Positions 1 through 64,000 of a DNA stretch of 64,000 nucleotides are shown piece after piece. A program made the translations under genes and the position numbers. Below the pieces are notes generated by a model, which saw nothing but the letters and a program-made list of their open reading frames with translations, was not told the DNA's origin and searched no databases. Numbering within the stretch: position 1 is the first letter of the stretch; each line of letters starts with the position of its first letter. The DNA is from Dyella lipolytica (GTDB taxonomy: Bacteria > Pseudomonadota > Gammaproteobacteria > Xanthomonadales > Rhodanobacteraceae): positions 306,295 to 370,294 of the forward strand of contig NZ_BSNQ01000009.1 of assembly GCF_030160075.1 (NCBI RefSeq). The letters are read 5' to 3'.

Positions 1-211
1 CAAGCACATTCGCCTCACCCCGAATTCCGAATATGGATAGCCAGGAAACAAACGGGCTGTTGGCGATATACACGGCGATGCCATGTGCCGATTGCGGCGT
101 GAATTTCTGTATGCCGAACGAAATAAAAATCAGAACCATCACCCATCTGAGAATGGCCAGCAGCCAATAGGAGCCTTCGCCCCGCTCGGCGATGTTGAAC
201 TCTTTAAGCAT
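1..211 (-). CDS. DUF417 (YkgB/RclC-type) inner-membrane protein, partial
   Basis: Reading the minus strand from the ATG at 209-211 gives 70 codons with no stop up to the window edge, so the C-terminus lies outside. AGAGGAT stands just before the ATG. Residues about 16-36 form a membrane segment (LAILRWVMVLIFISFGIQKF) followed by FTP and, near residue 57, PFVSWL. This is the N-terminal layout of the DUF417/YkgB family, whose E. coli member RclC is an inner-membrane protein of the reactive-chlorine response. The role here is inferred from family resemblance only. It is transcribed away from the plus-strand gene array that begins at 580. Confidence 0.7.
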   Translation of the reverse strand, partial: MLKEFNIAERGEGSYWLLAILRWVMVLIFISFGIQKFTPQSAHGIAVYIANSPFVSWLSIFGIRGEANVL

Positions 212-579
212 ACGTATCCTCTTCTTTCGTCTGCCGCCGCGCAGATACTGCGGGCAAGGTATTCAGGTCGATCCTGCGCCAACGGTCCTGTGATTCGGTC
301 TTCACGCAGACAGTTGGGCGTCCGCAAACCATCCGACCCGGAGGGATGGGCGTATCACGGCGGTCCTTTATCTGTATGGGCACATCATGACATCATGATG
401 TCTCTATGTCAAACGTATCCATGCCAGGCGGTGCTCTCGGGTCTTAGACGAGTTGAGAGCAAAACCATGTCCGCTTTCGACCCCTGGCAGACATCTCATA
501 GCCTGGCTCTAACCGCCTTTGCCCGTCCGTATATTTAGGTAGTTAGGCATCACTCGACACCCCAGGAGCCTCCTGTGCC
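212..579. other. Intergenic region with first repeat copy
   Basis: No convincing gene is seen. The open frame at 83-538 overlaps the DUF417 gene and has no family features. The stretch holds a tandem CATCATGA CATCATGA followed by TG near 388-405, possibly a regulator site for the leftward gene, the degenerate first copy of the 24-base palindrome at 469-492, and GTTAGGC at 542-548, the only place near a cassette start that fits an integron core-site consensus exactly together with a nearby CTCTAAC. Confidence 0.4.
469..492. repeat. 24-base palindromic repeat, copy 1 (degenerate)
   Basis: Left arm GTCCGCTTT and loop CGACCC are intact; the right arm is CTGGCAGAC instead of AAAGCGGAC. It precedes the YciI-like gene at 580. 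Confidence 0.7.
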
Positions 580-888
580 ATGAAATACTTCTTCTGCAAA
601 TTGATTCCTCCCCGCGCCACCTTCGCTCAAGACATGACTCAGGCGGAGCGGGCCCTCATGGGTCAGCACGTCGCGTACTGGCAAGACCTGATGCACAAGC
701 AAAAGGCTCTCGCGTTCGGACCTGTGGCAGATCCTCAAGGCGGCTACGGCATTGGGATCATTGCCGCGAGCAGTGACGCTGAGATGGAGATACTTCGCGA
801 GAACGATCCAACCATCAAGGCGAATGAGGGCTTTCGGTTCGAAGCTCTGCCGATGCCGCGGTTGATGAGCCCCTTAGTCACCCAGTGA
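580..888 (+). CDS. YciI family protein
   Basis: A 102-residue protein covering the whole length of the YCII-related fold. It begins MKYFFCKLIPPR, has HVAYWQDLM near residue 30, the conserved AFGPVADPQGGYGIGII stretch at about 44-60, and ENDPTIKANEGFRFE near 74-88, all typical of YciI proteins that act as small stand-alone enzymes or ligand-binding proteins of mostly unknown substrate. An AGGAG site at 564-568 supports the ATG at 580. It is the first of eleven same-strand genes each preceded by one copy of the 24-base palindrome. Family call is firm; function is not known. Confidence 0.9.
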   Translation: MKYFFCKLIPPRATFAQDMTQAERALMGQHVAYWQDLMHKQKALAFGPVADPQGGYGIGIIAASSDAEMEILRENDPTIKANEGFRFEALPMPRLMSPLVTQ

Positions 889-970
889 CGCTGGCGCCGC
901 CGAACAATTTGCTGCAGTTGACCGTCATCCCACTACGCGGGCTGCCGGCAGCTGAGCTTAAGCGTTGAAC

Positions 971-994
971 GTCTGTTTTCGACCCGAAGCGGAC
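971..994. repeat. 24-base palindromic repeat, copy 2
   Basis: Arms GTCTGTTTT and GAAGCGGAC around loop CGACCC. The changes keep pairing through G-U wobbles. It is preceded by GTTGAAC. Confidence 0.85.
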
Positions 995-1067
995 ACTGCG
1001 GAGCTAAACGTTTTTCGGATCGTACGCATCACAGTGCCTCTTGCTGTCAGGCGACAAGGAATTCTGC

Positions 1068-2132
1068 ATGACACGTTTTCGTTCCGTACTTACGGTCGTA
1101 TCGATTCTCAGCTCGTTAATAGCCACCACCGCACCCGCCGCTCCACCGGAATCGCTTCCGGCATCGGCATACACGCATCCGCAAGAACTCGTCGTCGTGG
1201 CACCCGGCCGGCGGCTCAACGTTTATTGCCTCGGTGAAGGCTCGCCAACGGTGCTTTTCGATGCTGGGCTGGGTGACGGCACAATGGGTTGGCGCGCGGT
1301 GCAAGGTGAGATTGCCAAGACGACGCGCGCATGCACTTATGATCGGGCCAACTATTTTTTTAGCGACACCGTCGATCGGCGCGCGACAGCGCAAGCGGCC
1401 GTCGAGGATATGTTGGCGCTAATCGATCACGCCAAGCTGGGTGATCGCGTGATCCTAGTTGGACATTCTCGCGGTGGATTAAATGTCCGTCTGTTCACCT
1501 ACGAACATGCCAATCGTGTCGCAGGGTTGGTATTGGTTGACCCCACCGTCACAGAGAAGCTGTCTTCGGCAGCGACCGCATACTATGTTCACAAATACGA
1601 AAACTATCTCGCGCGAGGCCAGCAATTGGAAAATTGCTGGCACGCGGCGCAGCAGCACGCATTGCAACCTGAGGGCGCGGACTCCTTGAAGTGCCTGGAC
1701 GACTTCGGCGCCCAGCAAGATCCAAACGAACGGGTGCTGGCGCACACCATCCGAACCATGGAGACGCAACCCGCCTACCAGGCGACCCTTTTCTCGGAAC
1801 GACAAAACTTGTTCTATCCCATCGACAACGACGGGGATTCGATCGACGGGCGGAGTATCGCACTGGCCGAGCACTCGCTTGGCGACCTCCCACTGGTAGT
1901 GATTTCGGCCGATTGGTTCAAGTCGATCACCTTCAAGGGCACGCCAACGGTCGAGCAAAGAGAGTTTTTGTCATGGAATAGTGAGCAAATGCGCCATATC
2001 GCCGACGAATCGACGCGAGGTCAGTTCATCAAAGTGCCGAGCCGACACTACGTCCAAAAAGAACGACCCGACGTGGTGATTGGCGCCATTGAGCATCTTA
2101 TCCACTTGTGCCGTGTGCCGGCGTATCCCTAG
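1068..2132 (+). CDS. Secreted alpha/beta hydrolase
   Basis: A 354-residue protein with a signal peptide (hydrophobic SVLTVVSILSSLIATTAPA, residues 5-23) and an alpha/beta-hydrolase core. The nucleophile elbow is VGHSRGG with Ser at about residue 134, preceded by the oxyanion strand VLFDAGLGDG near 62-71. The late SRHYVQKERPDVV segment near 326 should carry the catalytic His. AAGGA at 1056-1060 sits 7 bases before the ATG at 1068, so this start is preferred over an upstream TTG at 1041. It belongs to the alpha/beta hydrolase superfamily with unknown substrate and probably acts in the periplasm. It is the second gene of the repeat-separated array. Confidence 0.85.
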   Translation: MTRFRSVLTVVSILSSLIATTAPAAPPESLPASAYTHPQELVVVAPGRRLNVYCLGEGSPTVLFDAGLGDGTMGWRAVQGEIAKTTRACTYDRANYFFSDTVDRRATAQAAVEDMLALIDHAKLGDRVILVGHSRGGLNVRLFTYEHANRVAGLVLVDPTVTEKLSSAATAYYVHKYENYLARGQQLENCWHAAQQHALQPEGADSLKCLDDFGAQQDPNERVLAHTIRTMETQPAYQATLFSERQNLFYPIDNDGDSIDGRSIALAEHSLGDLPLVVISADWFKSITFKGTPTVEQREFLSWNSEQMRHIADESTRGQFIKVPSRHYVQKERPDVVIGAIEHLIHLCRVPAYP

Positions 2133-2177
2133 GCTGAGAAATGAGGTGGATTCTCCAGCCAATGGAGCAGGTTTAAT

Positions 2178-2201
2178 GTCCGCTTTCGACCCATAACGAA
2201 C
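2178..2201. repeat. 24-base palindromic repeat, copy 3
   Basis: Left arm GTCCGCTTT and loop CGACCC are intact; right arm ATAACGAAC is degenerate. Preceded by GTTTAAT. Confidence 0.8.
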
Positions 2202-2295
2202 AGGGTGGTCGGGACCCGCTACAAACTCCCCAAAGAATTGTCGATTTCCGATCATCAGCTTCGTCGCCAGTGCATCCCAACCCAATGGAGCTCCC

Positions 2296-2667
2296 ATGAA
2301 ATACCTCGGCCTGGCCTACTTCACCCCCGAAAAATTCGCTGCGATGGCGCCGGACAACGTCAAGGATTTGATAAGCCAATGTCCGGCATTGGACGAGAAG
2401 ATGCGCGCTACCGGCAAGGTTCTGGTTTCCGCGTCGCTTGGCGATCTGGACAGCTGGAAGACGCTTCGCCCACGCAACGGTAAGACGCACATCAGCGATG
2501 GGCCTTACATCGAGTCGAAGGAAGTAGTGGGCGGCCTGTTCATCATTGAGGCGGACAGCCATGACGAGGCGCTACGCATCGCATCCATGCACCCGGCTGC
2601 CACGCTGGGCGAAGCAGGCGGATGGGCCGTTGAGCTTATCCCTATGGATTTTTACCTGGCCCGATGA
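2296..2667 (+). CDS. YciI/DGPF family protein
   Basis: A 123-residue protein starting MKYLGLAYFTPEKF. It carries the family signature DGPYIESKEVVGG at about residues 75-87 and a closing A..HP..... G.VEL-type strand (GGWAVELIPMDF). This is the DGPF/YCII group often found beside ECF sigma factors, but no sigma gene is seen here. GGAG at 2287-2290 supports the ATG. It is the third gene of the array and is only distantly like the YciI protein at 580, so the two are not a recent duplication. Biochemical role unknown. Confidence 0.9.
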   Translation: MKYLGLAYFTPEKFAAMAPDNVKDLISQCPALDEKMRATGKVLVSASLGDLDSWKTLRPRNGKTHISDGPYIESKEVVGGLFIIEADSHDEALRIASMHPAATLGEAGGWAVELIPMDFYLAR

Positions 2668-2694
2668 GGGTTGCTGTGCGCATCAATTGGGAGT

Positions 2695-2718
2695 GTCTGC
2701 TCTCGACCCGAAGCGGAC
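2695..2718. repeat. 24-base palindromic repeat, copy 4
   Basis: Arms GTCTGCTCT and GAAGCGGAC around loop CGACCC, one mismatch and two G-U pairs. GTTGCT at 2670 and AGCAAC at 2739 flank it as a wider weak inverted repeat. Confidence 0.8.
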
Positions 2719-2757
2719 CTTTTCCGCATTGGCTTTGAAGCAACAAGAAGAGGGAAA

Positions 2758-3186
2758 ATGATCGATCACGTCTACATCTCCGTCACCAACATCGACAAGT
2801 CGCTGGCGTTCTACTCTGAAGCCCTGAAGCCGCTCGGCTGGCGCCTGTTCGGCAACTACGACGCCGCTTCAGGTCCCGAGAGCGTCCCGGATCTTTACGG
2901 CATTGCTGATGATGCGTATCTCAGCGGGAAGGCGGTCGGATCAAGCGTCTGGCTACGGCAACGCAAGCCCGGCGAGACCGGGCTCTACATCGGCATCGTC
3001 TGCGATACCAATGAATTGGTCGACGCTGCCTACGCGGCTGCCATCAAAGCCGGTGGCACCGACGAAGGTAAACCAGCAGATCGCACCTACTTCGCCCGAG
3101 GCTACTACGCAGCTAACGTCGCCGACTTCGATGGAAACCGTATTGAGTTCGTGCACAAAGCGTGGAACCCGAAGCGGCACCCGTAG
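2758..3186 (+). CDS. VOC (glyoxalase-like) family protein
   Basis: A 142-residue protein that starts MIDHVYISVTNIDKSLAFY, the opening beta-alpha unit of vicinal-oxygen-chelate proteins, and ends with FDGNRIEFVHKAW, the usual last strand carrying a metal or substrate Glu. His4 and the Glu near residue 132 are the expected metal-ligand positions. Length fits a single VOC monomer made of two beta-alpha-beta-beta-beta modules. AGAGGGAAA directly precedes the ATG, and the start within the repeat upstream (near 2671) is rejected. Fourth gene of the array. Members include glyoxalases, dioxygenases and antibiotic-binding proteins, so the substrate is open. Confidence 0.9.
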   Translation: MIDHVYISVTNIDKSLAFYSEALKPLGWRLFGNYDAASGPESVPDLYGIADDAYLSGKAVGSSVWLRQRKPGETGLYIGIVCDTNELVDAAYAAAIKAGGTDEGKPADRTYFARGYYAANVADFDGNRIEFVHKAWNPKRHP

Positions 3187-3286
3187 CCATCGAACAAGAA
3201 GGGATCACCTTTATCTCTTCTGTATGCTGGAACCGTATGGTCGCTAATAGTCCAAGATAGGAGCGCCGCGGTGCCCCATTCGCCAT

Positions 3287-3310
3287 GTCCGCTTCCGACC
3301 CGAAACGGAC
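3287..3310. repeat. 24-base palindromic repeat, copy 5
   Basis: Arms GTCCGCTTC and GAAACGGAC around loop CGACCC. The loop-closing pair has changed from T-A to C-G on both sides, a compensatory change that argues the hairpin itself matters. Confidence 0.85.
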
Positions 3311-3366
3311 GCTCGTAAGACAAGTCTTGGATCGCAATCGGCACTAGCAGCGAAAGGGCGTGGCAC

Positions 3367-3954
3367 ATGGACACCGCTATCTCAAAACCAACCATCAGCG
3401 CACGCTGGGCCCCGGTTTTAGTTCTGCTTTTGATCGTTGTCTTAATGGGCAACGGGGCGCAAGACACCCATCTATATGACAACGTCACCTGGTACGCGGT
3501 AACTCCGCTCAGCGGCATTCTAGGGGCCTTGGTGGCGTGGCTTTGGATGCGTGACTTCCGGGCGAAAGATTACAAATACAGGGACCAGTGTGGGGGTAAC
3601 TCTCAGGATGAGCCTTCCACAGCTGCCCTTAAGGCATTGTTTATTGGCTGCGTCATGGCCGCCTTCTTTTGGGGGATCATTCAAAGTCTGCTATTACTTG
3701 CAGTCCGAATCATGCCGGCAACGCCAGTTACATTCGCGACAACCGTGACTGGTTTGGAAAATCGCAGAGGATGTCATTCCATCGTCGTTGTTTACAGGGA
3801 CACCTTTACCTCTGGTGAGGCAAGGCAGTGTGTCGCAAATGCGCCAGGGCAAAGACGGATTGGCGAACCGGTAACTGTGGATGAATTCGCCGGGCTTTTG
3901 GGTACAAGGTTCGACCGAATCACCTACAAGGATGTGCCCTATGGCGGCAGGTAA
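3367..3954 (+). CDS. Membrane protein of unknown function
   Basis: A 195-residue protein with three likely membrane segments at about 14-28 (PVLVLLLIVVLMG), 42-61 and 87-114 (ALFIGCVMAAFFWGIIQS), then a soluble C-terminal part of about 80 residues with two cysteines (RRGCHS and RQCVAN) that could pair outside the membrane. AAAGGG about ten bases ahead supports the ATG at 3367. I do not recognise the family. It is the fifth gene of the repeat-separated array, with no same-strand partner that hints at a role. Confidence 0.7.
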   Translation: MDTAISKPTISARWAPVLVLLLIVVLMGNGAQDTHLYDNVTWYAVTPLSGILGALVAWLWMRDFRAKDYKYRDQCGGNSQDEPSTAALKALFIGCVMAAFFWGIIQSLLLLAVRIMPATPVTFATTVTGLENRRGCHSIVVVYRDTFTSGEARQCVANAPGQRRIGEPVTVDEFAGLLGTRFDRITYKDVPYGGR

Positions 3955-3982
3955 CATGTACGCCTTGGCTTAGGAATTAATT

Positions 3983-4006
3983 GTCCGCTTTCGACCCAAA
4001 GCGGAC
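3983..4006. repeat. 24-base palindromic repeat, copy 6 (perfect)
   Basis: Exact stem GTCCGCTTT / AAAGCGGAC with loop CGACCC, starting 29 bases after the stop of the upstream gene and directly followed by the GGTCAGAGT hairpin at 4012. Confidence 0.95.
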
Positions 4007-4011
4007 AGTTG

Positions 4012-4064
4012 AAAAAAGGTCAGAGTGCCTCTTCTGTGAGTTAAAAGTGACTCTGACCTTTTTT
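4012..4064. terminator. Long hairpin of GGTCAGAGT type, possible terminator
   Basis: Perfect 15-base arms, AAAAAAGGTCAGAGT at 4012-4026 and ACTCTGACCTTTTTT at 4050-4064, with a 23-base loop. The T run at the end fits a rho-independent terminator working in either direction. The same GGTCAGAGTC core recurs at 10238, 20234 and elsewhere. Confidence 0.7.
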
Positions 4065-4107
4065 CTCGCTACCCCATTTCTTAAAGAAGTCCAACCAAGG
4101 AGTAAAC

Positions 4108-4416
4108 ATGAAGTCGCATATGTCTATCGTTGCCCTAGCATTGATCACGTTGCCATTGTTTGCCCACGCCTCTTGCGATGCCGTGAAATCCGATATCGAC
4201 GCAAAGATCAAAGCGCACGGCGTTAATAGTTATAGTTTGGAAGTGGTGTCTGCCGATCAGGCAGATAAGAACGAAGGCAAAGTGGTCGGGCGATGCGAGG
4301 GCAACAAAGTCATTGTGTATTCCCGTGGGCAATCCAAGGTAAGCGACGAGAACTCAAACAGTGTGCTGCCTCTGCAACCTCCCGCACCGACTCGATCAGG
4401 CCAAACCGGCGGGTGA
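4108..4416 (+). CDS. DUF1161 family periplasmic protein
   Basis: A 102-residue protein with a signal peptide (cleavage likely after AHA, residue about 21) followed by SCDAVKSDIDAKIKAHGVNS, which matches the start of DUF1161 domains, and later GKVVGRCEGNKVIVYSRG, the family's closing motif; the two Cys could form a disulfide. AAGGAG at 4097-4102 stands 5 bases before the ATG. The last 25 residues are a Pro/Ser-rich tail not part of the domain. Function of DUF1161 is unknown. Sixth gene of the array. Confidence 0.88.
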   Translation: MKSHMSIVALALITLPLFAHASCDAVKSDIDAKIKAHGVNSYSLEVVSADQADKNEGKVVGRCEGNKVIVYSRGQSKVSDENSNSVLPLQPPAPTRSGQTGG

Positions 4417-4485
4417 TCGTAGGTACTCTGCGAAATTAGCCAGGGTGAGACGAGGCTTCAAATGCATGGCCTGAAGCAAGCAGAT

Positions 4486-4509
4486 GTCCGCTTTCGACCC
4501 AAAGCGGAC
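4486..4509. repeat. 24-base palindromic repeat, copy 7 (perfect)
   Basis: Exact stem and loop. The ATG at 4484 that overlaps it would encode MSAFDPKRT at the front of the next gene, but the real ribosome site lies after the repeat. Confidence 0.95.
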
Positions 4510-4531
4510 ATACTTCTGGAGGGGGAGGCAC

Positions 4532-5206
4532 ATGACGGCGGTTGCAACATCGCGGGTGGTCGCAGAGATATATCGTGGCATCGATTTCCCATCCGATTGG
4601 ATAAGCAAGCCCGAAACAATCGGTGTTGGCATGACCCGGGACGTGCTCCTTTCAGTCGTGGTGCTCTTCGATGAAAAGCTCGAGCTTCTCGCTGCCTGTT
4701 GGCGGGTGGAAAATGGCGATGAAAAGTTTGTCCGAAGATGCGTGGGAGAGGCCGGACAGAAAGACCTCCTCGCGGATTTCGACAGGGTGTTGAGCGAGGA
4801 AAGTCTTCGTGTCGGTGCCCCCGACCTATTCGCCACTCTGGTGTGGGCTCCCACGGACCTGCGACCGGACCAAGGCAAGAAGATCAATAAGCTGGTAGTC
4901 CAGTCTGGCAGATCTGCATCGATAACCGGTTGGAACATGGCGCCGCCGCTTATCGTGGCCAATGCAGGCAATCTTCTCCTGATGACACGGCGCGCGGACA
5001 ATGGGCTTGATCTTCCCGTTCCAGAATCGGCTGGGGAAATGATCGCCTCCCTGAGCGAAGAGGTTCCGCAGCTCATGATTGTGTTGCCTGGAAACTATGC
5101 GCTTGAGCCAGAAAGGTGGTCGATCCAGAAGAAGATGGCGGTGTTCTTTGGCAGTCTGCTATTGCTCGGCATTGCCCTGAGCGCTTTGGCCCTGAGATTT
5201 GAATGA
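4532..5206 (+). CDS. Hypothetical protein with C-terminal membrane anchor
   Basis: A 224-residue protein of unknown family. The start is placed at 4532 because GGAGGGGGAGG lies 4 bases before it; the longer frame from 4484 only adds the translated palindrome. Most of the protein is soluble and ends in a single hydrophobic segment (MAVFFGSLLLLGIALSALAL) at about residues 203-222 with two charged residues after it, as in a tail-anchored or type II membrane protein. No catalytic motif is seen. Seventh gene of the array. Confidence 0.65.
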   Translation: MTAVATSRVVAEIYRGIDFPSDWISKPETIGVGMTRDVLLSVVVLFDEKLELLAACWRVENGDEKFVRRCVGEAGQKDLLADFDRVLSEESLRVGAPDLFATLVWAPTDLRPDQGKKINKLVVQSGRSASITGWNMAPPLIVANAGNLLLMTRRADNGLDLPVPESAGEMIASLSEEVPQLMIVLPGNYALEPERWSIQKKMAVFFGSLLLLGIALSALALRFE

Positions 5207-5247
5207 GAGGCGGCGTTACATTGGGCGAGGTCAAGCGTGCGGTGAAC

Positions 5248-5271
5248 ATCCGGTTTCGACCCAAAGCGGCC
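5248..5271. repeat. 24-base palindromic repeat, copy 8
   Basis: Arms ATCCGGTTT and AAAGCGGCC around the intact loop CGACCC; outer pairs are partly lost. Confidence 0.8.
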
Positions 5272-5308
5272 CATGCGGTGATAGACGTCTTGTCAATACG
5301 GAGAGCCT

Positions 5309-5686
5309 GTGAGTATTTCGATTTACTACAGCGCAGCGAGAGGTCATCCGCTGACAAAGGCGGAAAGCAGCGCTATTGCAGCGCTTGTTGACCAATACGC
5401 CATCAACAAGCAGACCGCAAAACGAAGCTGGTTTAGAAGGCCGCCCAACTGGGAGGCTTTTGGCATTTACGATCGCGCGAACCCAGGTCAACCGAACGCG
5501 ATCTTTGAGGGTTCCACGAGGCTTCCTGACAATAGTCAGGAAGCTATGTGGATCGGGTTGCAGCATTGGTGTCGGTTGCTGTCGGAGATCAGGAGGTCAG
5601 TGGCAGGTGCATCTTGGTCCGTACACGTCGACGATCACGAGATTCCTTGGAATTCGGCAACGTCTTCCTACGATCCAGCCAAGTAA
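5309..5686 (+). CDS. Hypothetical protein
   Basis: A 125-residue soluble protein that begins GTG AGT ATT TCG (MSISIYYSAARGHPL) with GGAG a few bases upstream. It contains a basic-aromatic stretch RSWFRRPPNWEAFGIYD at about 44-60 and a Trp-rich region (MWIGLQHWCRLL) near 80-91. The overall look is that of a small alpha/beta protein, and I cannot place it in a family. Eighth gene of the repeat-separated array; the neighbours give no functional hint. Confidence 0.6.
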   Translation: MSISIYYSAARGHPLTKAESSAIAALVDQYAINKQTAKRSWFRRPPNWEAFGIYDRANPGQPNAIFEGSTRLPDNSQEAMWIGLQHWCRLLSEIRRSVAGASWSVHVDDHEIPWNSATSSYDPAK

Positions 5687-5750
5687 ACCCGCTGTGATTG
5701 AGCGGCCAATCCTTGGAGAGCGTTTCTTCCATGGAAGCCGTAGGATTAAC

Positions 5751-5774
5751 GTCCGCTTTCGACCCATAGCGGAC
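5751..5774. repeat. 24-base palindromic repeat, copy 9
   Basis: Left arm and loop perfect, right arm ATAGCGGAC with one change. Preceded by GGATTAAC. Confidence 0.9.
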
Positions 5775-5843
5775 ATAATTTTCGCGGCTCGACTTGAAGC
5801 TGAGTTAAGCAAAAGCGGACAACTACATTTACAGGGAGAGGGC

Positions 5844-6647
5844 ATGTCCACTGCGAAGCGTTGGATACTGGTAGCGACACTGGTGCTAGTGGTCGCCGGG
5901 TGTTCGAAGAAGCAAGAAGTAGGGCCGTTGCCTGTTGCGGGTGAAACAGGCAAAGCGGGAGCTAAGCTGGCCTATGAGCATCATCTGCGTATTGAATTGC
6001 AGCGGGAACAAATTGCGCCACGTATGGCCGCCGTACGCGAAGCCTGTGAGTCGGCACGATTCGGTGCTTGCAACGTATTGCGCCTCGATCAGAGCGAAGA
6101 AAGCGGATCTCTAACGGTACGTATAGTCCCCTCAGGCGTCGAACCAATTAGCGCTCTGGCTAGTCAGAGTGGAAAGCTGGCTTGGCGACAGACGCAGGCG
6201 GAAGATCTGGCCGACGCGGTGAACGACAATCAACAGCAACTAAAAGAACTCGAAATCTATTCGACTCAGATAGAGCAACTTGCCGAGCGCAAGGATCTCT
6301 CGGCGAGTGACCTCATCGCGTTGAGCCATGAACGCGCGCAAATACAGATCGAGCGCGAGAATTTGCAAAATACCGCCGCGCAGCAGCAAAGGCGCATCGA
6401 CACGAACCTTCTGCAGATGGATTTCACCGACGAGGCACACGGACGTCATCTTGGTATTACTTTCGGCGAATGGACTGATCAGCTGTATGACGGCATTCGC
6501 GATACCCTCTCGATGCTTGCATATGGCATTCCGTTCTTGTCGCTGGCTTTCCCACTGGCACTGTGCTGGCGATGGCTCTGGCGCCGGGTGACGCGAAAAT
6601 CACGCGAACGTCGCGCTCGTTTAGAAAATAAGGACGAAAGTACTTAA
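5844..6647 (+). CDS. DUF4349-type lipoprotein
   Basis: A 267-residue protein whose signal ends in a lipobox (VLVVAGC, Cys at residue 20), so it should be lipid-anchored. A segment near residues 85-105 (GSLTVRIVPSGVEPI) and a long coiled coil at about 120-190 (repeated E, Q, K and A heptads) are followed by a C-terminal membrane segment near 225-245 (LSLAFPLALCWRWLW) and a basic tail, the architecture of DUF4349 proteins. AGGGAGAGGGC supports the ATG at 5844. Ninth gene of the array. Function of the family is unknown. Confidence 0.8.
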   Translation: MSTAKRWILVATLVLVVAGCSKKQEVGPLPVAGETGKAGAKLAYEHHLRIELQREQIAPRMAAVREACESARFGACNVLRLDQSEESGSLTVRIVPSGVEPISALASQSGKLAWRQTQAEDLADAVNDNQQQLKELEIYSTQIEQLAERKDLSASDLIALSHERAQIQIERENLQNTAAQQQRRIDTNLLQMDFTDEAHGRHLGITFGEWTDQLYDGIRDTLSMLAYGIPFLSLAFPLALCWRWLWRRVTRKSRERRARLENKDEST

Positions 6648-6699
6648 TACGGTTGGTCATGTTTTAGGACATGGTGGATCAATTTGGTGCTAGTGGAGT

Positions 6700-6723
6700 G
6701 TCCGCTTTCGACCCAAAGCGGAC
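6700..6723. repeat. 24-base palindromic repeat, copy 10 (perfect)
   Basis: Exact stem and loop, 26 bases before the start of the next gene. Confidence 0.95.
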
Positions 6724-6749
6724 CTTACTCGTGAAAACTCGAGGAAGTG

Positions 6750-7115
6750 ATGAAAGTCGGTTACGCGAACACCATCGTCCTCCTACACCTCAGACAAGCG
6801 TTAGAGAACCTCTTGATGGGGAAAGTCTGCTTAACGGAGGGCGTTAGGGAGGTTGTGCAGTGGTGTTGGTCCAATCATGGTTTGGATGACGAGTTGTTTC
6901 GCCCGTTTATCGGAGTCGACTCTGAAACAGATCGGTTTCCTGTTGGCCAGGTGCGCCAGCTGTGGAGCACTGAGGGACTTGCGGCGGTAGATGCGGGGAG
7001 AGTCGCAGCTGAGGAGCACTACAGGGCCTGGATCATGGATAGTGTAAATAGTTTGCTGGGTGCTGTGGCCGCGGAATTAGCGACATCCGCGTTCACCGAT
7101 CCGGCTCCCAAATGA
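6750..7115 (+). CDS. Hypothetical protein
   Basis: A 121-residue soluble, largely helical protein. GAGGAA at 6741-6746 serves the ATG at 6750; an in-frame GTG at 6747 is possible but closer to the ribosome site than usual. It contains LLHLRQALENLLMG near residues 10-23, VREVVQWCWSNHGLDDELF near 31-50 and a second helix pair near 75-105. I do not recognise the family. Tenth gene of the array. The next repeat begins one base after its TGA, the tightest gene-to-repeat junction in the array. Confidence 0.65.
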   Translation: MKVGYANTIVLLHLRQALENLLMGKVCLTEGVREVVQWCWSNHGLDDELFRPFIGVDSETDRFPVGQVRQLWSTEGLAAVDAGRVAAEEHYRAWIMDSVNSLLGAVAAELATSAFTDPAPK

Positions 7116-7116
7116 C

Positions 7117-7140
7117 GTCCGCTTTCGACCCAAAGCGGAC
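7117..7140. repeat. 24-base palindromic repeat, copy 11 (perfect)
   Basis: Exact stem and loop, extended by one more pair (C before, G after). It is the last copy I can find in the window. Confidence 0.95.
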
Positions 7141-7170
7141 GCTTCGAAACGGAGCAATACAACCAGGCCG

Positions 7171-7311
7171 ATGAACCACATCGCCTCGGTCATGACGATG
7201 CTCGCATTGGCGGGATGCCCTAATGCTTACTATCCAACGAATCTCGGCGCCGCGACAATGCGCCGAACGCTAACTCGACCGCGCCGGAGGAAAATAACGA
7301 ATGACGAGTGA
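7171..7311 (+). CDS. Possible small lipoprotein or gene remnant
   Basis: A 46-codon frame starting MNHIASVMTM followed by LALAGC, a good lipobox with Cys at residue 16, then YYPTNLGAATM and a basic end. GGAG lies 15 bases upstream, rather far. The frame overlaps the first 11 bases of the acetyltransferase gene. It may be the broken front of a lipoprotein gene left behind when the array was assembled. Low certainty. Confidence 0.3.
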   Translation: MNHIASVMTMLALAGCPNAYYPTNLGAATMRRTLTRPRRRKITNDE

Positions 7312-7858
7312 TGATCGCACCAAGATCATTCCCAGGAGAACACCGGAATCAGCGGCCATGTCGGCAAATGTCAGACGGGCGATGGCGATCACCGCCGCTC
7401 TCAACCGTTTGACGTACGACGATGCAGATGAAGTCCGGGCCTTGTTCAGCGATCTCATCGGCAAGAAGGTGGACGACAGCTTCTTATTGATACCGCCCTT
7501 CTACACCGCAAGCGGCGTCGATATCAGTGTCGGGCGCAATGTCTTCGTCAATCAGAATTGCACGTTCTATGACCTTGGCGGGCTCGACATTGCCGACGAT
7601 GTGATGATCGGGCCGAACGTGAGCATCATCACGACGGGTCATCCCATTGAACCTTCTCAGCGGCGCGCCTCCGTCATCGCGAAGCCCATCGCGATTGAGA
7701 GAAACGTCTGGATCGCAGCCAGCGCGACCATCATCGGTGGCGTAACCGTTGGAGAGAACTCGGTCGTCGCGGCGGGTTCGGTCGTCACCAAGGACGTTCC
7801 ACGGAATACCCTTGTCGGGGGAAATCCGGCGCGGGTCATTCGTTCGATTGCCGAATGA
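7301..7858 (+). CDS. Sugar O-acetyltransferase (maltose/NodL type)
   Basis: A 185-residue left-handed beta-helix acyltransferase. An N-terminal helical segment is followed by imperfect hexapeptide repeats from about residue 73 (VDISVGRNVFVNQNCTFYD) through VTVGENSVVAAGSVVTKDV near 147-165, closing with the family's VGGNPARVIR. His in TGHPIE near residue 112 is the expected catalytic base; the acyl donor would be acetyl-CoA. GGAGGAAA supports the ATG. Length fits the maltose/galactoside acetyltransferase group. Last gene of the repeat-separated array; the next gene is on the other strand. Confidence 0.92.
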   Translation: MTSDDRTKIIPRRTPESAAMSANVRRAMAITAALNRLTYDDADEVRALFSDLIGKKVDDSFLLIPPFYTASGVDISVGRNVFVNQNCTFYDLGGLDIADDVMIGPNVSIITTGHPIEPSQRRASVIAKPIAIERNVWIAASATIIGGVTVGENSVVAAGSVVTKDVPRNTLVGGNPARVIRSIAE

Positions 7859-7874
7859 GGAAACGTCCGCAGCG

Positions 7875-9071
7875 TCAGGTGCTGCGCATCGTCGCCATGA
7901 TGTCGGCAAGCTGCCGCACTGCAGCCTCGGAGGCTGCACGATTGGGCGTGAGGTCGCTGTTGTTGAAGTTGCCGGTGTCGCCCATCACCTGCACCAGCAC
8001 GCCGTCACGGCGCGGCACCATGCTGAGGCCGCGGGCATTGAGCGCGTAATTCACTTCGGGCTGCGGAATCAGACGCGCGGTCTGGCCGCGCACGGGAATG
8101 ATCGACTCGTCGTTGAACAGAGCCCTGGCGCCGTAGCCTGTGGCATTGATCAGGGTGTGCTCGGGCAGCGCCTGCAATTCGCGCGGATGGTTGAATTCGC
8201 GCACGATGATTTTTCCGCCGGCCAGCTGGAAGTCGGATATCAGCATGCGTGCATAGCTGGTGATGTTGAACATCATGATGCTGAAACGCCGCGCCGGTTG
8301 CGGGAAAGGCGTGCTGCCCACGGGCAGCGTGACGGACTGCGGCCCGAGATCGCTGATGCGATCGCTCAAATCACCGTACTCCGGTTCATCGGAGACCGTG
8401 TCTTTTTGCTGGCCCTGCGTAGTGTCGAGCAGGTGATAGCCGTCGATCCATTCGATCGGATCGCCGGGCAGCCCCAGCATGCTCTGGTACATGGCATAGG
8501 AGGTGCGCGCCATGGTTTCCCAGCGATCGCCGAACTCCGCGGCGTGCTGCGCGTCGCAGATGCGCGAGTCCGGCGTCCACAGGCCGGTGGCGCGCATCGA
8601 GAACACATCCGGCGGCAACGCTTTGGCATAGATGCGCACCGACATGCCGGCACGCTGCGCCAGCAGCGCCGACGTGAGCCCTAGCGCACCGCAGCCGATG
8701 ACACCCAGCTCGCGCACGCCGGTGGCCTGCGCCATGCGCACGGCGAGCGTGCTCGAACCCCACGACAACGACCAACCGCTGCCGCCGTGTCCGTAGTTGT
8801 GCACGACGGCTTTGTTGCCGAACTTTTCCAGCTCGATACGCGGCCCCGCCGCGCGGAAAGGACGGGTGCATACGTAGACGCCGGTGATGCGGTCCACCTC
8901 CGCCCTGACCGGCGCCAACTCCGCGACGCCTGATGCCAACTGCGCGGCGCGCGGCGGAACCGTGGGCTTTGCGTTCGGCACGATGGCTTGCCGGGCGCAG
9001 CCGGCGAGTGTGGCGGTGGAAGCCAGAGCGAGCATGGTGCCCGCGTGGCGCAGAAATTGACGTCGTTGCAC
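7875..9071 (-). CDS. Tat-exported FAD-dependent oxidoreductase, D-amino-acid-oxidase-like, permuted
   Basis: A 398-residue protein from the GTG at 9071, with GGGAG seven bases ahead. It starts with a twin-arginine signal (RRQFLRHAG, residues 3-11) ending in a lipobox-like ATLAGC (Cys about 25), so it is probably exported folded with FAD and possibly lipid-anchored. The motif CTRPFR...HNYGHGGSGWSLSWG, which closes normal D-amino-acid oxidases, occurs here near residues 70-105, before the FAD-binding GVIGCGALGL at about 122-131. The protein then ends after PVRGQ and a PRRDG segment. This order suggests a circular permutation of the DAO fold. The likely activity is oxidation of an amine or amino acid. 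Confidence 0.82.
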   Translation of the reverse strand: MQRRQFLRHAGTMLALASTATLAGCARQAIVPNAKPTVPPRAAQLASGVAELAPVRAEVDRITGVYVCTRPFRAAGPRIELEKFGNKAVVHNYGHGGSGWSLSWGSSTLAVRMAQATGVRELGVIGCGALGLTSALLAQRAGMSVRIYAKALPPDVFSMRATGLWTPDSRICDAQHAAEFGDRWETMARTSYAMYQSMLGLPGDPIEWIDGYHLLDTTQGQQKDTVSDEPEYGDLSDRISDLGPQSVTLPVGSTPFPQPARRFSIMMFNITSYARMLISDFQLAGGKIIVREFNHPRELQALPEHTLINATGYGARALFNDESIIPVRGQTARLIPQPEVNYALNARGLSMVPRRDGVLVQVMGDTGNFNNSDLTPNRAASEAAVRQLADIMATMRST

Positions 9072-9621
9072 GGACACACTCCCTTGCGGTATGGAAACAA
9101 GCCGCTGTGTAGATGGATCGGCGAAGCGTAACCCAACCAAGCTACCCACTGCCGACGCGATATCTGTGTTCGTAAACCACGCGTTCGCTGCGTCAGTCAG
9201 GTTTTGCACATGCGTGAACATGCGCAGCGATGAAGCCTTGCTGCTTTCACATCGTGTCGACGCGGTCCATGACGTTGCACTCGCGTTATAGCGGTTTCAT
9301 GGCAAGCATCTGTCAGGCGGCTGTCGAGACGGTCGCAAACGCATGGCAACGTGTTCGTGCTACCGGAATTCGCACGTCGTTGGCGATCGGCAATCCATAA
9401 CTTCGCCGACACGTTCGCAAAACCTCAGCATTGTCATCGGCGCTGCGTCTGTATTCGCTGACAGATGCGCATACGGCACCTGTGCCAAGGTCCGACTGTC
9501 GGGCGTGCCCATCCGCATTGATGACACGACACGCCCGACATGAGTGAAGTAGCGCGGATCGCCTGGGCTGCAACCCAAACGATCCGCTGGCCACAACCAA
9601 CTAAAGAGACTGGAGTTGATC
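9072..9621. other. Intergenic region with two hairpins
   Basis: No frame with a convincing ribosome site is seen. Two inverted repeats stand out: TGTCGGGCGTG near 9497 with CACGCCCGACA near 9531, and GCGGATCG near 9555 with CGATCCGC near 9581. Neither has a T run, so they look more like RNA structure or operator sites than terminators. The start of the oxidoreductase promoter must lie in the left part. Confidence 0.4.
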
Positions 9622-9726
9622 ATGGTTACGCTCGATCATAAGGCACTCGCACGTCTTCGTGCCCCCGCTGTGCTGATTTTGTACTGCTTCACCGCCGCTC
9701 ATTCTGGGCGACGTCGAGCAACCTAG
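9622..9726 (+). CDS. Possible 34-residue protein
   Basis: A short frame, MVTLDHKALARLRAP and a hydrophobic middle (AVLILYCFTAA), ending in RRRAT. CTGGAG stands 9 bases ahead of the ATG. It opens a series of very small plus-strand genes (9622, 9841, 9941, 10375). Too short to assign; it could be a small membrane peptide. Confidence 0.35.
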   Translation: MVTLDHKALARLRAPAVLILYCFTAAHSGRRRAT

Positions 9727-9840
9727 GACGTTTGCTGAAAACGGAATCGGCCGGTTCCGACGACGCATGCAGGATTTTTCCTGTAGTCCTTCACGCCGCG
9801 CGCAATACGCGGCGTGACCTACGGTTATGGAGCAACCCTA

Positions 9841-9944
9841 TGAACGACAAAATCGCTGGTTACACGTTGTCCGAAGATAGCTATTACGCCGCCCACATCG
9901 TCTTGAGTGGCGCCTACCCCATCGCGCAAAGGACCGTTCGATGA
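9841..9944 (+). CDS. Small protein of 34 residues, coupled to the next gene
   Basis: The frame encodes MNDKIAGYTLSEDSYYAA and on to RTVR, with GGAG 9 bases before the ATG. Its stop overlaps the start of the next gene as ATGA at 9941-9944, a typical sign of translational coupling, which is the main support for it being real. No family is recognised. Confidence 0.5.
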
Positions 9945-10231
9945 AAGAGAAAGACGCAGGAGCGTGGCTCACCCTCAGCACCAGTTACTACCCTGCCGCT
10001 GTCGGCAGCCCGCTCGCCCTGTTGGATGATGCCTACATGCTGTTAGAACGCGCGCATGGCGTGGTTCACATGATGCGCGGAGCCATCCAACTCTCGCCGT
10101 GCGTCGATATGCGTTCGCTGGCGCTTGCCATGCAAGCCGTAGAGACGCTGATGGAAATGAGTGCAGGCTCGACCGAAGCGGCGCATGTGCGCTTCGAGCA
10201 GATTGGAGATAGCTGGATCACAGGCCACTGA
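9941..10231 (+). CDS. Small hypothetical protein
   Basis: A 96-residue protein, starting MKEKDAGAWLTLSTSYYPA, overlapping the preceding 34-residue gene by 4 bases. Much of it is helical (DDAYMLLERAHGVVHMM near 31-47; SLALAMQAVETLMEMSAGS near 65-83), compatible with a small regulator or binding protein of four-helix type. It is followed within a few bases by the GGTCAGAGTC hairpin at 10238, which would end the two-gene transcript. No family is recognised. Confidence 0.55.
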   Translation: MKEKDAGAWLTLSTSYYPAAVGSPLALLDDAYMLLERAHGVVHMMRGAIQLSPCVDMRSLALAMQAVETLMEMSAGSTEAAHVRFEQIGDSWITGH

Positions 10232-10237
10232 CCTACC

Positions 10238-10275
10238 GGTCAGAGTCGCGCATCAAGGTGACTCTGACCACTTTT
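10238..10275 (+). terminator. GGTCAGAGTC hairpin, likely terminator
   Basis: Arms GGTCAGAGTC at 10238-10247 and GACTCTGACC at 10260-10269 with a 12-base loop, followed by ACTTTTC. It sits 6 bases after the stop of the 96-residue gene. Confidence 0.65.
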
Positions 10276-10374
10276 CTCCCCAGCGACTCAAGTAAAGCCG
10301 CCCCTGGCCGATAACCCTACTGAAGGCCCTCAGCCGGCACGGGAACCGGTGCGCCTATCGAAGGGAGAAGAGCC

Positions 10375-10593
10375 ATGACCACATCCGTCGTTAACGAACT
10401 GATCCTGCATAACCTGACCTGCTCGCAATGCCGAGCGGGCGAGCCCTGCCTAGTCGCCGAGCACATTCATGACTGTTGGCCTCGACGCGTTGGGCCGCTA
10501 GCTGCTGCCAGCTTGTTGCAGATTTCGACGGGTGTCGAAAATGAGCGGATGGCGCCTATCAAAGTTAGCGTGCCGCAGTTCAGTCGGTTTTAG
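10375..10593 (+). CDS. Small cysteine-containing protein
   Basis: A 72-residue protein with AAGGGAGAAGAG just before the ATG. It has a CSQCRAGEPC cluster at about residues 18-27, a possible zinc or redox site, and another Cys-containing HIHDCWPRR near 35. The end of the frame crosses a small hairpin (TTTCGAC / GTCGAAA near 10524-10541) and the stop lies only 40 bases from the convergent ATPase gene, so the C-terminus may have been altered when the defence operon was inserted. Unknown function. Confidence 0.5.
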   Translation: MTTSVVNELILHNLTCSQCRAGEPCLVAEHIHDCWPRRVGPLAAASLLQISTGVENERMAPIKVSVPQFSRF

Positions 10594-10633
10594 TGCGAAG
10601 AAAGTGCTCCGTAACGTCTATCAGCCCGAAACC

Positions 10634-12643
10634 TTACAAACCCAACTTGTAGAAGAAAACTCTGTTCCTCAATCCAGCGTCCTTAAGCACTTTGTCCCAA
10701 CTCAGAACTTCGATATAGAGGTTGATGTTGTCGTGCCAATTAAACCAGCCAAGACCATCCGGCATAACTTTGAAGTCCTTCTCACGCGCAAGCCACTTCT
10801 TGACCTTCTCCGTCAGGTCACAAACCACGTAACCGTAGAACGGCGTGTTCTCCGCCACTAGGATGTTTCGCCCTTCCGGAGTCTTGTACTTTCCGTCTTT
10901 AATGTTGTTGACGTAGCGAATGATTTGCTGAACCGGGTCTTCCTTGGAAGATGGATTCACGAAATCATCGCGCTGGGGCTTCTTGAACTCAAAGATGGTG
11001 ACTGGGTTGCTTGCCTCGTTGTCTCCACGGTAGGCAACGGGTTGGTCATAGACGATGATATCTGGGCGTTCTGAACGCCCCTTGTTCAACGGGATGTCTG
11101 AGGAAAGGTATCGAGTGAAGTTCAACCTCTCATCAAGCAACCACAAATTATGTTCTTTGTACTCCAGCGATTCACTGTCTTTCTTTCTTGGGAAGATGAT
11201 GTCGTGAAGGACACCCTCATCTTTGTACTCATTGCTGGCAGTTAGCTGAAGGCTCTTCTCGAATAAATCTAAAACGTTCTTGCGTAGCGCTACATAGTGA
11301 ACCAAATCGTTTTTACTGGTCTCTGATATGCGCTCAACGATATCGGATATGCTCTTCTCAAAATTCTCAACACTTCCGTCGCTGAGAATCCTGCTTACTT
11401 CACGACGAATTCTGGCCTCGTCCTTAAACTTCTCCTCCTGAAGCCTCGCCTCAATCTGCTCGCTGGACGGGTTATAGGGAAACGAGTTCAGGTCCGTCTT
11501 CTTCAGAATGTCCTTGTGCCAGGGCGCCTCTTTTTCGACGTAGGACGTGATTTGCGCGACCTTCTTCTCTTGACGAGAAGTAACTTCAGAAGCAATGGCG
11601 TCCCGCGTCAGTTCGGCCGCTACTTTTTCAATCTGAGATTGAGAGATGCCATACAGCGCATCGCTCTCCTTTTGGAATTCAAACCCTCCGCGCTCAAGTG
11701 ATACGTGGTCGTTCAGATAATCCCCGAACACGTATGTCTTGATAACGTAGTTCCTCCCCTCATCAGCAGACTCATCAGGTCTATGCTCATAGAAATCTTC
11801 CACAAACTCTGGAATGTAGCTATGCGTCGGATTCTCTGTGACCTCACGATTGTGAGCAACGAGACTAATTTTACTTTTCGTATTGCGTGGAGAGAAGAAC
11901 TTAAATATACGAACATGAAAAGTATGCTCACGACCGTTCACATCGAAAGAGAATGAACCATCTTGGACGGGTACCTCCTTGATGACCGCTGTCTTCTCTC
12001 CGAGATAGTCATTGAGGACAATCTCTGCACTACCATCCCCCTCCACCAAGGTTATCCGAGGGCAGACATAGTTCTCTGCGATGAAGTAGGGCAGGAGCTT
12101 TTCTACAATGCCTTTGGCTATAGTGAGGAGTCTCTTATTAAGGCGATCAGCGTGCCTCACCGAACCCAAGCAAACCTTGGTTCCCGTAGTGCTCTGCGTT
12201 GCTTCAGAGATCCGTTCGTTAACGATAATCTCCGTGTCTTTCCCCATCTCAAACTGACGGCGCTTCAACGAGCTTCCATTCGAAAATGTGCTGTCAATCG
12301 TGACGCTGTCGAAGTACTTCAAGCAAGTGAACCGACCAAACCCCTTACCTCCCTGACTGATCTTGTTGTCGGTGTAGAGAGTATCGAAGGCGTTTCGATT
12401 CACATCGTTGAAACCGACCCCGTTGTCTTCAACATAGATGGAGTCAACAGCAGGGATTGCGCCATCCTCGTCATCCATCTCCATCTGCGGAGAGCGCTTA
12501 ACGGTGACCATCACAAGACCACCCTCAGGCTTACCATCTTCAATAGCCTGGATTGCATTGACTACAAGCTCGACAACCGGAGTGTAGACAGTCGTGCCCG
12601 TCTTGATATTTTCGACTGCACGCTTGATGTTGACATTGCTCAT
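10634..12643 (-). CDS. GHKL ATPase with C-terminal PD-(D/E)XK-like nuclease domain
   Basis: A 669-residue protein. The N-terminus is an Hsp90/MutL-type ATP-binding domain: ELVVNAIQ (Glu25, Asn29), DNGVG at 73-77, GGKGFGR at 98-104 and GTKVCL near 154. A charged helical middle part follows (about 330-465). The C-terminal part has RPDIIVYD (Asp528) and FEFKKP (Glu552, Lys554), spaced like the D...ExK core of restriction-type nucleases. It is the third gene of a minus-strand operon, 16 bases after the NADAR antitoxin gene. Single proteins with this architecture occur in defence islands; the exact system is not known to me. G+C is lower than in flanking DNA, which suggests transfer. Confidence 0.8.
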   Translation of the reverse strand: MSNVNIKRAVENIKTGTTVYTPVVELVVNAIQAIEDGKPEGGLVMVTVKRSPQMEMDDEDGAIPAVDSIYVEDNGVGFNDVNRNAFDTLYTDNKISQGGKGFGRFTCLKYFDSVTIDSTFSNGSSLKRRQFEMGKDTEIIVNERISEATQSTTGTKVCLGSVRHADRLNKRLLTIAKGIVEKLLPYFIAENYVCPRITLVEGDGSAEIVLNDYLGEKTAVIKEVPVQDGSFSFDVNGREHTFHVRIFKFFSPRNTKSKISLVAHNREVTENPTHSYIPEFVEDFYEHRPDESADEGRNYVIKTYVFGDYLNDHVSLERGGFEFQKESDALYGISQSQIEKVAAELTRDAIASEVTSRQEKKVAQITSYVEKEAPWHKDILKKTDLNSFPYNPSSEQIEARLQEEKFKDEARIRREVSRILSDGSVENFEKSISDIVERISETSKNDLVHYVALRKNVLDLFEKSLQLTASNEYKDEGVLHDIIFPRKKDSESLEYKEHNLWLLDERLNFTRYLSSDIPLNKGRSERPDIIVYDQPVAYRGDNEASNPVTIFEFKKPQRDDFVNPSSKEDPVQQIIRYVNNIKDGKYKTPEGRNILVAENTPFYGYVVCDLTEKVKKWLAREKDFKVMPDGLGWFNWHDNINLYIEVLSWDKVLKDAGLRNRVFFYKLGL

Positions 12644-12659
12644 CGTTTAACCATCCAAG

Positions 12660-13370
12660 TCAATTGAACCCCAGACCTTCCTGCGGGGTGCTATTCATGT
12701 GTGCGTTGCTTACCTTGGCGGAACTTATCGTATCCAGATAGTAGTCTCGATCTTTGAGAAGGTCGCTCGTCAAAAGCCCCCGCTTGCATAGGGATACATA
12801 CAGTGCGGCCGCGTACGCTTGGCAGTTTACGGACCTCTCAGGATTGAAAGCGATATCCGAGAAAGCACTGTACTTCAGCACCTGCAATGCAAGGTCTTCT
12901 TGTTTATGAAGTGCGTTGATATACAGCCAGTCGTAGAAGGCAGTTCGCGGCAGCAAATCCCAATCCATCCCAAAGAATTGGAACTTGATAAGTCGACCCG
13001 ACTCTTTCAGCCTCGGATCTCTCTTAGCATCTATGGAACGCTTATCGAGAAGGTCCTTGTAAGGCCCCCCCCTCTCAAAAACCTTGCTGGCCTGGAATGC
13101 ACATTCCAAGCTGAATTCCCGACCATGCTTTACGGTCTTGATCATCAAGTTGAAGGCACTGAGAGAAACCCCGAGCTCGTCCTTTGACTTGCTCGATATC
13201 TCAAGCACACGATCTAATTTAAGTAATTTCCCTGCTTCTTCATGCAGCGAATCGATAGACTTCTGAGACTGACTTACAGCCATCCCAGGGAACCATTTGA
13301 ACTGCACCATCTGAGTCTTGACGAATTCAGGACCGTGCAGTGATGGCATGAAAATTGGCCGCTCAGCCAT
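12660..13370 (-). CDS. NADAR-family antitoxin, DarT1-associated
   Basis: A 236-residue protein that begins MAERPIFMPSLHG and carries FKWFPGMAVSQSQKSIDSLH near residues 20-40, LEISSKSKDELG near 54-65, AFQASKVFERGGPY near 87-100 and TAFYDWLYINAL near 140-151. These blocks match the NADAR antitoxins that accompany DarT1 toxins. Known members hydrolyse ADP-ribose from guanosine in DNA. Its ATG (13368-13370) overlaps the TAA of the toxin gene as TAATG, giving tight translational coupling. A longer frame from 13391 is rejected because it would overlap the toxin. Confidence 0.85.
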   Translation of the reverse strand: MAERPIFMPSLHGPEFVKTQMVQFKWFPGMAVSQSQKSIDSLHEEAGKLLKLDRVLEISSKSKDELGVSLSAFNLMIKTVKHGREFSLECAFQASKVFERGGPYKDLLDKRSIDAKRDPRLKESGRLIKFQFFGMDWDLLPRTAFYDWLYINALHKQEDLALQVLKYSAFSDIAFNPERSVNCQAYAAALYVSLCKRGLLTSDLLKDRDYYLDTISSAKVSNAHMNSTPQEGLGFN

Positions 13371-14005
13371 TACGCAACAGCCTTCTTCCAATGCTTGAAA
13401 TCTTTACGGGGAGAGAAGTAGCCTGGGATTGTCCTCACGATCAATCCCGGATATGCCGCTTCGAGTCGCTGCTTTAGGTCTTCCTTTTCAACAATCACAC
13501 CCAAAATGGCATCACGCGGAACGCCATCCAATAAAAGTACCTCGGCCTGAGGATGCGTGGGCAATTTATCGAGGATGCCCAAATCGACCCTTCGCTTCTC
13601 CCCAAAATCGTCATACATTGCCCTGAACGCCTGTAACGTCATCCTCTCTGCGATGGAGATATCCGTCACCAAATTCGAAGCAGCATTGCATTGACAGAAT
13701 GCCACGCGTGTCTTCCAAAGAACGGCTGCATTGATGACTACAACCACCCATTGCACATCCGGGTTTTCCTGACGAAGCCTGTAGAACATCTGATAGTTTG
13801 GAAATTCAATAGAGGCGCAGATAGCATCAGTTCCGTCTAACCTCATGTCGTCGTTACAACCGTCCTTGTTCACCAGACGATTTCGCGGAATCAGGCCTTG
13901 GGCCAGAATTGAATCAAGGTTGGCCAACCTAGTGAAGTGCATCAGATACCTAACCTGTCGTTCGGTAGCGAACGCTTCAATATACCTAGCAATTCCTGCA
14001 CTCAT
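13370..14005 (-). CDS. darT: DarT-family DNA ADP-ribosyltransferase toxin
   Basis: A 211-residue protein from the ATG at 14005, preceded by AAGGGGG; a GTG at 14044 would add 13 residues without a ribosome site. Family features are YLMHFTRLANLDSILAQGLI at residues 20-39 (NAD-binding His-Phe-Thr), the SIEFPNYQMFYRLR segment near 65-78, and AEVLLLDGVP with the likely catalytic Glu155. DarT enzymes (former DUF4433) transfer ADP-ribose from NAD to single-stranded DNA; the NADAR partner implies the DarT1 branch, which marks guanosine. It is the first gene of the operon and would be toxic without the antitoxin. Confidence 0.85.
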   Translation of the reverse strand: MSAGIARYIEAFATERQVRYLMHFTRLANLDSILAQGLIPRNRLVNKDGCNDDMRLDGTDAICASIEFPNYQMFYRLRQENPDVQWVVVVINAAVLWKTRVAFCQCNAASNLVTDISIAERMTLQAFRAMYDDFGEKRRVDLGILDKLPTHPQAEVLLLDGVPRDAILGVIVEKEDLKQRLEAAYPGLIVRTIPGYFSPRKDFKHWKKAVA

Positions 14006-14053
14006 CCCTGAAGCCCCCTTCAGACACCAGACAGTTCTGTTCACTTAAATGGC

Positions 14054-14067
14054 TAAAAGTTCTTTTA
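14054..14067. promoter_or_regulatory. Inverted repeat upstream of darT
   Basis: TAAAAG, TT, CTTTTA form a perfect 6-base inverted repeat about 50 bases before the darT start, where an operator or promoter element for an autoregulated toxin-antitoxin operon is expected. Functional role is inferred. Confidence 0.35.
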
Positions 14068-14236
14068 CAGAGCGAACGTCCAACCACCCTCCCCATTTCA
14101 ACCCATCCCACCGAGCATACAGCGCAGTCGCAATCCATAGCTCATGTGTACAGAAAAAGGGGCAGCCCCCCTTGCAGCGAGACATTTACAGAAGGACTCT
14201 AACCCCTATTTTGCGGGTGAACAAACCCGATCTTGA

Positions 14237-14773
14237 TCAGTTGAGCACGAACGAACTCTGCAGCGGCACGACAGCGCCCCTTACGTTGTCTTTAAGCGTT
14301 ACGCGCACCACCCATTTTCCCGATGGGTCGTCCGGATCTCCCCTGAAGCCAATAACAGGCGTCGAGAGAAAAAGATGGGTTGGAGCCTCCTTGATCTTCC
14401 CCTGGAAACATACCGCCCCGACTTGATGGATCGACGAGGTTCCATCAGGTCGTGTTACATCTAGATCGCACGTTACATTCGCGCCGCCATTGCTGTCGAG
14501 CAGAGGATTGGCGAAAAGAATAAGTACAAAGATTTCCTTTCCCCGGGCAACGGTCTTCGCCTCGGTGAAATGAGGAACAGTGTCGGAGGGCGTTTGCCAC
14601 TTCGCATTCCAATCGGCGTCTGACGTGACGACAAGCCAGCCGCCAAATTCATCTACTGAATTGCGAGATTCGGTGTTTTGTGTGAGATGGCCGCCCTGAT
14701 CTTTCCAACCTTCTTGACCAAATGCCGGTATCGCCAAGGTAGCAAGAGCGATCAGCAAGATTAGTTTCTTCAT
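14237..14773 (-). CDS. Exported protein of unknown function
   Basis: A 178-residue protein from the ATG at 14773 (AGGA about 11 bases ahead; a TTG at 14782 sits too close to it). A clear signal peptide (LILLIALATLAIPAFG) ends before Gln20. The mature part looks all-beta, with GGWLVVTSDADWNAKW near residues 46-61, a cysteine pair (VTCDLDV, AVCFQGK), and DPSGKWVVRVTLKDNVRG near 150-167 followed by VPLQSSFVLN at the end. This resembles periplasmic proteins annotated as hypothetical in related bacteria. No enzymatic motif is seen. It lies directly beyond the darT operon, on the same strand but more than 200 bases away. Confidence 0.7.
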   Translation of the reverse strand: MKKLILLIALATLAIPAFGQEGWKDQGGHLTQNTESRNSVDEFGGWLVVTSDADWNAKWQTPSDTVPHFTEAKTVARGKEIFVLILFANPLLDSNGGANVTCDLDVTRPDGTSSIHQVGAVCFQGKIKEAPTHLFLSTPVIGFRGDPDDPSGKWVVRVTLKDNVRGAVVPLQSSFVLN

Positions 14774-14901
14774 GACGATCAATATCCTGGAAACGAATAA
14801 GGGACGGAGGTAGTTAAAACCATCTCAGCTTACCTACGTCCGTCGCCTTACCGCAGTGCCCATATGGCAAGATTCCACTAAATCAACCTTGAAGCGTTGT
14901 T

Positions 14902-16323
14902 TCAAACTTCTGCTTGCCAGTAGATAGTCGCGGCTGAGCCGCTTGCGCCCGCCACGTTGCGAACAGAGACCTGGAACGACGTGGAAGTAATACCGAATGG
15001 TTGGTACGTCTGAGCGGCAACCGAGCCATTGACCCATACCTTCGTAGGAGTTGCGCCAAGGCCGTGCGCAATGGTGCCACCATCAGAAATGTTCGCTGCT
15101 GCACCGGAATTGCTTATGCCGCGTACACGTACTGTACCGCCACCATTATTGACAACCGGAATTGCAAAACCCTGAATTTCATTGGCGACCACAGAACCAT
15201 TAGTGCAATTGGCCCCAATATTCACACCGCTGCTGGACCCTGGACCAATGATGAGATTGTCGGCGACGAGGAACTGGTTCACATAGTCGAGTACTACCAT
15301 GCCGCCACCGCTAAAGGAACCTCCCGTATTAGTGAAGCTATTTCCGATGATCATCACCTTATTAACGATTGCGGTCGCGAGGCCGATGATCTGAATCATT
15401 ACGTCCATCGCGTAGTAGCCGACAAAGATATTGCCGGTCACAATTATGTTCTGGAAAGGCACCGTGCCACTGGAGCATATAAGTTGAACAGGTAGTGCGG
15501 AATCAGCATTCTGATTAGCATCAATAGAATTGTTCGCAATCATAAATTGAGCGGTTGGAGTCGCCGTGCTGTTGGCGAGTTGTGCCCATATCGCCTTAGA
15601 CATGAGGAACTTGTTGTCTACGATACGCGTGCCACCTCCACCTACCCAGTAGATGCCAATTGCCGTGACTGCGCCGAGAAACGTATTTCCGCTAATACAT
15701 TGGTCGCCTTGATCTTTGCTGTACTGATTGTCCAGAAAAATGCCATAGCCGCCAGCGGGGATGCTCCAGAACGTGCAATTAGTAATATTGAAGCTGCTAG
15801 CAGATATCGCTCTGACACCAATATAGACATTATCGAATCGACAATTGAACACAGACGAAAAGGTATTTGCCACGCCCATGGTGACCGTAGTGTCTTCAAG
15901 CGCAATTGCTGCGCCATCAGTAGGTGTACCGGTAGATCGAAAGCAAAGATCATTGAATGTAACTGCTGCCTGTGTATTCACTAGAAAGACGTACGCAGTT
16001 GGGCTGTTGGGCTGAATGACCGTACCGGTTCCAGATGTGTTATCGCCTGACCCCGCGCCACAGATCACCATACCAGTGCTGACGGTCACCTGGCCGCAGA
16101 CACATGTACCTGCTGGGAATTCAACGATACTGGCCCCTGAATTTACAGCAGACTGAACTGCCGCAGTGTCATCGGTTACACCATCCACTTTGGCGCCAAA
16201 TTGCGTAACGTTCACCACATAGGTAGAAGTTGGCGCTGATTGTGCCGATGAATCGGTTGCGCTTAAGGCGATTGCTCCGCCTACAGCAACCGGTATGGCA
16301 CTAAGAAATTTTCTTCTTTCCAC
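14902..16323 (-). CDS. Secreted right-handed beta-helix protein (pectate-lyase-like fold) with tail-fibre-like end
   Basis: A 473-residue protein beginning at a GTG (AGGG nine bases ahead) with a twin-arginine-like signal, ERRKFLSAIPVAVGGAIALS. Residues about 36-60 (VVNVTQFGAKVDGVTDDTAA) are the standard opening of Pectate_lyase_3-type beta helices in glycan-active enzymes and phage tailspikes. A long run of beta-helix coils (ITNCTF, IVDNKF, MIANNSI, IVTGNIF, MIIGNSF, VADNLI) fills residues 130-390. The last 60 residues (TIAHGLGATPTKVWVNGSVA and after, to IYWQAEV) look like a phage tail-fibre C-terminal domain. The protein is likely exported and binds or cleaves a polysaccharide. Confidence 0.78.
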   Translation of the reverse strand: MERRKFLSAIPVAVGGAIALSATDSSAQSAPTSTYVVNVTQFGAKVDGVTDDTAAVQSAVNSGASIVEFPAGTCVCGQVTVSTGMVICGAGSGDNTSGTGTVIQPNSPTAYVFLVNTQAAVTFNDLCFRSTGTPTDGAAIALEDTTVTMGVANTFSSVFNCRFDNVYIGVRAISASSFNITNCTFWSIPAGGYGIFLDNQYSKDQGDQCISGNTFLGAVTAIGIYWVGGGGTRIVDNKFLMSKAIWAQLANSTATPTAQFMIANNSIDANQNADSALPVQLICSSGTVPFQNIIVTGNIFVGYYAMDVMIQIIGLATAIVNKVMIIGNSFTNTGGSFSGGGMVVLDYVNQFLVADNLIIGPGSSSGVNIGANCTNGSVVANEIQGFAIPVVNNGGGTVRVRGISNSGAAANISDGGTIAHGLGATPTKVWVNGSVAAQTYQPFGITSTSFQVSVRNVAGASGSAATIYWQAEV

Positions 16324-16578
16324 GAATTTGGCCCTGTATCGTTAGTTGAAATCGGAAAATTATCAGGAAACCGTCACTCTTTGTGATTCCAAAAACGGTA
16401 CCAAAACGGTGCCAGCTTGACTTTCTGACAGTATCTACCAACTCCCGGGACCAGCCACAGGCGACCGATAAACCAATCTGCGCCAGTCGTTAGGCTGGCG
16501 GTGTGCCTGATCGTTATCTTGATTGCTCAGCGGCACCGCGAACTTCCCTGGCAAACCACGTTGCCATCGGCAAGATAC
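16324..16578. other. Intergenic region with direct and inverted repeats
   Basis: Contains a tandem AAAACGGTACC AAAACGGTGCC near 16392-16413 that could be an operator for the beta-helix gene, and CGCCAG...CTGGCG near 16480-16500. No gene is evident. Confidence 0.35.
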
Positions 16579-18087
16579 CTACATACCGCTGCTTTCCAGG
16601 GAAACGCCATTGGTTGCCGGCCCGAACAAACCGATCACCGCAATGCCCACCACCATCGCCATGGCAATAAAAAACGCCACGGCCATCACGCCGCCCGCAT
16701 TCAAGAAGTAGCCCACGGCAAGCCCCGCGAAAGCCGCGGCAATACGGCTCCACGAATAGACAAAACCCACCGCCGTCGCCCGAATCCGGGTTGGATAAAG
16801 CTCCGCCTGATAGTTGTGATAGGCGTACGACATCACGTTGGAGGCGAGGGTGAATACCACGCCCAAGACGATGAGCACCGCCGGCAACGTCGCATTGGCG
16901 AAGCCGAGCATGGCAAGCCCCATGATCAAGAGGCCCCAGATGATCTGCGACTTCCGTTCAATCCTGTCCGCGAACAGCACGCCAAGCAGCGGCCCAAACG
17001 GATTGGCCACGGCGATGATGAAGGAGTACTCCAGACTATGCGTAATGGTGATGCCGCGCGCGATCAGCAGCGTCGGCACCCACGCGGCAAAACCATAGAA
17101 GCCGATCACCTGCGCCATATTGAACAGGGACAGCATCAGCGTGCGTCCACGATAGTGCGCGGAGAATATCTCCCCGAAGCGCCCTGCTCCCACCTCCTCG
17201 GCAATGTCGCTCTTTGGCGCCGGCAACGGTCGCCCGGTTTCTGCCTGAACTCGGGTTTCGATGGCGGTGGTCACCCTGTCCGCTTCTTCCAGGCGCCCCT
17301 GTAAGGCGAGCCAGCGAGGGCTCTCCGGTATGCGGCGTATCAGCAGCCATACAAGGCCTGCTCCCGTGGAACCGATCAACACAACCCAGCGCCAACCATC
17401 CAGTCCCAACGGCGCAATAGGCACCAACAACCAGGCAAGCAAGGCCACCACCGGAACCACGCTGAAGGTGATGAACTGGTTGACGGAAAACGCACGGCCG
17501 CGCTCAGCGCTGGGAATGAGCTCCGATATGTAGGTGTCGATGGTGACCAGTTGCACCCCAAAACCGACACCGGCAACGAAGCGCCACACATTGACCATTT
17601 CACCCGAATGCTGGAACGCCATGATGGCCGTACACACGACGTACCACACCAATGACCACGTAAACACGGGACGGCGGCCGAAACGATCGGCAAGCTGACT
17701 GAAAAGCACGACACCCGCCCATAGGCCGGCAAAGGTGCTGAAGACGAAAGTACCGAAACCGGCGACCTTGATCGCGTCCAGATGCGCAAAAAAACCTAAC
17801 GACTGTGCCGTGAACAATCCGGACTTCGTCATGCCGGGCGCGACGTAACCGGTGAAGAACAGATCGTAGAACTCGAACACACCGCCCAATGAAATCAGAA
17901 CGATGATGGTCCACACCGTGCGCGACGGCGGCAATCTATCCAGGCGTGCCGCGATTTGCGCAGAGCCGATGTTGGATGCCGTCGCTTTGGACGGCGATGA
18001 TTTCATATCGGATGACGCATGCGCGGATGCGCCATACGAAACCTGCGAATTCACGGGGATGTCGCCATCGTGTTCTGCGTTTTGCAT
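16579..18087 (-). CDS. MFS transporter of sugar/metabolite type
   Basis: A 502-residue protein with about 12 membrane segments after a hydrophilic N-terminal tail of 57 residues. MFS signatures are ADRFGRRPVF after segment 2, ISELIPSAERGR near residue 190, IPESPRWLALQGRLEEA near 253-269 (the sugar-porter PESPR motif) and ELYPTRIRATAVGF near 430. AGGAAC supports the ATG at 18087. It likely imports a small organic acid or sugar with protons. It is divergent from a porin gene at 18575, which suggests outer- and inner-membrane uptake of one substrate under shared control. Confidence 0.88.
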   Translation of the reverse strand: MQNAEHDGDIPVNSQVSYGASAHASSDMKSSPSKATASNIGSAQIAARLDRLPPSRTVWTIIVLISLGGVFEFYDLFFTGYVAPGMTKSGLFTAQSLGFFAHLDAIKVAGFGTFVFSTFAGLWAGVVLFSQLADRFGRRPVFTWSLVWYVVCTAIMAFQHSGEMVNVWRFVAGVGFGVQLVTIDTYISELIPSAERGRAFSVNQFITFSVVPVVALLAWLLVPIAPLGLDGWRWVVLIGSTGAGLVWLLIRRIPESPRWLALQGRLEEADRVTTAIETRVQAETGRPLPAPKSDIAEEVGAGRFGEIFSAHYRGRTLMLSLFNMAQVIGFYGFAAWVPTLLIARGITITHSLEYSFIIAVANPFGPLLGVLFADRIERKSQIIWGLLIMGLAMLGFANATLPAVLIVLGVVFTLASNVMSYAYHNYQAELYPTRIRATAVGFVYSWSRIAAAFAGLAVGYFLNAGGVMAVAFFIAMAMVVGIAVIGLFGPATNGVSLESSGM

Positions 18088-18574
18088 CGATCCGTTCCTT
18101 TATTCCCCGAAAAAATAACTCTGCGTGATTACTCGCCGTGACTGGCCGTGAGCTTATGAATGTCTCACGAATATGCGGTGACGCCCATTGATTCGCCGCC
18201 CCAGCATGCGAAGACAACGAACACGTAATTAATTCGTCCCCACCATTGCAGATAGACGGCTTTATCACAACAGGTTGACGCATCGTGCCGCGATGTCGGC
18301 AGCAATAAGGGAATTACCTTACTTCCAGACACAGCAGATGTTGACAGTTGCCGGCAGCGTTAAAGAGCTGGCAAGTGTTGAACAGACGCGCACGATAACG
18401 ACAACGAAAGCGTCGTCGCGTTCGGCTTCGAATAATTTCGAATGAAGTCACCGCACGATGCCGTTCGTATCGTAATTCAAGAGCTATTGATCGCTCGTAA
18501 GGCGCCGCAATGGCGTAAAGACAAGATCGATAGAACAAAACTAAAAGCAACAACTATGGAGAGGAAGACTTTCG
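18088..18574. other. Divergent promoter region between MFS transporter and porin genes
   Basis: 487 bases without a gene. TTCGAA occurs twice close together near 18426-18442, TTGACG near 18277 and TTGACA near 18333 are possible -35 boxes, but no clear -10 partners are seen. Local G+C is lower than in the genes on both sides. Confidence 0.35.
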
Positions 18575-20194
18575 ATGTTAGCCACGAGGGGTAAGGTTTT
18601 GACGTTCCAAAAATCGCGACGCCTACGCATAGCGCTTCTCAGTAGCGCCGCTCTCGCCATATCGCTGCCCGTCATCGCCCATGCCGACGAACTTTCTGAC
18701 TTGAAGAAGGAAGTCCAGGCTCTTAACGCGCGCCTGGCACAGCTCGAAAAAGAAAAGTCCCAACCTGCGGCTCAAGAAACGCTGGTCCGCCAACAAGATG
18801 CCAAGGTGATCGCCAACACGTCTGCCGGCGATGTACCGGCAACGCCCAAGACGGAGAACAGCGACAACGTGCTCGGCGTTCTTCAGCAGCCCATCATGCT
18901 TTATCACGGCCATGACACGTCGCTGCATATTTACGGCATTATCGAAGGCACTATCAGCGGCTGGTCGAACCAGCCGAACGCCAACGGCAACGGCAAGCCT
19001 TCATGGGCTACCGGTTTCCAGACCGCTTGGTTCAGTGGTAACCGCCTGGGCTTCGATGTCGATCATGCCCTGACATCAGCCGAAAAGTTCGGCCTGCCTG
19101 ATTTGAAGGTCATCGCCAAACTCGAGGCCGAATTTGAATCACCCTCCGGCAATATGGACACTCCCGGCGTGTTGTTTAACCGTGACGCCTGGATTGGCTT
19201 TCAGAGCCCAGAACTCGGCAAGTTGACTTTCGGCCGTCAAAACACGGTCACGCGCGACTTTACGCAAACGTGGGGCGACCCTTACGGAACGCCGTTCGTG
19301 TCTCTGAACGAGGGCGGCTACTCGAATGTCAACAATTTCAAGCAGATCATCTTCTATTCCGCCTCATCGACCACCACGCGTAACGACTCTGGAATTGTCT
19401 GGAAAAAGTCGTTTCTTGGCGACCATATGATCGTCGGCCTCGACTACTCCTTCGGCTCCCAAGGCGTCGGCGGCAGCGGCAACGGTGGCATTGGCAATAT
19501 GCCGCTGCTGGACGGCGGCGGCGGCAGCCCGGGACAATTCAAGGTCGGCAGCAATCAAGCCATTTCGCTTGCCTACAACAATTTGGAGGTCGGCGGAGGC
19601 CAGTTAAGCTGGAACGTCAACTATAACCGCTCCTCTTGCGGCAACTTCGGCGACGATCATTGTGACGCCTCCGACCCAAGCGCCGGCAACTATGTCAACC
19701 AGAACACTAACCAGGCCTTCCTGACAGGCGGAACGTACGTCTTTGACGGTTGGCGAGTCGGCGCCGGTTATATCCGCTACATCGCGCAACAGCACACTAA
19801 CACGGGCAATCTCGGCGACCGGAAGGATAATGTCTGGATCGTCGACGGTACGATTCCTGTCAGGCCGATCAGCAAAGATCTCGACTTGTACTGGGGCGCC
19901 TGGGAAGCGTTTGGGCATAACAGCGCTCTTTATGCTGGCAACAACCTTGTCGTTCTACCGTTCTTTATTTCAACTGCGAACAGCACGAAGACCGTCAACG
20001 GCAGCCGCATCAATGCGACGGTGAGCCTGATGTATCACCTGGACAAGCAGACCGATATCTATTTCGCCTACGACTACCAATTGGGTAGAGGTGGTTGGAG
20101 CCATACTCTTTTTGACACACAAGGCAATGGTGGTGGCCCCAGCTTGCGTGCTGAGACGACTGGCATCGGCACTGGAGTCCGGCTCAAGTTCTGA
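18575..20194 (+). CDS. Outer-membrane porin (general porin family)
   Basis: A 539-residue protein with GGAGAGGAAG before the ATG. It has a signal peptide (cleavage likely after AHA, residue about 37), then a short coiled coil (ELSDLKKEVQALNARLAQLE), as in trimeric porins with an N-terminal helix, a linker, and a 16-strand-type barrel starting LHIYGIIEGTISGW near 121. LGKLTFGRQNTVTRD near 217 is a typical porin loop-3 approach, and the protein ends in VRLKF, the terminal-Phe signal for barrel assembly. It probably works with the divergent MFS transporter. Confidence 0.88.
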   Translation: MLATRGKVLTFQKSRRLRIALLSSAALAISLPVIAHADELSDLKKEVQALNARLAQLEKEKSQPAAQETLVRQQDAKVIANTSAGDVPATPKTENSDNVLGVLQQPIMLYHGHDTSLHIYGIIEGTISGWSNQPNANGNGKPSWATGFQTAWFSGNRLGFDVDHALTSAEKFGLPDLKVIAKLEAEFESPSGNMDTPGVLFNRDAWIGFQSPELGKLTFGRQNTVTRDFTQTWGDPYGTPFVSLNEGGYSNVNNFKQIIFYSASSTTTRNDSGIVWKKSFLGDHMIVGLDYSFGSQGVGGSGNGGIGNMPLLDGGGGSPGQFKVGSNQAISLAYNNLEVGGGQLSWNVNYNRSSCGNFGDDHCDASDPSAGNYVNQNTNQAFLTGGTYVFDGWRVGAGYIRYIAQQHTNTGNLGDRKDNVWIVDGTIPVRPISKDLDLYWGAWEAFGHNSALYAGNNLVVLPFFISTANSTKTVNGSRINATVSLMYHLDKQTDIYFAYDYQLGRGGWSHTLFDTQGNGGGPSLRAETTGIGTGVRLKF

Positions 20195-20233
20195 TCGACG
20201 TCGTTCTGGCCCAAGAACAAAGAGTCAACATTT

Positions 20234-20266
20234 CGTGGAAAAAGGAGTCAGAGTCCTTTTTCCACG
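20234..20266. terminator. Bidirectional terminator, GTCAGAG hairpin
   Basis: CGTGGAAAAAGGA and TCCTTTTTCCACG form a 13-base perfect stem around loop GTCAGAG. It lies between the porin and the convergent small gene whose stop begins at 20267. Confidence 0.8.
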
Positions 20267-20707
20267 TCATCGATAGCGGCGTCCGAATAGCCTTCTCCGC
20301 AACTCTTTGAGCAAGAAGTCGATCAATTCCTGTGCAAATGAACCAAACCCAGGAATAGCACCTGCCAAACTCCCAAGAATCGTACTGCCCTTGGACAAGA
20401 CTTCTTCAAGCCGATCGTCACTGGCTGTATCGCGGAACGACAGCAAGGAAGATTCAAACGAATCTAGCTTGATGGCAAGATGATCGCCGGTAAGTCCAGC
20501 CAAATACATGCTTTCAAATCCTTCGGGCGAGCGAATTTCCTCGCGACCGGACAACTCCTCGATACGCTTCATTGCATCATGAAGAACAGATGCAAGATGC
20601 CTTCTGAAACTTGCTCGAAACAGAACTTCCTGACAACGATCGAGCATGTCGAGCAGTTCAATCATTGTCAGCATGAAATCGCGCAGGGATCTGACTTCGT
20701 TAGGCAT
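20267..20707 (-). CDS. Hypothetical helical protein next to patatin gene
   Basis: A 146-residue protein from the ATG at 20707 with GAGGAT ahead. It is mostly amphipathic helix (FMLTMIELLDMLDRCQEVL near 11-29; HLASVLHDAMKRIEELSGR near 37-55) and has a glycine-rich hydrophobic stretch near 107-121 (GSLAGAIPGFGSFAQ) followed by a strongly basic end (ELRRRLFGRRYR). The amphipathic glycine-rich part could insert in membranes. It follows the patatin gene on the same strand 129 bases away. No family recognised. Confidence 0.6.
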   Translation of the reverse strand: MPNEVRSLRDFMLTMIELLDMLDRCQEVLFRASFRRHLASVLHDAMKRIEELSGREEIRSPEGFESMYLAGLTGDHLAIKLDSFESSLLSFRDTASDDRLEEVLSKGSTILGSLAGAIPGFGSFAQELIDFLLKELRRRLFGRRYR

Positions 20708-20836
20708 GGGAATATCCTCATGATGTGTTGCCCTGGCCGGCAGTGATTCGACTTACCGAGCTGGATGCATGAGCTCACTGCACGTTGGCACTGAGCTCTG
20801 CGGTGTCGTGTATCCGCGCCGTTTTGCCACAACAGC

Positions 20837-21862
20837 TCACTGCCAGTTCTGTTTCACCCAATTGCGCACGCTCTGCCATGTCGGCGTATTCATGTATTTG
20901 CTCGTCGCCTGGACCAGCACGTCTACATCCTGCCAGTTGTCCAGCGGGTAAGGTTTATTGAGGGGAACGTTGCCGCGCTGATAAGCACCACCCAACACTT
21001 GGCCGGTCTGGACCGCAGCCAGTTCCGCCGTGGCATCCATGGTCAGATTAAGGAGGGCCATCGCAGGGACGACCCCATTGGCGCCACTACTCCACGGATA
21101 GAGCCAGCTGGTCACCCCCCAATTCAATGGATCGCCGATGGCGGAAGGCGGAATGCCCTGGGGGCTATCGCCGGTGCCCAGCGATAGCATGCGCAGGCTG
21201 GCCAAATTGGGCACGATTTTCTGATACAGCAGCTCTGTCACCGCCGTCATCGACGGGTTGTTGGCAAAGACTCCCCCATCGGCAAAGAAACCGTAGTCGT
21301 AGCCTGCGCCCATCACGCGGTGCGGTGGGAAGTAGGTGGGCGCAGCGGATGTGGCGAGTGCTGCATCGACCATGGTGATATTGCGATAGGCGTTGCTGGG
21401 GCCATTGGAAATCGTGCAAGGAATCCAGCTGCGACTGGCGCTATCCCACAGTTGCGCAGAATTGACTGCTACAAATTTTTTTGCCGACGACATTAGCGCA
21501 TTGCCCACCAACTGCTGGGCGATCTGCTTCAAACCACTGGCGACATACGCGCAGCTGAAATAGCCCGGTCCGCTGGACAAGTCGGTCGCAGACGCGCCCA
21601 ACGGCCTTTCTTTGTGCTTGTCGTCCAAAAGCCATCCGTTCGGCGTAAATACCGTCGAACCTTGGTTCAAATAGACGTCCACAATGGTCCCGATGGGCAC
21701 GCCGGTCGACAGTCCCAGTGCTAACAAACCGCCTGTGGAGGTTCCAACGAAGCCGTCGGCATTGGCGACGATCCCAAACTTTGTATCGAGGTCCTGGATG
21801 AGCAGCGCGGTGATCAACCCACGGATTCCACCGCCATCGCAACTGAGTATCTTGAAAGCCAT
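20837..21862 (-). CDS. Patatin-like phospholipase
   Basis: A 341-residue protein with AGGAGTG before the ATG. All patatin elements are present: oxyanion loop DGGGIRG at 9-15, nucleophile GTSTGG with Ser42, and the dyad aspartate in ADGGVFANNP (Asp195). There is no signal peptide, so it should act in the cytoplasm or at the inner membrane face on lipid acyl esters. Length and motif spacing fit bacterial patatins of the CapV/ExoU-like broad family, but no cyclase gene that would mark a CBASS defence system is next to it. Its downstream same-strand partner is the helical protein at 20267. Confidence 0.9.
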   Translation of the reverse strand: MAFKILSCDGGGIRGLITALLIQDLDTKFGIVANADGFVGTSTGGLLALGLSTGVPIGTIVDVYLNQGSTVFTPNGWLLDDKHKERPLGASATDLSSGPGYFSCAYVASGLKQIAQQLVGNALMSSAKKFVAVNSAQLWDSASRSWIPCTISNGPSNAYRNITMVDAALATSAAPTYFPPHRVMGAGYDYGFFADGGVFANNPSMTAVTELLYQKIVPNLASLRMLSLGTGDSPQGIPPSAIGDPLNWGVTSWLYPWSSGANGVVPAMALLNLTMDATAELAAVQTGQVLGGAYQRGNVPLNKPYPLDNWQDVDVLVQATSKYMNTPTWQSVRNWVKQNWQ

Positions 21863-22548
21863 AGCATCACTCCTTTAATGAATGGACTTGCGTAAAGAAA
21901 AATGCGTTCGTCGCATCCGCCGTACCTCGCATCGTGTGCGATGCGATCACGTCCAGACATGACCTCTGCGACACGCGTGGAGATCGCGCATTGAACAAAT
22001 ACCCACGTTGAAACGTGTCTAAGACGACAGACGCGTCGTTTCCTGCTTCATAAGCCCCCGGTTCCTTTGATGACGCTCACCACTCGTGGCATTGCGCCCG
22101 CGAATTCCGCTAAATCTGCGCCCGGGCTTGTGACGCCCATGTCTTTTCCAAGTTACTCGCCTGCTAAGAGCGAAAAGGGGGTCAGAGTCTGAGGTTTCCC
22201 CACGATTTTGCTCGTCATCCCGGCGCAGGCCGGGATCCAGTTCGAATAACGGTGCGAAGCACTCAACCACTGAAAAGCTATTCAGTGTGCTGCGCACGCT
22301 TTTTTCACTGGATCCCGGCCTTCGCCGGGATGACGAGCAAAAAAGCATGTGGTATGTCGTTCTAAATCTATCCCCATGACTTGTTCTCGATTTTCGATGG
22401 CAGAACGTGGGGATACCTGAGGCTCTGATCCCTTTTGGAAATTTTCCTGGACAACGTGTCGAAGTCTGGTCTCGCCGTTCGTTGTCATAGTGACGCACAA
22501 GACAACCAACCCGACTGACGCAGCGACACACACTTGAGGAGACCCAGC
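21863..22548. other. Intergenic region with MITE-like repeat copy A
   Basis: No gene is supported between the patatin gene and 22549. The right part is repeat copy A (22171-22371); the left part shows no clear structure. Confidence 0.4.
22171..22371. repeat. MITE-like repeat, copy A
   Basis: About 180-200 bases with terminal palindromes: GCTCGTCATCCCGGCG...GGATCCAG at 22210-22240 is answered by CTGGATCCC...GGGATGACGAGC at 22307-22338. The core between them includes TATTCAGTGTGCTGCGCACG. Copy B at 23141 is the same orientation with roughly 95 percent identity by eye over 177 bases, including flanking TGTCGTTCTAAATCTAT. Confidence 0.85.
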
Positions 22549-23139
22549 ATGCGCAAGCTCAAAATCATCGAACATATCTCGCTGGACGGCGTCATCGAGG
22601 TTTCCAACGGTCTGGGCGACAGCGACTTCCCCTACGGCGATTGGACCGCGCCGTATCGCTCGCCTGCGGGGTTAGAGAAAGTACTCGCGATTTATGGCGA
22701 GACCTTCGATGTGTTGATTGGCCGCCGAACCTACGATCTGTGGTCGGGTTTCTGGCCGAAGGCACCGAAGAGTCCGATGGCGGACCGCCTGAATGCGGCG
22801 ACGAAATATGTCGTAACCCATAGGCCAGAGAGCCTGGCATGGGGACCGTTCGTGGGTGTTGGACCGGATCTCGTGGACAGCGTTCGTCGCATCAAGGCGA
22901 AGGACGGTCCGGACCTGATCCTCGCGGGAAGCTCGACGCTAACGTCGGCACTGATCGAGCATGGGCTGGCGGATGAGATGATTCTGCTGGTCAATCCTGT
23001 CCTGCTGGGCAAAGGAAAGCGCCTTTTTGCAGAGGGAACTCCGCCGCGAGCATTCGCGCTGGAAAGTTCGCACACGTCGCCAACGGGCATCGTCATCAAT
23101 GCCTACAAGGTCGCTGGACCTTTGCAGAACCTGAGATAA
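22549..23139 (+). CDS. RibD C-terminal-type reductase (dihydrofolate reductase family)
   Basis: A 196-residue protein from the ATG at 22549 with GAGGAG seven bases ahead. It starts RKLKIIEHISLDGVIEV, has VLIGRRTYDLWSGFWP near residues 56-71 (NADPH and fold contacts of DHFR-like proteins), DLILAGSSTLTSALIEHGLA near 123-142 and DEMILLVNPVLLGKGKRLF near 143-161. These match the YyaP/RibD_C family, NADPH-dependent reductases of unknown substrate. The gene is flanked by two direct copies of a ~180-base MITE-like repeat, so gene and repeats may have moved or been duplicated together. Confidence 0.9.
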   Translation: MRKLKIIEHISLDGVIEVSNGLGDSDFPYGDWTAPYRSPAGLEKVLAIYGETFDVLIGRRTYDLWSGFWPKAPKSPMADRLNAATKYVVTHRPESLAWGPFVGVGPDLVDSVRRIKAKDGPDLILAGSSTLTSALIEHGLADEMILLVNPVLLGKGKRLFAEGTPPRAFALESSHTSPTGIVINAYKVAGPLQNLR

Positions 23140-23140
23140 G

Positions 23141-23341
23141 CAGAAAAGGGGCAGCGCTCGAGGTGTCCCCACGTTTTTGCTCGTCATCCCGGCGCATGCC
23201 GGGATCCAGTTCAAATAATGGTGCGAAGCACTCAACAACTGAAAAGCTATTCAGTGTGCTGCGCACGCTTATTTCACTGGATCCCGGCCTTCGCCGGGAT
23301 GACGAGCAAAAAAAGCCTGTGGCATGTCGTTCTAAATCTAT
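23141..23341. repeat. MITE-like repeat, copy B
   Basis: Same layout and orientation as copy A: outer palindromes at 23178-23209 and 23276-23307, inner TATTCAGTGTGCTGCGCACG, flank TGTCGTTCTAAATCTAT. It begins right after the stop of the reductase gene. Confidence 0.85.
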
Positions 23342-23392
23342 CGAGCAAACTCATTGAATGAAGCTGCAGCGATTTCGACTTACATTCGCCCC

Positions 23393-23740
23393 TTAGCTGT
23401 AGCCAAGAAACGCACGCACCTCGACGGGTGCACGGCAGGCGACGACGGCCTTGCTCCCCCACGCCAGCGCCTCATCCATATCGGCGGCTTCCAGTATCCA
23501 GAAACCGCCAATGTGCTCCTTGGACTCGATGTACGGGCCATCGGTAACGACCACTTTGCCGCCGGACTGCTTACGCAACGATTTCGCCTTATCGGCTGAC
23601 TCCAAGCCGCCGGCGAAGAACCTGGCGCCCGCGGCGGCCATCTCTTCGTTGAGCGCGTCGATGTCGCGCATCATCGCCTCGCCTTCGAGGGAGGGGTCGT
23701 AGTTTTCGGGGTGATGAATTGCAACCAGATATTGCGGCAT
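23393..23740 (-). CDS. YciI/DGPF family protein
   Basis: A 115-residue protein starting MPQYLVAIHHPENYDP with GGGAG before the ATG. It carries VTDGPYIESKEHIGGFWILE at about 65-84, the family signature, and a C-terminal VEVRAF strand. It is the third protein of the YciI superfamily in this window (others at 580 and 2296), but it lies outside the palindrome array and on the other strand. Such proteins often accompany ECF sigma factors; none is present. Function unknown. Confidence 0.9.
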   Translation of the reverse strand: MPQYLVAIHHPENYDPSLEGEAMMRDIDALNEEMAAAGARFFAGGLESADKAKSLRKQSGGKVVVTDGPYIESKEHIGGFWILEAADMDEALAWGSKAVVACRAPVEVRAFLGYS

Positions 23741-24143
23741 GTCTTACTCCCGTAAATCAGTTTCAGGCGGGTTGATTGTCGGCCTTCATTGTCACAACGA
23801 ATGGATGGAACTGGATTCGACTGATTGTTCGGAAAATTTGCGTGTTGGTATGTGTCGGACAATTTCTGGGGAGCAGAAAAAAGGGCGTCAGGGACCTTTT
23901 TCGAATAATTGCCACCGCTAGTGCTTAAAGCATAGCGTGGTGTGCTTCGCACGGTTTATTGGATGGGAGACTAGGATTGTTCGCCCCATCCATGGGGCTC
24001 ACCCCTCCGCGCTACGCGCTCCGGGGCCAGCGCATTCGCGCTGTCCAAATTCGTTCCAGACGAATTTGTCGAACGGAAGGTTCGAGTCCGAAAGTCTCCC
24101 AGCCATACGCAAAAAGCCCGCCTTCCGGCGGGCTTTTTGCGTA
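23741..24143. other. Intergenic region with tRNA-Gln 3'-end fragments
   Basis: TGGGAGACTAGGATT at 23964-23978 repeats exactly the tRNA-Gln end at 24147-24161. GGTTCGAGTCCGAAAGTCTCCCAGCCA-type sequence at 24079-24105 looks like a tRNA T-arm and acceptor end on the plus strand. Between them are hairpins such as AAATTCG TTCCAGA CGAATTT near 24044-24064. A hairpin of the GTCAGGG type (AAAAAAGG / CCTTTTT) is at 23877-23901. No full second tRNA can be folded. Confidence 0.55.
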
Positions 24144-24155
24144 TGGCTGGGAGAC
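24094..24155. repeat. 29-base-arm palindrome containing a terminator and mirrored tRNA ends
   Basis: The arms 24094-24122 and 24127-24155 are perfect reverse complements around TTCC. The inner half (GCAAAAAGCCCGCC and its partner) is a rho-independent terminator, and the outer half is the tRNA acceptor end GTCTCCCAGCCA in both orientations. It would end tRNA-Gln transcription. Confidence 0.85.
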
Positions 24156-24217
24156 TAGGATTCGAACCTAGATAAACGGAGTCAGAGTCCGTTGTCCTAC
24201 CGTTAGACGATCTCCCA
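24144..24217 (-). tRNA. glnV: tRNA-Gln (anticodon CTG)
   Basis: The minus strand folds as a full cloverleaf of 74 bases: acceptor TGGGAGA with TCTCCCA, D arm TCTAACGGTAGGA, anticodon stem ACGGA / TCCGT around loop CTCTGAC giving anticodon CTG for the CAG codon, T arm CTAGG TTCGAAT CCTAG, and an encoded CCA end. It lies just downstream of rpsI on the same strand and marks the border between accessory DNA on the left and conserved DNA on the right. Confidence 0.95.
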
Positions 24218-24284
24218 ATGTCGTACCGAGCGGCGCGCTCTGACTTGGTGCGCCGGACGGCCGAATCGCTGCCTCTTGCGAGGA

Positions 24285-24677
24285 TTAGCGCTTCGAGAAC
24301 TGGGTAGCGCGACGTGCCTTGTGCAGACCGACCTTCTTACGCTCGACTTCACGGGCGTCGCGGGTCACGAAACCAGCCTTGCGCAGCGGGGACTTCAAGC
24401 TTTCGTCGTATTCGATCAGGGCGCGGGCGATACCGAGGCGGATCGCACCAGCCTGGCCGGTGATGCCACCGCCGGCGACCGTCACCTTGATGTCGAACTT
24501 GTCGACGCTCTGGGTCAGTTCGAGCGGCTGGCGCACGATCATGCGCGAGGTCTCGCGACCGAAGAACTGCTCGAGGGTCTTGCCGTTCACTTCGATCGCG
24601 CCGTTGCCCTTGCGCAGGAACACGCGAGCGGCGGAGGTCTTGCGGCGGCCGGTGCCGTAATTTTGCTGAATCGCCAT
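24285..24677 (-). CDS. rpsI: 30S ribosomal protein S9
   Basis: A 130-residue protein, normal length for S9. It has [17 protein letters not shown] at the N-terminus, [20 protein letters not shown] in the middle and the typical basic end [14 protein letters not shown], whose last Lys-Arg reaches the ribosomal P site. AAGGAAG precedes the ATG, and the gene follows rplM with 9 bases between, the usual rplM-rpsI operon. Confidence 0.99.
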
Positions 24678-24686
24678 GATGCTTCC

Positions 24687-25115
24687 TTAGATTTCCAGCG
24701 CCTGCGGCTGCTGTGCGGTATGCGGATGTTCGGTGCCACCGTATACCTTGAGCTTGCGGTACATGGCGCGACCCAGCGGGTTCTTCGGCAGCATGCCCTT
24801 CACGGCGATCTCGATCACGCGCTCGGGATGGGTCGCCAGGAGATCTTTCAGGCTCATGGTCTTGAGGTTACCGACGTAACCGGTGAAGCGGTGGTACATC
24901 TTGTCGTCCAGCTTGGCGCCGGTGACAGCCACCTTCTGCGCGTTGATCACGACGATGTAGTCGCCGGTGTCGACGTGCGGGGTGAATTCGGGCTTGTGCT
25001 TGCCGCGGAGGCGACGCGCGATCTCAGTCGAGAGACGACCGAGGGTCTTGTCCGTGGCATCAACCACGTACCAGTCGCGCTTGACGCTTTCCGGCTTGGC
25101 GCTGAACGTTTTCAT
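24687..25115 (-). CDS. rplM: 50S ribosomal protein L13
   Basis: A 142-residue protein starting [20 protein letters not shown], with [20 protein letters not shown] near 24-43, [22 protein letters not shown]-type segment in the middle and [18 protein letters not shown] near 109-126, the L13 hallmarks and exact usual length. It is the first gene of the rplM-rpsI pair. The promoter must lie in the 126 bases before it, shared with the divergent Fe-S protein gene. Confidence 0.99.
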
Positions 25116-25241
25116 TTCGGAATACCTGTCTGCCGCCACAAGGACGGTAAGCGGAATCGATGGAACAAAGGCGCGAGATGATAGCGAAGCTTTCATCCAT
25201 CGCGCAAGCCCAACAACGGGCTGCGAGCTGCGAATGATAGC

Positions 25242-26444
25242 ATGAACGGCATGCCTTCTGAGAAGCCCCACCATCGCATTGCCGTGCTGGCCGACCAGTG
25301 TGTGCAATGCGGCCTGTGCCTGCCGGTCTGCCCCACCTATGCCCTGGACGGCAACGAAGCTGAATCGCCACGCGGGCGCATCGCCATCGCCGCGGCGCTG
25401 GCGCGGGGTCAGGTTTCGCCCTCTCCGGCGCTGCGCGAGCCCCTGGATCACTGCCTGGGCTGCCTGAATTGCCAGCGCGTTTGCCCCGCAGGCGTGCAGT
25501 ATGAGGAATTACTGGTGGAAACGCGCGCCCTGCTCGGGCCTGCGCCAGCGCGACCCCGGCTTTTGCTGGGGCTGGTCAAACGACCGAAGCTGAATCGTTG
25601 GCTGCAGCGGGTGGCCCACTGGACTGGAGCGGCCAGCTGGCTTCCAGCCATTTTCGGCACCCGGGGCGATTCTCCCTGGAGGATGGCCTTGTCGCTGCTT
25701 GGGAGTAGCCAGCCGTCATCGCCACTTCCCGCTTCGCCCAAGGCGGAGTCGTCAAGCCAAAGCGACACCGTCGCCTTGTTTCCCGGCTGCGCGGCGAGTG
25801 TTCAAGATGCCGAGGCCGAACGTGCCGCAGAAATCCTGCTGAGTGCCGCCGGTTATCGCGTGGTGCGCATGCCCGCTTTCTGCTGCGGGGCGCTCGATCT
25901 GCATGACGGTGCGGCGGCCGATGCCGAGAAATCGGCCGCGCGCGTGCAGCAAGCGTGGGCTTCCCTGCGCGCCGAGCGGCTGGTGACGGTGACTCCCGGT
26001 TGCCTTAGCGCGTTGCGCCGCGCGCTGCCGGATGTGCGGGTGGATGACCCTTACCGCTTATTGACCGAGCGCATCGAATCGCTGCGATTCCGCCCGCTGC
26101 CACGTCGGGCCGCCTTGCATGTGCCCTGCACGCAGGCGAACGTCGCTCGCAGCGATGCCGCGCTGATGCAGCTGCTGCAACGCATCCCTGATCTTGAGCT
26201 GCAACGCCTGCCCGCCCCGCCCTACTGTTGCGGTGCGGCCGGCAGTCACGTCCTGCAATTTCCCGAGCGTGCCCGACGCCTGCGCGATGACATGCTGTCT
26301 CACGTCAATACGCTGGATGTGCAACTGCTTCTGTCGTCCAATATCGGTTGCCGACTTCATCTCGCCGCCGGACTCGCCGAGCAGGTTTCGACGTTACCGA
26401 CCATGCATCCGCTGACCCTGCTGGCGCAACAATGGGAATCTTGA
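25242..26444 (+). CDS. (Fe-S)-binding oxidoreductase, GlcF/LutA-like
   Basis: A 400-residue protein with two 4Fe-4S motifs, [12 protein letters not shown] near 23-34 and [12 protein letters not shown] near 71-82, and two CCG domains (FCCGALD near 207 and YCCGAAG near 330) of the heterodisulfide-reductase/glycolate-oxidase type. It should pass electrons between a flavin dehydrogenase and the quinone pool, but no flavin subunit gene is adjacent. The stop overlaps the start of coq7 (TGATG), linking it to ubiquinone metabolism. The start is uncertain: ATGs at 25242 and 25251 both lack a good ribosome site. Confidence 0.88.
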
Positions 26445-27097
26445 TGAGCACTGTCATGAACGCGCGCACACTTTCTCCACTCGATCGTCTGCTTGCCGGC
26501 ATCGAACGCGCCCTCGAAACCGTAGCCGGTGCGCCGGAGGCCAACCGTGCATCGCCTGCACACGGCATCGCTGACGCCGAGATGGATGATGCCGAACGTC
26601 ACCATGCCGCTGGCCTGATGCGCGTCAATCACACGGGCGAGGTTTGCGCGCAGGCCTTGTACGACGGTCAGGCAGCGCTCGCGCGCAAGGAAGAAAACCG
26701 CGCCCATCTGCAACATGCTGCCGCCGAAGAAACGGATCACCTTGCTTGGTGCGCGGAACGTTTACGCGAACTGGACAGTCACCCCAGCCGGCTCAATGCA
26801 CTGTGGTATGCCGGCAGCTACGCCATCGGCGCCATCGCTGCGTTGGCCGGCGATCCGGTCAGCCTTGGTTTTGTGGTGGAAACGGAAAAGCAGGTGGAAG
26901 CTCATCTGGCCGAACATCTCGACAAACTGCCGGCGCAAGACGAGCGTTCGCGCGCGGTGCTGCAGCAGATGCAGGCTGAGGAAGTGCAGCACGCGGAGAA
27001 TGCGCAGCAGCGCGGCGGTATCGCGTTGCCGTTTCCGATACCGCAGTTGATGCATGTGAGTTCGATGGTGATGAAGACCATCGCATATCGGGTCTAG
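26444..27097 (+). CDS. coq7: 3-demethoxyubiquinol 3-hydroxylase (Coq7)
   Basis: A 217-residue carboxylate-bridged di-iron protein. The ATG at 26444 overlaps the previous stop; longer frames from 26348 lie inside that gene. Ligand motifs are MRVNHTGEVCAQALY near 57-71, EETDHLAWC near 94-102, and later VVETEKQVEAHLAEHL and AEEVQHAENA. It hydroxylates demethoxyubiquinone in ubiquinone synthesis at the inner membrane face. Length fits proteobacterial Coq7. The gene is followed by a REP-like element and a shared terminator with speD. Confidence 0.96.
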   Translation: MSTVMNARTLSPLDRLLAGIERALETVAGAPEANRASPAHGIADAEMDDAERHHAAGLMRVNHTGEVCAQALYDGQAALARKEENRAHLQHAAAEETDHLAWCAERLRELDSHPSRLNALWYAGSYAIGAIAALAGDPVSLGFVVETEKQVEAHLAEHLDKLPAQDERSRAVLQQMQAEEVQHAENAQQRGGIALPFPIPQLMHVSSMVMKTIAYRV

Positions 27098-27109
27098 GCC
27101 AAATGCTTA

Positions 27110-27242
27110 GCCCTCTCCCCTACGGGGAGAGGGTTGGGTGAGGGGCCAATCTTGCGCAGCTCCATCTTTCGAAGCGTGCTCCGATGCAGTTCTATCGCAA
27201 GATCGCCCCTCACCTCAGTCCTCTCCCCGAAGGGGAGAGGAA
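27110..27242. repeat. REP-like inverted pair of CCTCTCCCC hairpins
   Basis: Two hairpins, CCCTCTCCCC TAC GGGGAGAGGG at the left and CCTCTCCCC GAA GGGGAGAGG at the right, face each other, and the inner sequences GGGGCCAATCTTGCG and CGCAAGATCGCCCC also pair, so the whole unit is a larger inverted repeat. A similar unit lies at 29058-29192. Confidence 0.8.
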
Positions 27243-27245
27243 GTA

Positions 27246-27277
27246 AAAAGAAACCCGCCTTTCGGCGGGTTTCTTTT
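27246..27277. terminator. Bidirectional terminator between coq7 and speD
   Basis: AAAAGAAACCCGCC and GGCGGGTTTCTTTT form a 14-base perfect stem around TTTC, flanked by A and T runs on both sides. Confidence 0.9.
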
Positions 27278-27280
27278 GGA

Positions 27281-28066
27281 TCACATCAGGTTGCGGCCGT
27301 GGAACAGTTCTTCGATTTCACGACGCAGCAGCGATTCGATGCGCTGGCGTTCCTTGAACGAAAGATCGTCCGCGTGCGCCTCGAACAGGTAGGTGTCGAG
27401 GTCGAAGTCTTTGATGTGCATCTTCGTGTGGAAGATGTTTTCCTGATACACGTTCACATCGAACATCTCGTACTTCTGGCGGATGTGGCGCGCCAGGTAA
27501 TCCTGCACCGAGTTGATCTTGTGATCGATGAAGTGCTTCTTGCCCTTCACGTCGCGGGTGAAGCCGCGCACGCGGTAGTCGCACACCACGATGTCGGACT
27601 CGAAACTGTCGATCAGGTAGTTCAGGGCCTTCAACGGAGAAATCACGCCGCAGGTGGCAACATCGATGTCCGCGCGGAAGGTCGCGATGCCGTTGTGCGG
27701 GTGCGTTTCCGGGTAGGTGTGGACGGTGATATGGCTCTTGTCCATATGCGCCACCACGGCACCGGAGATGGTGTCGCGGCCCAGCTTCTCCAGCACCGGT
27801 TCCTCGGAGATGAGGATGGTGACCGAGGCACCCTGCGGGTCGTAGTCCTGGCGGGCCACGTTGAGGATGTTCGCGCCGATGATCTCGGCCACGTCGGTGA
27901 GGATCTGAGTGAGACGATCGGCGTCATACTGCTCGTCGATGTACTCGATATAGCGCTGGCGCTGGTCTTCCGACACTGCATAGCAGATATCGTAAATGTT
28001 GAAGCTCAGGGCCTTGGTCAGGTTGTTGAAACCCTGCAGGCGCAGACGGGGAAGGGGTTTCACCAC
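27281..28066 (-). CDS. speD: S-adenosylmethionine decarboxylase proenzyme
   Basis: A 261-residue protein of the E. coli type (class 1A). The start is the first of two GTGs at 28066, with GGAG seven bases ahead, giving [20 protein letters not shown] as in Xanthomonas. The self-cleavage site that makes the pyruvoyl group is [12 protein letters not shown] near residues 111-122, followed by [13 protein letters not shown] near 141 and [12 protein letters not shown] near 166. It supplies decarboxylated SAM for spermidine synthesis. It is divergent from the clp regulator gene. Confidence 0.97.
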
Positions 28067-28312
28067 GGCGACACTCCATGGCCGGGTCACGGCCGACAGG
28101 TGAGGCGGGTTAGCTACAAGGGTCCCCGCTGGATTGGACAGGCATGCTGGACCCTTATCCTGCACGCCTCTTGTGTACGGACGATGGCAGCTGCCACCAT
28201 CCGGAAGACTGCGAAGTATGCGGCATATCGATGGAAAACAGAACCTACGGGGTTTTCATCGACTTTGCCATAATGCGAAAGTTGCCAGGGACGCACATGA
28301 TATGGTCGCGGG

Positions 28313-29050
28313 ATGGGACGGCCCTTAGGACAACTTAGCTTGGGGAAAAATTCTGTGGTGCAGCTGAAATATCAATTACAACAAGCTTTCGAAAAGTCAC
28401 AGGCTCCACTCGGCTTCGCGCCTGACCCCGCCGCCATGGAGCGCTTCCTCGGTCTCTGCCATCGCCGCCGCTACCCCGGCAAGACGGCCATCATCCGTCC
28501 CGGCGACCCCGCCAATACCCTTTATTACGTCATGGAAGGCTCGCTGGCCGTCTGCACCGAGGACGAACAGGGCCGAGAACTGATCCTGGCCTATATCAGC
28601 CGCGGCCAGTTCATCGGCGAGATGGGGCTGTTCGTGGAGCAGGCCCAGCGCGAATCCATGGTGCGCACCCGCACACCCTGCGAAATGGCCGAGATCAGCT
28701 ACGAGCGCCTGTTCCAGCTGATGGAAGGCCCGCTGCGCGACGAATGCCCGAAGATCCTGTTCGCCATCGGTTCCCAGCTCACCCACCGCCTCCTGCGCAC
28801 CTCGCGCCAGGTGAGCCGGATGGCCTTTATGGATGTGACCAACCGCATCTCGCGCACGCTGCTGGATCTTTGCCAGGAGCCGGATGCGATGAGCCATCCC
28901 GCCGGCACCCAGATCCGCATTTCGCGCCAGGAAGTGAGCCGCATCGTCGGTTGCTCGCGCGAGATGGTCGGCCGCGTGCTCAAGCAGTTGGAAGAGCAAG
29001 GCATGATCGAGGTCTCCGGCAAGACCATCGTGGTGCGCGGCACCCGCTAA
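28313..29050 (+). CDS. clp: CRP/FNR-family regulator Clp
   Basis: A 245-residue protein close to Xanthomonas Clp. The cyclic-nucleotide-binding domain has HRRRYPGKTAIIRPGDPA near 50-67 and GQFIGEMGLFVEQAQRE near 99-115. The C-terminal helix-turn-helix is ISRQEVSRIVGCSREMVGRV near 204-223. In Xanthomonas, Clp binds cyclic di-GMP and drives virulence and exoenzyme genes; whether this one senses cAMP or c-di-GMP is not settled by the sequence. The start at 28313 has a poor ribosome site; GTG codons at 28355 or 28358 behind GGGGAAA are alternatives. Confidence 0.93.
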   Translation: MGRPLGQLSLGKNSVVQLKYQLQQAFEKSQAPLGFAPDPAAMERFLGLCHRRRYPGKTAIIRPGDPANTLYYVMEGSLAVCTEDEQGRELILAYISRGQFIGEMGLFVEQAQRESMVRTRTPCEMAEISYERLFQLMEGPLRDECPKILFAIGSQLTHRLLRTSRQVSRMAFMDVTNRISRTLLDLCQEPDAMSHPAGTQIRISRQEVSRIVGCSREMVGRVLKQLEEQGMIEVSGKTIVVRGTR

Positions 29051-29057
29051 TGCTCCG

Positions 29058-29192
29058 CCTCCTCTCCCCTCCGGGGAGAGGACTGAGGTGAGGGGACACG
29101 CTCGCCTCAGTCTTAATTAAGAGCCACGCTCTTACCTGTAACCACTCGGCAAGATTGGCCCCTCACCCCAACCCTCTCCCCGAAGGGGAGAG
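29058..29192. repeat. REP-like inverted pair of CCTCTCCCC hairpins
   Basis: CCTCTCCCC TCC GGGGAGAGG near 29060 and CCCTCTCCCC GAA GGGGAGAGGG near 29172 in opposite orientation, with AAGATTGGCCCCTCACCCCA shared with the unit at 27110. It separates clp from the convergent regulator gene. Confidence 0.8.
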
Positions 29193-29196
29193 GGAG

Positions 29197-30153
29197 TTAC
29201 GTGCGACCGGGTTCGTAAATCATGTAGACATCCGCCCGCTCGTAATGCGAGCCCGGGCGGATCGTCGGCTGCAGTCGGAATCCGGCCTGCTCGTACATGC
29301 GAAGCGCTGTCTTCAGGATGCTGTTGGACTCCAGAAACAGCTGCGTGCCCTCGCGCCGATGGTATTCGGCGATGGCAGCATCGAGCAGGCGCCGGCCCGC
29401 GCCTAACCCCCGAAAGGTTTCGTCCACGCTCATCTTGGTCAGCTCGAACACGCCGGGCGACTCCTGCAACAAAGCGCAGGTGCCGATGATCTCCTTGCCC
29501 AAGCGCGCGAAGAAAATGGCGCCGCCGGGTTGCAGGATGTAACGCTCGGGGTCATTCAGCACGACGCGATCGATATCCTCGATGCGGAAGTAGCGTTCCA
29601 GCCACTGTGCGTTCAAGCGATAGAAATGCTCACGCAGCTCTGGCGCATACGGCACGATTTCCAGCGGCTTGGCGATCAGCGCGGTATGTTCGGCCAAGAT
29701 GGCCTCGGCCACCGGCCGCTCCTGCAACGCACGCTCGCAAGCCGCGATGGCATCCAGCAATTGCGTTGCATGTTCGCCCAGCGAAGCCGTGACACCCTGG
29801 CGCACCGCGCACCAGATGGGCCCCAGCTCGGACAATGAACTGTGCGCCTTGTCCGTCAGAGTCAGCACGCTGCGACGGCCATCCGCCGGATCGCGCCGGC
29901 GCCGCACCATGCCCGCGCGAACCAGCTTGTCAGTGAGCTGGCTGACGGCGGAGTGGGTTTGGCCGATCGCATCGGCCACCTCCGTCACCGAGCGGGGGCC
30001 GACATCCCATAGATAGCGCAGCACCGGCAGCCAGCGCGATTCGATGCGTGCGCCGCGTGCCTGATAGACCTCGTCTGCGGCGCCATAAAAGTGATCGCTA
30101 AGCGCCTTGAGGCGGCTTCCGATGGCCAATTTTCCCAATGATTCCAGGTACAT
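29197..30153 (-). CDS. MarR regulator fused to GNAT acetyltransferase
   Basis: A 318-residue two-domain protein. Residues 1-150 are a winged helix-turn-helix of MarR type (SVTEVADAIGQTHSAVSQLT near 55-74 and wing RRRRDPADGRRSVLTLT near 83-99). Residues about 165-318 are a GNAT domain with EIIGTCALLQE, FELTKMSVDETFRGLGAGRR (acetyl-CoA-binding RGLGAG loop) and ALRMYEQAGF. Such bifunctional proteins are widespread and act as regulators with an attached acyltransferase. It stands alone between clp and the HAD/trp genes. Confidence 0.93.
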   Translation of the reverse strand: MYLESLGKLAIGSRLKALSDHFYGAADEVYQARGARIESRWLPVLRYLWDVGPRSVTEVADAIGQTHSAVSQLTDKLVRAGMVRRRRDPADGRRSVLTLTDKAHSSLSELGPIWCAVRQGVTASLGEHATQLLDAIAACERALQERPVAEAILAEHTALIAKPLEIVPYAPELREHFYRLNAQWLERYFRIEDIDRVVLNDPERYILQPGGAIFFARLGKEIIGTCALLQESPGVFELTKMSVDETFRGLGAGRRLLDAAIAEYHRREGTQLFLESNSILKTALRMYEQAGFRLQPTIRPGSHYERADVYMIYEPGRT

Positions 30154-30232
30154 GACTTGTCTCGCCGAACAGATACGTAAGTGCTAACGTATCTCGGCCG
30201 AACCTGGCCTGCAAGTGCCCACCAGAGGGAAA

Positions 30233-30934
30233 TCAATACCAGGCGACCCGCGTCACCGAACGACCCAGCGCCTTCTCCATCCGCTTACACAGTTTGGGGG
30301 TGCCGTTAACCAACACCGGCTGATGCGCCTGCTTGAGCATCTGCATATCGAGCATGGAATCGCCGTAGGCGACGCGCCAGCTTTTCACGCCCTTCGCAGC
30401 AAGGCTTTGCACCTTGCGACGTCCCACGTTGTGCACTTTCCATCGCATGCCGAACCATCCCGGCTTGAACTGCGAGCCGATAACGCCGACTTCGGGCAAG
30501 CCGAGCTGCGACAGCAAACGCGTGGCCAGCGCTTGCTCGCATCCTGTCACGACGATCACTTCATCCCCTTCCGCGACGTGCCGGCGTAGAGCAAGCAAAC
30601 CGTCGCGGCAAAACTGACCTTTACGACGTACCACCTGATCAGCAAATGCGTCGACGAGGCGCCGATAGCGTTCCTGCCCCATACCGAATAACGCCACGTG
30701 CACCAGCGTACGAGCCGCCCACCATCGCCAGAACACCAGGCAAAGGAGCCACCAGGGCATCGTCAGTACCGCGAGCACTTTACTCAGCAGCGACTGCCGG
30801 TAGCGGTCGCGCATGAACATGGCGAACGAATCGCCGTGAAACAGCACGCCATCGAAATCGAACAGCACCGTACGCGACGCGCTGGCATCGCTACCGGCAG
30901 TATCCGGCACGTCAGTCATTTCCCCTGTACTCAT
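30233..30934 (-). CDS. HAD-superfamily phosphatase (HAD-IB-like)
   Basis: A 233-residue protein with motif I FDFDGVLF (nucleophile Asp, near residues 24-31), motif II VVTGCE near 125, and motif III GDSMLDMQML near 190, plus a hydrophobic helix pair near 55-75 (VLTMPWWLLCLVFWRWWA) seen in membrane-associated HAD-IB enzymes. Its ATG follows the trpC stop directly (TGA ATG), so it is translated together with trpC. Substrate unknown; phosphoserine-phosphatase-like and lipid-phosphate phosphatases share this group. Confidence 0.85.
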   Translation of the reverse strand: MSTGEMTDVPDTAGSDASASRTVLFDFDGVLFHGDSFAMFMRDRYRQSLLSKVLAVLTMPWWLLCLVFWRWWAARTLVHVALFGMGQERYRRLVDAFADQVVRRKGQFCRDGLLALRRHVAEGDEVIVVTGCEQALATRLLSQLGLPEVGVIGSQFKPGWFGMRWKVHNVGRRKVQSLAAKGVKSWRVAYGDSMLDMQMLKQAHQPVLVNGTPKLCKRMEKALGRSVTRVAWY

Positions 30935-31729
30935 TCAGTGCGTGCCGAACAATCGCTTCAGCTCCAAGCCCGGATCGGCGGCGCGCATGAATGCTTCGCC
31001 GACCAGGAAGGCGTTGATGCCCGCATCGCGCAGACGTGCCACATCGGCAGGTGTGTGGATGCCTGATTCGGCCACCAGTACACGGTCGTATTCCATCAAG
31101 TGTTGCAGTTCGAGCGTAGTGTCGAGCGAGGTCTCGAAGGTGCGCAGGTTGCGGTTGTTCACACCGATCAGCGGCACGGGCACGGCTTGCGCGCGTTCCA
31201 GTTCCTCGGCGTCGTGCACTTCGCACAGCACGTCCAGATCCAAGTCCGCGGCGAGCAAGGACAGCTCGAGCAAGGCGGCATCGCCGAGCGCAGCGACGAT
31301 CAGCAGGATGCAGTCGGCGCCGATCGCGCGCGCCTCGTACACCTGATAGGGATCGATCACGAAATCCTTGCGCAACACCGGCAGCGAGCACGCCGCGCGT
31401 GCCTGCAGCAGGAAATCTTCGCAACCCTGAAAAAAATCTTTGTCCGTGAGCACCGACAGGCAAGCCGCGCCACCCACTTCGTAGCTGCGGGCAATCGCGG
31501 CCGGATCGAACTCGGTGCGGATCACGCCTTTGCTGGGGCTGGCTTTCTTCACCTCGGCGATCACGGCCGGAAGACCTTCTGCGATCTTCGCCTCGATCGC
31601 GGCGGCGAAGCCGCGGGTGTCGGGCATGTCGGCCACGCGCGCCGACAACTCTTTCAGCGGCAATTTCGTGCTGCGCTCGGCGAGCTCTTCCGCCTTGCGG
31701 GCAAGGATGCGTTGAAGAATGTCAGTCAT
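30935..31729 (-). CDS. trpC: Indole-3-glycerol-phosphate synthase
   Basis: A 264-residue TIM-barrel protein that closes the indole ring in tryptophan synthesis. Key sites are [16 protein letters not shown] near 56-71 (catalytic Lys), [16 protein letters not shown] near 90-105, [13 protein letters not shown] near 118-130, [15 protein letters not shown] near 181-195, and [12 protein letters not shown] near 217-228. Single-function enzyme of normal length. Part of the minus-strand trpG-trpD-trpC run. Confidence 0.98.
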
Positions 31730-31770
31730 GGGCGTGCGATCGGCGCTGGTAAAAAACGAAACCGTGGGGC

Positions 31771-32838
31771 TTAGCGACTGGAACTACCGATAGTATCGGC
31801 AAGTCGCTGCGTGGTTGCTACGAATGCGTCCATTTTGGCACGGGCGGCGCCGCTGGCGATGGTGGCACGGGCCAACTCGATACCGCTGGCGACAGAGCTG
31901 GCCAGACCCGAGGTATACAGCGCGGCGCCGGCGTTCAGGCAGACGATGTCGTGGGGTACGCCGTGCCGGTCCTCCAGCGCCTCCAGCAGCATCGCTTTCG
32001 AGGCGTCGACGCTTTCCACCCGCAGGTTCCGGCTGGACGCCATGGCCAGGGCGTAGTCCTCAGGCTCGATTTCGTATTCATGCACTTCGCCGTTGCGCAG
32101 CTCGCCCACCAGGGTGGCGGCGCCCAGCGAAATTTCGTCGATGCCGTCGCGGCCCCACACCACCATGGCGCGCTGCGCGCCCAGCGCCTGCAGCACGCGC
32201 ACCTGGATGCCGACCAGATCGGGGTGGAACACGCCCATCAGGATGTTCGGCGCACCCGCCGGATTGGTGAGCGGCCCAAGAATGTTGAACAGCGTGCGCA
32301 CACCCATTTCCTTGCGCACCGGCGCGACCACTTTCATGGCCGGATGGTGATTGGGCGCGTACATAAAGCCGATGTCGGTTTCGGCCATGCATTGCGCGAC
32401 TTGCGCCGGGGACAGATCGATCCGCGCGCCGAGCGCTTCGAGCACATCCGCGCTACCGGACTTGGACGACACACTGCGTCCGCCGTGCTTGGCGACACGC
32501 GCACCCGCGGCCGCGGCCACGAACATCGAGGCGGTGGAAATGTTGAAACTGGAAGCGCCGTCGCCACCGGTACCCACGATATCGATGAAGTGCGGATGCG
32601 GCGGCGCGTCGACCTTGCCCGACAGCTCGCGCATCACGCGCGCCGCGCCGGTGATTTCACCGACGGTTTCCTTCTTCACGCGCAGGCCAGTGATGATGGC
32701 AGCCGTCATCAACGGACTCACTTCTCCGTTCATGATCTGCCGCATCAGCGCGATCATCTCGTCGTGGAAGATCTCGCGATGCTCGATCGTGCGCTGTAGC
32801 GCTTCCTGCGGCGTGATGGTGATGGAGCGTCCGGTCAT
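31771..32838 (-). CDS. trpD: Anthranilate phosphoribosyltransferase
   Basis: A 355-residue protein from the ATG at 32838, which overlaps the trpG stop by four bases (ATGA). It has [17 protein letters not shown] near residues 89-105 (phosphoribosyl pyrophosphate site), [20 protein letters not shown] near 119-138 and [12 protein letters not shown] near 193. It joins anthranilate to PRPP in the second committed step of tryptophan synthesis. Longer frames reaching 33000 lie inside trpG. Confidence 0.98.
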
Positions 32839-33434
32839 GCCGCGAGCTTTTTCTTCGGCAAGCCGAGGAAATTGCGCAGCAGATCGTGACCGTGCTGGGT
32901 CAGGATCGACTCCGGATGAAACTGCACGCCTTCGACGGCCAACGTCTTGTGACGCAAGCCCATGATCTCGTCGATCGAACCGTCCGCGTTCTCGGTCCAC
33001 GCCGTGACTTCAAGGCAATCGGGCAGCGAGGATTGCTCGACGACAAGCGAGTGATAACGCGTGGCTTCGAACGGATCGGGTAATCCTGCAAAGACGCCCT
33101 GCCCGCGATGGCGCACCGGCGAGGTCTTGCCATGCATGATCTGCTTGGCGCGAATCACCTTGCCGCCGAAGGCCTGGCCGATGGCCTGATGTCCGAGGCA
33201 CACGCCGAACACGGGAATGTCGCCACCGAGCTGCGAGAGCACATCCAGCGAAATGCCTGCGTCGTCCGGCGTTCCCGGACCGGGCGAAATCATGATGTGC
33301 GACGGCCGCAGCGCACGGATGCCGGCGATATCGAGCGCATCGTTGCGCACCACCTTCACCTCCTGTCCCAACTCGCCCAGGTACTGCACGAGGTTGAAGG
33401 TGAAGCTGTCGTAGTTGTCGATCATCAGGAGCAC
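32835..33434 (-). CDS. trpG: Anthranilate synthase glutamine amidotransferase subunit
   Basis: A 199-residue class I amidotransferase: [20 protein letters not shown] at the N-terminus, [12 protein letters not shown] near 81 with catalytic Cys, RYHSLVVE near 132, and [10 protein letters not shown] near 176 with His-Glu. The GTG at 33434 gives the usual start and length; an ATG at 33473 would add 13 residues and cannot be excluded, as neither has a strong ribosome site. It provides ammonia to TrpE. The amidotransferase also may serve folate synthesis. Confidence 0.96.
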
Positions 33435-33515
33435 GGGCGGGATTCCGGCAGGGATGCGATACGGGGCAGCCATTATCCATCGAACGCGGTGGATGTGGAC
33501 GATGGGTACAGGCAC

Positions 33516-34460
33516 TCAGACGGCGGGCGCCGGGGTCGGTTCGGCATGCCGCCACACCGACCAGCTCACCCCGGCCACCAGCAGCACGATGGCCGCAATT
33601 TCCAGCGGTCGCGGCCAGCGATGGTCGTAAATGAAGGCGTAGAGCAGCGCGAACAGCGTCTCGAATACCAGCAACTGGCCGGCCAGGGTCAGCGGCAAAC
33701 GGCGGGAAGCGGCGTTCCACAAGGCGTTGCCCAGCCAGGAAGCGCCGATCGCCAGCAGCAGATTGACCAACCAGAACACTTGCCAGCGTGCGGGAGGAAG
33801 GGCCTGCTGCACCCAACCCGCAGGCAGTAATAGGACAAACAGCCATAACAGCAAGCCAAGCAAGCCCGTCACGGCACCCCACAACATGGCCCATTCATTG
33901 CCGGAGAAATGGGCGGTGCGGCGCAGGTAACGCGCATTCTGCACCGCGTACCATGTCCAGCAAGCCAAGGCGCCCATCGCGCAGGCCATGCCGATGCAGC
34001 GACTGAGGACGCTGGCATGTGGCCCGCTGCCCACGCTAAATACATCTGCATTGATGCAGGCGATACCGGCCAACACCATCAACAGCGGCCATGCCAGTCG
34101 CGACAATGGCACCGAACCATGATCGCCATGGCCGATCAACGTCACGGACACAGGTAACACACCGATGATGAGTGACGTTGCCGCTACGCCAACTTCATGC
34201 ACGGCAAAGCCGAGCAACACGTAATACAGCAGGTTACCCACCAGCGCGAAGCGCACCAGCGCAAAAAAATCACCGCGCGTGAGTCGCGCCATCACACTGC
34301 GCGCCGTCGGCAACAACGCCAGCGAGGAAACGATGCCGTACATCACGTAACGTCCCGCGCTCAGCAGCACAGGCGAAAAATCGCCCAGCAGGCGCGGCAC
34401 CAGAAACACCATGCCCCACATCGCGCCAGCCAGTAACCCGTACAACACGCCACGCTGCAT
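33516..34460 (-). CDS. DMT-family (EamA-like) transporter
   Basis: A 314-residue protein with about ten membrane segments in two EamA-like repeats (GLLAGAMWGMVFLVPRLL at the start, and ACWTWYAVQNARYLRR in the second half). A conserved QLLVFETLFALLYAFIYDHR near 270-289 is typical for this transporter family. Such proteins export amino acids or other metabolites. It sits inside the trp gene run between the UbiC-like gene and trpG, so an aromatic compound is a fair guess but not shown. Confidence 0.85.
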   Translation of the reverse strand: MQRGVLYGLLAGAMWGMVFLVPRLLGDFSPVLLSAGRYVMYGIVSSLALLPTARSVMARLTRGDFFALVRFALVGNLLYYVLLGFAVHEVGVAATSLIIGVLPVSVTLIGHGDHGSVPLSRLAWPLLMVLAGIACINADVFSVGSGPHASVLSRCIGMACAMGALACWTWYAVQNARYLRRTAHFSGNEWAMLWGAVTGLLGLLLWLFVLLLPAGWVQQALPPARWQVFWLVNLLLAIGASWLGNALWNAASRRLPLTLAGQLLVFETLFALLYAFIYDHRWPRPLEIAAIVLLVAGVSWSVWRHAEPTPAPAV

Positions 34461-34505
34461 GACGTTCCTTATGCCCTCAAAACCCTATAGCCGCGCGTCC
34501 CATGT

Positions 34506-35180
34506 TTACGGTCGCGCCAGTACTTGCCGCGTATAGCTTTCGATGACAAGACTGAAAGGCTGGTTGTCGCCGGTGTACAGCACCGCGCGATGCTGCAACA
34601 CGTGATCGGGAATCGCCAGCGGCTGGTTGCTGGTTGGTGGCAACGGGGTGCCGCTGTCCCAGCCTTCCGGCAACGGCGACCACAGCAGATCCGCTGAAAG
34701 CGTCTGGCGACGGAAGTGCAACGGCTGAACGACTTTGCCGAACGGCACATCGGACGTATCGAGTTGCCGATTCATCTCTGGCGTCAGGTGCGAAGGCACG
34801 TACCAGTTGTCCGCATCCGACAGCACCGCATCGCCGCAGCTCAAGGCGACCCGGCGGTAGCGCACCGGTTCTTCCGGACCGATGCCGAGTAAGGCGCGCG
34901 CACCATCAGGTAACGGCTTGTCGGCACCATGCACGCGCTGCGCAACGATCTTGGCTTCCGGCGCGAGGTGATGCGCGCCGCACCATTGCTCCAGTGTCAA
35001 CGTCGCACTCGGGTGGCTGAGCAATTGCGCATTGAGCGTCTGCAATTCGGCCAACGCCTGCGTGCGGCTAAACGGCGTATCGGGCCAGCCTTGCGATGAT
35101 TGGCGTGCCGACAACGACGACGCGACGATCAACATCGACAACACAGCAAGATGGCGAGCACAGCGAATGACGTTTGGCAT
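34506..35180 (-). CDS. Secreted chorismate-lyase-like (UbiC-fold) protein
   Basis: A 224-residue protein with an N-terminal signal (LAVLSMLIVASSLSA). The mature part has EPVRYRRVALSCGDAVLSDA near 103-122, NWYVPSHLTPEMNRQLDTSD near 124-143, PFGKVVQPLHFRRQT near 145-159, and HVLQHRAVLYTGDNQPFSLV near 191-210 followed by IESY. These are the strand pattern and WYVPS/E.Y motifs of the chorismate-lyase/UTRA fold. Its ATG is three bases after the trpE stop, so it is co-translated with a chorismate-using enzyme, yet it carries an export signal. The family call is by eye. Confidence 0.7.
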   Translation of the reverse strand: MPNVIRCARHLAVLSMLIVASSLSARQSSQGWPDTPFSRTQALAELQTLNAQLLSHPSATLTLEQWCGAHHLAPEAKIVAQRVHGADKPLPDGARALLGIGPEEPVRYRRVALSCGDAVLSDADNWYVPSHLTPEMNRQLDTSDVPFGKVVQPLHFRRQTLSADLLWSPLPEGWDSGTPLPPTSNQPLAIPDHVLQHRAVLYTGDNQPFSLVIESYTRQVLARP

Positions 35181-35183
35181 GGC

Positions 35184-36659
35184 TCACAATCCCTTGGCGG
35201 CTTGAGCGACCGCACGGAACAGCGCGCGGCCCTTATTCATCGTTTCTTCCCATTCCGATGCGGGATCGGAGTCGTACACGATGCCCGCACCCGCCTGCAC
35301 ATGCAGACGGCCGCCTTGAATGACCGCCGTGCGAATGGCGATGGCGGTGTCCGCATCGCCCCACCAGCCGATCCAGCCGATCGCGCCCGCGTAGATGTTG
35401 CGTTTGTAGGGCTCGAGTTCCTGGATGATCTCGATCGCACGAATCTTCGGCGCGCCGCTGAGGGTGCCGGCGGGAAAGGTCGCCTTGAGCACGTCCATGT
35501 AGGTGAGATCCGGTTTCGCCCTGCCCTGCACTTGCGACACGATGTGCATCACGTGCGAGTAACGCTCAACGGCGAACGATTCGCTGACTTCGACACTGCC
35601 CGTTTCGCTGATGCGGCCGATGTCGTTGCGGCCCAGGTCGATCAGCATCACGTGCTCAGCGCGTTCCTTGGGATCGGCGAGCAGTTCCGCTTCGAGCGCC
35701 TGGTCCTCTTCGTCGGTGGCGCCGCGCTTGCGCGTGCCGGCGAGTGGGCGCACCACCACTTTGCCGTCCTTGAGGCGAGCGAGAATTTCCGGCGACGAGC
35801 CGACGATCTGCGTATCGCCCAGGTCGACGAAATACATGTACGGCGAAGGATTCATCGCGCGCAACGCACGGTACACATCCACCGGTCGCGCGTTGAAACC
35901 TACACTCAGGCGCTGTGACGGCACCACCTGGAAAATATCACCGGCGCGGATGTATTCCTTTGCGCGCTCGACCATCGCCTCGAATTCTTCACGCGTGAAG
36001 GAGGATTTGAAATCGCTTTCGTCGAGCGCCGTGGATTGCGTGAGCTGCGGATACGCGGCGCCGCTTTGGCGCAGACGATACGTCAGTGCATCGAGCCGGC
36101 GCTGTGCTTGCGCATATGCCTGCGGTTGCGCCGGATCGGCGTGCACGATGAGGTACAGGCGACCTTTCAGGTTGTCGAAGACGGCAACCTCCTCGGCCAG
36201 CATCAACAGCACGTCCGGCGTGCCGAGTTCGTCCGCGCGATCCCATTGCGCCAGCCGTGGCTCGATGTAGCCGATGGTCTCGAAGCCAAAGTAACCGACC
36301 AGGCCGCCGCTGAAAGCCGGCAACTGCGGTAAGCGCGGTACGTGATAGTGCTGGCGAAGTTTCTCGATTTCGGCGAGCGGATCGTCCAGATGGCGGCGCT
36401 CGACGACCTCGCCCGCGTCTTCCACTTCCAGCTCGTGCCCGCGCAGGCGATATACGCGCTTGGCCGGCAAGCCGATGATCGAATAGCGCCCCCAGGTCGC
36501 ACCGCCTTCCACCGATTCGAACAGGAAGGTATACGGGCCGTCGGCCAGCTTGAGATACACCGACAGTGGCGTATCCAGATCGGAAAACACCTCCCGCACC
36601 AGCGGGATGCGGGTATGTCCTTGCGCGGCAAGCGCATCGAATTCGTCGCGGGAAATCAC
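35184..36659 (-). CDS. trpE: Anthranilate synthase component I
   Basis: About 491 residues from the GTG at 36659 (VISRDEFDALAAQGHTRIPL, matching the usual front end); a GTG at 36710, two bases after the kinase stop, would add 17 residues. The feedback site FLFESVEGGATWGRYS is intact, so tryptophan inhibition is expected. Catalytic blocks are RAGDIFQVVPSQR, PLAGTRKRGATDEED, and HVMLIDLGRNDIGR. It converts chorismate and ammonia to anthranilate with TrpG. It is unusual in following a sensor kinase gene with overlap or near-overlap. Confidence 0.97.
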   Translation of the reverse strand: MISRDEFDALAAQGHTRIPLVREVFSDLDTPLSVYLKLADGPYTFLFESVEGGATWGRYSIIGLPAKRVYRLRGHELEVEDAGEVVERRHLDDPLAEIEKLRQHYHVPRLPQLPAFSGGLVGYFGFETIGYIEPRLAQWDRADELGTPDVLLMLAEEVAVFDNLKGRLYLIVHADPAQPQAYAQAQRRLDALTYRLRQSGAAYPQLTQSTALDESDFKSSFTREEFEAMVERAKEYIRAGDIFQVVPSQRLSVGFNARPVDVYRALRAMNPSPYMYFVDLGDTQIVGSSPEILARLKDGKVVVRPLAGTRKRGATDEEDQALEAELLADPKERAEHVMLIDLGRNDIGRISETGSVEVSESFAVERYSHVMHIVSQVQGRAKPDLTYMDVLKATFPAGTLSGAPKIRAIEIIQELEPYKRNIYAGAIGWIGWWGDADTAIAIRTAVIQGGRLHVQAGAGIVYDSDPASEWEETMNKGRALFRAVAQAAKGL

Positions 36660-36712
36660 GTAAGGTTCCGGATGGCCGAACGGGGAACGGCCATTGTAGG
36701 GGATGAACACGC

Positions 36713-38719
36713 TCAACCCGCTAGGCGCTGCCGTGGCATACCGTGCAGACGAAGGCTGAAAGCCACGCCGCTGCCGTCTTCGAGGTTGCGCGCGGAGGCA
36801 ACGCCGCCATGGCGTTCGGCGACCAGACGCACCACGTACAGGCCCAGACCGAGATGCGGCGCATCACCCGGCGTGGCCTTGTCACGCAGGCTCACCAGTG
36901 AATCGAACAGGCGGCCCTGCATCGCTGCCGGCAATGGCGGCCCCTGATTCGCCAGCTCGATCTCGGCGCCGCCGTCGATAGCGCGCAAGCTGAGGCGTAG
37001 CCAGCCATCGGAGGGCGTGAACGAAAGCGCGTTGTCGAACAATTTGTCCAGCGCCTGCGCAATCAGTTCCGGCGCGCCATGCATGTGCAGCGGCTGGTGA
37101 GGCAACGCGCATTCAAGCGAACGAGTGCCAGCTAAGGGCCGATAAGCCTCTGCACAACCGCGCACTACGTCGGCCAGGTCCACATCCTCCGGCTCGGCAG
37201 CGGCGATGGCCCGCTCCATCCGGCTTGCCTCGCTCATCGCACGGACCAGCGTGCCTAGACGCGCCACGCCATCGCGCGCACGTGCCAGATAAGGCTGCGC
37301 TTCGTCGGAAAGCTCGGCGTGTTCGAGATTGTCGAGCGAGGATTTCACAATCGCCAGCGGCGTATTGAGCTCGTGCGAAAGCTTGGAGGCCAGCGTGCGC
37401 AGATAATCGGTGTAGCCACCCACAGCTTCGAACAGGCTCTGGAAGCTGCGCGCCAGATCACCGATTTCATCCTCGGCGTGCGCCATCGGGAAATGGCCCT
37501 GTATCCACTGGCCATCCAGACGTCCATCGTTGAGCTGCGCACGCTCCACCGCATCGCGCAAGCGACCCAGGCGCAAACTGAGGCGTGTGGCAAACCACAG
37601 CAAGATGGCGCCAGCAACCAGCATCACCCCGAAACTGGTGAGCAGCAGGCTCAGGAACGCGCGATTGGCAAGCAGCGGCACAGCGCGACTAGCCTGTTCC
37701 AGCAAAAGCACACCGACCACGGTTTGATCGCGCTCCACCGGAACGGCCGTCGCCAACACCACACTGTCGCGTTGTTCGCCCTGGCGCCAGACCGTTGCGG
37801 AGGTTCCGTCGCGCGCGCTTTGCACTTCCGGCAGATCCAGCCGCGGCACATCGGTCGTCCAGGGCTCGGCTTCCTCCAGCGGATTGGCCAGCAGCGAGCG
37901 GTAAACCACGGAAGAGAGCCAACCCGGCTGGGAACCGGAGGTCGTCAGCTTGCCGCTTTGAGCGAGCAACCAACCGGAGGGGGTGAGCAGACGCGCACGC
38001 GTGTCTTCCGGCGCCAGCCGCGACAGCTCCTGCGAAACATTCGTGGAGTAACGCCAGAGCGGGCGCACCTCGGCAGCAACGGGATCGCCGCCATTGGCGG
38101 CCGTGTAAACGCCGACACCCAACGCATTGAGTCCAAGGCCGGATGGCAGACGCAATTCCGCGTGATAGCCGCTGCCGTCCTCCTGCCATTGACCGGTTAT
38201 CCGGTCCGGCAAGTCGCCAGCCGGTGGATCGAGCAGTTGCGCGGTGAACGCACCCGGCGCCGCGCTCGCCAAAAGATAGCGGCGATGCTGCGCGCCCTGA
38301 ATCAAATCCAGTACCACGTGATCAGACGAAAGCGCGTTGGCATCGCCGGCATCGGCGCGCGTGCGGCGCGCCGTGCGCACGTCGATGTACATATAGAAAC
38401 CACTGTCGTCCTCGGCGAGCAGCAGCTTGCCCTGCTTACCTAGCGGCTGGCTCCACGGCGTCATCGGCGCCCAGTCGTCGCCGTAACCATCAACGGTGAT
38501 GGGGTTCAGCGCCTGCTGCACATACCAGCCCGTGCCCGATTGCGGCAGCGGCACATCCGTAACGGCAAGGCTACGCGCTACCGCCGTAGCCGTAGCCGTC
38601 AGCGCCTGCTCCTGCCCCTGGCGCAACAGAGTCTCCATCTGCCGCACGTACAGCCATCCCGCCACCGGCAGTGCAAGGGTACACAGTGCGACGAGCAGCA
38701 GTTTTTGGCGCAGACTCAT
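36713..38719 (-). CDS. Sensor histidine kinase (PdsS-like, dedicated-sortase type)
   Basis: A 668-residue membrane kinase. One segment at 6-25, a large periplasmic sensor of about 320 residues including a DOMON-like region (PITVDGYGDDWAPMTPWSQP near 73-92), a second segment at 354-376, HAMP linker, H-box SKLSHELNTPLAIVKS with His449, N-box LFDNALSFT and G-box HLGLGLYVVR. The layout and N-terminal RQMETLLRQGQEQAL fit the kinase of the proteobacterial dedicated sortase system, but no sortase gene is seen. It pairs with the response regulator at 39349 and overlaps or abuts trpE. Confidence 0.9.
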   Translation of the reverse strand: MSLRQKLLLVALCTLALPVAGWLYVRQMETLLRQGQEQALTATATAVARSLAVTDVPLPQSGTGWYVQQALNPITVDGYGDDWAPMTPWSQPLGKQGKLLLAEDDSGFYMYIDVRTARRTRADAGDANALSSDHVVLDLIQGAQHRRYLLASAAPGAFTAQLLDPPAGDLPDRITGQWQEDGSGYHAELRLPSGLGLNALGVGVYTAANGGDPVAAEVRPLWRYSTNVSQELSRLAPEDTRARLLTPSGWLLAQSGKLTTSGSQPGWLSSVVYRSLLANPLEEAEPWTTDVPRLDLPEVQSARDGTSATVWRQGEQRDSVVLATAVPVERDQTVVGVLLLEQASRAVPLLANRAFLSLLLTSFGVMLVAGAILLWFATRLSLRLGRLRDAVERAQLNDGRLDGQWIQGHFPMAHAEDEIGDLARSFQSLFEAVGGYTDYLRTLASKLSHELNTPLAIVKSSLDNLEHAELSDEAQPYLARARDGVARLGTLVRAMSEASRMERAIAAAEPEDVDLADVVRGCAEAYRPLAGTRSLECALPHQPLHMHGAPELIAQALDKLFDNALSFTPSDGWLRLSLRAIDGGAEIELANQGPPLPAAMQGRLFDSLVSLRDKATPGDAPHLGLGLYVVRLVAERHGGVASARNLEDGSGVAFSLRLHGMPRQRLAG

Positions 38720-38755
38720 GCTTCAACGTTCCAACCAGCGTAGCCGTGAAGCAGC

Positions 38756-39352
38756 CTAATGCGCCGCGGGTTTGCCAGTCGAGTGGGATGGTGGAACAAA
38801 GGTGGCGTAGCTGGAATGCTCCGCTACTTCCTTGAATAACTTGAGCAGCTGCTGACGCATCGGATCCGTTGCGCCAATGGCCACCGACCAACTGTATCGG
38901 ATACCGGCAACCTTTCCGGGATCGCAGAACACGATCGCGTCATCGGTGTGGTCACTGCCCGAATACAGCACGCCACGACAGGGCATATGCGGATTGTTCA
39001 CGGGCAACGATGCGACTTTGCCGGCCGGATCGAGTTGCAGATAGTGCTTGCGATCGTCTTGCAATTCGGCATCCAACGTCGGGAGTTTGGACGGCCATAC
39101 ATTGAGCACCATGACTCGATTGGGTTTGCCCGTCCACTCACCCTGATAAAGCACGTAATTCACACCAATCGCGCTTGCGTATGTGCAGCAGTCTTTTGTC
39201 CACCCGGTCGGCGCTGTCGTGCTGATCGTCCAACCAGGCACGTTGGCATCGGACGCACCGTGCGCCTCAACGGCGGGATTGGCCTGCTCCGCAGCCATCG
39301 ATACACCGGCACACAACAGCAGGCCGGCAAGCATCCAGCGTACGCATGTCAC
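38756..39352 (-). CDS. Secreted protein between response regulator and kinase
   Basis: A 198-residue protein. The GTG at 39352 overlaps the regulator stop as GTGA, favouring this start. It has a signal peptide (MLAGLLLCAGVSMAA), then a cysteine pair in WTKDCCTYASAIGVNYVLYQ near 50-69 and further cysteines in MPCRGVLY and VFCDPG, likely disulfide-linked in the periplasm. No known domain is recognised. Its position between a regulator and its kinase suggests a role in signal sensing for this two-component system. Confidence 0.72.
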   Translation of the reverse strand: MTCVRWMLAGLLLCAGVSMAAEQANPAVEAHGASDANVPGWTISTTAPTGWTKDCCTYASAIGVNYVLYQGEWTGKPNRVMVLNVWPSKLPTLDAELQDDRKHYLQLDPAGKVASLPVNNPHMPCRGVLYSGSDHTDDAIVFCDPGKVAGIRYSWSVAIGATDPMRQQLLKLFKEVAEHSSYATFVPPSHSTGKPAAH

Positions 39353-40038
39353 GGACGCCACCGATACCCCACACCATGCACGGTCTCGATCGCATCGAAC
39401 TCCGGCGCCACAGCGATGAACTTCTTGCGGATGCGCTTGATGTGCGAGGTGATGGTGGCGTCGTCCACGACGAGTTCGGCTTCGCGCATCAGCTGATCGC
39501 GGTTTTTAACGTGACCCGGGAAGCGCACCAGGGTGTGCACCATCCAGAATTCGGTGACGGTGAGCGGTACTTCGGCGTTGTTCCAGGTGATGCGCATGCG
39601 CTCGGACTCGAGCTTCAATGGTCCGTGTCCGATCACGGTTTCGCTGGACGTCGGTGCCTTCAGCGATTCGATGCGCCGGAACAGCGCGGCGATGCGCGCT
39701 GCCAGCTGATGCAGGCTGGTGTCTTTGCTGAGGTAGTCGTCGGCGCCTAGGCGCAGGCCGGAAATCACGTCGAAATCTGAATCGCGCGCCGTGAGGAAGA
39801 TGATCGGCAATGTGGCCGACTTCGCGCGGAGTTCGCGACAGAGATCGAAGCCGCCCTCCGGTTCGTCGCCGAGGCCGATGTCGATAATGACCAGCTCCGG
39901 TAGGCGCACGGCAAAGGCACTGGATGCCTCTTGGCGCGAACCATAGCCGCGTGTGTCGTAGCCGAAGCGGTTCAAGGCTTCTACGTAATTGGCGCGGATC
40001 AGCGGTTCGTCTTCGACGATGGCGATGTTGCGACCCAT
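39349..40038 (-). CDS. Response regulator, OmpR type (PdsR-like)
   Basis: A 229-residue protein with a receiver domain (IAIVEDEPLIRANYVEAL at the start, phospho-acceptor Asp53 in IIDIGLGDEPEGGF, PIIFLTARDSDFD near 76, conserved Lys in DDYLSKDTSLH) and a winged-helix DNA-binding domain (LTVTEFWMVHTLVRFPGHVK near 148-167, TITSHIKRIRKKF near 188). The GLGDEPEGGF and ARDSDFD wording matches the dedicated-sortase regulator family. AGGAGGAAT precedes the ATG. It heads the long minus-strand run that includes the kinase and trpE. Confidence 0.93.
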   Translation of the reverse strand: MGRNIAIVEDEPLIRANYVEALNRFGYDTRGYGSRQEASSAFAVRLPELVIIDIGLGDEPEGGFDLCRELRAKSATLPIIFLTARDSDFDVISGLRLGADDYLSKDTSLHQLAARIAALFRRIESLKAPTSSETVIGHGPLKLESERMRITWNNAEVPLTVTEFWMVHTLVRFPGHVKNRDQLMREAELVVDDATITSHIKRIRKKFIAVAPEFDAIETVHGVGYRWRP

Positions 40039-40214
40039 GGGGGATTCCTCCTGAAGATGTCGGGCAGGTTGCTATGTGGGTCGCACTTGCGCAAGCCGCA
40101 CAACGTGTTTGCCCGCGTTCCGCCAGATTCCGTCGGCTGATCGCCCTTGAGGCGTCGGTTGCCGCGCCCTAGCGAGGTGTTTGATATCCCCAAGCCAACC
40201 ACGAGCATCACACC

Positions 40215-40328
40215 ATGCGCGCCGACCCCTCCATCGACCCCAATGCCGAACTTCGTACTTTCGAGCCGCTGCGCGTGGTGCTGGCATTAGGTTCCCTGCT
40301 GCTCGGCCTCTTGCTGAGCCTGCATTGA
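40215..40328 (+). CDS. Small membrane protein, 37 residues
   Basis: MRADPSIDPNAELRTFEPLR is followed by one hydrophobic segment (VVLALGSLLLGLLLSL) and ends in His, like a single-pass small membrane protein. It is divergent from the response regulator and is followed after 10 bases by a second small frame with a strong ribosome site and a terminator, which supports expression. Confidence 0.5.
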   Translation: MRADPSIDPNAELRTFEPLRVVLALGSLLLGLLLSLH

Positions 40329-40338
40329 GGAGACATCT

Positions 40339-40455
40339 ATGCCATCCCGCCACTTTGTTGATGCTGCCGTGGAAAGCCTCGGCGCGACCGGTCCGCAAGG
40401 ATGCTTGCCGGTCGCGCCAGCGGGCGAGCCGGATCCGGACTGGCAGCCTTTATAA
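40339..40455 (+). CDS. Small protein, 38 residues
   Basis: GAGGAG stands six bases before the ATG. The frame reads MPSRHFVDAAVESLGATGPQ, contains one Cys, and ends in DPDWQPL; it is acidic and hydrophilic. Within it GCGACCGG...CCGGTCGC forms a hairpin. It follows the 37-residue membrane protein and precedes a terminator at 40505, so the two probably form a small operon. No family is recognised. Confidence 0.45.
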   Translation: MPSRHFVDAAVESLGATGPQGCLPVAPAGEPDPDWQPL

Positions 40456-40504
40456 ACCGCATTACCAAGCCGTTTCCCGAGTCGTTCCTGTCCCGGCGTT
40501 CCTT

Positions 40505-40535
40505 CCCCTCCCTTGACCCCGGAGGGGATTTTTTT
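40505..40535 (+). terminator. Rho-independent terminator after the small-gene pair
   Basis: CCCCTCC at 40505-40511 pairs with GGAGGGG at 40521-40527, followed by ATTTTTTT on the plus strand. Confidence 0.8.
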
Positions 40536-40730
40536 GGGGTGTCGAAATTATTTGCCCCAGCCGGGAACCATTCGGGGAAGACCCTGTCCGAATATTTGGC
40601 AGGCGTGTAATCCATTTTGCCGTGGAACTCGCCGGGGCTGAAACGACGGCCGAGCCTCCCGTCCTTCAGCCACGTGCAGGCCACTCCTGCCAATGGTGTC
40701 TCCTCTAGCGTCTTTCCGACGCCCCTCCAG
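40536..40730 (+). ncRNA. Possible small RNA between two plus-strand terminators
   Basis: About 200 bases after the terminator at 40505 and before a second one at 40731, both pointing in the plus direction. No plus-strand frame in it has a ribosome site. The second terminator needs a transcript that ends there, which would be an untranslated RNA or read-through. It does not match 6S, SRP or RNase P RNA landmarks that I know. Confidence 0.3.
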
Positions 40731-40769
40731 CCCGGCACAGATTTCCCCCTGTGCCGGGTTTTTCTTTTT
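40731..40769 (+). terminator. Strong rho-independent terminator
   Basis: CCCGGCACAG at 40731-40740 and CTGTGCCGGG at 40749-40758 form a perfect 10-base stem, followed by TTTTTCTTTTT on the plus strand. It ends six bases before the rpe stop codon on the other strand. Confidence 0.88.
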
Positions 40770-40774
40770 GCGAC

Positions 40775-41443
40775 TTAGCCGATGGTTTCGCGCATCCGCT
40801 TGATCACGGCCTGATAGTCCGGCGCGTTGAAGATGGCCGAGCCGGCCACGAAGGTATCGGCGCCGGCCGCCGCGATCTGGCCGATATTGTCGGCGGTCAC
40901 GCCGCCATCCACTTCGAGCCGGATCGCACGGCCGCTCTCATCGATGCGACGGCGCACGAGGCGCAGCTTCTCCAGCGCTTCGGGGATGAACTTCTGGCCG
41001 CCGAAACCCGGATTCACCGACATGATCAACACCATGTCCAGCTTGTCGAGCACGTGGTCGAGCCAGTTCAGCGGTGTCGCCGGATTGAATACCAGGCCAA
41101 CCTGGCAACCGGCATCCTTGATCAAGCCGATGGTGCGATCCACATGCTCGCTCGCTTCCGGATGAAAGCTGATGCAGCTGGCGCCCGCCTTGGCGAAATC
41201 CGGCACGATGCGATCCACCGGCTTCACCATCAGGTGCACGTCGATCGGCGCGGTAATGCCGTAATCGCGCAGCGCCTTCAGCACCATCGGCCCCATGGTG
41301 AGATTGGGTACGTAGTGGTTGTCCATGACGTCGTAGTGCACCCAGTCGCCACCCGCGGCCAAGACCTTGGCGGTGTCCTCGCCCAGCCGCGCGAAATCGG
41401 CGGAGAGGATGGAGGGAGCGATGATCGGAGACTGCTTGCTCAT
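40775..41443 (-). CDS. rpe: Ribulose-phosphate 3-epimerase
   Basis: A 222-residue TIM-barrel protein of standard length from the ATG at 41443. It begins [20 protein letters not shown], has [17 protein letters not shown] near 35-51 (metal His and catalytic Asp), HLMVKPVDR near 68, [14 protein letters not shown] near 143-156 (phosphate-gripping loop) and [11 protein letters not shown] near 176. It interconverts ribulose 5-phosphate and xylulose 5-phosphate in the pentose-phosphate pathway, feeding the transketolase encoded at 44603. Confidence 0.98.
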
Positions 41444-41551
41444 GACGAAGCCTTGGGGGCAATAGTGAGTGGCGAGAAAGCGAAAAGCGGCTGCCACTCT
41501 CCGCATGACCCACCTGGACGAAAAGCCATTGGGATTTGCTAGGCGGCCATT

Positions 41552-42349
41552 CTACTTGAAGCCCCGCTCCGCCTTGATCCGCTCGTACGCCGCATTGATG
41601 TCGCTGGCGCGAGCCTCCGCGCGCTTGCGCATCTCTTCGGGCAGGTCGCCCAGTCGGTCGGGATGATGTTCGGAAATCAGCTTGCGATAGGCGCGCTTGA
41701 TGGCGCGATCGTCCGCATCGCGTGCGATGCCTAGTACGGCATACGGATCGGGCCCCTGGGTGTTGCGTTGTGGCGGAACATAGCCGCCTTGCCCCGGGCC
41801 ATGACCACGCGCACCGGTGTGCCAGACAAAGCCCTTCATCGCCATCAGAGCCATCAACTCCATGTCGCTGACGCGCAGGGCGAAAGCGAGCTGGCGCAGG
41901 ATCGCCATTTTTTCCGGTGGAGGATTGCCCTCGGCCAGCACGGTTTCGATCACGACATCGAGCAGTGGAAAAGCATGGTCGCGACGCAAGCCGGCCCACT
42001 GACGCAGCGCATTGATCGGCGTACTGACATCGAACTCGGGCTGCTTGCCTGCATTGAAGGCGTTGATGGCCTGCTGGCGCATGGCGGTATCCAGGCCCAT
42101 GCGGCCCATCATGCGTTCGGCAACGGCGATTTCCGCTTCGGACACGCGGCCATCGGATTTGGCGATCGCTCCCAGCAAGGCGAACAACGGCGATACATAG
42201 CCGCCGGCCTCGGGCGTTGCGCTACGGCGTTGGCTGAAGCGCAGGTTGTCGAGCACGAAGCCGACGATCGCGCCCACGCCGGCACCGACGATGCCATGAC
42301 CAAGCAACAGGCCCGCCATGGCGAACCAGAAGGTATAGGTGTAGCTCAT
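41552..42349 (-). CDS. djlA: Co-chaperone DjlA
   Basis: A 265-residue protein with an N-terminal glycine-rich membrane segment (LLLGHGIVGAGVGAIVGFVL near 14-33), a central TerB-like helical domain (ALLGAIAKSDGRVSEAEIAV near 57-76) and a C-terminal J domain (DPYAVLGIARDADDRAIKRA near 205-224, with HHPDRLGDLPEEM carrying the HPD tripeptide). This is the DjlA architecture, a membrane-anchored DnaK partner. Its ATG overlaps the stop of the cytochrome gene by four bases. Confidence 0.96.
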   Translation of the reverse strand: MSYTYTFWFAMAGLLLGHGIVGAGVGAIVGFVLDNLRFSQRRSATPEAGGYVSPLFALLGAIAKSDGRVSEAEIAVAERMMGRMGLDTAMRQQAINAFNAGKQPEFDVSTPINALRQWAGLRRDHAFPLLDVVIETVLAEGNPPPEKMAILRQLAFALRVSDMELMALMAMKGFVWHTGARGHGPGQGGYVPPQRNTQGPDPYAVLGIARDADDRAIKRAYRKLISEHHPDRLGDLPEEMRKRAEARASDINAAYERIKAERGFK

Positions 42350-42669
42350 GGTTGTGCGGCAGCCTGTGGTTGCGGTGTTTGCGCGCTATACCAGCGTGCC
42401 AACTGGTCCAAATCGGCGTCACTGACCGGGCCGATGGCCGCGCGCATCAGCGGCACATTGCGGCTGCCGTCGCGGTAGTCCTGCAGTGCCTTGCGCAGGT
42501 AATCCAGCCGCTGGCCCGCCAGATTCGGCGCGCCAGGTATCTGCGCCATGCCGGTTTCGCCGTGGCAAGCAGCGCACAGGCCGAGCCGTACCGGCTTCTG
42601 CGGCATATCGGTGGCAAGCGCTGGCAGGGCACAGATCAGACCGAGTGCCGCGATCAGTACGGTTCGCAT
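42346..42669 (-). CDS. Class I c-type cytochrome
   Basis: A 107-residue protein with a Sec signal (LIAALGLICALPALA, cleavage near residue 19), one haem site LCAACHGETG (CAACH near 33-37) and a possible Met ligand in VPLMRAAI near 73. Size and motifs fit a soluble periplasmic cytochrome c of the c553/c4 half type. A longer frame to 43020 is rejected, as it crosses the purC promoter region. Stop overlaps the djlA start. Confidence 0.92.
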   Translation of the reverse strand: MRTVLIAALGLICALPALATDMPQKPVRLGLCAACHGETGMAQIPGAPNLAGQRLDYLRKALQDYRDGSRNVPLMRAAIGPVSDADLDQLARWYSAQTPQPQAAAQP

Positions 42670-42751
42670 CAGCAGAGAGTGAGGGCTAAAGCGGCCGATT
42701 CTAGCAGCGTCGCTTACAATAGCCCGCTCGTTTGGCCCATCGGAGCGCACC

Positions 42752-43648
42752 GTGCCCACCACCCTGTTGCAATCGAACCTGCCTGGCCTGGAACTGATCC
42801 ATCGCGGCAAGGTGCGCGACGTCCACGCCCTGCCCGGCAACCGGTTACTGATCGTCGCCACCGACCGGCTCTCGGCATTCGACGTCGTGCTGCCTGATCC
42901 GATTCCCGGCAAGGGCGAGATGCTCACCCAGATTTCCAACTTCTGGTTCGGCAAGACGGCGCACATTGTGCCCAACCATCTGCTGCACACGCCGCTGGAC
43001 GAGGTGCTGCCGAAGGGCACCGATCTCGCGCTTTATAGCAAGCGCGCCGTTGTGACCAAGCGATTGAAGCCGGTGCCGGTGGAAGCCATCGCGCGTGGCT
43101 ATCTGATCGGCTCGGGCTGGAAGGATTACCAGGCCACCGGTTCGCTGTGCGGCATCAAGCTTCCCGCAGGGCTGCGTCAGGCCGAGCAATTGCCGGAACC
43201 GATCTTCACGCCGTCGACCAAGGCTGCCGTGGGCGATCACGATGAGAACGTTAGCTTCGACGCCGTCGTCGCAGCGGTCGGCAAGGATCTGGCAGAGCAG
43301 GTGCGCGACGCCACGCTGGCCATCTACAAGTGGGCAGCCGCGTTCGCCGCCGAGCGCGGCATCATCATCGCCGACACCAAGTTCGAGTTCGGCACGGACG
43401 AACACGGCAAGTTGTACGTGATGGACGAAATGCTCACCCCCGATTCCTCGCGCTTCTGGCCGGCCGAGCAGTACAAGATGGGTATCAGCCCGCCCAGCTA
43501 CGACAAGCAGTTCGTGCGCGACTACCTGGAAACGCAGAACTGGAACAAGAAAGCGCCCGGCCCGCATGTTCCCGCCGAGGTCATCGCCGGCACCGCTGCC
43601 AAGTACGCCGAAGCGCTGCAGCGCCTCGCCGGCATCACGCTGAGCTGA
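42752..43648 (+). CDS. purC: Phosphoribosylaminoimidazole-succinocarboxamide synthase
   Basis: A 298-residue protein starting at GTG 42752 ([20 protein letters not shown]). SAICAR synthetase motifs are [20 protein letters not shown] near 19-38, [18 protein letters not shown] near 38-55, [20 protein letters not shown] near 108-127, and [20 protein letters not shown] near 209-228. It joins CAIR and aspartate in purine synthesis. The length matches the long form found in Xanthomonadales and yeast-type enzymes. Confidence 0.98.
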
Positions 43649-43661
43649 GCACGTGAATACG

Positions 43662-44144
43662 ATGCACTCCAACACACGCAGCATGCGCGATTGGCTCGAT
43701 AGCTACAGTCGCGACCACCAAAGCTCGACTAACCGTCTGCTGCACTGGATCTGCGTGCCGCTGATCGTGTGGAGCGTTATCGCGTTGCTGTGGACGATTC
43801 CGGTACCGGCATCGTTGCTGCGCCCGGGTGCGTGGTCCGTGTTCGCGATCGTGCTGGCGTTTACCTGGTACTGGAAGCAGTCGCGTCGACTTGGCGCGGC
43901 GCTTTTGCTGGCCTTGGCGCTATTCGCGCTGATCAGCTATGTCGCATTCCAGCAGCTGGGACCTAGCCAATTGCGCTGGGTTGCGGTCGGCGTCTTTGTC
44001 GTCGCGTGGATCGGGCAGTTCATCGGCCATCTGTTCGAAGGACGCCGCCCGAGCTTCTTTACCGACCTCGCCTATCTGCTGATCGGCCCGGCCTGGTTGA
44101 TGGATAAGCTGCTGCGCCGAATCGGTTTCAAGGAAACCACATGA
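43662..44144 (+). CDS. Mpo1-like/DUF962 membrane protein
   Basis: A 160-residue membrane protein from ATG 43662 (a GTG at 43653 is an alternative). It starts SMRDWLDSYSRDHQSSTNRL, then LHWICVPLIVWSVIALLW, has four membrane segments, and IGQFIGHLFEGRRPSFFTDL near 124-143 with two metal-type His residues, then YLLIGPAWL. These are the marks of the Mpo1/YGL010w family; the yeast member is an iron-dependent dioxygenase of 2-hydroxy fatty acids. Overlaps the next gene by four bases. Confidence 0.88.
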   Translation: MHSNTRSMRDWLDSYSRDHQSSTNRLLHWICVPLIVWSVIALLWTIPVPASLLRPGAWSVFAIVLAFTWYWKQSRRLGAALLLALALFALISYVAFQQLGPSQLRWVAVGVFVVAWIGQFIGHLFEGRRPSFFTDLAYLLIGPAWLMDKLLRRIGFKETT

Positions 44145-44554
44145 CGGGCTTGCTCACGCTGCTCAGCAGCATCATCTGGTGGGTGTTGTGCAGCAGCGTC
44201 GTAGCCATTCTTCCCGCGCTGATTGTCTGGATCGTGTTGCGCTGGAGCGAACGCACGGCGGTGGTATTCAACCGCACCTATTTCGCGTGCCTGGTGTGGA
44301 GCCTGCTCACCGTTTTGATCAGCGTGATGGCCGCCGCGCGCGTTGGCGTGGCGCATCCACCGTTCGGTCCGCTGCTCGCCAGCAGTACGTTCCGCGCTTC
44401 GCTAGTGGTGTCGATGCTGGTGGGGGTCATCGCTTTATGGCGACTGATTCCGCGCGTCGATGCTCGCCGCATTCGCCTCGGTAGCGCCTGCGTAGCGGTC
44501 GCTGTCGTGATGGCGATCAGCTTTGGCGTACTCACGACGCTGATCAGTCTCTGA
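44141..44554 (+). CDS. Small integral membrane protein
   Basis: A 137-residue protein with four likely membrane segments (about 4-26, 42-64, 77-98, 112-134). The start overlaps the Mpo1-like stop (ATGA), so the two are co-translated. No polar motif stands out apart from WIVLRWSERTAVVFNRTYFA near 25-44. I do not recognise a family. It might assist or extend the Mpo1-like enzyme. It is followed by a GCCATCCCGG / CCGGGATGGC hairpin at 44561-44585. Confidence 0.72.
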   Translation: MTGLLTLLSSIIWWVLCSSVVAILPALIVWIVLRWSERTAVVFNRTYFACLVWSLLTVLISVMAAARVGVAHPPFGPLLASSTFRASLVVSMLVGVIALWRLIPRVDARRIRLGSACVAVAVVMAISFGVLTTLISL

Positions 44555-44560
44555 GCGAAT

Positions 44561-44585
44561 GCCATCCCGGCGTCACCGGGATGGC
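44561..44585. terminator. Hairpin between convergent genes
   Basis: GCCATCCCGG and CCGGGATGGC pair perfectly around CGTCA. There is no T run, so termination is only likely, not certain. Confidence 0.5.
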
Positions 44586-44602
44586 ACCGCGCCACGTCTT
44601 GC

Positions 44603-46597
44603 TTAGCCGATCACCTTCTTCACGGTGTCGACCACATGGGCGACCGTGAAACCGAAGTTCTCAAACAGCTTCGGCGCCGGTGCGGAAGCACCGTACGTGG
44701 TCATGCCGACCACCGCGCCATCCAGACCCACATACTTGCCCCAGAAATCGACGCTGGCCGCTTCGACGGCCACGCGCGCGCGGCACCAGCCCGGCAGCAC
44801 GCCTTCGCGATATTCCAGCGGCTGTGCGTCGAACACTTCGGTGCAGGGCATCGACACCACGCGAACGGGCACATTCTGCTGCGCCAGCGTGCGTGCTGCT
44901 TCCATCGCCAACTCCACTTCCGAACCGGTGGCGATCAGGATCGCCTTGAACTTGGTATCCGCCGGATCGGAGAGCACGTAGGCGCCGCGCGTAATGTCCG
45001 CCAGCTGCTGTGGCGTGCGCTGCTGATGCTTCAGCGTTTGACGCGAGAAGATCAGGCACGACGGCGCGCCCTTGCGCTCGATCGCCACTTTCCACGACAC
45101 CGCAGATTCCACCGCATCGCAGGGACGCCATACACGGTTGTTCGGAATCAGGCGCAGCGAGCCGAGATGCTCGATAGGCTGATGCGTCGGACCGTCTTCG
45201 CCCAGACCGATCGAATCGTGCGTGTAGACGTGAATGACGTGCGCCGGAATCAGGCAACCCATGCGCACTGCGTTGCGCGCGTAGTCGGAGAACACCAGGA
45301 AGGTGCCGTCATACGGAAGGAGGCCGCCATGCAACGCAAGACCGTTGGCGATCGCCGTCATGCCGAATTCGCGCACGCCGTAGTGAATGTAGTTGCCACC
45401 GGGGCCGGTGATGTTCTTGCTGCCCTTCCACATGGTGAGGTTGGAACCGGCCAGGTCGGCCGAACCGCCGACCATTTCCGGCAGCAGCGGACCGAACGCA
45501 TCCAGTGTCATCTGCGAGGCTTTGCGCGAAGCGACATCCGGACCATCGGCCTGCATCTTTTCGACGTAAGCCTGCGACTTGCTCGCCCAATCTTTCGGCA
45601 ATTCGCCGGCGATGCGGCGGCGGAATTCGGCCGCGAGTTCGGGGAAAGCCGCTTCGTATTTGGCGAAGGTCTCGTTCCACTTCTGTTCGCGCAGCGCACC
45701 TGCCTTCTTCGCATCCCAGCCGGCGTAGATCTCGGCAGGAATTTCAAATGGCGGATAACGCCAGTCGAGCATGTCGCGTGCGGCGGCGACTTCGTCTTTG
45801 CCCAGTGCTGCGCCGTGCGCTTCTTCCTTGCCCTGCTTGTGGGGAGCGCCGAAACCGATGATGGTTTTGCAGATGATCAGCGTGGGCTTTTCGCTCTGCG
45901 CCGTGGCCTGGGCCAATGCGTTCTTCACTGCTTCGGCATTGTGACCGTCGACCACGCCGATCACGTTCCAGCCGTAGGCTTCGAAACGTTTGGCGGTGTC
46001 GTCGGTGAACCAGCCTTGCACTTCACCGTCGATGGAAATGTTGTTGTCGTCGTAGATCGCGACCAGCTTGCCCAGCTTCCAGGTACCCGCGAGCGAAGCC
46101 ACTTCATGCGAGATACCTTCCATCAGGCAGCCGTCACCGACGAATACGTAGGTGTGATGGTCGACGATGGTGTGATCAGGGCGATTGAAGTGAGCGGCCA
46201 GCACCTTCTCCGCCAGAGCGAAGCCGACCGAGTTGGCGAGACCCTGGCCTAGCGGACCGGTGGTGGTTTCCACGCCTGGGGTGTCGCTGGCTTCCGGGTG
46301 GCCCGGCGTCTTGGAATGCAGCTGGCGGAAGCGCTTGAGTTCGGCCATCGGCAGATCGAAACCGGTCAGGTGCAGCAGTGCGTACTGCAGCATCGAGCCG
46401 TGGCCATTGGAGAGCACGAAACGATCGCGATTCGGCCACTTCGGATTGCCGGGGTTGAACTGCAGGAAGTCGTTCCATAGCACTTCGGCAATGTCCGCCA
46501 TCCCCATCGGCATGCCGGGGTGGCCGGAGTTGGCCGCCTCCACAGCGTCCATGGCTAAGGCGCGGACGGCGTTGGCGAGTTCGCGACGCGTGGTCAT
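44603..46597 (-). CDS. tkt: Transketolase
   Basis: A 664-residue thiamine-diphosphate enzyme. N-terminal [20 protein letters not shown] near 14-33 and [15 protein letters not shown] near 63-77, TPP/metal motif [18 protein letters not shown] near 154-171, and the pyrimidine-domain [12 protein letters not shown] and [19 protein letters not shown] near 456-474. It moves two-carbon units between sugar phosphates in the pentose-phosphate pathway, in the same neighbourhood as rpe and the glycolytic genes. Length and motifs are complete. Confidence 0.98.
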
Positions 46598-46877
46598 CAG
46601 GCAAGTCTCCAGAGGGGCAGCTTATAAATATAAAGACGCTATTGTCGCCGATCGTTATCCGGCTGTCGCCCAAACCGGGGGCAAGTACGACATTCGCCTA
46701 CCGATCAAAGGGTTGACATTAACTAGCGCTTAATACTGTACCCGACGGTATTGAAACGCTTCAGGGCCTTCCCCATCTAATGCGCAGGCACCGACAACGA
46801 GCGGTTGCCCGGCCGGGGTTTTACCTCTCCCCAAGGCGCCACCGGCCCGGATACAAACAAGAATCAAGGAATTCCCC

Positions 46878-47480
46878 ATGAAAAAGACGTTGTTTGCTAT
46901 TGCCCTGACTGCCGCTGGCCTCGCTACCGGACCCGCCGTTTTCGCCCAGACCGCTCCCGCCTCGATCTCCCAGCAGGGTTGGTATGTAGGTGCAGAGGCC
47001 GGTTACGGCGAAATCAACAAGGGACCCTATAACAACAATGGCAACGCCATTGGCGGCCTCAAGGGCGGCTACCGCTTCGCCATCAACCCCAACACCTCGA
47101 TCGGCGTGGAAGCCGGCTATCAGTACCTGGGCCAAGTGGATGCCCGTGGCGCTTCGGGCGATTCCTCGCTGCGCTCCAAGCTGTACGGTCCGACGCTCGG
47201 CGCGAACCTGCGCTACAACTTCACGCCGAACTGGTACGGCGAAGTGCGCGGCGGTGCTTTCTACGCCCAGGGCCAAGGCCTGACCGATAGCGCCAACCCG
47301 TCGTATCAACGCTTCGATCGCACCCGTTACTACGCCGGTGTGGGCGTGGGCTACAACCTCACGCAGAACTGGAGCGTGGGTGTGAACTACAACTACTACG
47401 ACGGCACCAGCAGAGGTGGTAACCACGGCGTGCAGTTGCAGACCAACGCTGTTACGGTCGCCGCGGAATATCGCTTCTGA
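46878..47480 (+). CDS. Outer-membrane beta-barrel protein
   Basis: A 200-residue protein with a signal peptide (cleavage after VFAQ, about residue 24) and an eight-stranded OmpA/OmpX-like barrel: alternating patterns WYVGAEAGYGEINKG, GGYRFAINPNTSIGVEAGYQ, LGANLRYNFTPNWYGEVRGG, YAGVGVGYNLTQNWSVGVNY and the closing VTVAAEYRF with terminal Phe. AAGGAA lies upstream. It is divergent from tkt across 280 bases that include TTGACA at 46713. Likely an envelope structural or adhesive protein. Confidence 0.88.
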   Translation: MKKTLFAIALTAAGLATGPAVFAQTAPASISQQGWYVGAEAGYGEINKGPYNNNGNAIGGLKGGYRFAINPNTSIGVEAGYQYLGQVDARGASGDSSLRSKLYGPTLGANLRYNFTPNWYGEVRGGAFYAQGQGLTDSANPSYQRFDRTRYYAGVGVGYNLTQNWSVGVNYNYYDGTSRGGNHGVQLQTNAVTVAAEYRF

Positions 47481-47528
47481 TTGCAGTTGCGTAGTAGTAC
47501 CGACGTAACATCGTCGATGTTGAAACAG

Positions 47529-47560
47529 AAAGGGCGCCTTCAAGGCGCCCTTTCTTTTAT
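47529..47560. terminator. Bidirectional terminator between OMP and aldolase genes
   Basis: GAAAGGGCGCCTT and AAGGCGCCCTTTC pair almost end to end, followed by TTTTA on the plus strand and preceded by a mixed A stretch for the minus strand. Confidence 0.85.
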
Positions 47561-47585
47561 TTGCATGACCCGTTGTGGCGAGCGA

Positions 47586-48590
47586 TCAGCCTTTCCACTG
47601 GCCCAATGCGGCGAGGCCATTGTCCTTGGCACGCGCGGAGACGGTCTTCTGCGCTTCGGTGTAGTTGGCCTTCATGTCCTTCGACCACAGCTTGAGTGCA
47701 GACTGCTGCATGGCGCGACCGTAGGAGAAGGAAAGCGGCCACGGGTGCGGGCCCATGCGATTCATCGCATTGAGGTGCGCGGTGGACTGCTCATCGGTCT
47801 GACCACCGGAGAGGAACACGACGCCCGGCAGCGTGGCCGGCACGGTGGTCTTCAACACGCGCACGGTGGCTTCGGCGACTTCTTCGACGCTGGCCTGCTC
47901 GTCCGAATCCTTGCCCGGAATGACCATGCTGACCTTCAGGATCGTGCCTTCCAGCAGCACGTTCTGCTCATACAGCGCATTGAACAGGCTGCGCAGCACG
48001 GCTTCGTGCACTTCGTAGCTGATCTCGATGCTGTGATCGCCGTCCATGATCACTTCCGGCTCGACCATCGGCACGATGCCGGCTTCCTGGCACAACGCGG
48101 CATAGCGTGCCAGCGCATGGCAGTTGGCTTCGATGGCGGTGGAGCTGGGATTGTCTTCGCTGATGTTGATCACGGCGCGCCACTTGGCGAACTGTGCACC
48201 GAGCTTGACGTATTCGGCCAGACGGTCGCGCAGACCGTCGAGACCTTCGGTCACCACGTCGCCCGGGAAACCGGCCAGCGGCACGGGACCCTTGTCGACC
48301 TTGATGCCCGGGATGATGCCGTTCTTCTTCATGACCTGGGTGAACGGCACGCCGTCCTTGGTCGATTGACGGATCGTCTCGTCGTACAGGATCGCGCCCG
48401 AAATGTGATCGGAGAGATTCGGCGCGGTGAGCAGCAGCTCACGGTACGCGCGGCGGTTCTCTTCGGTGTTTTCGATGCCGACCGACTCGAAGCGCTTCTT
48501 GATGGTGTTGGTCGACTCATCGATAGCGATGATGCCCTTACCGGGCGCGACCATCGCCAGGGCGATGCTCTCGAGATCTTCAATACTCAT
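47586..48590 (-). CDS. fda: Fructose-bisphosphate aldolase, class I
   Basis: A 334-residue protein from ATG 48590. Class I features: KGIIAIDESTNTIKKRFESV near 18-37, the LKVSMV Schiff-base lysine near 218, VVFLSGGQTDEQSTAHLNAM near 259-278 and WPLSFSYGRAMQQSALKLW near 284-302. It cleaves fructose 1,6-bisphosphate without metal. It sits among tkt, pyk and gap, and supports a glycolytic/gluconeogenic cluster. Confidence 0.97.
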   Translation of the reverse strand: MSIEDLESIALAMVAPGKGIIAIDESTNTIKKRFESVGIENTEENRRAYRELLLTAPNLSDHISGAILYDETIRQSTKDGVPFTQVMKKNGIIPGIKVDKGPVPLAGFPGDVVTEGLDGLRDRLAEYVKLGAQFAKWRAVINISEDNPSSTAIEANCHALARYAALCQEAGIVPMVEPEVIMDGDHSIEISYEVHEAVLRSLFNALYEQNVLLEGTILKVSMVIPGKDSDEQASVEEVAEATVRVLKTTVPATLPGVVFLSGGQTDEQSTAHLNAMNRMGPHPWPLSFSYGRAMQQSALKLWSKDMKANYTEAQKTVSARAKDNGLAALGQWKG

Positions 48591-48721
48591 GGGACGACTC
48601 CGTAAAACTTGGGCGGCATTCGGCCGCAAAGATAGGTGCCGCCCTGGCGGGCGGTGAGGCGGAAGCGCGGAATTATAGCCTCATCCGGCCGGGGTGGTGA
48701 CCCCGGCCGGGCCGAAGCGGG

Positions 48722-49237
48722 TCAGCTATAGCCGGGAAGCTTGCAGGCAGCGGTCACTGCCTGGCGCTTGGCGGGGTCATCGGGCGTATTGAAGGGAACG
48801 ACGTAGTAAGTCGAAACCGGCATTTGCTGTCGGTTATCCCCCGTGTCTTGCCGCACGTCCAGGCTCTTGCTACTGGCAGCCTTCTGCCCGCTGGTGGGTT
48901 TCTTGCTCAGGTCCGTATAAGCCCCGTAACGAAAGTGCGAAACCATACCGACTGCGGCGGGACCCAGGTCGCTAGGCGGAACCATCTTTGCGACCTTGGC
49001 CTGCTGCGGTACGCCATCGGACCCGATGATGTAAGTCACGGCAACGCAGCCAGGTGTGTAGAGATTCACACCGCTGTTGGGCAGATCCACGTCTACATCC
49101 GTGGTCAGCAATATCCAGTAGTGACTGAGGCTCTCAGGCGAAACCATACGCATTTGCTGCGCCAGCGCCGCTGTGGTGGCGATCGACGTCGTCAAAGCGA
49201 ATAGCCCTAGACAAAAGCGGCGGGGAATCCTGCTCAT
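48722..49237 (-). CDS. Secreted TonB C-terminal-like protein
   Basis: A 171-residue protein with a signal peptide (LGLFALTTSIATTAALA). The middle has YTPGCVAVTYIIGSDGVPQQ near 60-79 and PPSDLGPAAVGMVSHFRYGA near 87-106, the pattern of the TonB C-terminal (energy-transducer) fold, but there is no membrane anchor or proline-rich span, so it is a free periplasmic domain rather than a true TonB. The C-terminal third is Ser/Lys rich. Function unknown. Located between fda and pyk on the same strand. Confidence 0.7.
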   Translation of the reverse strand: MSRIPRRFCLGLFALTTSIATTAALAQQMRMVSPESLSHYWILLTTDVDVDLPNSGVNLYTPGCVAVTYIIGSDGVPQQAKVAKMVPPSDLGPAAVGMVSHFRYGAYTDLSKKPTSGQKAASSKSLDVRQDTGDNRQQMPVSTYYVVPFNTPDDPAKRQAVTAACKLPGYS

Positions 49238-49338
49238 GGGGCAACCTCCTTGCGTGGAGAGCTTATTAAAGCAAATTTACCGTGTTTCTGCGTTGCGCCC
49301 GCGTTATCGCTGACGAATCATCTTTCCGCTCGCAGAAC

Positions 49339-50811
<1,473 letters not shown>

Positions 50812-50954
50812 CGCTTCAGTAATCGCAGTCGTCCACAGAGCCTAACAGAATTACGTTAGAACTCGGCAACCTCTTGCGATGCTGCGCTGCATCGACATGC
50901 ATCCCTGGACGGCCAGACGGCCAAAACAGAAATAAGACAACCCTTATTTCGTGC

Positions 50955-51767
50955 TTAGCCGTTCTGCAGCGCGATATTGAGTACTTCCGCCAACCGCCTC
51001 CCCGCGTCGCGCAGCCGACCATCAGCTACGGGCAGCTCAGCATCGATATAGGCCTGATCGATCTTGTGGCCTGACGGATAAATGTCGTGCGTGATCTGGC
51101 ACGACTCTTCCGCCCATTGCGCAGCCGGGTTGTCCAAAGGAGCTACGGGGGGTGGTAGCGGCGCGAAGCCTTCCGCGTCGAGCATCTTTGCGTAAGCTTT
51201 CCAATCCAGACCGCGCGTACCGAGCAAACCGGAGTCCCACACGCGGTGCAGGTTCATGCCCTGCCCCTGGAATTGCACCTGGTAGGTGTTGCCACCCACG
51301 TCGTCGCGGTAACCGGCATGCAGTGGCTGGTGGATGTCGCCGATGAAGTGCACAAGAAATTTGAGCGCCTGCAACCTTGCCGTATCCGACTGGCTACGGT
51401 CGCTGAGGATGGCGATGTAGTGCGGGATAGCCGCGACCACGCACTTGCCGTCCTTGCAATCGCGCGGCGGCACGTAGACGCAGGACGGGTCGCGAAAATC
51501 GATGTAGTGCAACGGCCGCGTTTCCTTCCACAACGCCTGTTGCGCAGGATCATTGCGGATTTCGTCCGGCCAGCTGGCGATGTCGGCCAACGACTGCGTG
51601 TGATCTAGAGCGAGCAGATGTGCCACTTCCGCTTCAGCGGCAGGGCTCAGATGGCGCTGCGCGAGCTCGGCCACCACGCTGTGTCCAAGCGGCCCCCATG
51701 CCTGAGCAGCCGGCGCGATAGTCAGGGCGACGAACAAAGCGGTGGCGATGCGGCGTACCGGAGACAT
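50955..51767 (-). CDS. S1/P1-family nuclease
   Basis: A 270-residue protein from ATG 51767 with a signal peptide ending ...APAAQA, so the mature protein starts with WGPLGHSVVAE, the N-terminal Trp being a zinc ligand in this family. Other zinc ligands fall in SWPDEIR, RPLHYIDF, FLVHFIGDIHQPLHAGYRDD near 157-176 and GGNTYQVQ. These trinuclear zinc nucleases degrade single-stranded DNA and RNA outside the cell and resemble bacterial phospholipase C. Several cysteines could be disulfide-bonded. Confidence 0.95.
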   Translation of the reverse strand: MSPVRRIATALFVALTIAPAAQAWGPLGHSVVAELAQRHLSPAAEAEVAHLLALDHTQSLADIASWPDEIRNDPAQQALWKETRPLHYIDFRDPSCVYVPPRDCKDGKCVVAAIPHYIAILSDRSQSDTARLQALKFLVHFIGDIHQPLHAGYRDDVGGNTYQVQFQGQGMNLHRVWDSGLLGTRGLDWKAYAKMLDAEGFAPLPPPVAPLDNPAAQWAEESCQITHDIYPSGHKIDQAYIDAELPVADGRLRDAGRRLAEVLNIALQNG

Positions 51768-51819
51768 GCGAAGCGTCCGAGGTTGGAAACCCCGCATCGT
51801 GCCACACGCGTCATGACAT

Positions 51820-52284
51820 TCAGACGTTGCTGGTATGCACCACGGTGCCCGAGGCATCGCGCACGCTGACATCTACCGCGATACCTTGCCGCACACTCTC
51901 GGTGACGATGCAGAAATCCTCGAACTGAGCCAGCGCACGATCGATGTGTTCGAGTGCGGAGGCTGCATCCGCCAACTGCAAGTCCACGGCGACATGCGTA
52001 ACGCGCCAGCGACCGTGTTCGTTGCGCGTCATCGTGGCACGCGCCTTCGTCGCCAGCTGACCCGGGGCGTTCTTAAACTTGCGCAACGCGAACAACAAGC
52101 TCGCCGCGAGACAGTTCGCCACGGCCGCCACCAGCAAGCGCGAGGGATTAGGCCCCGCTTCGCCGCCCAGCGGGGCCGTTTCGTCGGTCACCAGATCCGG
52201 GATGGCGGTGCCATCGAAGCGGACGCGAAACTCGTAGTCGCCTGTCTGCTCCAGGCTCAGCTCGATCAACTGCTCGTCGCTCAT
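51820..52284 (-). CDS. OsmC-family protein
   Basis: A 154-residue protein with the OsmC fold: [20 protein letters not shown] near 20-39, [20 protein letters not shown] near 47-66 containing a single conserved Cys, and [15 protein letters not shown] near 123-137 with the second. The two Cys (about 58 and 127) fit a peroxide-reducing pair. Such proteins detoxify organic hydroperoxides. It has no signal peptide and is monocistronic, convergent with nothing. Confidence 0.9.
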
Positions 52285-52451
52285 GGGTTTCTCGGGGGAA
52301 TGGGTGCCAGGAGCGTGATCCTGCCTGCGCCAGGCGGCTCGAACCAGTCCCAGATGAGAGCCACCCCCGGTTCGGGCTAAAATGCGGGTTTCGGCGGTCC
52401 GTCGGGGCCGCCGTTTTGCTGCTCCATCATTCCTTCGGAGGACGCTGTCCC

Positions 52452-53465
52452 ATGGCCATCAAGGTCGCCATCAACGGTTACGGTCGCATTGGCCGCAATA
52501 TTCTGCGCGCGCTGTACGAAGCCGGTCGCACGAACGAGTTCCAGATCGTCGCGATCAACGACCTCGGCAACGCCGAGACCAACGCGCACCTCACCCAGTA
52601 CGACACTGCGCACGGCAAGTTCCCGGGCCAGGTCTCGGTGGACGGCGGCGATCTGATCGTCAACGGCGACCGCATCAAGGTATGCGCCGAGCGTGATCCG
52701 TCCAAGCTGCCCTGGGGCGCGCTGGGCGTGGACGTGGTGCTGGAATGCACCGGCCTGTTCACCTCCAAGGCCAAGGCCGGCGCGCATCTCGCCGCTGGCG
52801 CCAAGAAAGTGGTCATCTCCGCCCCTGGTGACAAGGATGTGGACGGCACCTTCGTGTTCGGCGTCAACGACGACAAGATCACGACGGCACACCAGGTCAT
52901 CTCCAATGCTTCCTGCACCACCAACTGCCTCGCGCCGCTGGCCAAAGTGCTGCACAACAAGATCGGCATCGTGCACGGTTTGATGACCACCATCCATGCC
53001 TACACCAACGACCAGGTGCTGACGGACGTCTATCATTCCGACCTGCGCCGCGCCCGTTCGGCCACGATGAGCCAGATCCCGACCAAGACCGGCGCCGCCG
53101 CTGCGGTGGGCCTGGTGCTACCGGAACTCAACGGCAAGCTGGATGGTTTCGCCATGCGCGTGCCAACCATCAACGTGTCGGTGGTCGACCTCACCTTCGT
53201 CGCTGCCCGCAATACCACTAAAGAAGAAATCGACGCCGCTATCAACGAAGCCGCCAACGGCGCGCTGAAGGGCATCCTGGCGGTGAACACTCAGCCGCTG
53301 GTGTCGGTGGACTTCAACCACAACCCGGCCTCTTCCACCTACGACGCTACGCAAACCCGCGTCATGGGCGGCACGCTGGTGAAAGTGTTGAGCTGGTACG
53401 ACAACGAGTGGGGTTTCTCCAATCGTATGCTGGACATCACCAAGGCGCTGATGGCCGCGAAGTAA
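52452..53465 (+). CDS. gap: Glyceraldehyde-3-phosphate dehydrogenase
   Basis: A 337-residue protein from ATG 52452, with GGAGGA nine bases ahead; the longer frame to 52416 has no ribosome site. It starts [20 protein letters not shown] (NAD fold), has [18 protein letters not shown] near 155-172 with catalytic Cys, [20 protein letters not shown] near 187-206, and [14 protein letters not shown] near 319-332. Type I enzyme of normal length, central to glycolysis. It is followed by a perfect terminator. Confidence 0.99.
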
Positions 53466-53486
53466 GTCCAACCGCGACCAAACTCG

Positions 53487-53517
53487 AAAAAGCCGGGCTA
53501 TGCCCGGCTTTTTTTTT
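53487..53517 (+). terminator. Terminator after gap
   Basis: AAAAAGCCGGGC and GCCCGGCTTTTT form the stem, followed by a run of T. It can also serve the convergent tpx gene. Confidence 0.92.
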
Positions 53518-53540
53518 CGCGCACTACCGAATGCAAGCCG

Positions 53541-54041
53541 TCACTTCAATGCAGAGAGCGCCGCATCGTAATTCGGTTCGTTTGCAATCTCACCCACCAA
53601 TTCCGTGTGCACTACCTTGTCATGCTCATCGAGTACGACAACGGCGCGCGCAGCAAGTCCGGCCAGCGGGCCGGAGGCGAGAGCCACGCCGTAATGCTTG
53701 AGAAAATCGTGTCCGCGCATGGTCGAAAGCGTGACCACGTTGCTCAAGCCTTCTGCACCGCAGAAGCGCGCCTGCGCGAAAGGCAGGTCCGCCGAGATAC
53801 ACAGGACGACGGCATTGTTCAACTGGCTGGCTTTTTCGTTGAAGCGGCGTACCGACGTAGCGCACGTCGGTGTGTCGACGCTGGGAAAGATATTCAGCAC
53901 CTTGCGTTTGCCGGTGAAGCTGGCGAGGGTGGCGTCCGAAAGATCCTTGGCAACGAGGCTGAAGGCCGGCGCCTTTTCGCCCACGGCAGGAAGATGGCCG
54001 TCAACCTTGACTGGATTGCCCTTGAGGGTGACCTGGGACAT
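53541..54041 (-). CDS. tpx: Thiol peroxidase (atypical 2-Cys peroxiredoxin)
   Basis: A 166-residue protein with [20 protein letters not shown] near 4-23, [20 protein letters not shown] near 50-69 (peroxidatic Cys) and [16 protein letters not shown] near 90-105 (resolving Cys), as in E. coli Tpx. It reduces hydrogen and alkyl peroxides using thioredoxin. It is convergent with gap and followed by the gap terminator in the opposite sense. Confidence 0.97.
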
Positions 54042-54126
54042 GGGTAACTCCTGGCGTTTGTGAGAGAGGTATCACGCGAAGATAGCGCCGATACTCCGGC
54101 GCGTCACCTGTTCACCGCGAAGGGTA

Positions 54127-55110
54127 TTACTTCAACGATGCAATCACTTGTTCGATAGCGCCGAAGATCGATGCGCCGCGCTGGTCCGTAACATCGATGC
54201 GCAGCGTGTCGCCAAACTTCAGAAACGGCGTGCTCGGCTTGCCGTCGCGCAGCGTCTCGACGGTGCGCTGCTCGGCCAAACAGGAAGCACCTTTGCTGGT
54301 GTCTTCATTGGCAATCGTGCCGGAGCCGACAATGCAACCTGCCGCAAGCGGACGCGTCTTGGCGGCATGCGCCACCAACTGCGCAAAGTTGAAATGCATA
54401 TCCACGCCGCATTCGGGTTCGCCGAACCACTTGCCGTTCAACCAGGTGCGCATCGGCAGGTGCAGCTTCTCGCCCTGCCATGCATCGCCGAGTTCATCGG
54501 GTGTGACGAATACAGGCGACAGCGCCGAACGAGGCTTGGATTGCAAAAATCCGAAGCCCTTGGCAAGTTCGGCCGGAATCAAGCCGCGCAGGCTTACATC
54601 ATTCACCAGACCCACCAACTGGATGTGACCGGCAGCTTGCTCGGGCGTGACCGCCATCGGCACGTCATCGGTCACCACGACGACTTCCGCCTCCAGATCG
54701 ATACCGTAATCCTCGCTCGGCACTACCACCGGATCGCGCGGCCCTAGGAAGCCGGCGCTGGTGGCCTGATACATCAGCGGATCGACATAGAAGGATTCCG
54801 GCACTTCCGCACCGCGCGCACGTCGAACGCGTTCCACGTGCGGCAGATACGCGCTGCCGTCGACGAATTCATACGCACGCGGCAGCGGCGCGGCCAGTGC
54901 TTTCATGTCGAGAGCGAACGCACCCGTCGCCTTGCCGGCGTTGAGCTGCTCCGACAACGCGTTCAAGCGCGGCGCCGTGTTTGACCAATCCTCAAGCGCC
55001 GCCTGCAGAGTTGCCGCGATACCTGCGGCCTTGACCGCCTGCGTCAGGTCGCGACTGACCACGATCAGCGTGCCATCGCGGCCGCCTTCCTTGAGACTGC
55101 CCAGTTTCAT
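54127..55110 (-). CDS. Fumarylacetoacetate hydrolase family protein
   Basis: A 327-residue protein from ATG 55110 (MKLGSLKEGGRDGTLIVVSR). Conserved metal and active-site blocks are SEDYGIDLEAEVVVVTDDVP near 133-152, VGLVNDVSLRGL near 170, GFGFLQSKPRSALSPVFVTP near 187-206 and GSGTIANEDTSKGASCLAEQ near 260-279. In this cluster it is the likely fumarylacetoacetase that ends tyrosine catabolism after HppD and HmgA. Related family members hydrolyse other acylpyruvates, so the exact substrate rests on context. Confidence 0.9.
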   Translation of the reverse strand: MKLGSLKEGGRDGTLIVVSRDLTQAVKAAGIAATLQAALEDWSNTAPRLNALSEQLNAGKATGAFALDMKALAAPLPRAYEFVDGSAYLPHVERVRRARGAEVPESFYVDPLMYQATSAGFLGPRDPVVVPSEDYGIDLEAEVVVVTDDVPMAVTPEQAAGHIQLVGLVNDVSLRGLIPAELAKGFGFLQSKPRSALSPVFVTPDELGDAWQGEKLHLPMRTWLNGKWFGEPECGVDMHFNFAQLVAHAAKTRPLAAGCIVGSGTIANEDTSKGASCLAEQRTVETLRDGKPSTPFLKFGDTLRIDVTDQRGASIFGAIEQVIASLK

Positions 55111-55132
55111 GCCTTCACTCCATCGGCCGCGT

Positions 55133-55726
55133 TCACGAGCAGCCTTCCACGTAATCGATTTGCGGCGGCACACCGATGCGCCACCTGCTAATTTTTCCTG
55201 CGGCATCCGTTTCGAACAGAAGCACGCCTTGATGGTCGCCGGCGATGCGCAAATAAAGTGCACCCGGCAAATATTTGTGCGGTGTTTCCTCGATGCGATT
55301 GCCGTACAGCGCGCGAATCTCGGCCACCGTCATACCGACCTTGCCACCACCGGGCGCAACTTCCTTGGCGTTGCCCACGTCGTAACGCACGAAGCGGCCC
55401 TGCTCGAACATAAAACCGAAATCGGAAGCCGACTTGATCCACTTGGGTGTCAGGTAATAACAACTTCCGTCGGTAGTGGCGGTGCCCGCCAGATCGCCCT
55501 GCCACGCGTGGCGGAATGTTCTCTCGTCCATGCCAAAGCGCATGTCGCCAAAGCCGTCATAGCGCGCCATGCTCTCTGGGGCTACCGCTGCCGATGACGT
55601 GACAGGTGATGTTGCCGCAGCAGCTGCCGTAGAAGCACTAGTCGTCGGCGACGATGCCGGCGGCGCGCCCTGACAACCTGCGAGCAAGGTTGCACTGGCG
55701 ACGAGGATGGTCAGCACGTGTTTCAC
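55133..55726 (-). CDS. Lipoprotein between hmgA and the FAA hydrolase gene
   Basis: A 197-residue protein from the GTG at 55726, which overlaps the hmgA stop (GTGA). The signal ends in ATLLAGC (Cys about 18), a clear lipobox, followed by an Ala/Ser/Thr-rich linker of about 40 residues and a globular domain with [17 protein letters not shown] near 57-73, [20 protein letters not shown] near 86-105 and [20 protein letters not shown] near 127-146. Its place in a tyrosine-degradation operon is puzzling; proteins with this domain are otherwise unassigned. Confidence 0.72.
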
Positions 55727-57033
55727 GCACGCTCCGGATCGAAGTGCTTGGCGATACCCTGCCAGCACGTGTAGTAATCCTGCTGCAGCTGCGGGGCCTG
55801 CATCGCCTGCTTGGTCGGATGGATCACTTTGCGCGTCTCGAACATGAAGGCCATGGTGCCGGTAAGGTGATCGGGCTTGCTGACATCCGCCACGCTCGCC
55901 TTCTCAAAACTTGCCGCATCCGGACCGTGCCCGCTCATGCAGTTGTGCAGACTGGCACCACCGGGCGCGAAGCCACCGGCTTTGGCGTCATACACGCCTT
56001 CGATCAGCCCCATGAATTCGCTGGCCACGTTACGGTGGAAATACGGCGGACGGAAGGTATGCTCGGCCACCAGCCAACGCGGCGGGAAAATCACGAAGTC
56101 GACGTTCGCGGTACCGGGCGTATCGCTCGGCGAGGTCAGCACCGTGAAGATCGACGGATCGGGATGATCGACGCTGATCGAGCCGACCGTGTTGAACCGC
56201 GTCAGATCGTACTTGTAAGGCGCGTAATTACCGTGCCAGGCCACGACGTCCAGCGGTGAGTGATCGATGCGTGCAGACCACAGCGCGCCTTGGAATTTGG
56301 CGATCAGTTCGAAGTCGCCTTCGACATCTTCGTAGGCGGCATGTGGCGTGAGAAAGTCGCGCGGCAAGGCCATGGAATTGGCGCCGATCGGTCCGAGATC
56401 CGGCAAGCGCAGCAGACTTCCGAAGTTCTCCGCGACGTAACCGCGCGCTTCGCCGTCCAGCAGCTCGACGCGGAAGCGCACGCCGCGCGAAATGACTGCA
56501 ACCTCCAGCGGCTTGACGTCCAGCACACCCAGCTCGGTGGCGATGCGCAGACGTCCTTGCTGCGGAACGATCAGCAACTCGCCGTCGGCGTCATAGAAAA
56601 AACGCCCCTGCATCGAACGATTGGCAGCATAGATGTGGATGCCGCAGCCCGCCTGCTCGGCCGGACCACCGTTACCGGCTAGCGTCACTAGCCCATCGAC
56701 GAAATCGGCGGGCGTTGTGGGCATGGGCCACGGATCCCAGCGCAGCTGGTTTGGCGTAGCGGGCATCTCGTCGAAACGATTGTGGAAGCTGGCATGCGCA
56801 CGCGCTTCAAACGGCTTATGCATCGCCGCCGGCCGAATGCGATACAGCCAGCTGCGGCGATTGCTATGCCGCGGCGCCGTGAACGCGCTGCCCGACAACT
56901 GTTCTGCATAAAGCCCATGCGGCACGCGCTGCGGCGAATTCTGGCCGGTCGGTAGCACGCCGGGAATCGCCTCACTGGCGAACTCATTGCCGAAGCCGGA
57001 TTGGTAGCCCTTCGATTCCATCGTCAGTTTCAC
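55723..57033 (-). CDS. hmgA: Homogentisate 1,2-dioxygenase
   Basis: A 436-residue protein, starting at GTG 57033 (AAGG five bases ahead) or ATG 57021. Cupin-type iron dioxygenase with [20 protein letters not shown] near 9-28, the central [20 protein letters not shown]-like segment, and the metal region [20 protein letters not shown] near 334-353 plus [15 protein letters not shown] near 363-377. It opens the ring of homogentisate in tyrosine catabolism. It is followed by the lipoprotein and FAA hydrolase genes on the same strand. Confidence 0.97.
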
Positions 57034-57045
57034 TTTTGCCTTGTC

Positions 57046-57082
57046 GGAACTCCCCTCTCCCTCCGGGAGAGGGGCTGGGGGT
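57046..57082. repeat. REP-like CCTCTCCC hairpin
   Basis: CCCCTCTCCC TCC GGGAGAGGGG hairpin followed by GGTGAGGG. Same family as the units at 27110 and 29058; its partner is at 57525-57563 in inverse orientation, with the DUF559 pseudogene between. Confidence 0.75.
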
Positions 57083-57155
57083 GAGGGTACGGGGCTTGCG
57101 CGATCTCAAACAACACGCCCCGATCAAGTTCTCATCCGTATTACTTGCACAGCAC

Positions 57156-57521
57156 TCAAAAACTGCGGCTTTCAAGCGCACACAAAATTCTTTCAAGCAC
57201 CGCCTGTGTCTGCTGCAATGCTTCGTTATCCTAGAAACGTAAAACTTCCAGACCTTGCGACTCCAGATACCGCGTACGCTTTACGTCCACTTGCGCATTG
57301 TGCTGCGAACCATCCAGCTCAACCACCAAACGTTTCACATCGCAGTAAAAATCGACAACATAGGGTGGCACTGAATGTTGGCGTCGAAATTTGTATCCGC
57401 CTAGGCGTCTTCCACGCAGGTAGTACCACAGCTTTTGTTCCGCTTCAGTCTTTGCCTGCCGCAAATCTCGTGATTGATCTCGCGTTCTTGTCGGTAATGG
57501 CGGTTTGATGTGTCCCGGCAC
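57156..57521 (-). pseudogene. DUF559 (endonuclease-like) gene with an internal stop
   Basis: From ATG 57521 the frame encodes a DUF559 domain: TRDQSRDLRQAKTEAEQKLW near 13-32, LRGRRLGGYKFRRQHSV near 35-51, YVVDFYCDVKRLVVELDGSQ near 54-73 and GLEVLRF near 90-96. It then meets TAG at 57231-57233 exactly where the family has Trp (RFWDNEVL). Reading on after the TAG gives DNEALQQTQAVLERILCALE, the expected C-terminus, before a TGA at 57156. A single TGG-to-TAG change has therefore broken an otherwise intact 121-residue gene. DUF559 proteins have a VSR-like nuclease fold. Confidence 0.85.
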
Positions 57522-57524
57522 TGT

Positions 57525-57563
57525 CGCACCCTCACCCCAACCCCTCTCCCGATGGGAGAGGGG
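57525..57563. repeat. REP-like CCTCTCCC hairpin
   Basis: CCCTCACCCCAA then CCCCTCTCCC GAT GGGAGAGGGG, inverse partner of the element at 57046. Confidence 0.75.
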
Positions 57564-57574
57564 CTTTAAAAGCG

Positions 57575-58669
57575 TTACAGCACGCCGCGTTTCATCTGAT
57601 CGCGTTCGATCGATTCGAACAGCGCTTGGAAATTGCCTTCGCCGAAGCCTTCATTGCCCTTGCGCTGAATGATCTCGAAAAAGATCGGGCCGATGTTGTT
57701 CTGCGTGAAGATCTGCAACAGCTTGCGTTGCTTGGTCTCGGGATCGGCGTCGATCAGGATCTTGTTCTTCGCCAGGCGCGGCACATCCTCGCCATGGTTG
57801 GGGATGCGCATGTCGATCACTTCGAAATAGGCGTCCGGCGTGTCGAGAAATTGCACACCCTTGGTGCGCATCGCCTCTACCGTGTCGTAAATATTGTCGG
57901 TGAAGCAGGCAATGTGCTGGATGCCTTCGCCATGATAGGCGTCGAGGTATTCGTTGATCTGGCTCTTCGGATCGCTCGACTCGTTGAGCGGAATACGTAC
58001 GATGCCGTCTGGCGCGGTCATCGCCTTGGACACCAGGCCGGTCTTGGCGCCCTTGATGTCGAAGTAGCGGATCTCGCGGAAATTGAACAGACGCTCGTAG
58101 TAATCGGACCACTTCTGCATGTTGCCGAAGTAAAGGTTGTGCGTGAGGTGGTCGATGAAGGTGAGGCCGAAACCGGTCGGGTTCTGATCTGCACCAGGAA
58201 TCGGCGCATAGTCGCCGTCGTAGATGGTGCCGGCGTTGCCGTAGCGATCGATCAGATAAAGCATGCAGTCGCCGATGCCCTTCACCACGGGCGCATTGAC
58301 GGCCTTGGTGTCAGCCTTTTCGGTGACCGCCTCTCCGCCGTTGGCCAGCACCATCTTGAGCACGTCGGCGGCTGGCTTCTTGAAGCGGATCGCGAAGCCG
58401 CATGCGCAAGGGCCATGCTTGGCGGCAAAATCGGCGGCGAAGGAAGCCGGATCCTCATTGACCAGGAAGTTCACACCACCCTGGCGATACACCGTGATCG
58501 GACGATTCTTGTGCTTGAGCACGGCCGAAAAGCCCATGCTCTTGAACAACGCATGCAGCTCACCGCTACGGCCAGCCGGCGCAGCAAACTCGACGAATTC
58601 GAAACCGTCGATACCCATCGGGTTCTCGAACGTGGTGACCTGCATGCCGAGGTTGGGCTGGGCGTTCAT
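57575..58669 (-). CDS. hppD: 4-hydroxyphenylpyruvate dioxygenase
   Basis: A 364-residue VOC-fold non-haem iron enzyme from ATG 58669 (AGGAGAG ahead); longer frames upstream overlap the operator. Iron ligands fall in FIDHLTHNLYFG near 171-182 (His), GEGIQHIACFTDNIY near 251-265 (His), and GPIFFEIIQRKGNEGFGEGN near 333-352 (Glu). It converts 4-hydroxyphenylpyruvate to homogentisate. It heads the tyrosine-degradation run and is divergent from a MarR regulator gene. Confidence 0.98.
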   Translation of the reverse strand: MNAQPNLGMQVTTFENPMGIDGFEFVEFAAPAGRSGELHALFKSMGFSAVLKHKNRPITVYRQGGVNFLVNEDPASFAADFAAKHGPCACGFAIRFKKPAADVLKMVLANGGEAVTEKADTKAVNAPVVKGIGDCMLYLIDRYGNAGTIYDGDYAPIPGADQNPTGFGLTFIDHLTHNLYFGNMQKWSDYYERLFNFREIRYFDIKGAKTGLVSKAMTAPDGIVRIPLNESSDPKSQINEYLDAYHGEGIQHIACFTDNIYDTVEAMRTKGVQFLDTPDAYFEVIDMRIPNHGEDVPRLAKNKILIDADPETKQRKLLQIFTQNNIGPIFFEIIQRKGNEGFGEGNFQALFESIERDQMKRGVL

Positions 58670-58743
58670 GGTGCTCTCCTGATCGAGTCGAGGCGCGACG
58701 GCGACTATTGCAGCGTGCCACCATCGGGATAAGATCACCGTTA

Positions 58744-58761
58744 TAGTTACATATGAAACTA
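58744..58761. promoter_or_regulatory. Palindromic operator between hppD and marR
   Basis: TAGTT A CATATG A AACTA is an 18-base palindrome with one mismatched pair, lying 75 bases before hppD and 22 before the regulator. Size, symmetry and position are those of a MarR-family operator controlling both genes. Binding is inferred. Confidence 0.6.
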
Positions 58762-58782
58762 ATTGCAAGGAACACTGCCGCA

Positions 58783-59256
58783 ATGCCCGCATCCCGCAAG
58801 CCCGCCCCTGTCGGTGCCGAACACGCCCCGCTGGAACTGGAGCATTTCCTGCCCTACCGGTTGTCGATTCTTTCCAACACCGTGAGCCAGGCGATCGCGG
58901 ACGATTACCAACGCCGCTACGACCTCAGCGTGACGGAATGGCGGGTGATGGCGGTGCTGGCGCGATTCCACGGATTGTCCGCGCGCGAGGTGGCGGAGCG
59001 CACCGCGATGGACAAGGTGGCCGTAAGCCGCGCGCTCGCCCGGCTGGTGGAAGCCGGCCGCGTCCACCGCGATACCCACGGTAACGACAAACGCCGCTCG
59101 GTATTAAGCCTGACCGAGGCCGGCTGGCTGATTCACGACGATGTGGCGCCGATGGCGCGTGCGCGCGAACGCGAAGTACTGGCGAAGCTGGACGCGGAGG
59201 AACGCGATTGGCTGACGCGGATTCTGGACAAGCTGCAGCCTGTGCAGAAGCCATAA
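58783..59256 (+). CDS. MarR-family regulator of tyrosine catabolism
   Basis: A 157-residue protein from ATG 58783 (AAGGAA ten bases ahead; ATG 58753 lies inside the operator). Winged helix-turn-helix with LSVTEWRVMAVLARFHGLSA near 46-65, REVAERTAMDKVAVSRALAR near 66-85 and wing DTHGNDKRRSVLSLTEAG near 95-112. It is divergent from hppD across an 18-base palindrome, so it most likely represses hppD (and perhaps hmgA) until an aromatic ligand such as homogentisate binds. Target and ligand are inferred from position. Confidence 0.9.
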   Translation: MPASRKPAPVGAEHAPLELEHFLPYRLSILSNTVSQAIADDYQRRYDLSVTEWRVMAVLARFHGLSAREVAERTAMDKVAVSRALARLVEAGRVHRDTHGNDKRRSVLSLTEAGWLIHDDVAPMARAREREVLAKLDAEERDWLTRILDKLQPVQKP

Positions 59257-59266
59257 GTGGAAAGGC

Positions 59267-59304
59267 GTGAGAAACGAGTGTCGCTTTAGCCACTCGTTTC
59301 TCAC
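59267..59304. terminator. Hairpin between marR and the POT transporter gene
   Basis: GTGAGAAACGAGTG and CACTCGTTTCTCAC form a perfect 14-base stem with a 10-base loop between two convergent genes. No long T run follows, but position suggests a shared terminator. Confidence 0.6.
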
Positions 59305-59313
59305 TTCCGATCT

Positions 59314-60822
59314 TTACTTCACCCCATGCATCAGGCGATTGATCAGCGGCGAAATCAGCAGCAGCAACACGCCGGCACCCGCCAGCAGCCAGAAGCTGAA
59401 AGTAAACCCGCTCAAGGCTGATGCCGCGGTCATCCCGTTTTCGCCGCTGATGTGCCCGGCCAGTAAGCCCGACAGATTGCCGCCCACGGCGAGCGAGAGA
59501 AACCAGCCACCCATGGCGACACCCACCAGACGCGGCGGTGCAAGCTTGGTCACCATCGACAAGCCGATCGGCGACAGACACAGCTCACCCACCGTCTGCA
59601 GCACATAGCACGCGGTCAACGGCCAGAACGGAATCAATCCGCGCACATCGATCAATCGTGAGAGCGCATACATCAGCACCAGGAAACCGAATCCGTTGAA
59701 GATCAGGCCAAGACCGAACTTGCGCGGAATGGATGGCTCCTTGTGCCGTTTCGACAGATACGCCCACACCAGCGACACCACCGGCGCCAGCACGATGATC
59801 GCCAACGGGCTCACCGACTGGAACCAGCCGACAGGAAACTCCCAGCCGCCGAACATCTTGCGATCGACCATGTTTTCCGCGAGGAAATTGAACGAGGTGC
59901 CGAGCTGGAAGTAGAACATCCAGAACAGCAGATTGAAGGCGAAGATGATCAACATGGCGATCACGCGCTGCACCTGCACCGTGTCGTGGCGCACCGCCTC
60001 CACGATCAGCATGGTCGCTACACCGACGAAGAGCAGGCCAAGCAGCCACTGCAGCCCGATCGCGCCGATCTTCGACAACAGCAGATACACGATCGGCACG
60101 GCAACAACCACGCCCACGAATACCCACAGCACGCGCATGCGGCTCGAAGCCTCCGGCGCCGGACGCCCCACGCCACGCAAACCGCGACGTCCGAACCAGA
60201 ACCACAACAGACTCAGCACCATGCCGACACCGGCTGCACCGAACACCAATCGATAGTTCTGCTGCAGCGGCGTGTCGGTGAAATAGCTGGCCAACCAGCC
60301 GGTGAGCAAGGGCGCGACAAACGCGCCAGCATTGATGCCCATATAGAACAAGGTAAAACCGCGATCGCGCCGTTCGTCTTTCGGTCCGTAGAGCTGTCCG
60401 ACCATCGAAGAAATGTTCGGCTTGAACAGACCGTCACCGACCACGACCATCGCCAGGCCATACAGCATGGCTTGCTGACTCGGCAGCATGATCGTGAACA
60501 GACCGGCAGACATCACCAGTGCACCGAGCAGAATCGAACGCTGATAGCCGATGAGTTTGTCGGCCACGTAGCCGCCAAAGATACCCGTGGCATAAATCAA
60601 TGCCGTGTAGGCGCCGTAGATCTTGCTGGCCCACGCCTGTCCGGATGCATCGCCGTGATAGAACTGCGCCACGATGTACAGCGCCAACGCCCAGCTGACG
60701 CTGTAGAACGCGAAGCGCTCCCAGAATTCGGTCATGAACAGCATCCACAGCGGACGCGGATGACCGAGCATCTGTGGAAAGTCGGGCGCGGTGTCGACGC
60801 CGGCTTCGGGACTCTGGCTCAC
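59314..60822 (-). CDS. POT-family proton-dependent peptide transporter
   Basis: A 502-residue membrane protein with about 14 segments. GTG 60822 is preferred because AAGGGGAAA precedes it. Family marks are FMTEFWERFAFYSVSWALAL near 29-48 (the ExxERFxYY motif region, here ERFAFYS), GGYVADKLIGYQRSILLGAL near 84-103, and GDGLFKPNISSMVGQLYG near 127-144. It imports di- and tripeptides with protons, which would supply tyrosine- and tryptophan-containing peptides to the neighbouring catabolic enzymes. Confidence 0.94.
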   Translation of the reverse strand: MSQSPEAGVDTAPDFPQMLGHPRPLWMLFMTEFWERFAFYSVSWALALYIVAQFYHGDASGQAWASKIYGAYTALIYATGIFGGYVADKLIGYQRSILLGALVMSAGLFTIMLPSQQAMLYGLAMVVVGDGLFKPNISSMVGQLYGPKDERRDRGFTLFYMGINAGAFVAPLLTGWLASYFTDTPLQQNYRLVFGAAGVGMVLSLLWFWFGRRGLRGVGRPAPEASSRMRVLWVFVGVVVAVPIVYLLLSKIGAIGLQWLLGLLFVGVATMLIVEAVRHDTVQVQRVIAMLIIFAFNLLFWMFYFQLGTSFNFLAENMVDRKMFGGWEFPVGWFQSVSPLAIIVLAPVVSLVWAYLSKRHKEPSIPRKFGLGLIFNGFGFLVLMYALSRLIDVRGLIPFWPLTACYVLQTVGELCLSPIGLSMVTKLAPPRLVGVAMGGWFLSLAVGGNLSGLLAGHISGENGMTAASALSGFTFSFWLLAGAGVLLLLISPLINRLMHGVK

Positions 60823-60900
60823 GGATTTCCCCTTGGGTTGTGAATTCAACAGATGTAACTAGCTGTACGCGTGTCGTCAAATGCGATGCAGCATCGCCGC

Positions 60901-61749
60901 TCAGCTTCCCAAGACCGTACGCACATCCAGCAGTTCCGGAAAGAACTCAAGCTCCAGCGCTTTCTTCAAAAACGCCACACCCGAAGAACCACCCGTCCCG
61001 CGTCGGTGGCCGATGATGCGCTCCACCGTTTTCATATGGCGGAAACGCCAAAGCTGGAAACTCTCTTCCACATCCACCAGTTGCTCGCACATGTGGTACT
61101 CCGGCCAGAACGTCGCCCGCTCTTCGTATATGCGCTTGAACACCGGCAACAGCTGCTCGTGGCGCTGATACGGCTCGCTCCAGTTGCGCTCCGTCCGTTC
61201 GGCCGGTACCGCGTGGCCGCGGCGTGCGAGGTAGCGCAGAAATTCGTCGTAAAGCCCCGGCGCTTCCAGCACCGCGCGCAGCTGCTCCTGGGCCGCCGGG
61301 TCGTGGTCGAACACGCGCAACATCTGGGCGTTCTTGTTGCCGAGCAGGAATTCGATCACCCGGTATTGCAGCGATTGAAAGCCGGACGACGGCCCAAGCA
61401 CATGGCGAAACTCCAGGTATTCCGAAGGCGTAAGCGTCTCCAGCACCGCCCATTGCTCGAACAACTGCCGTTGCACCTGCTTCACGCGGGCCAGGATCTT
61501 CAGGCAGGCGTCCAGATCGTCGATGCGCAGATGGGCAATCGCCGACTTCAGCTCATGGATGACCAACTTCATCCACAGCTCGGCCACCTGGTGCTGCACG
61601 ATGAACAGCATCTCGTCGTGATGCGGCGGCTGGCTAAGAGGGTGCTGGGCGGTCAGCAGCTGGTCCAGCCGCAGGTAGCCGCCGTAGGTCATCTGCCCGT
61701 TCAGATCGAGCTGGATGCCTGCTTCGAGGTCACGCTGGTTGTCCGTCAT
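60901..61749 (-). CDS. kynA: Tryptophan 2,3-dioxygenase
   Basis: A 282-residue haem enzyme with [20 protein letters not shown] near 19-38, [20 protein letters not shown] near 43-62 (distal His), [20 protein letters not shown] near 109-128 (substrate-binding [13 protein letters not shown]) and [20 protein letters not shown] near 233-252 (haem-ligand His). It opens the indole ring of tryptophan. No kynurenine formamidase or kynureninase genes lie beside it, so the rest of the pathway must be elsewhere or absent. Confidence 0.98.
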
Positions 61750-61962
61750 GGTGCCCGCAAACCCGCAAAGATGCTCATGTTACCCGGTATGACGAAGCCC
61801 GCCGTACGGCCTCGCATGCTGCACTGTACCTTGCGGCGCAACATGGCAGCCTGCTAAAAAAAGCAGTCTTGTCTGGGACTTTTCCTGTGCGCCAGGCCCC
61901 ACTGGATGGGCCGCGCCTCCCCCGCAGCGCTTTTCCATTACCCCACCCCCCGGGAGCGAGTC

Positions 61963-63048
61963 GTGTCCATCGCCGCCAAGTTTGAAATCGAATATCTGCA
62001 ATACCTCGATGCCGAGGGCAAGCAGGTCCGTGACGATCTGCCTGCCTTCGCCAAGGATCTCGACCACATGGTCGAGCTGTACAAGCTGATGCTGTCCACC
62101 CGCGTGTTCGACGCGAAGTCGGTGGCCTTGCAACGTACCGGCAAGCTCGGCACCTACGCAAGCTGTCTCGGTCACGAAGCCGCACACGTGGGCATCGGCA
62201 GCGCCATGAAGCCCGAAGACGTGTTCGCCCCCAGCTACCGCGAATACGGCGCCCAGCTGTACCGCGGCGTGCAGCCCCGCGAGGTGTACATGTACTGGGG
62301 CGGCGATGAGCGCGGCAACGATTATCAGAAAGAGCCGGCGCGCCACGACTTCGCCTGGTCGGTGCCGATCGCCACGCAGTGCCTGCACGCTGCCGGTTCC
62401 GCGCTGGCGTTCAAGATCCGCAAGGAACCGCGCGTGGCCGTGTGCACCATCGGTGACGGCGGCTCGTCGAAGGGTGACTTCTACGGCGCCATCAACATCG
62501 TCGGTGCGCAGAACCTGCCGATGGTGGCGGTGATCGTCAACAACCAATGGGCCATCTCGGTACCGCGCAAGATCCAGTCGGGCGCACCTACGCTGGCGCA
62601 GAAGGGCATTGCTGCCGGCCTGTTCTCGATCCAGGTGGACGGCAACGACATCATCGCCGTGCGCAAGGCGATGGAAGACGCGCTGGATCGCGCCCGCACC
62701 GGCAAGGGTGGCAGCGTGCTGGAACTGGTGACCTATCGCCTCAGCGATCACACCACCGCCGATGACGCCCGCCGCTATCGCGGCGAGCAAGAAGTGAAAG
62801 ACGCCTGGGCCAAGGAGCCGATGAAGCGCCTGCGCAACTGGCTGGTGGCCAAGAAAGTGTGGGACGACAAGAAAGAAGAAGCCTGGAAGGCCGAGTGCGA
62901 CGAGTGGATGGACAACGAGGTCAATGCTTACCTCGAAACCAAGACCCAGCCCGTCACGGCGATGTTCGACTACACCTTCGCCGAAGTCCCCGCGGATCTC
63001 GCCAAGCAGCGCGATCTCGCCATCTCGCTCGACAAGAAGGCGCACTAA
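61963..63048 (+). CDS. pdhA: 2-oxoacid dehydrogenase E1 component, alpha subunit
   Basis: A 361-residue protein from GTG 61963 with GGGAG ahead. Thiamine-diphosphate motif GDGGSSKGDFYGAINIVGAQ near 166-185 followed by NNQWAISVP, the phosphorylation-loop-like region YRLSDHTTADDARRYRGEQE near 259-278, and LGHEAAHVGIGSA near 70. Forms a heterotetramer with the beta subunit encoded four bases downstream. Pyruvate is the likely substrate; branched-chain oxoacids cannot be excluded from sequence alone. Confidence 0.93.
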   Translation: MSIAAKFEIEYLQYLDAEGKQVRDDLPAFAKDLDHMVELYKLMLSTRVFDAKSVALQRTGKLGTYASCLGHEAAHVGIGSAMKPEDVFAPSYREYGAQLYRGVQPREVYMYWGGDERGNDYQKEPARHDFAWSVPIATQCLHAAGSALAFKIRKEPRVAVCTIGDGGSSKGDFYGAINIVGAQNLPMVAVIVNNQWAISVPRKIQSGAPTLAQKGIAAGLFSIQVDGNDIIAVRKAMEDALDRARTGKGGSVLELVTYRLSDHTTADDARRYRGEQEVKDAWAKEPMKRLRNWLVAKKVWDDKKEEAWKAECDEWMDNEVNAYLETKTQPVTAMFDYTFAEVPADLAKQRDLAISLDKKAH

Positions 63049-63051
63049 GCC

Positions 63052-64000
63052 ATGGCACAAATCACTCTTATCGAAGCCGTTACCCAGGCGCTCGCTTATG
63101 AAATGGCGCACGACGAAAGCGTCGTGGTGCTGGGTGAAGACGTAGGCGTCAACGGCGGCGTGTTCCGCGCTACCCAGGGCCTGCAGGAAAAGTTCGGCGA
63201 ACTGCGCGTGCTCGACACGCCGCTGGACGAAACCACCATCGCCGGCGTCACCGTCGGTCTCGCCGCACAAGGCATGAAGCCGGTCGCCGAAGCGCAGTTC
63301 GAAGGCTTCATCTATCCGATGATGGAACAGATCGCCTGCCACGCCGCGCGCCTGCGCAACCGCACCCGCGGCCGCATCACCGTGCCGGCCGTGTGGCGCG
63401 CACCGTGGGGCGGCGGCATTCGCGCGCCCGAGCATCACTCCGAAGCGAACGAACATTTGTTCACCAACATTCCGGGTCTGCGCGTGGTGATGCCCTCCTC
63501 GCCCGCCCGTGCCTATGGCCTGCTGCTCGCCGCGATCCGCGATCCGGATCCGGTGATGTTCTTCGAACCCAAGCGCATCTATCGCCAATACAAAGAAGAA
63601 GTGCCGGATGACGGCGAAGCCTTGCCGCTGGACGTGTGCTTCGTGCTGCGCGACGGCACCGACGTCACCATCGTGACCTGGGGCGCACAGGTGAAGGAAG
63701 CGCTGGAAGCCGCCGATGCGCTCGCCGAGGAAGGCATCAGCACCGAAGTCATCGACGTGGCCACGCTCACCCCGCTGGATTTCGACACCATCGCCGAATC
63801 GGTGCAGAAGACCGGCCGCTGCGTGATCGTGCACGAAGCACCCAAGACCGCCGGTTTCGGCGCGGAAATCGCCGCACGCCTGGCCGAAGAATGCATGTAC
63901 GACCTGCTCGCACCGGTCGAACGCGTCACCGGTTACGACACGCATATCCCGCTGTTCCGTCTCGAGATGAAATACCTGCCGAGCACCGAACGTGTGGTAG
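63052..64000 (+). CDS. pdhB: 2-oxoacid dehydrogenase E1 component, beta subunit, partial
   Basis: The frame opens at ATG 63052, three bases after the alpha-subunit stop, and runs without a stop to the window edge (316 codons). It starts AQITLIEAVTQALAYEMAHD, has VVVLGEDVGVNGGVFRATQG near 24-43, DTPLDETTIAGVTVGLAAQG near 55-74, EAQFEGFIYPMMEQIACHAA near 79-98 and RVVMPSSPARAYGLLLAAIR near 144-163, as in transketolase-like E1 beta subunits. Only a few C-terminal residues should be missing. An E2 gene is expected to the right. Confidence 0.95.
   Translation, partial: MAQITLIEAVTQALAYEMAHDESVVVLGEDVGVNGGVFRATQGLQEKFGELRVLDTPLDETTIAGVTVGLAAQGMKPVAEAQFEGFIYPMMEQIACHAARLRNRTRGRITVPAVWRAPWGGGIRAPEHHSEANEHLFTNIPGLRVVMPSSPARAYGLLLAAIRDPDPVMFFEPKRIYRQYKEEVPDDGEALPLDVCFVLRDGTDVTIVTWGAQVKEALEAADALAEEGISTEVIDVATLTPLDFDTIAESVQKTGRCVIVHEAPKTAGFGAEIAARLAEECMYDLLAPVERVTGYDTHIPLFRLEMKYLPSTERVV

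Follow-up and report, generated by a model that had tools for sequence, protein, structure and literature searches.

The 64-kb window of Dyella lipolytica DNA, which is the whole stretch analyzed in the present study, contains eleven 24-bp palindromes, all on the plus strand, that alternate one to one with eleven plus-strand genes. Single genes of this row recur in relatives beside other neighbors, and a gene-shuffling system is therefore likely. On balance, sequence comparisons favor the view that the genes here are arrayed as cassettes, each able to move by itself, which a trans-acting site-specific recombinase would exchange inside the palindrome. The system looks like an integron with a different joining site.

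Array of genes and palindromes in the window

The consensus of the palindrome is GTCCGCTTTCGACCCAAAGCGGAC, from which the copies in the window differ by 0 to 4 mismatches. The original prediction described eleven copies, four of them perfect, with an identical loop and in strict alternation with eleven plus-strand genes. All of this was confirmed at the predicted coordinates; the copies are on the plus strand, the perfect ones are those at 3983, 4486, 6700, and 7117, the center CGACCC is invariant in 11/11 copies, and no further copy occurs within 6 mismatches in the 64 kb, as had also been claimed. The features of the array are as follows.

469..492, plus strand: palindrome 1 (4 mismatches)
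511..549, plus strand: attI remnant of an integron, within unit 1, without an adjoining integrase (nhmmer)
580..888, plus strand: YciI-related protein, 102 aa (PF03795)
899..970, plus strand: attC-like hairpin, weak alone, with its 3' end GTTGAAC abutting the start of palindrome 2
971..994, plus strand: palindrome 2 (3 mismatches)
1068..2132, plus strand: alpha/beta hydrolase (homologous unit in L037)
2178..2201, plus strand: palindrome 3 (3 mismatches)
2296..2667, plus strand: YciI-related protein, 123 aa (homologous unit in L041, palindrome to palindrome)
2695..2718, plus strand: palindrome 4 (3 mismatches)
2758..3186, plus strand: VOC/glyoxalase-family protein, 142 aa (homologous units in L041 and L177)
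3287..3310, plus strand: palindrome 5 (3 mismatches)
3367..3954, plus strand: 195-aa protein without a Pfam match
3983..4006, plus strand: palindrome 6 (perfect)
4108..4416, plus strand: DUF1161 protein, 102 aa
4486..4509, plus strand: palindrome 7 (perfect)
4532..5206, plus strand: 224-aa protein without a Pfam match
5248..5271, plus strand: palindrome 8 (3 mismatches)
5309..5686, plus strand: 125-aa protein without a Pfam match
5751..5774, plus strand: palindrome 9 (1 mismatch)
5844..6647, plus strand: DUF4349 protein, 267 aa, with a lipoprotein-like start
6700..6723, plus strand: palindrome 10 (perfect)
6750..7115, plus strand: 121-aa protein without a Pfam match (distant homologous unit in L188)
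7117..7140, plus strand: palindrome 11 (perfect)
7301..7858, plus strand: hexapeptide-repeat acetyltransferase, the terminal gene of the array

PADLOC returned no match for eight proteins of the window, and no Rfam family was found at palindrome sites in 14 sources. The gene to the right of the array was found in five relatives. When an empty site of the array was sought beside this gene in relatives, none of the other flanking genes in the 20-kb stretch had a match there.

Distribution and orientation of the palindrome

At 3 or fewer mismatches, the site was present at 40 distinct places in the 4.05-Mb genome, including 10 in the window (41 rows, one place being matched on both strands; the copy at 469, with 4 mismatches, lies outside this threshold). 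Since the reversed pattern gave 0 matches in the same genome at the same threshold, this count is not due to chance. The 30 places outside the window are mostly clustered.

C3: clusters at 802-808k, 1088-1091k, 1168-1169k, and 1465-1494k
C9, outside the window: clusters at 288-301k, 421-426k, and 944-948k

Most clusters are on a single strand, while C9 288-301k and C9 944-948k are mixed. The palindrome is therefore not confined to the window, yet elsewhere, too, its copies form directional arrays whose units each contain one co-oriented ORF. Nine related genomes contained 269 sites in 43 regions. Neighboring sites were on the same strand in 208 cases and on opposite strands in 4, and the longest ORF was co-oriented with the site in 188 of the 208 units; the palindrome is thus not scattered regardless of gene order. 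The median length of a unit was 620 bp, and the median distance from stop codon to palindrome was 31.5 bases. In Caulobacter/Phenylobacterium, only 12 units had a co-oriented longest ORF, as against 16 with the opposite orientation. Inverted paired copies resembling REPIN doublets were noted in Lysobacter. A comparison of replication strand with flank GC skew agreed in 15 regions and disagreed in 5.

The exact 24-mer was present in 101 stretches spanning several classes and phyla, and few half-sites (19 and 22) lay apart from full sites. Many palindrome variants have reportedly been found in rhizobia. However, exact 10-bp arms spaced 4 to 30 apart occurred in only 3/299 genomes, all with a near-constant center length, and these variants were therefore not borne out in that form. 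A wide palindrome family with free loops was rejected on the same result. When plasmids, phages, and E. coli were searched for the 30-mer, the matches (up to E 10) had different centers and were not used as evidence.

Site geometry and unit borders

The full 30-bp site is AATGTCCGCTTT-CGACCC-AAAGCGGACATT, with 12-bp inverted arms and a 6-bp asymmetric center. In the profile of 269 sites, the center was the most conserved part (mean of 94% vs. 89% and 84% for the arms). This profile agrees with a tyrosine-recombinase core site, in which inverted arms of approximately 9-13 bp enclose a conserved asymmetric center of 6-8 bp.

At 22 junctions of homologous units, which were hand-chosen from 141 matches and include two pairs within a single genome (a tandem duplicate and the L186 pair), identity was 76-79% on the unit side (234/308 and 139/176 bases) and 28-30% beyond the palindrome (86/308 and 53/176). 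Free alignments of whole loci likewise stopped within palindromes; some of the 141 matches ended mid-unit or without a recognizable palindrome (L036; the L042 copy of DUF1161). The arms were compared at 19 of the 22 junctions, leaving out 2/14 left junctions (one with a single-base insertion and one from a within-genome tandem duplicate) and 1/8 right junctions (a doubtful border). On a unit's own side, the arms resembled each other more closely than those of randomly paired sites (143/171, p 0.009), whereas the opposite arms did not (134/171, p 0.51), as would be expected of a crossover inside the site.

Single units recurred in other genomes, with homology stopping at the palindrome. The genomes represent one species each, and no gain or loss at the level of strains was seen among them. 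Order was conserved in 0/21 neighbor comparisons, and relatives thus do not share the same gene order. This comparative evidence agrees with the pattern of integrons and CALINs, in which co-oriented cassettes of approximately one gene move singly. The unusual cassette-assembly system that had been proposed is supported by the directional arrays, the unit borders at the palindrome, and the lack of conserved order. Half-sites around the L037 unit were initially taken as an insertion into plain DNA. Since they are palindromes split centrally by other small inserts, this claim was abandoned.

Proposed mechanism and candidate enzymes

We propose that a unit extends from mid-palindrome to the next mid-palindrome and comprises a right half-site, one promoter-proximal gene, and a left half-site. 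The site is laid out like the core site of a tyrosine recombinase, and the recombinase, acting in trans, would swap strands within the 6-bp center. Strand exchange at this position would explain the invariant center and the single orientation of all cassettes. The enzyme is probably a tyrosine recombinase. IntI-type integrases appear to be the best named candidate because local attI and attC boxes resemble the palindrome arm.

A family survey did not find a cognate recombinase. The L004 integrase was rejected: among 41 genomes, full-length relatives occurred only in G000, with one 45% relative in G008, and its remaining matches were weak and mostly XerC/XerD-like. An IS110-type transposase, present in 1/10 genomes, and a serine resolvase, present in 6/10 genomes but missing from site-rich G010 and G015, were likewise rejected.

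Relationship with integrons

The palindrome is not an attC. Genuine IntI/attC integrons also occur in the genus. IntI (TIGR02249 above the cut-off) was not detected in site-rich G000, G005, G014, G015, or G017, and no palindromes were found within the stretches examined near the integrons of G008, G009, and G010. The original prediction had suggested looking for an integrase or a RAYT-type transposase to the left of the window; none of the 43 array regions contained an ORF for an integrase, and two site-rich genomes had no RAYT.

A covariance model of attC (R1), built from 14 local attC sites, gave strong matches in control integrons of G009, G010, G011, and Rhodanobacter. In the window, it matched before only 1/11 palindromes (971), and weakly (12.7 bits), in line with the earlier remark that standard attC ends are not consistently present. 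This match at 899-970 had an E of 7.4 over 43 sources and 0.92 over 100 kb, and at the exact register 17/22 positions matched the attC 3' end. Gapless joins of attC to palindrome were found in L043, L177, L187, L042, and L107, and an attC 3' end was present at the exact register in 9/269 sites vs. 1 across 44 other registers combined.

Copies of attI lie 134-142 bp 3' of a palindrome in five loci. With an nhmmer model of 9 attI copies from outside the window, the remnant at 511-549 was the sole significant match in the 64 kb (E 1.8e-4); it sits within unit 1, not where the array would be entered. The palindrome arm has CGGAC or AAGCGGAC in common with local attI and attC boxes. GCGGAC is common to the arms and the L box of 14/14 local attC, exact AAGCGGAC occurs in 7/14 attC, and the CGGACRT box is absent from 1/7 attI regions (L107). 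Palindromes come after attC cassettes at two integron loci (L211 and L107). The palindrome and integron systems nest.

The present arrays share with integron arrays and CALINs the many compact units, mostly with one co-oriented gene, the small unrelated genes, the loss of order, and the lack of an integrase nearby; some units also contain attI/attC pieces. However, an integron attC is 55-60 bp, whereas the junction in the present study is a symmetric palindrome of 24-30 bp with the border inside it, and the arrays occupy several loci of IntI-free genomes.

Discussion

To our knowledge, integrons are regarded as the sole natural collector of single genes in ordered arrays. We tentatively raise the possibility, which we consider less likely than not, of a second, overlooked natural gene-cassette system that is independent of attC and uses symmetric double-stranded sites. 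Its home would be Rhodanobacteraceae and Lysobacter, with occurrences in sphingomonads, Caulobacter, and others, and it would pack integrase-free integron modules (attI, cassettes, and attC) as single units, thereby moving whole integron arrays. Literature text searches for TCCGCTTTCGACCC and MSAFDPKRT gave no match; matches to AAAGCGGACAT, and to AAGCGGAC with "palindrom", were apparently unrelated by title and abstract opening, and topic searches yielded nothing alike among the matches listed. If such a widespread type of array with another site exists, much of the pool of cassette genes escapes the standard attC-seeking tools, and integron pieces may themselves travel as cassettes. Should IntI prove to be the enzyme, its rule of pairing a folded attC with attI would be incomplete; if not, a recombinase is still to be discovered. 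The shortness of the site makes the question of the enzyme directly testable.

The palindrome may instead be a much reduced, single-strand hairpin attC without R boxes, used by an integron integrase in trans in arrays of the CALIN kind. The palindromes following attC cassettes in L211 and L107, the GCGGAC shared with every local L box, and cassette-like units without an integrase nearby are consistent with this. Nevertheless, we consider it unlikely: a 9-12-bp stem closed by a loop of 6 bases would fit one integrase box pair only, the would-be loop is the best conserved part of the site, the attC model was blank at 10/11 window sites, and intact attC sites adjoin the palindrome instead of giving way to it.

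Equally unlikely in our judgment is a system with no dedicated enzyme, in which the palindrome would be a hairpin conserved for transcription or in RNA, and ordinary recombination and transformation across short repeats would shuffle the units. The position of the palindrome soon after stop codons is terminator-like, and repeats of 24-30 bp are able to seed rare recombination. However, none of the eleven hairpins in the window has a T run on its 3' side, borders are exact while order is lost, and single half-sites are rare. The spread of the exact 24-mer across several classes and phyla suits protein recognition better.

There is little to recommend a transposon-like unit that is bounded by 12-bp terminal inverted repeats (AAAGCGGACATT ... 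AATGTCCGCTTT) and that a DDE transposase, supplied in trans, would mobilize in circular form. Each unit has inverted ends, and some insertion-sequence circle junctions bring two ends within a few bases of each other. However, the 6-bp center, which would be free to vary, is invariant, no solo unit with a target duplication was found in plain surroundings, and what seem to be half-sites are palindromes interrupted by other inserts. A REP-like dispersed palindrome mobilized by a RAYT (Y1) transposase is highly improbable: short palindromes at many intergenic places and the inverted pairs of Lysobacter recall REP/REPIN elements, but Y1_Tnp had 0 matches in site-rich G005 and G011 (24 and 14 site matches), REP elements do not have one co-oriented gene per copy as these oriented units do, and they would not be expected to transfer genes unit by unit.

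Cassettes exchanged inside the palindrome, the reading that we prefer, also invite comparison with other systems. Minimal mobile elements and DNA uptake sequences involve single-gene exchange and short repeats by gene ends, as in the present arrays; however, the border here is exactly at the palindrome and single arms are not dispersed. The dif site is 28 bp (11-6-11), according to PMC12907356. In the p-dif modules of Acinetobacter (XerC/XerD), genes are similarly flanked by short core sites whose inverted arms enclose a 6-bp center. The 12-6-12 geometry is similar, whereas the arms AATGTCCGCTTT and AAAGCGGACATT are unlike the dif-type arms given in PMC12907356. Moreover, the ends of p-dif modules are opposite pairs (C/D and D/C), whereas neighboring sites in the present arrays are almost always on the same strand.

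Palindrome arrays as probable cassette arrays

The original prediction described a row of unrelated genes separated by copies of a palindrome, and the window bears this description out. The relevant features are as follows.

469 to 7117, + strand: eleven copies of the palindrome GTCCGCTTTCGACCCAAAGCGGAC, with 0 to 4 mismatches
24147-24217, - strand: tRNA gene, the sole Rfam match in the window

Each palindrome is followed by a single + strand gene, in one-to-one alternation. Four copies are perfect, and the centre CGACCC is identical in 11/11. The gene contents are unrelated: two YciI-related genes, an alpha/beta hydrolase, VOC, DUF1161, DUF4349, a hexapeptide acetyltransferase, and four genes with no Pfam match.

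Sites were called at ≤6 mismatches in 43 array regions drawn from the D. lipolytica genome (G000) and eight compared genomes (G005, G007, G010, G011, G012, G014, G015 and G017). Among the 269 sites, neighbours <4 kb apart lie on the same strand in 208 cases and on opposite strands in 4. Of the 208 units (median length, 620 bp), 188 have a co-oriented longest ORF, 16 have one in the opposite direction and 4 have none; the median gaps are 45.5 bases before this ORF and 31.5 bases after it. The G+C content of the array, compared to two decimals in 40 regions, is lower than that of the flank in 30, equal in 4 and higher in 6.

Table. Orientation in named relatives (strand, same/different neighbours; ORF, longest ORF co-oriented/opposite)
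Rhodanobacter group: strand 29/0; ORF 27/2
Caulobacter + Phenylobacterium: strand 29/0; ORF 12/16
Sphingomonads: strand 21/1; ORF 13/6
Lysobacter: strand 34/25; ORF 30/4
Other named relatives: strand 5/9; ORF 3/2

The strand split in Lysobacter arises because a second, inverted palindrome with a different centre adjoins most sites. The Caulobacter ORF counts speak against a co-oriented ORF as a general rule; length-based ORF calling is probably poor at high G+C.

Most sites in the Lysobacter loci L051, L090, L096, L103, L122 and L149 are composites of ~85 bp, in the order inverted second palindrome (centre CGGCCA), G+C-rich spacer, main palindrome. Tandem palindromes with a 35-base period and no intervening gene occur in sphingomonads (L095:6778-6909 and L142:776-835). 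The largest array of G000 carries a C4 antisense RNA plus its a1/b1 targets (Rfam) between cassettes (L034:15851-16029).

Probable exchange of single units

Comparison of genomes supports the proposed cassette system, in which the joining site is of an unusual kind. At other places in the 43 regions, 70/208 units have at least partial homologues (141 matches in total), and in free alignments of whole loci the homologous stretches begin and end within palindromes. At 22 junctions hand-picked from the 141 matches because both copies reach a palindrome, base identity was 234/308 and 139/176 on the unit side, and 86/308 and 53/176 beyond the palindrome. A gene order fixed among relatives, which the original prediction had named as counter-evidence, was not observed: neighbour order was conserved in 0/21 possible comparisons (18 pairs of homologous units). 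A DUF1161 copy in L042 and a YciI copy in L036 (right end) end without a recognisable site, as do several long units with a degraded or missing inner site.

The three bases on the left flank of the site track the upstream unit (identical in 7/7 right junctions, and at random level in left junctions), and the bases to its right track the downstream unit. At 19 junctions, the arm adjacent to the unit was alike at 143/171 positions, above random site pairs (p 0.009), and the far arm at 134/171, not above random site pairs (p 0.51). Mean conservation is 94% in the centre and 89% and 84% in the arms. CGACCC is the commonest centre in every lineage examined, followed by CGGCCA in Lysobacter and CCACCC in Caulobacter and sphingomonads. 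Tyrosine recombinases require inverted arms that flank an asymmetric, conserved overlap. Such a centre would hold all units in one direction.

Small inserts (81 and ~230 bp) split palindromes exactly at the centre (L037:13801-14031, L189:11624-11853, L179:11958-12189 and L191:7767-7847). They carry 28-bp inverted ends (TGCGGATTCAGCCGGTCGATGCAACAC) with an apparent 2-base AC duplication and may be MITEs targeting the site.

Relationship to integrons

Palindrome arrays would work like integron or dif-module arrays, yet on the features tested they belong to neither. Within the genus, TIGR02249, the model used for IntI, exceeded its cut-off only in G008, G009, G010 and G011; no match over the cut-off was obtained in G000, G005, G014, G015 or G017. 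The integrons of G009 and G010 have canonical attC sites of 55-60 bp, and no palindrome was present in the stretches examined around them.

Two loci hold attC cassettes and palindromes together. L211 (G011) shows a split intI, three attC cassettes, and then cassettes whose terminal palindromes are located at 6884 and 6463. In L107 (Rhodanobacter sp. L36), an intact-looking intI (373.5 bits) heads two rows of attC cassettes, the second with its own attI copy, and in both rows the last attC directly adjoins a palindrome (5805/5806 and 7628/7630). The same HIT-family gene lies in a palindrome array of G014 (L181:7498-8713) and between attC and palindrome in the G011 integron (L211:6909-7355).

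A model built from 14 local attC sites gave 16 matches at E ≤10 in 43 sources, and the attC end coincides exactly with a palindrome in the array loci L043, L177, L187 and L042. In this exact register, 9/269 sites fit the attC 3' end at ≥14/22 bases, versus 1 for 44 other registers combined. The attI core with ≤4 substitutions occurred 16 times (L131 duplicates L043) versus 3 for the reversed control. A same-strand palindrome lies upstream of five attI copies: L034 (142 bp), L043 (137), L178 (134), L188 (136) and the second copy of L107 (138).

A profile from nine attI copies, all outside the window, had one significant match in the 64-kb window, within unit 1.

511-549: attI profile match (E 1.8e-4)
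899-970: attC-like hairpin abutting palindrome 2, weak by score alone (12.7 bits)

Given this match and hairpin, unit 1 reads, at the sequence level, as an integron that lacks an integrase and is packed into a single unit: palindrome, attI remnant, YciI gene, putative attC remnant, palindrome.

Candidate enzymes

The original prediction suggested looking for an integrase or RAYT-type transposase to the left of the window. No integrase ORF lies in any of the 43 regions, and G005 and G011 have no RAYT gene. An IS110-type transposase is absent from 9/10 genomes, a serine resolvase from the site-rich G010 and G015, and relatives of the L004 integrase from nearly all genomes searched; we rejected all three. 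XerC and XerD occur in every genome examined, so their presence is uninformative on their role.

The L boxes of local attC contain GCGGAC in 14/14 and AAGCGGAC in 7/14. One or two CGGACRT boxes occur in 6/7 attI regions, above nearly all shuffles, and none in L107. On this basis, IntI-type recognition of the palindrome arm AAAGCGGAC is plausible. According to passages of PMC8946536, IntI binds double-stranded attI and the folded bottom strand of attC, and recombines attI with attI; a passage of PMC12444791 describes CALINs (attC arrays without a nearby integrase) as mobilisable in trans.

Spread of the site

The site occupies 40 distinct places in the D. lipolytica genome at ≤3 mismatches versus 0 for the reversed pattern, and occurs in 16/41 relatives at ≤2 mismatches (control, 0/41). 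In a phylum sample at ≤3 mismatches, 38/397 genomes had at least one match; the control matched in 6/397, and lone weak matches in distant genomes thus carry little meaning. The exact 24-mer is present in 101 stretches of GTDB contigs, whose carriers include Lysobacter, Dyella, Rhodanobacter, Sphingomonas, Caulobacter, Phenylobacterium, Massilia and Methylophaga, as well as MAGs named Nitrospinaceae and Nitrospirota. Enterobacteria (L194-L196: Pantoea, Klebsiella plasmids and E. coli) have palindromes that resemble the main site but differ in the centre, for example GTCCGCTTTTGACACAAAGCGGAC, and a weak match occurs in 518/5426 E. coli genomes; these may be unrelated to the main site.
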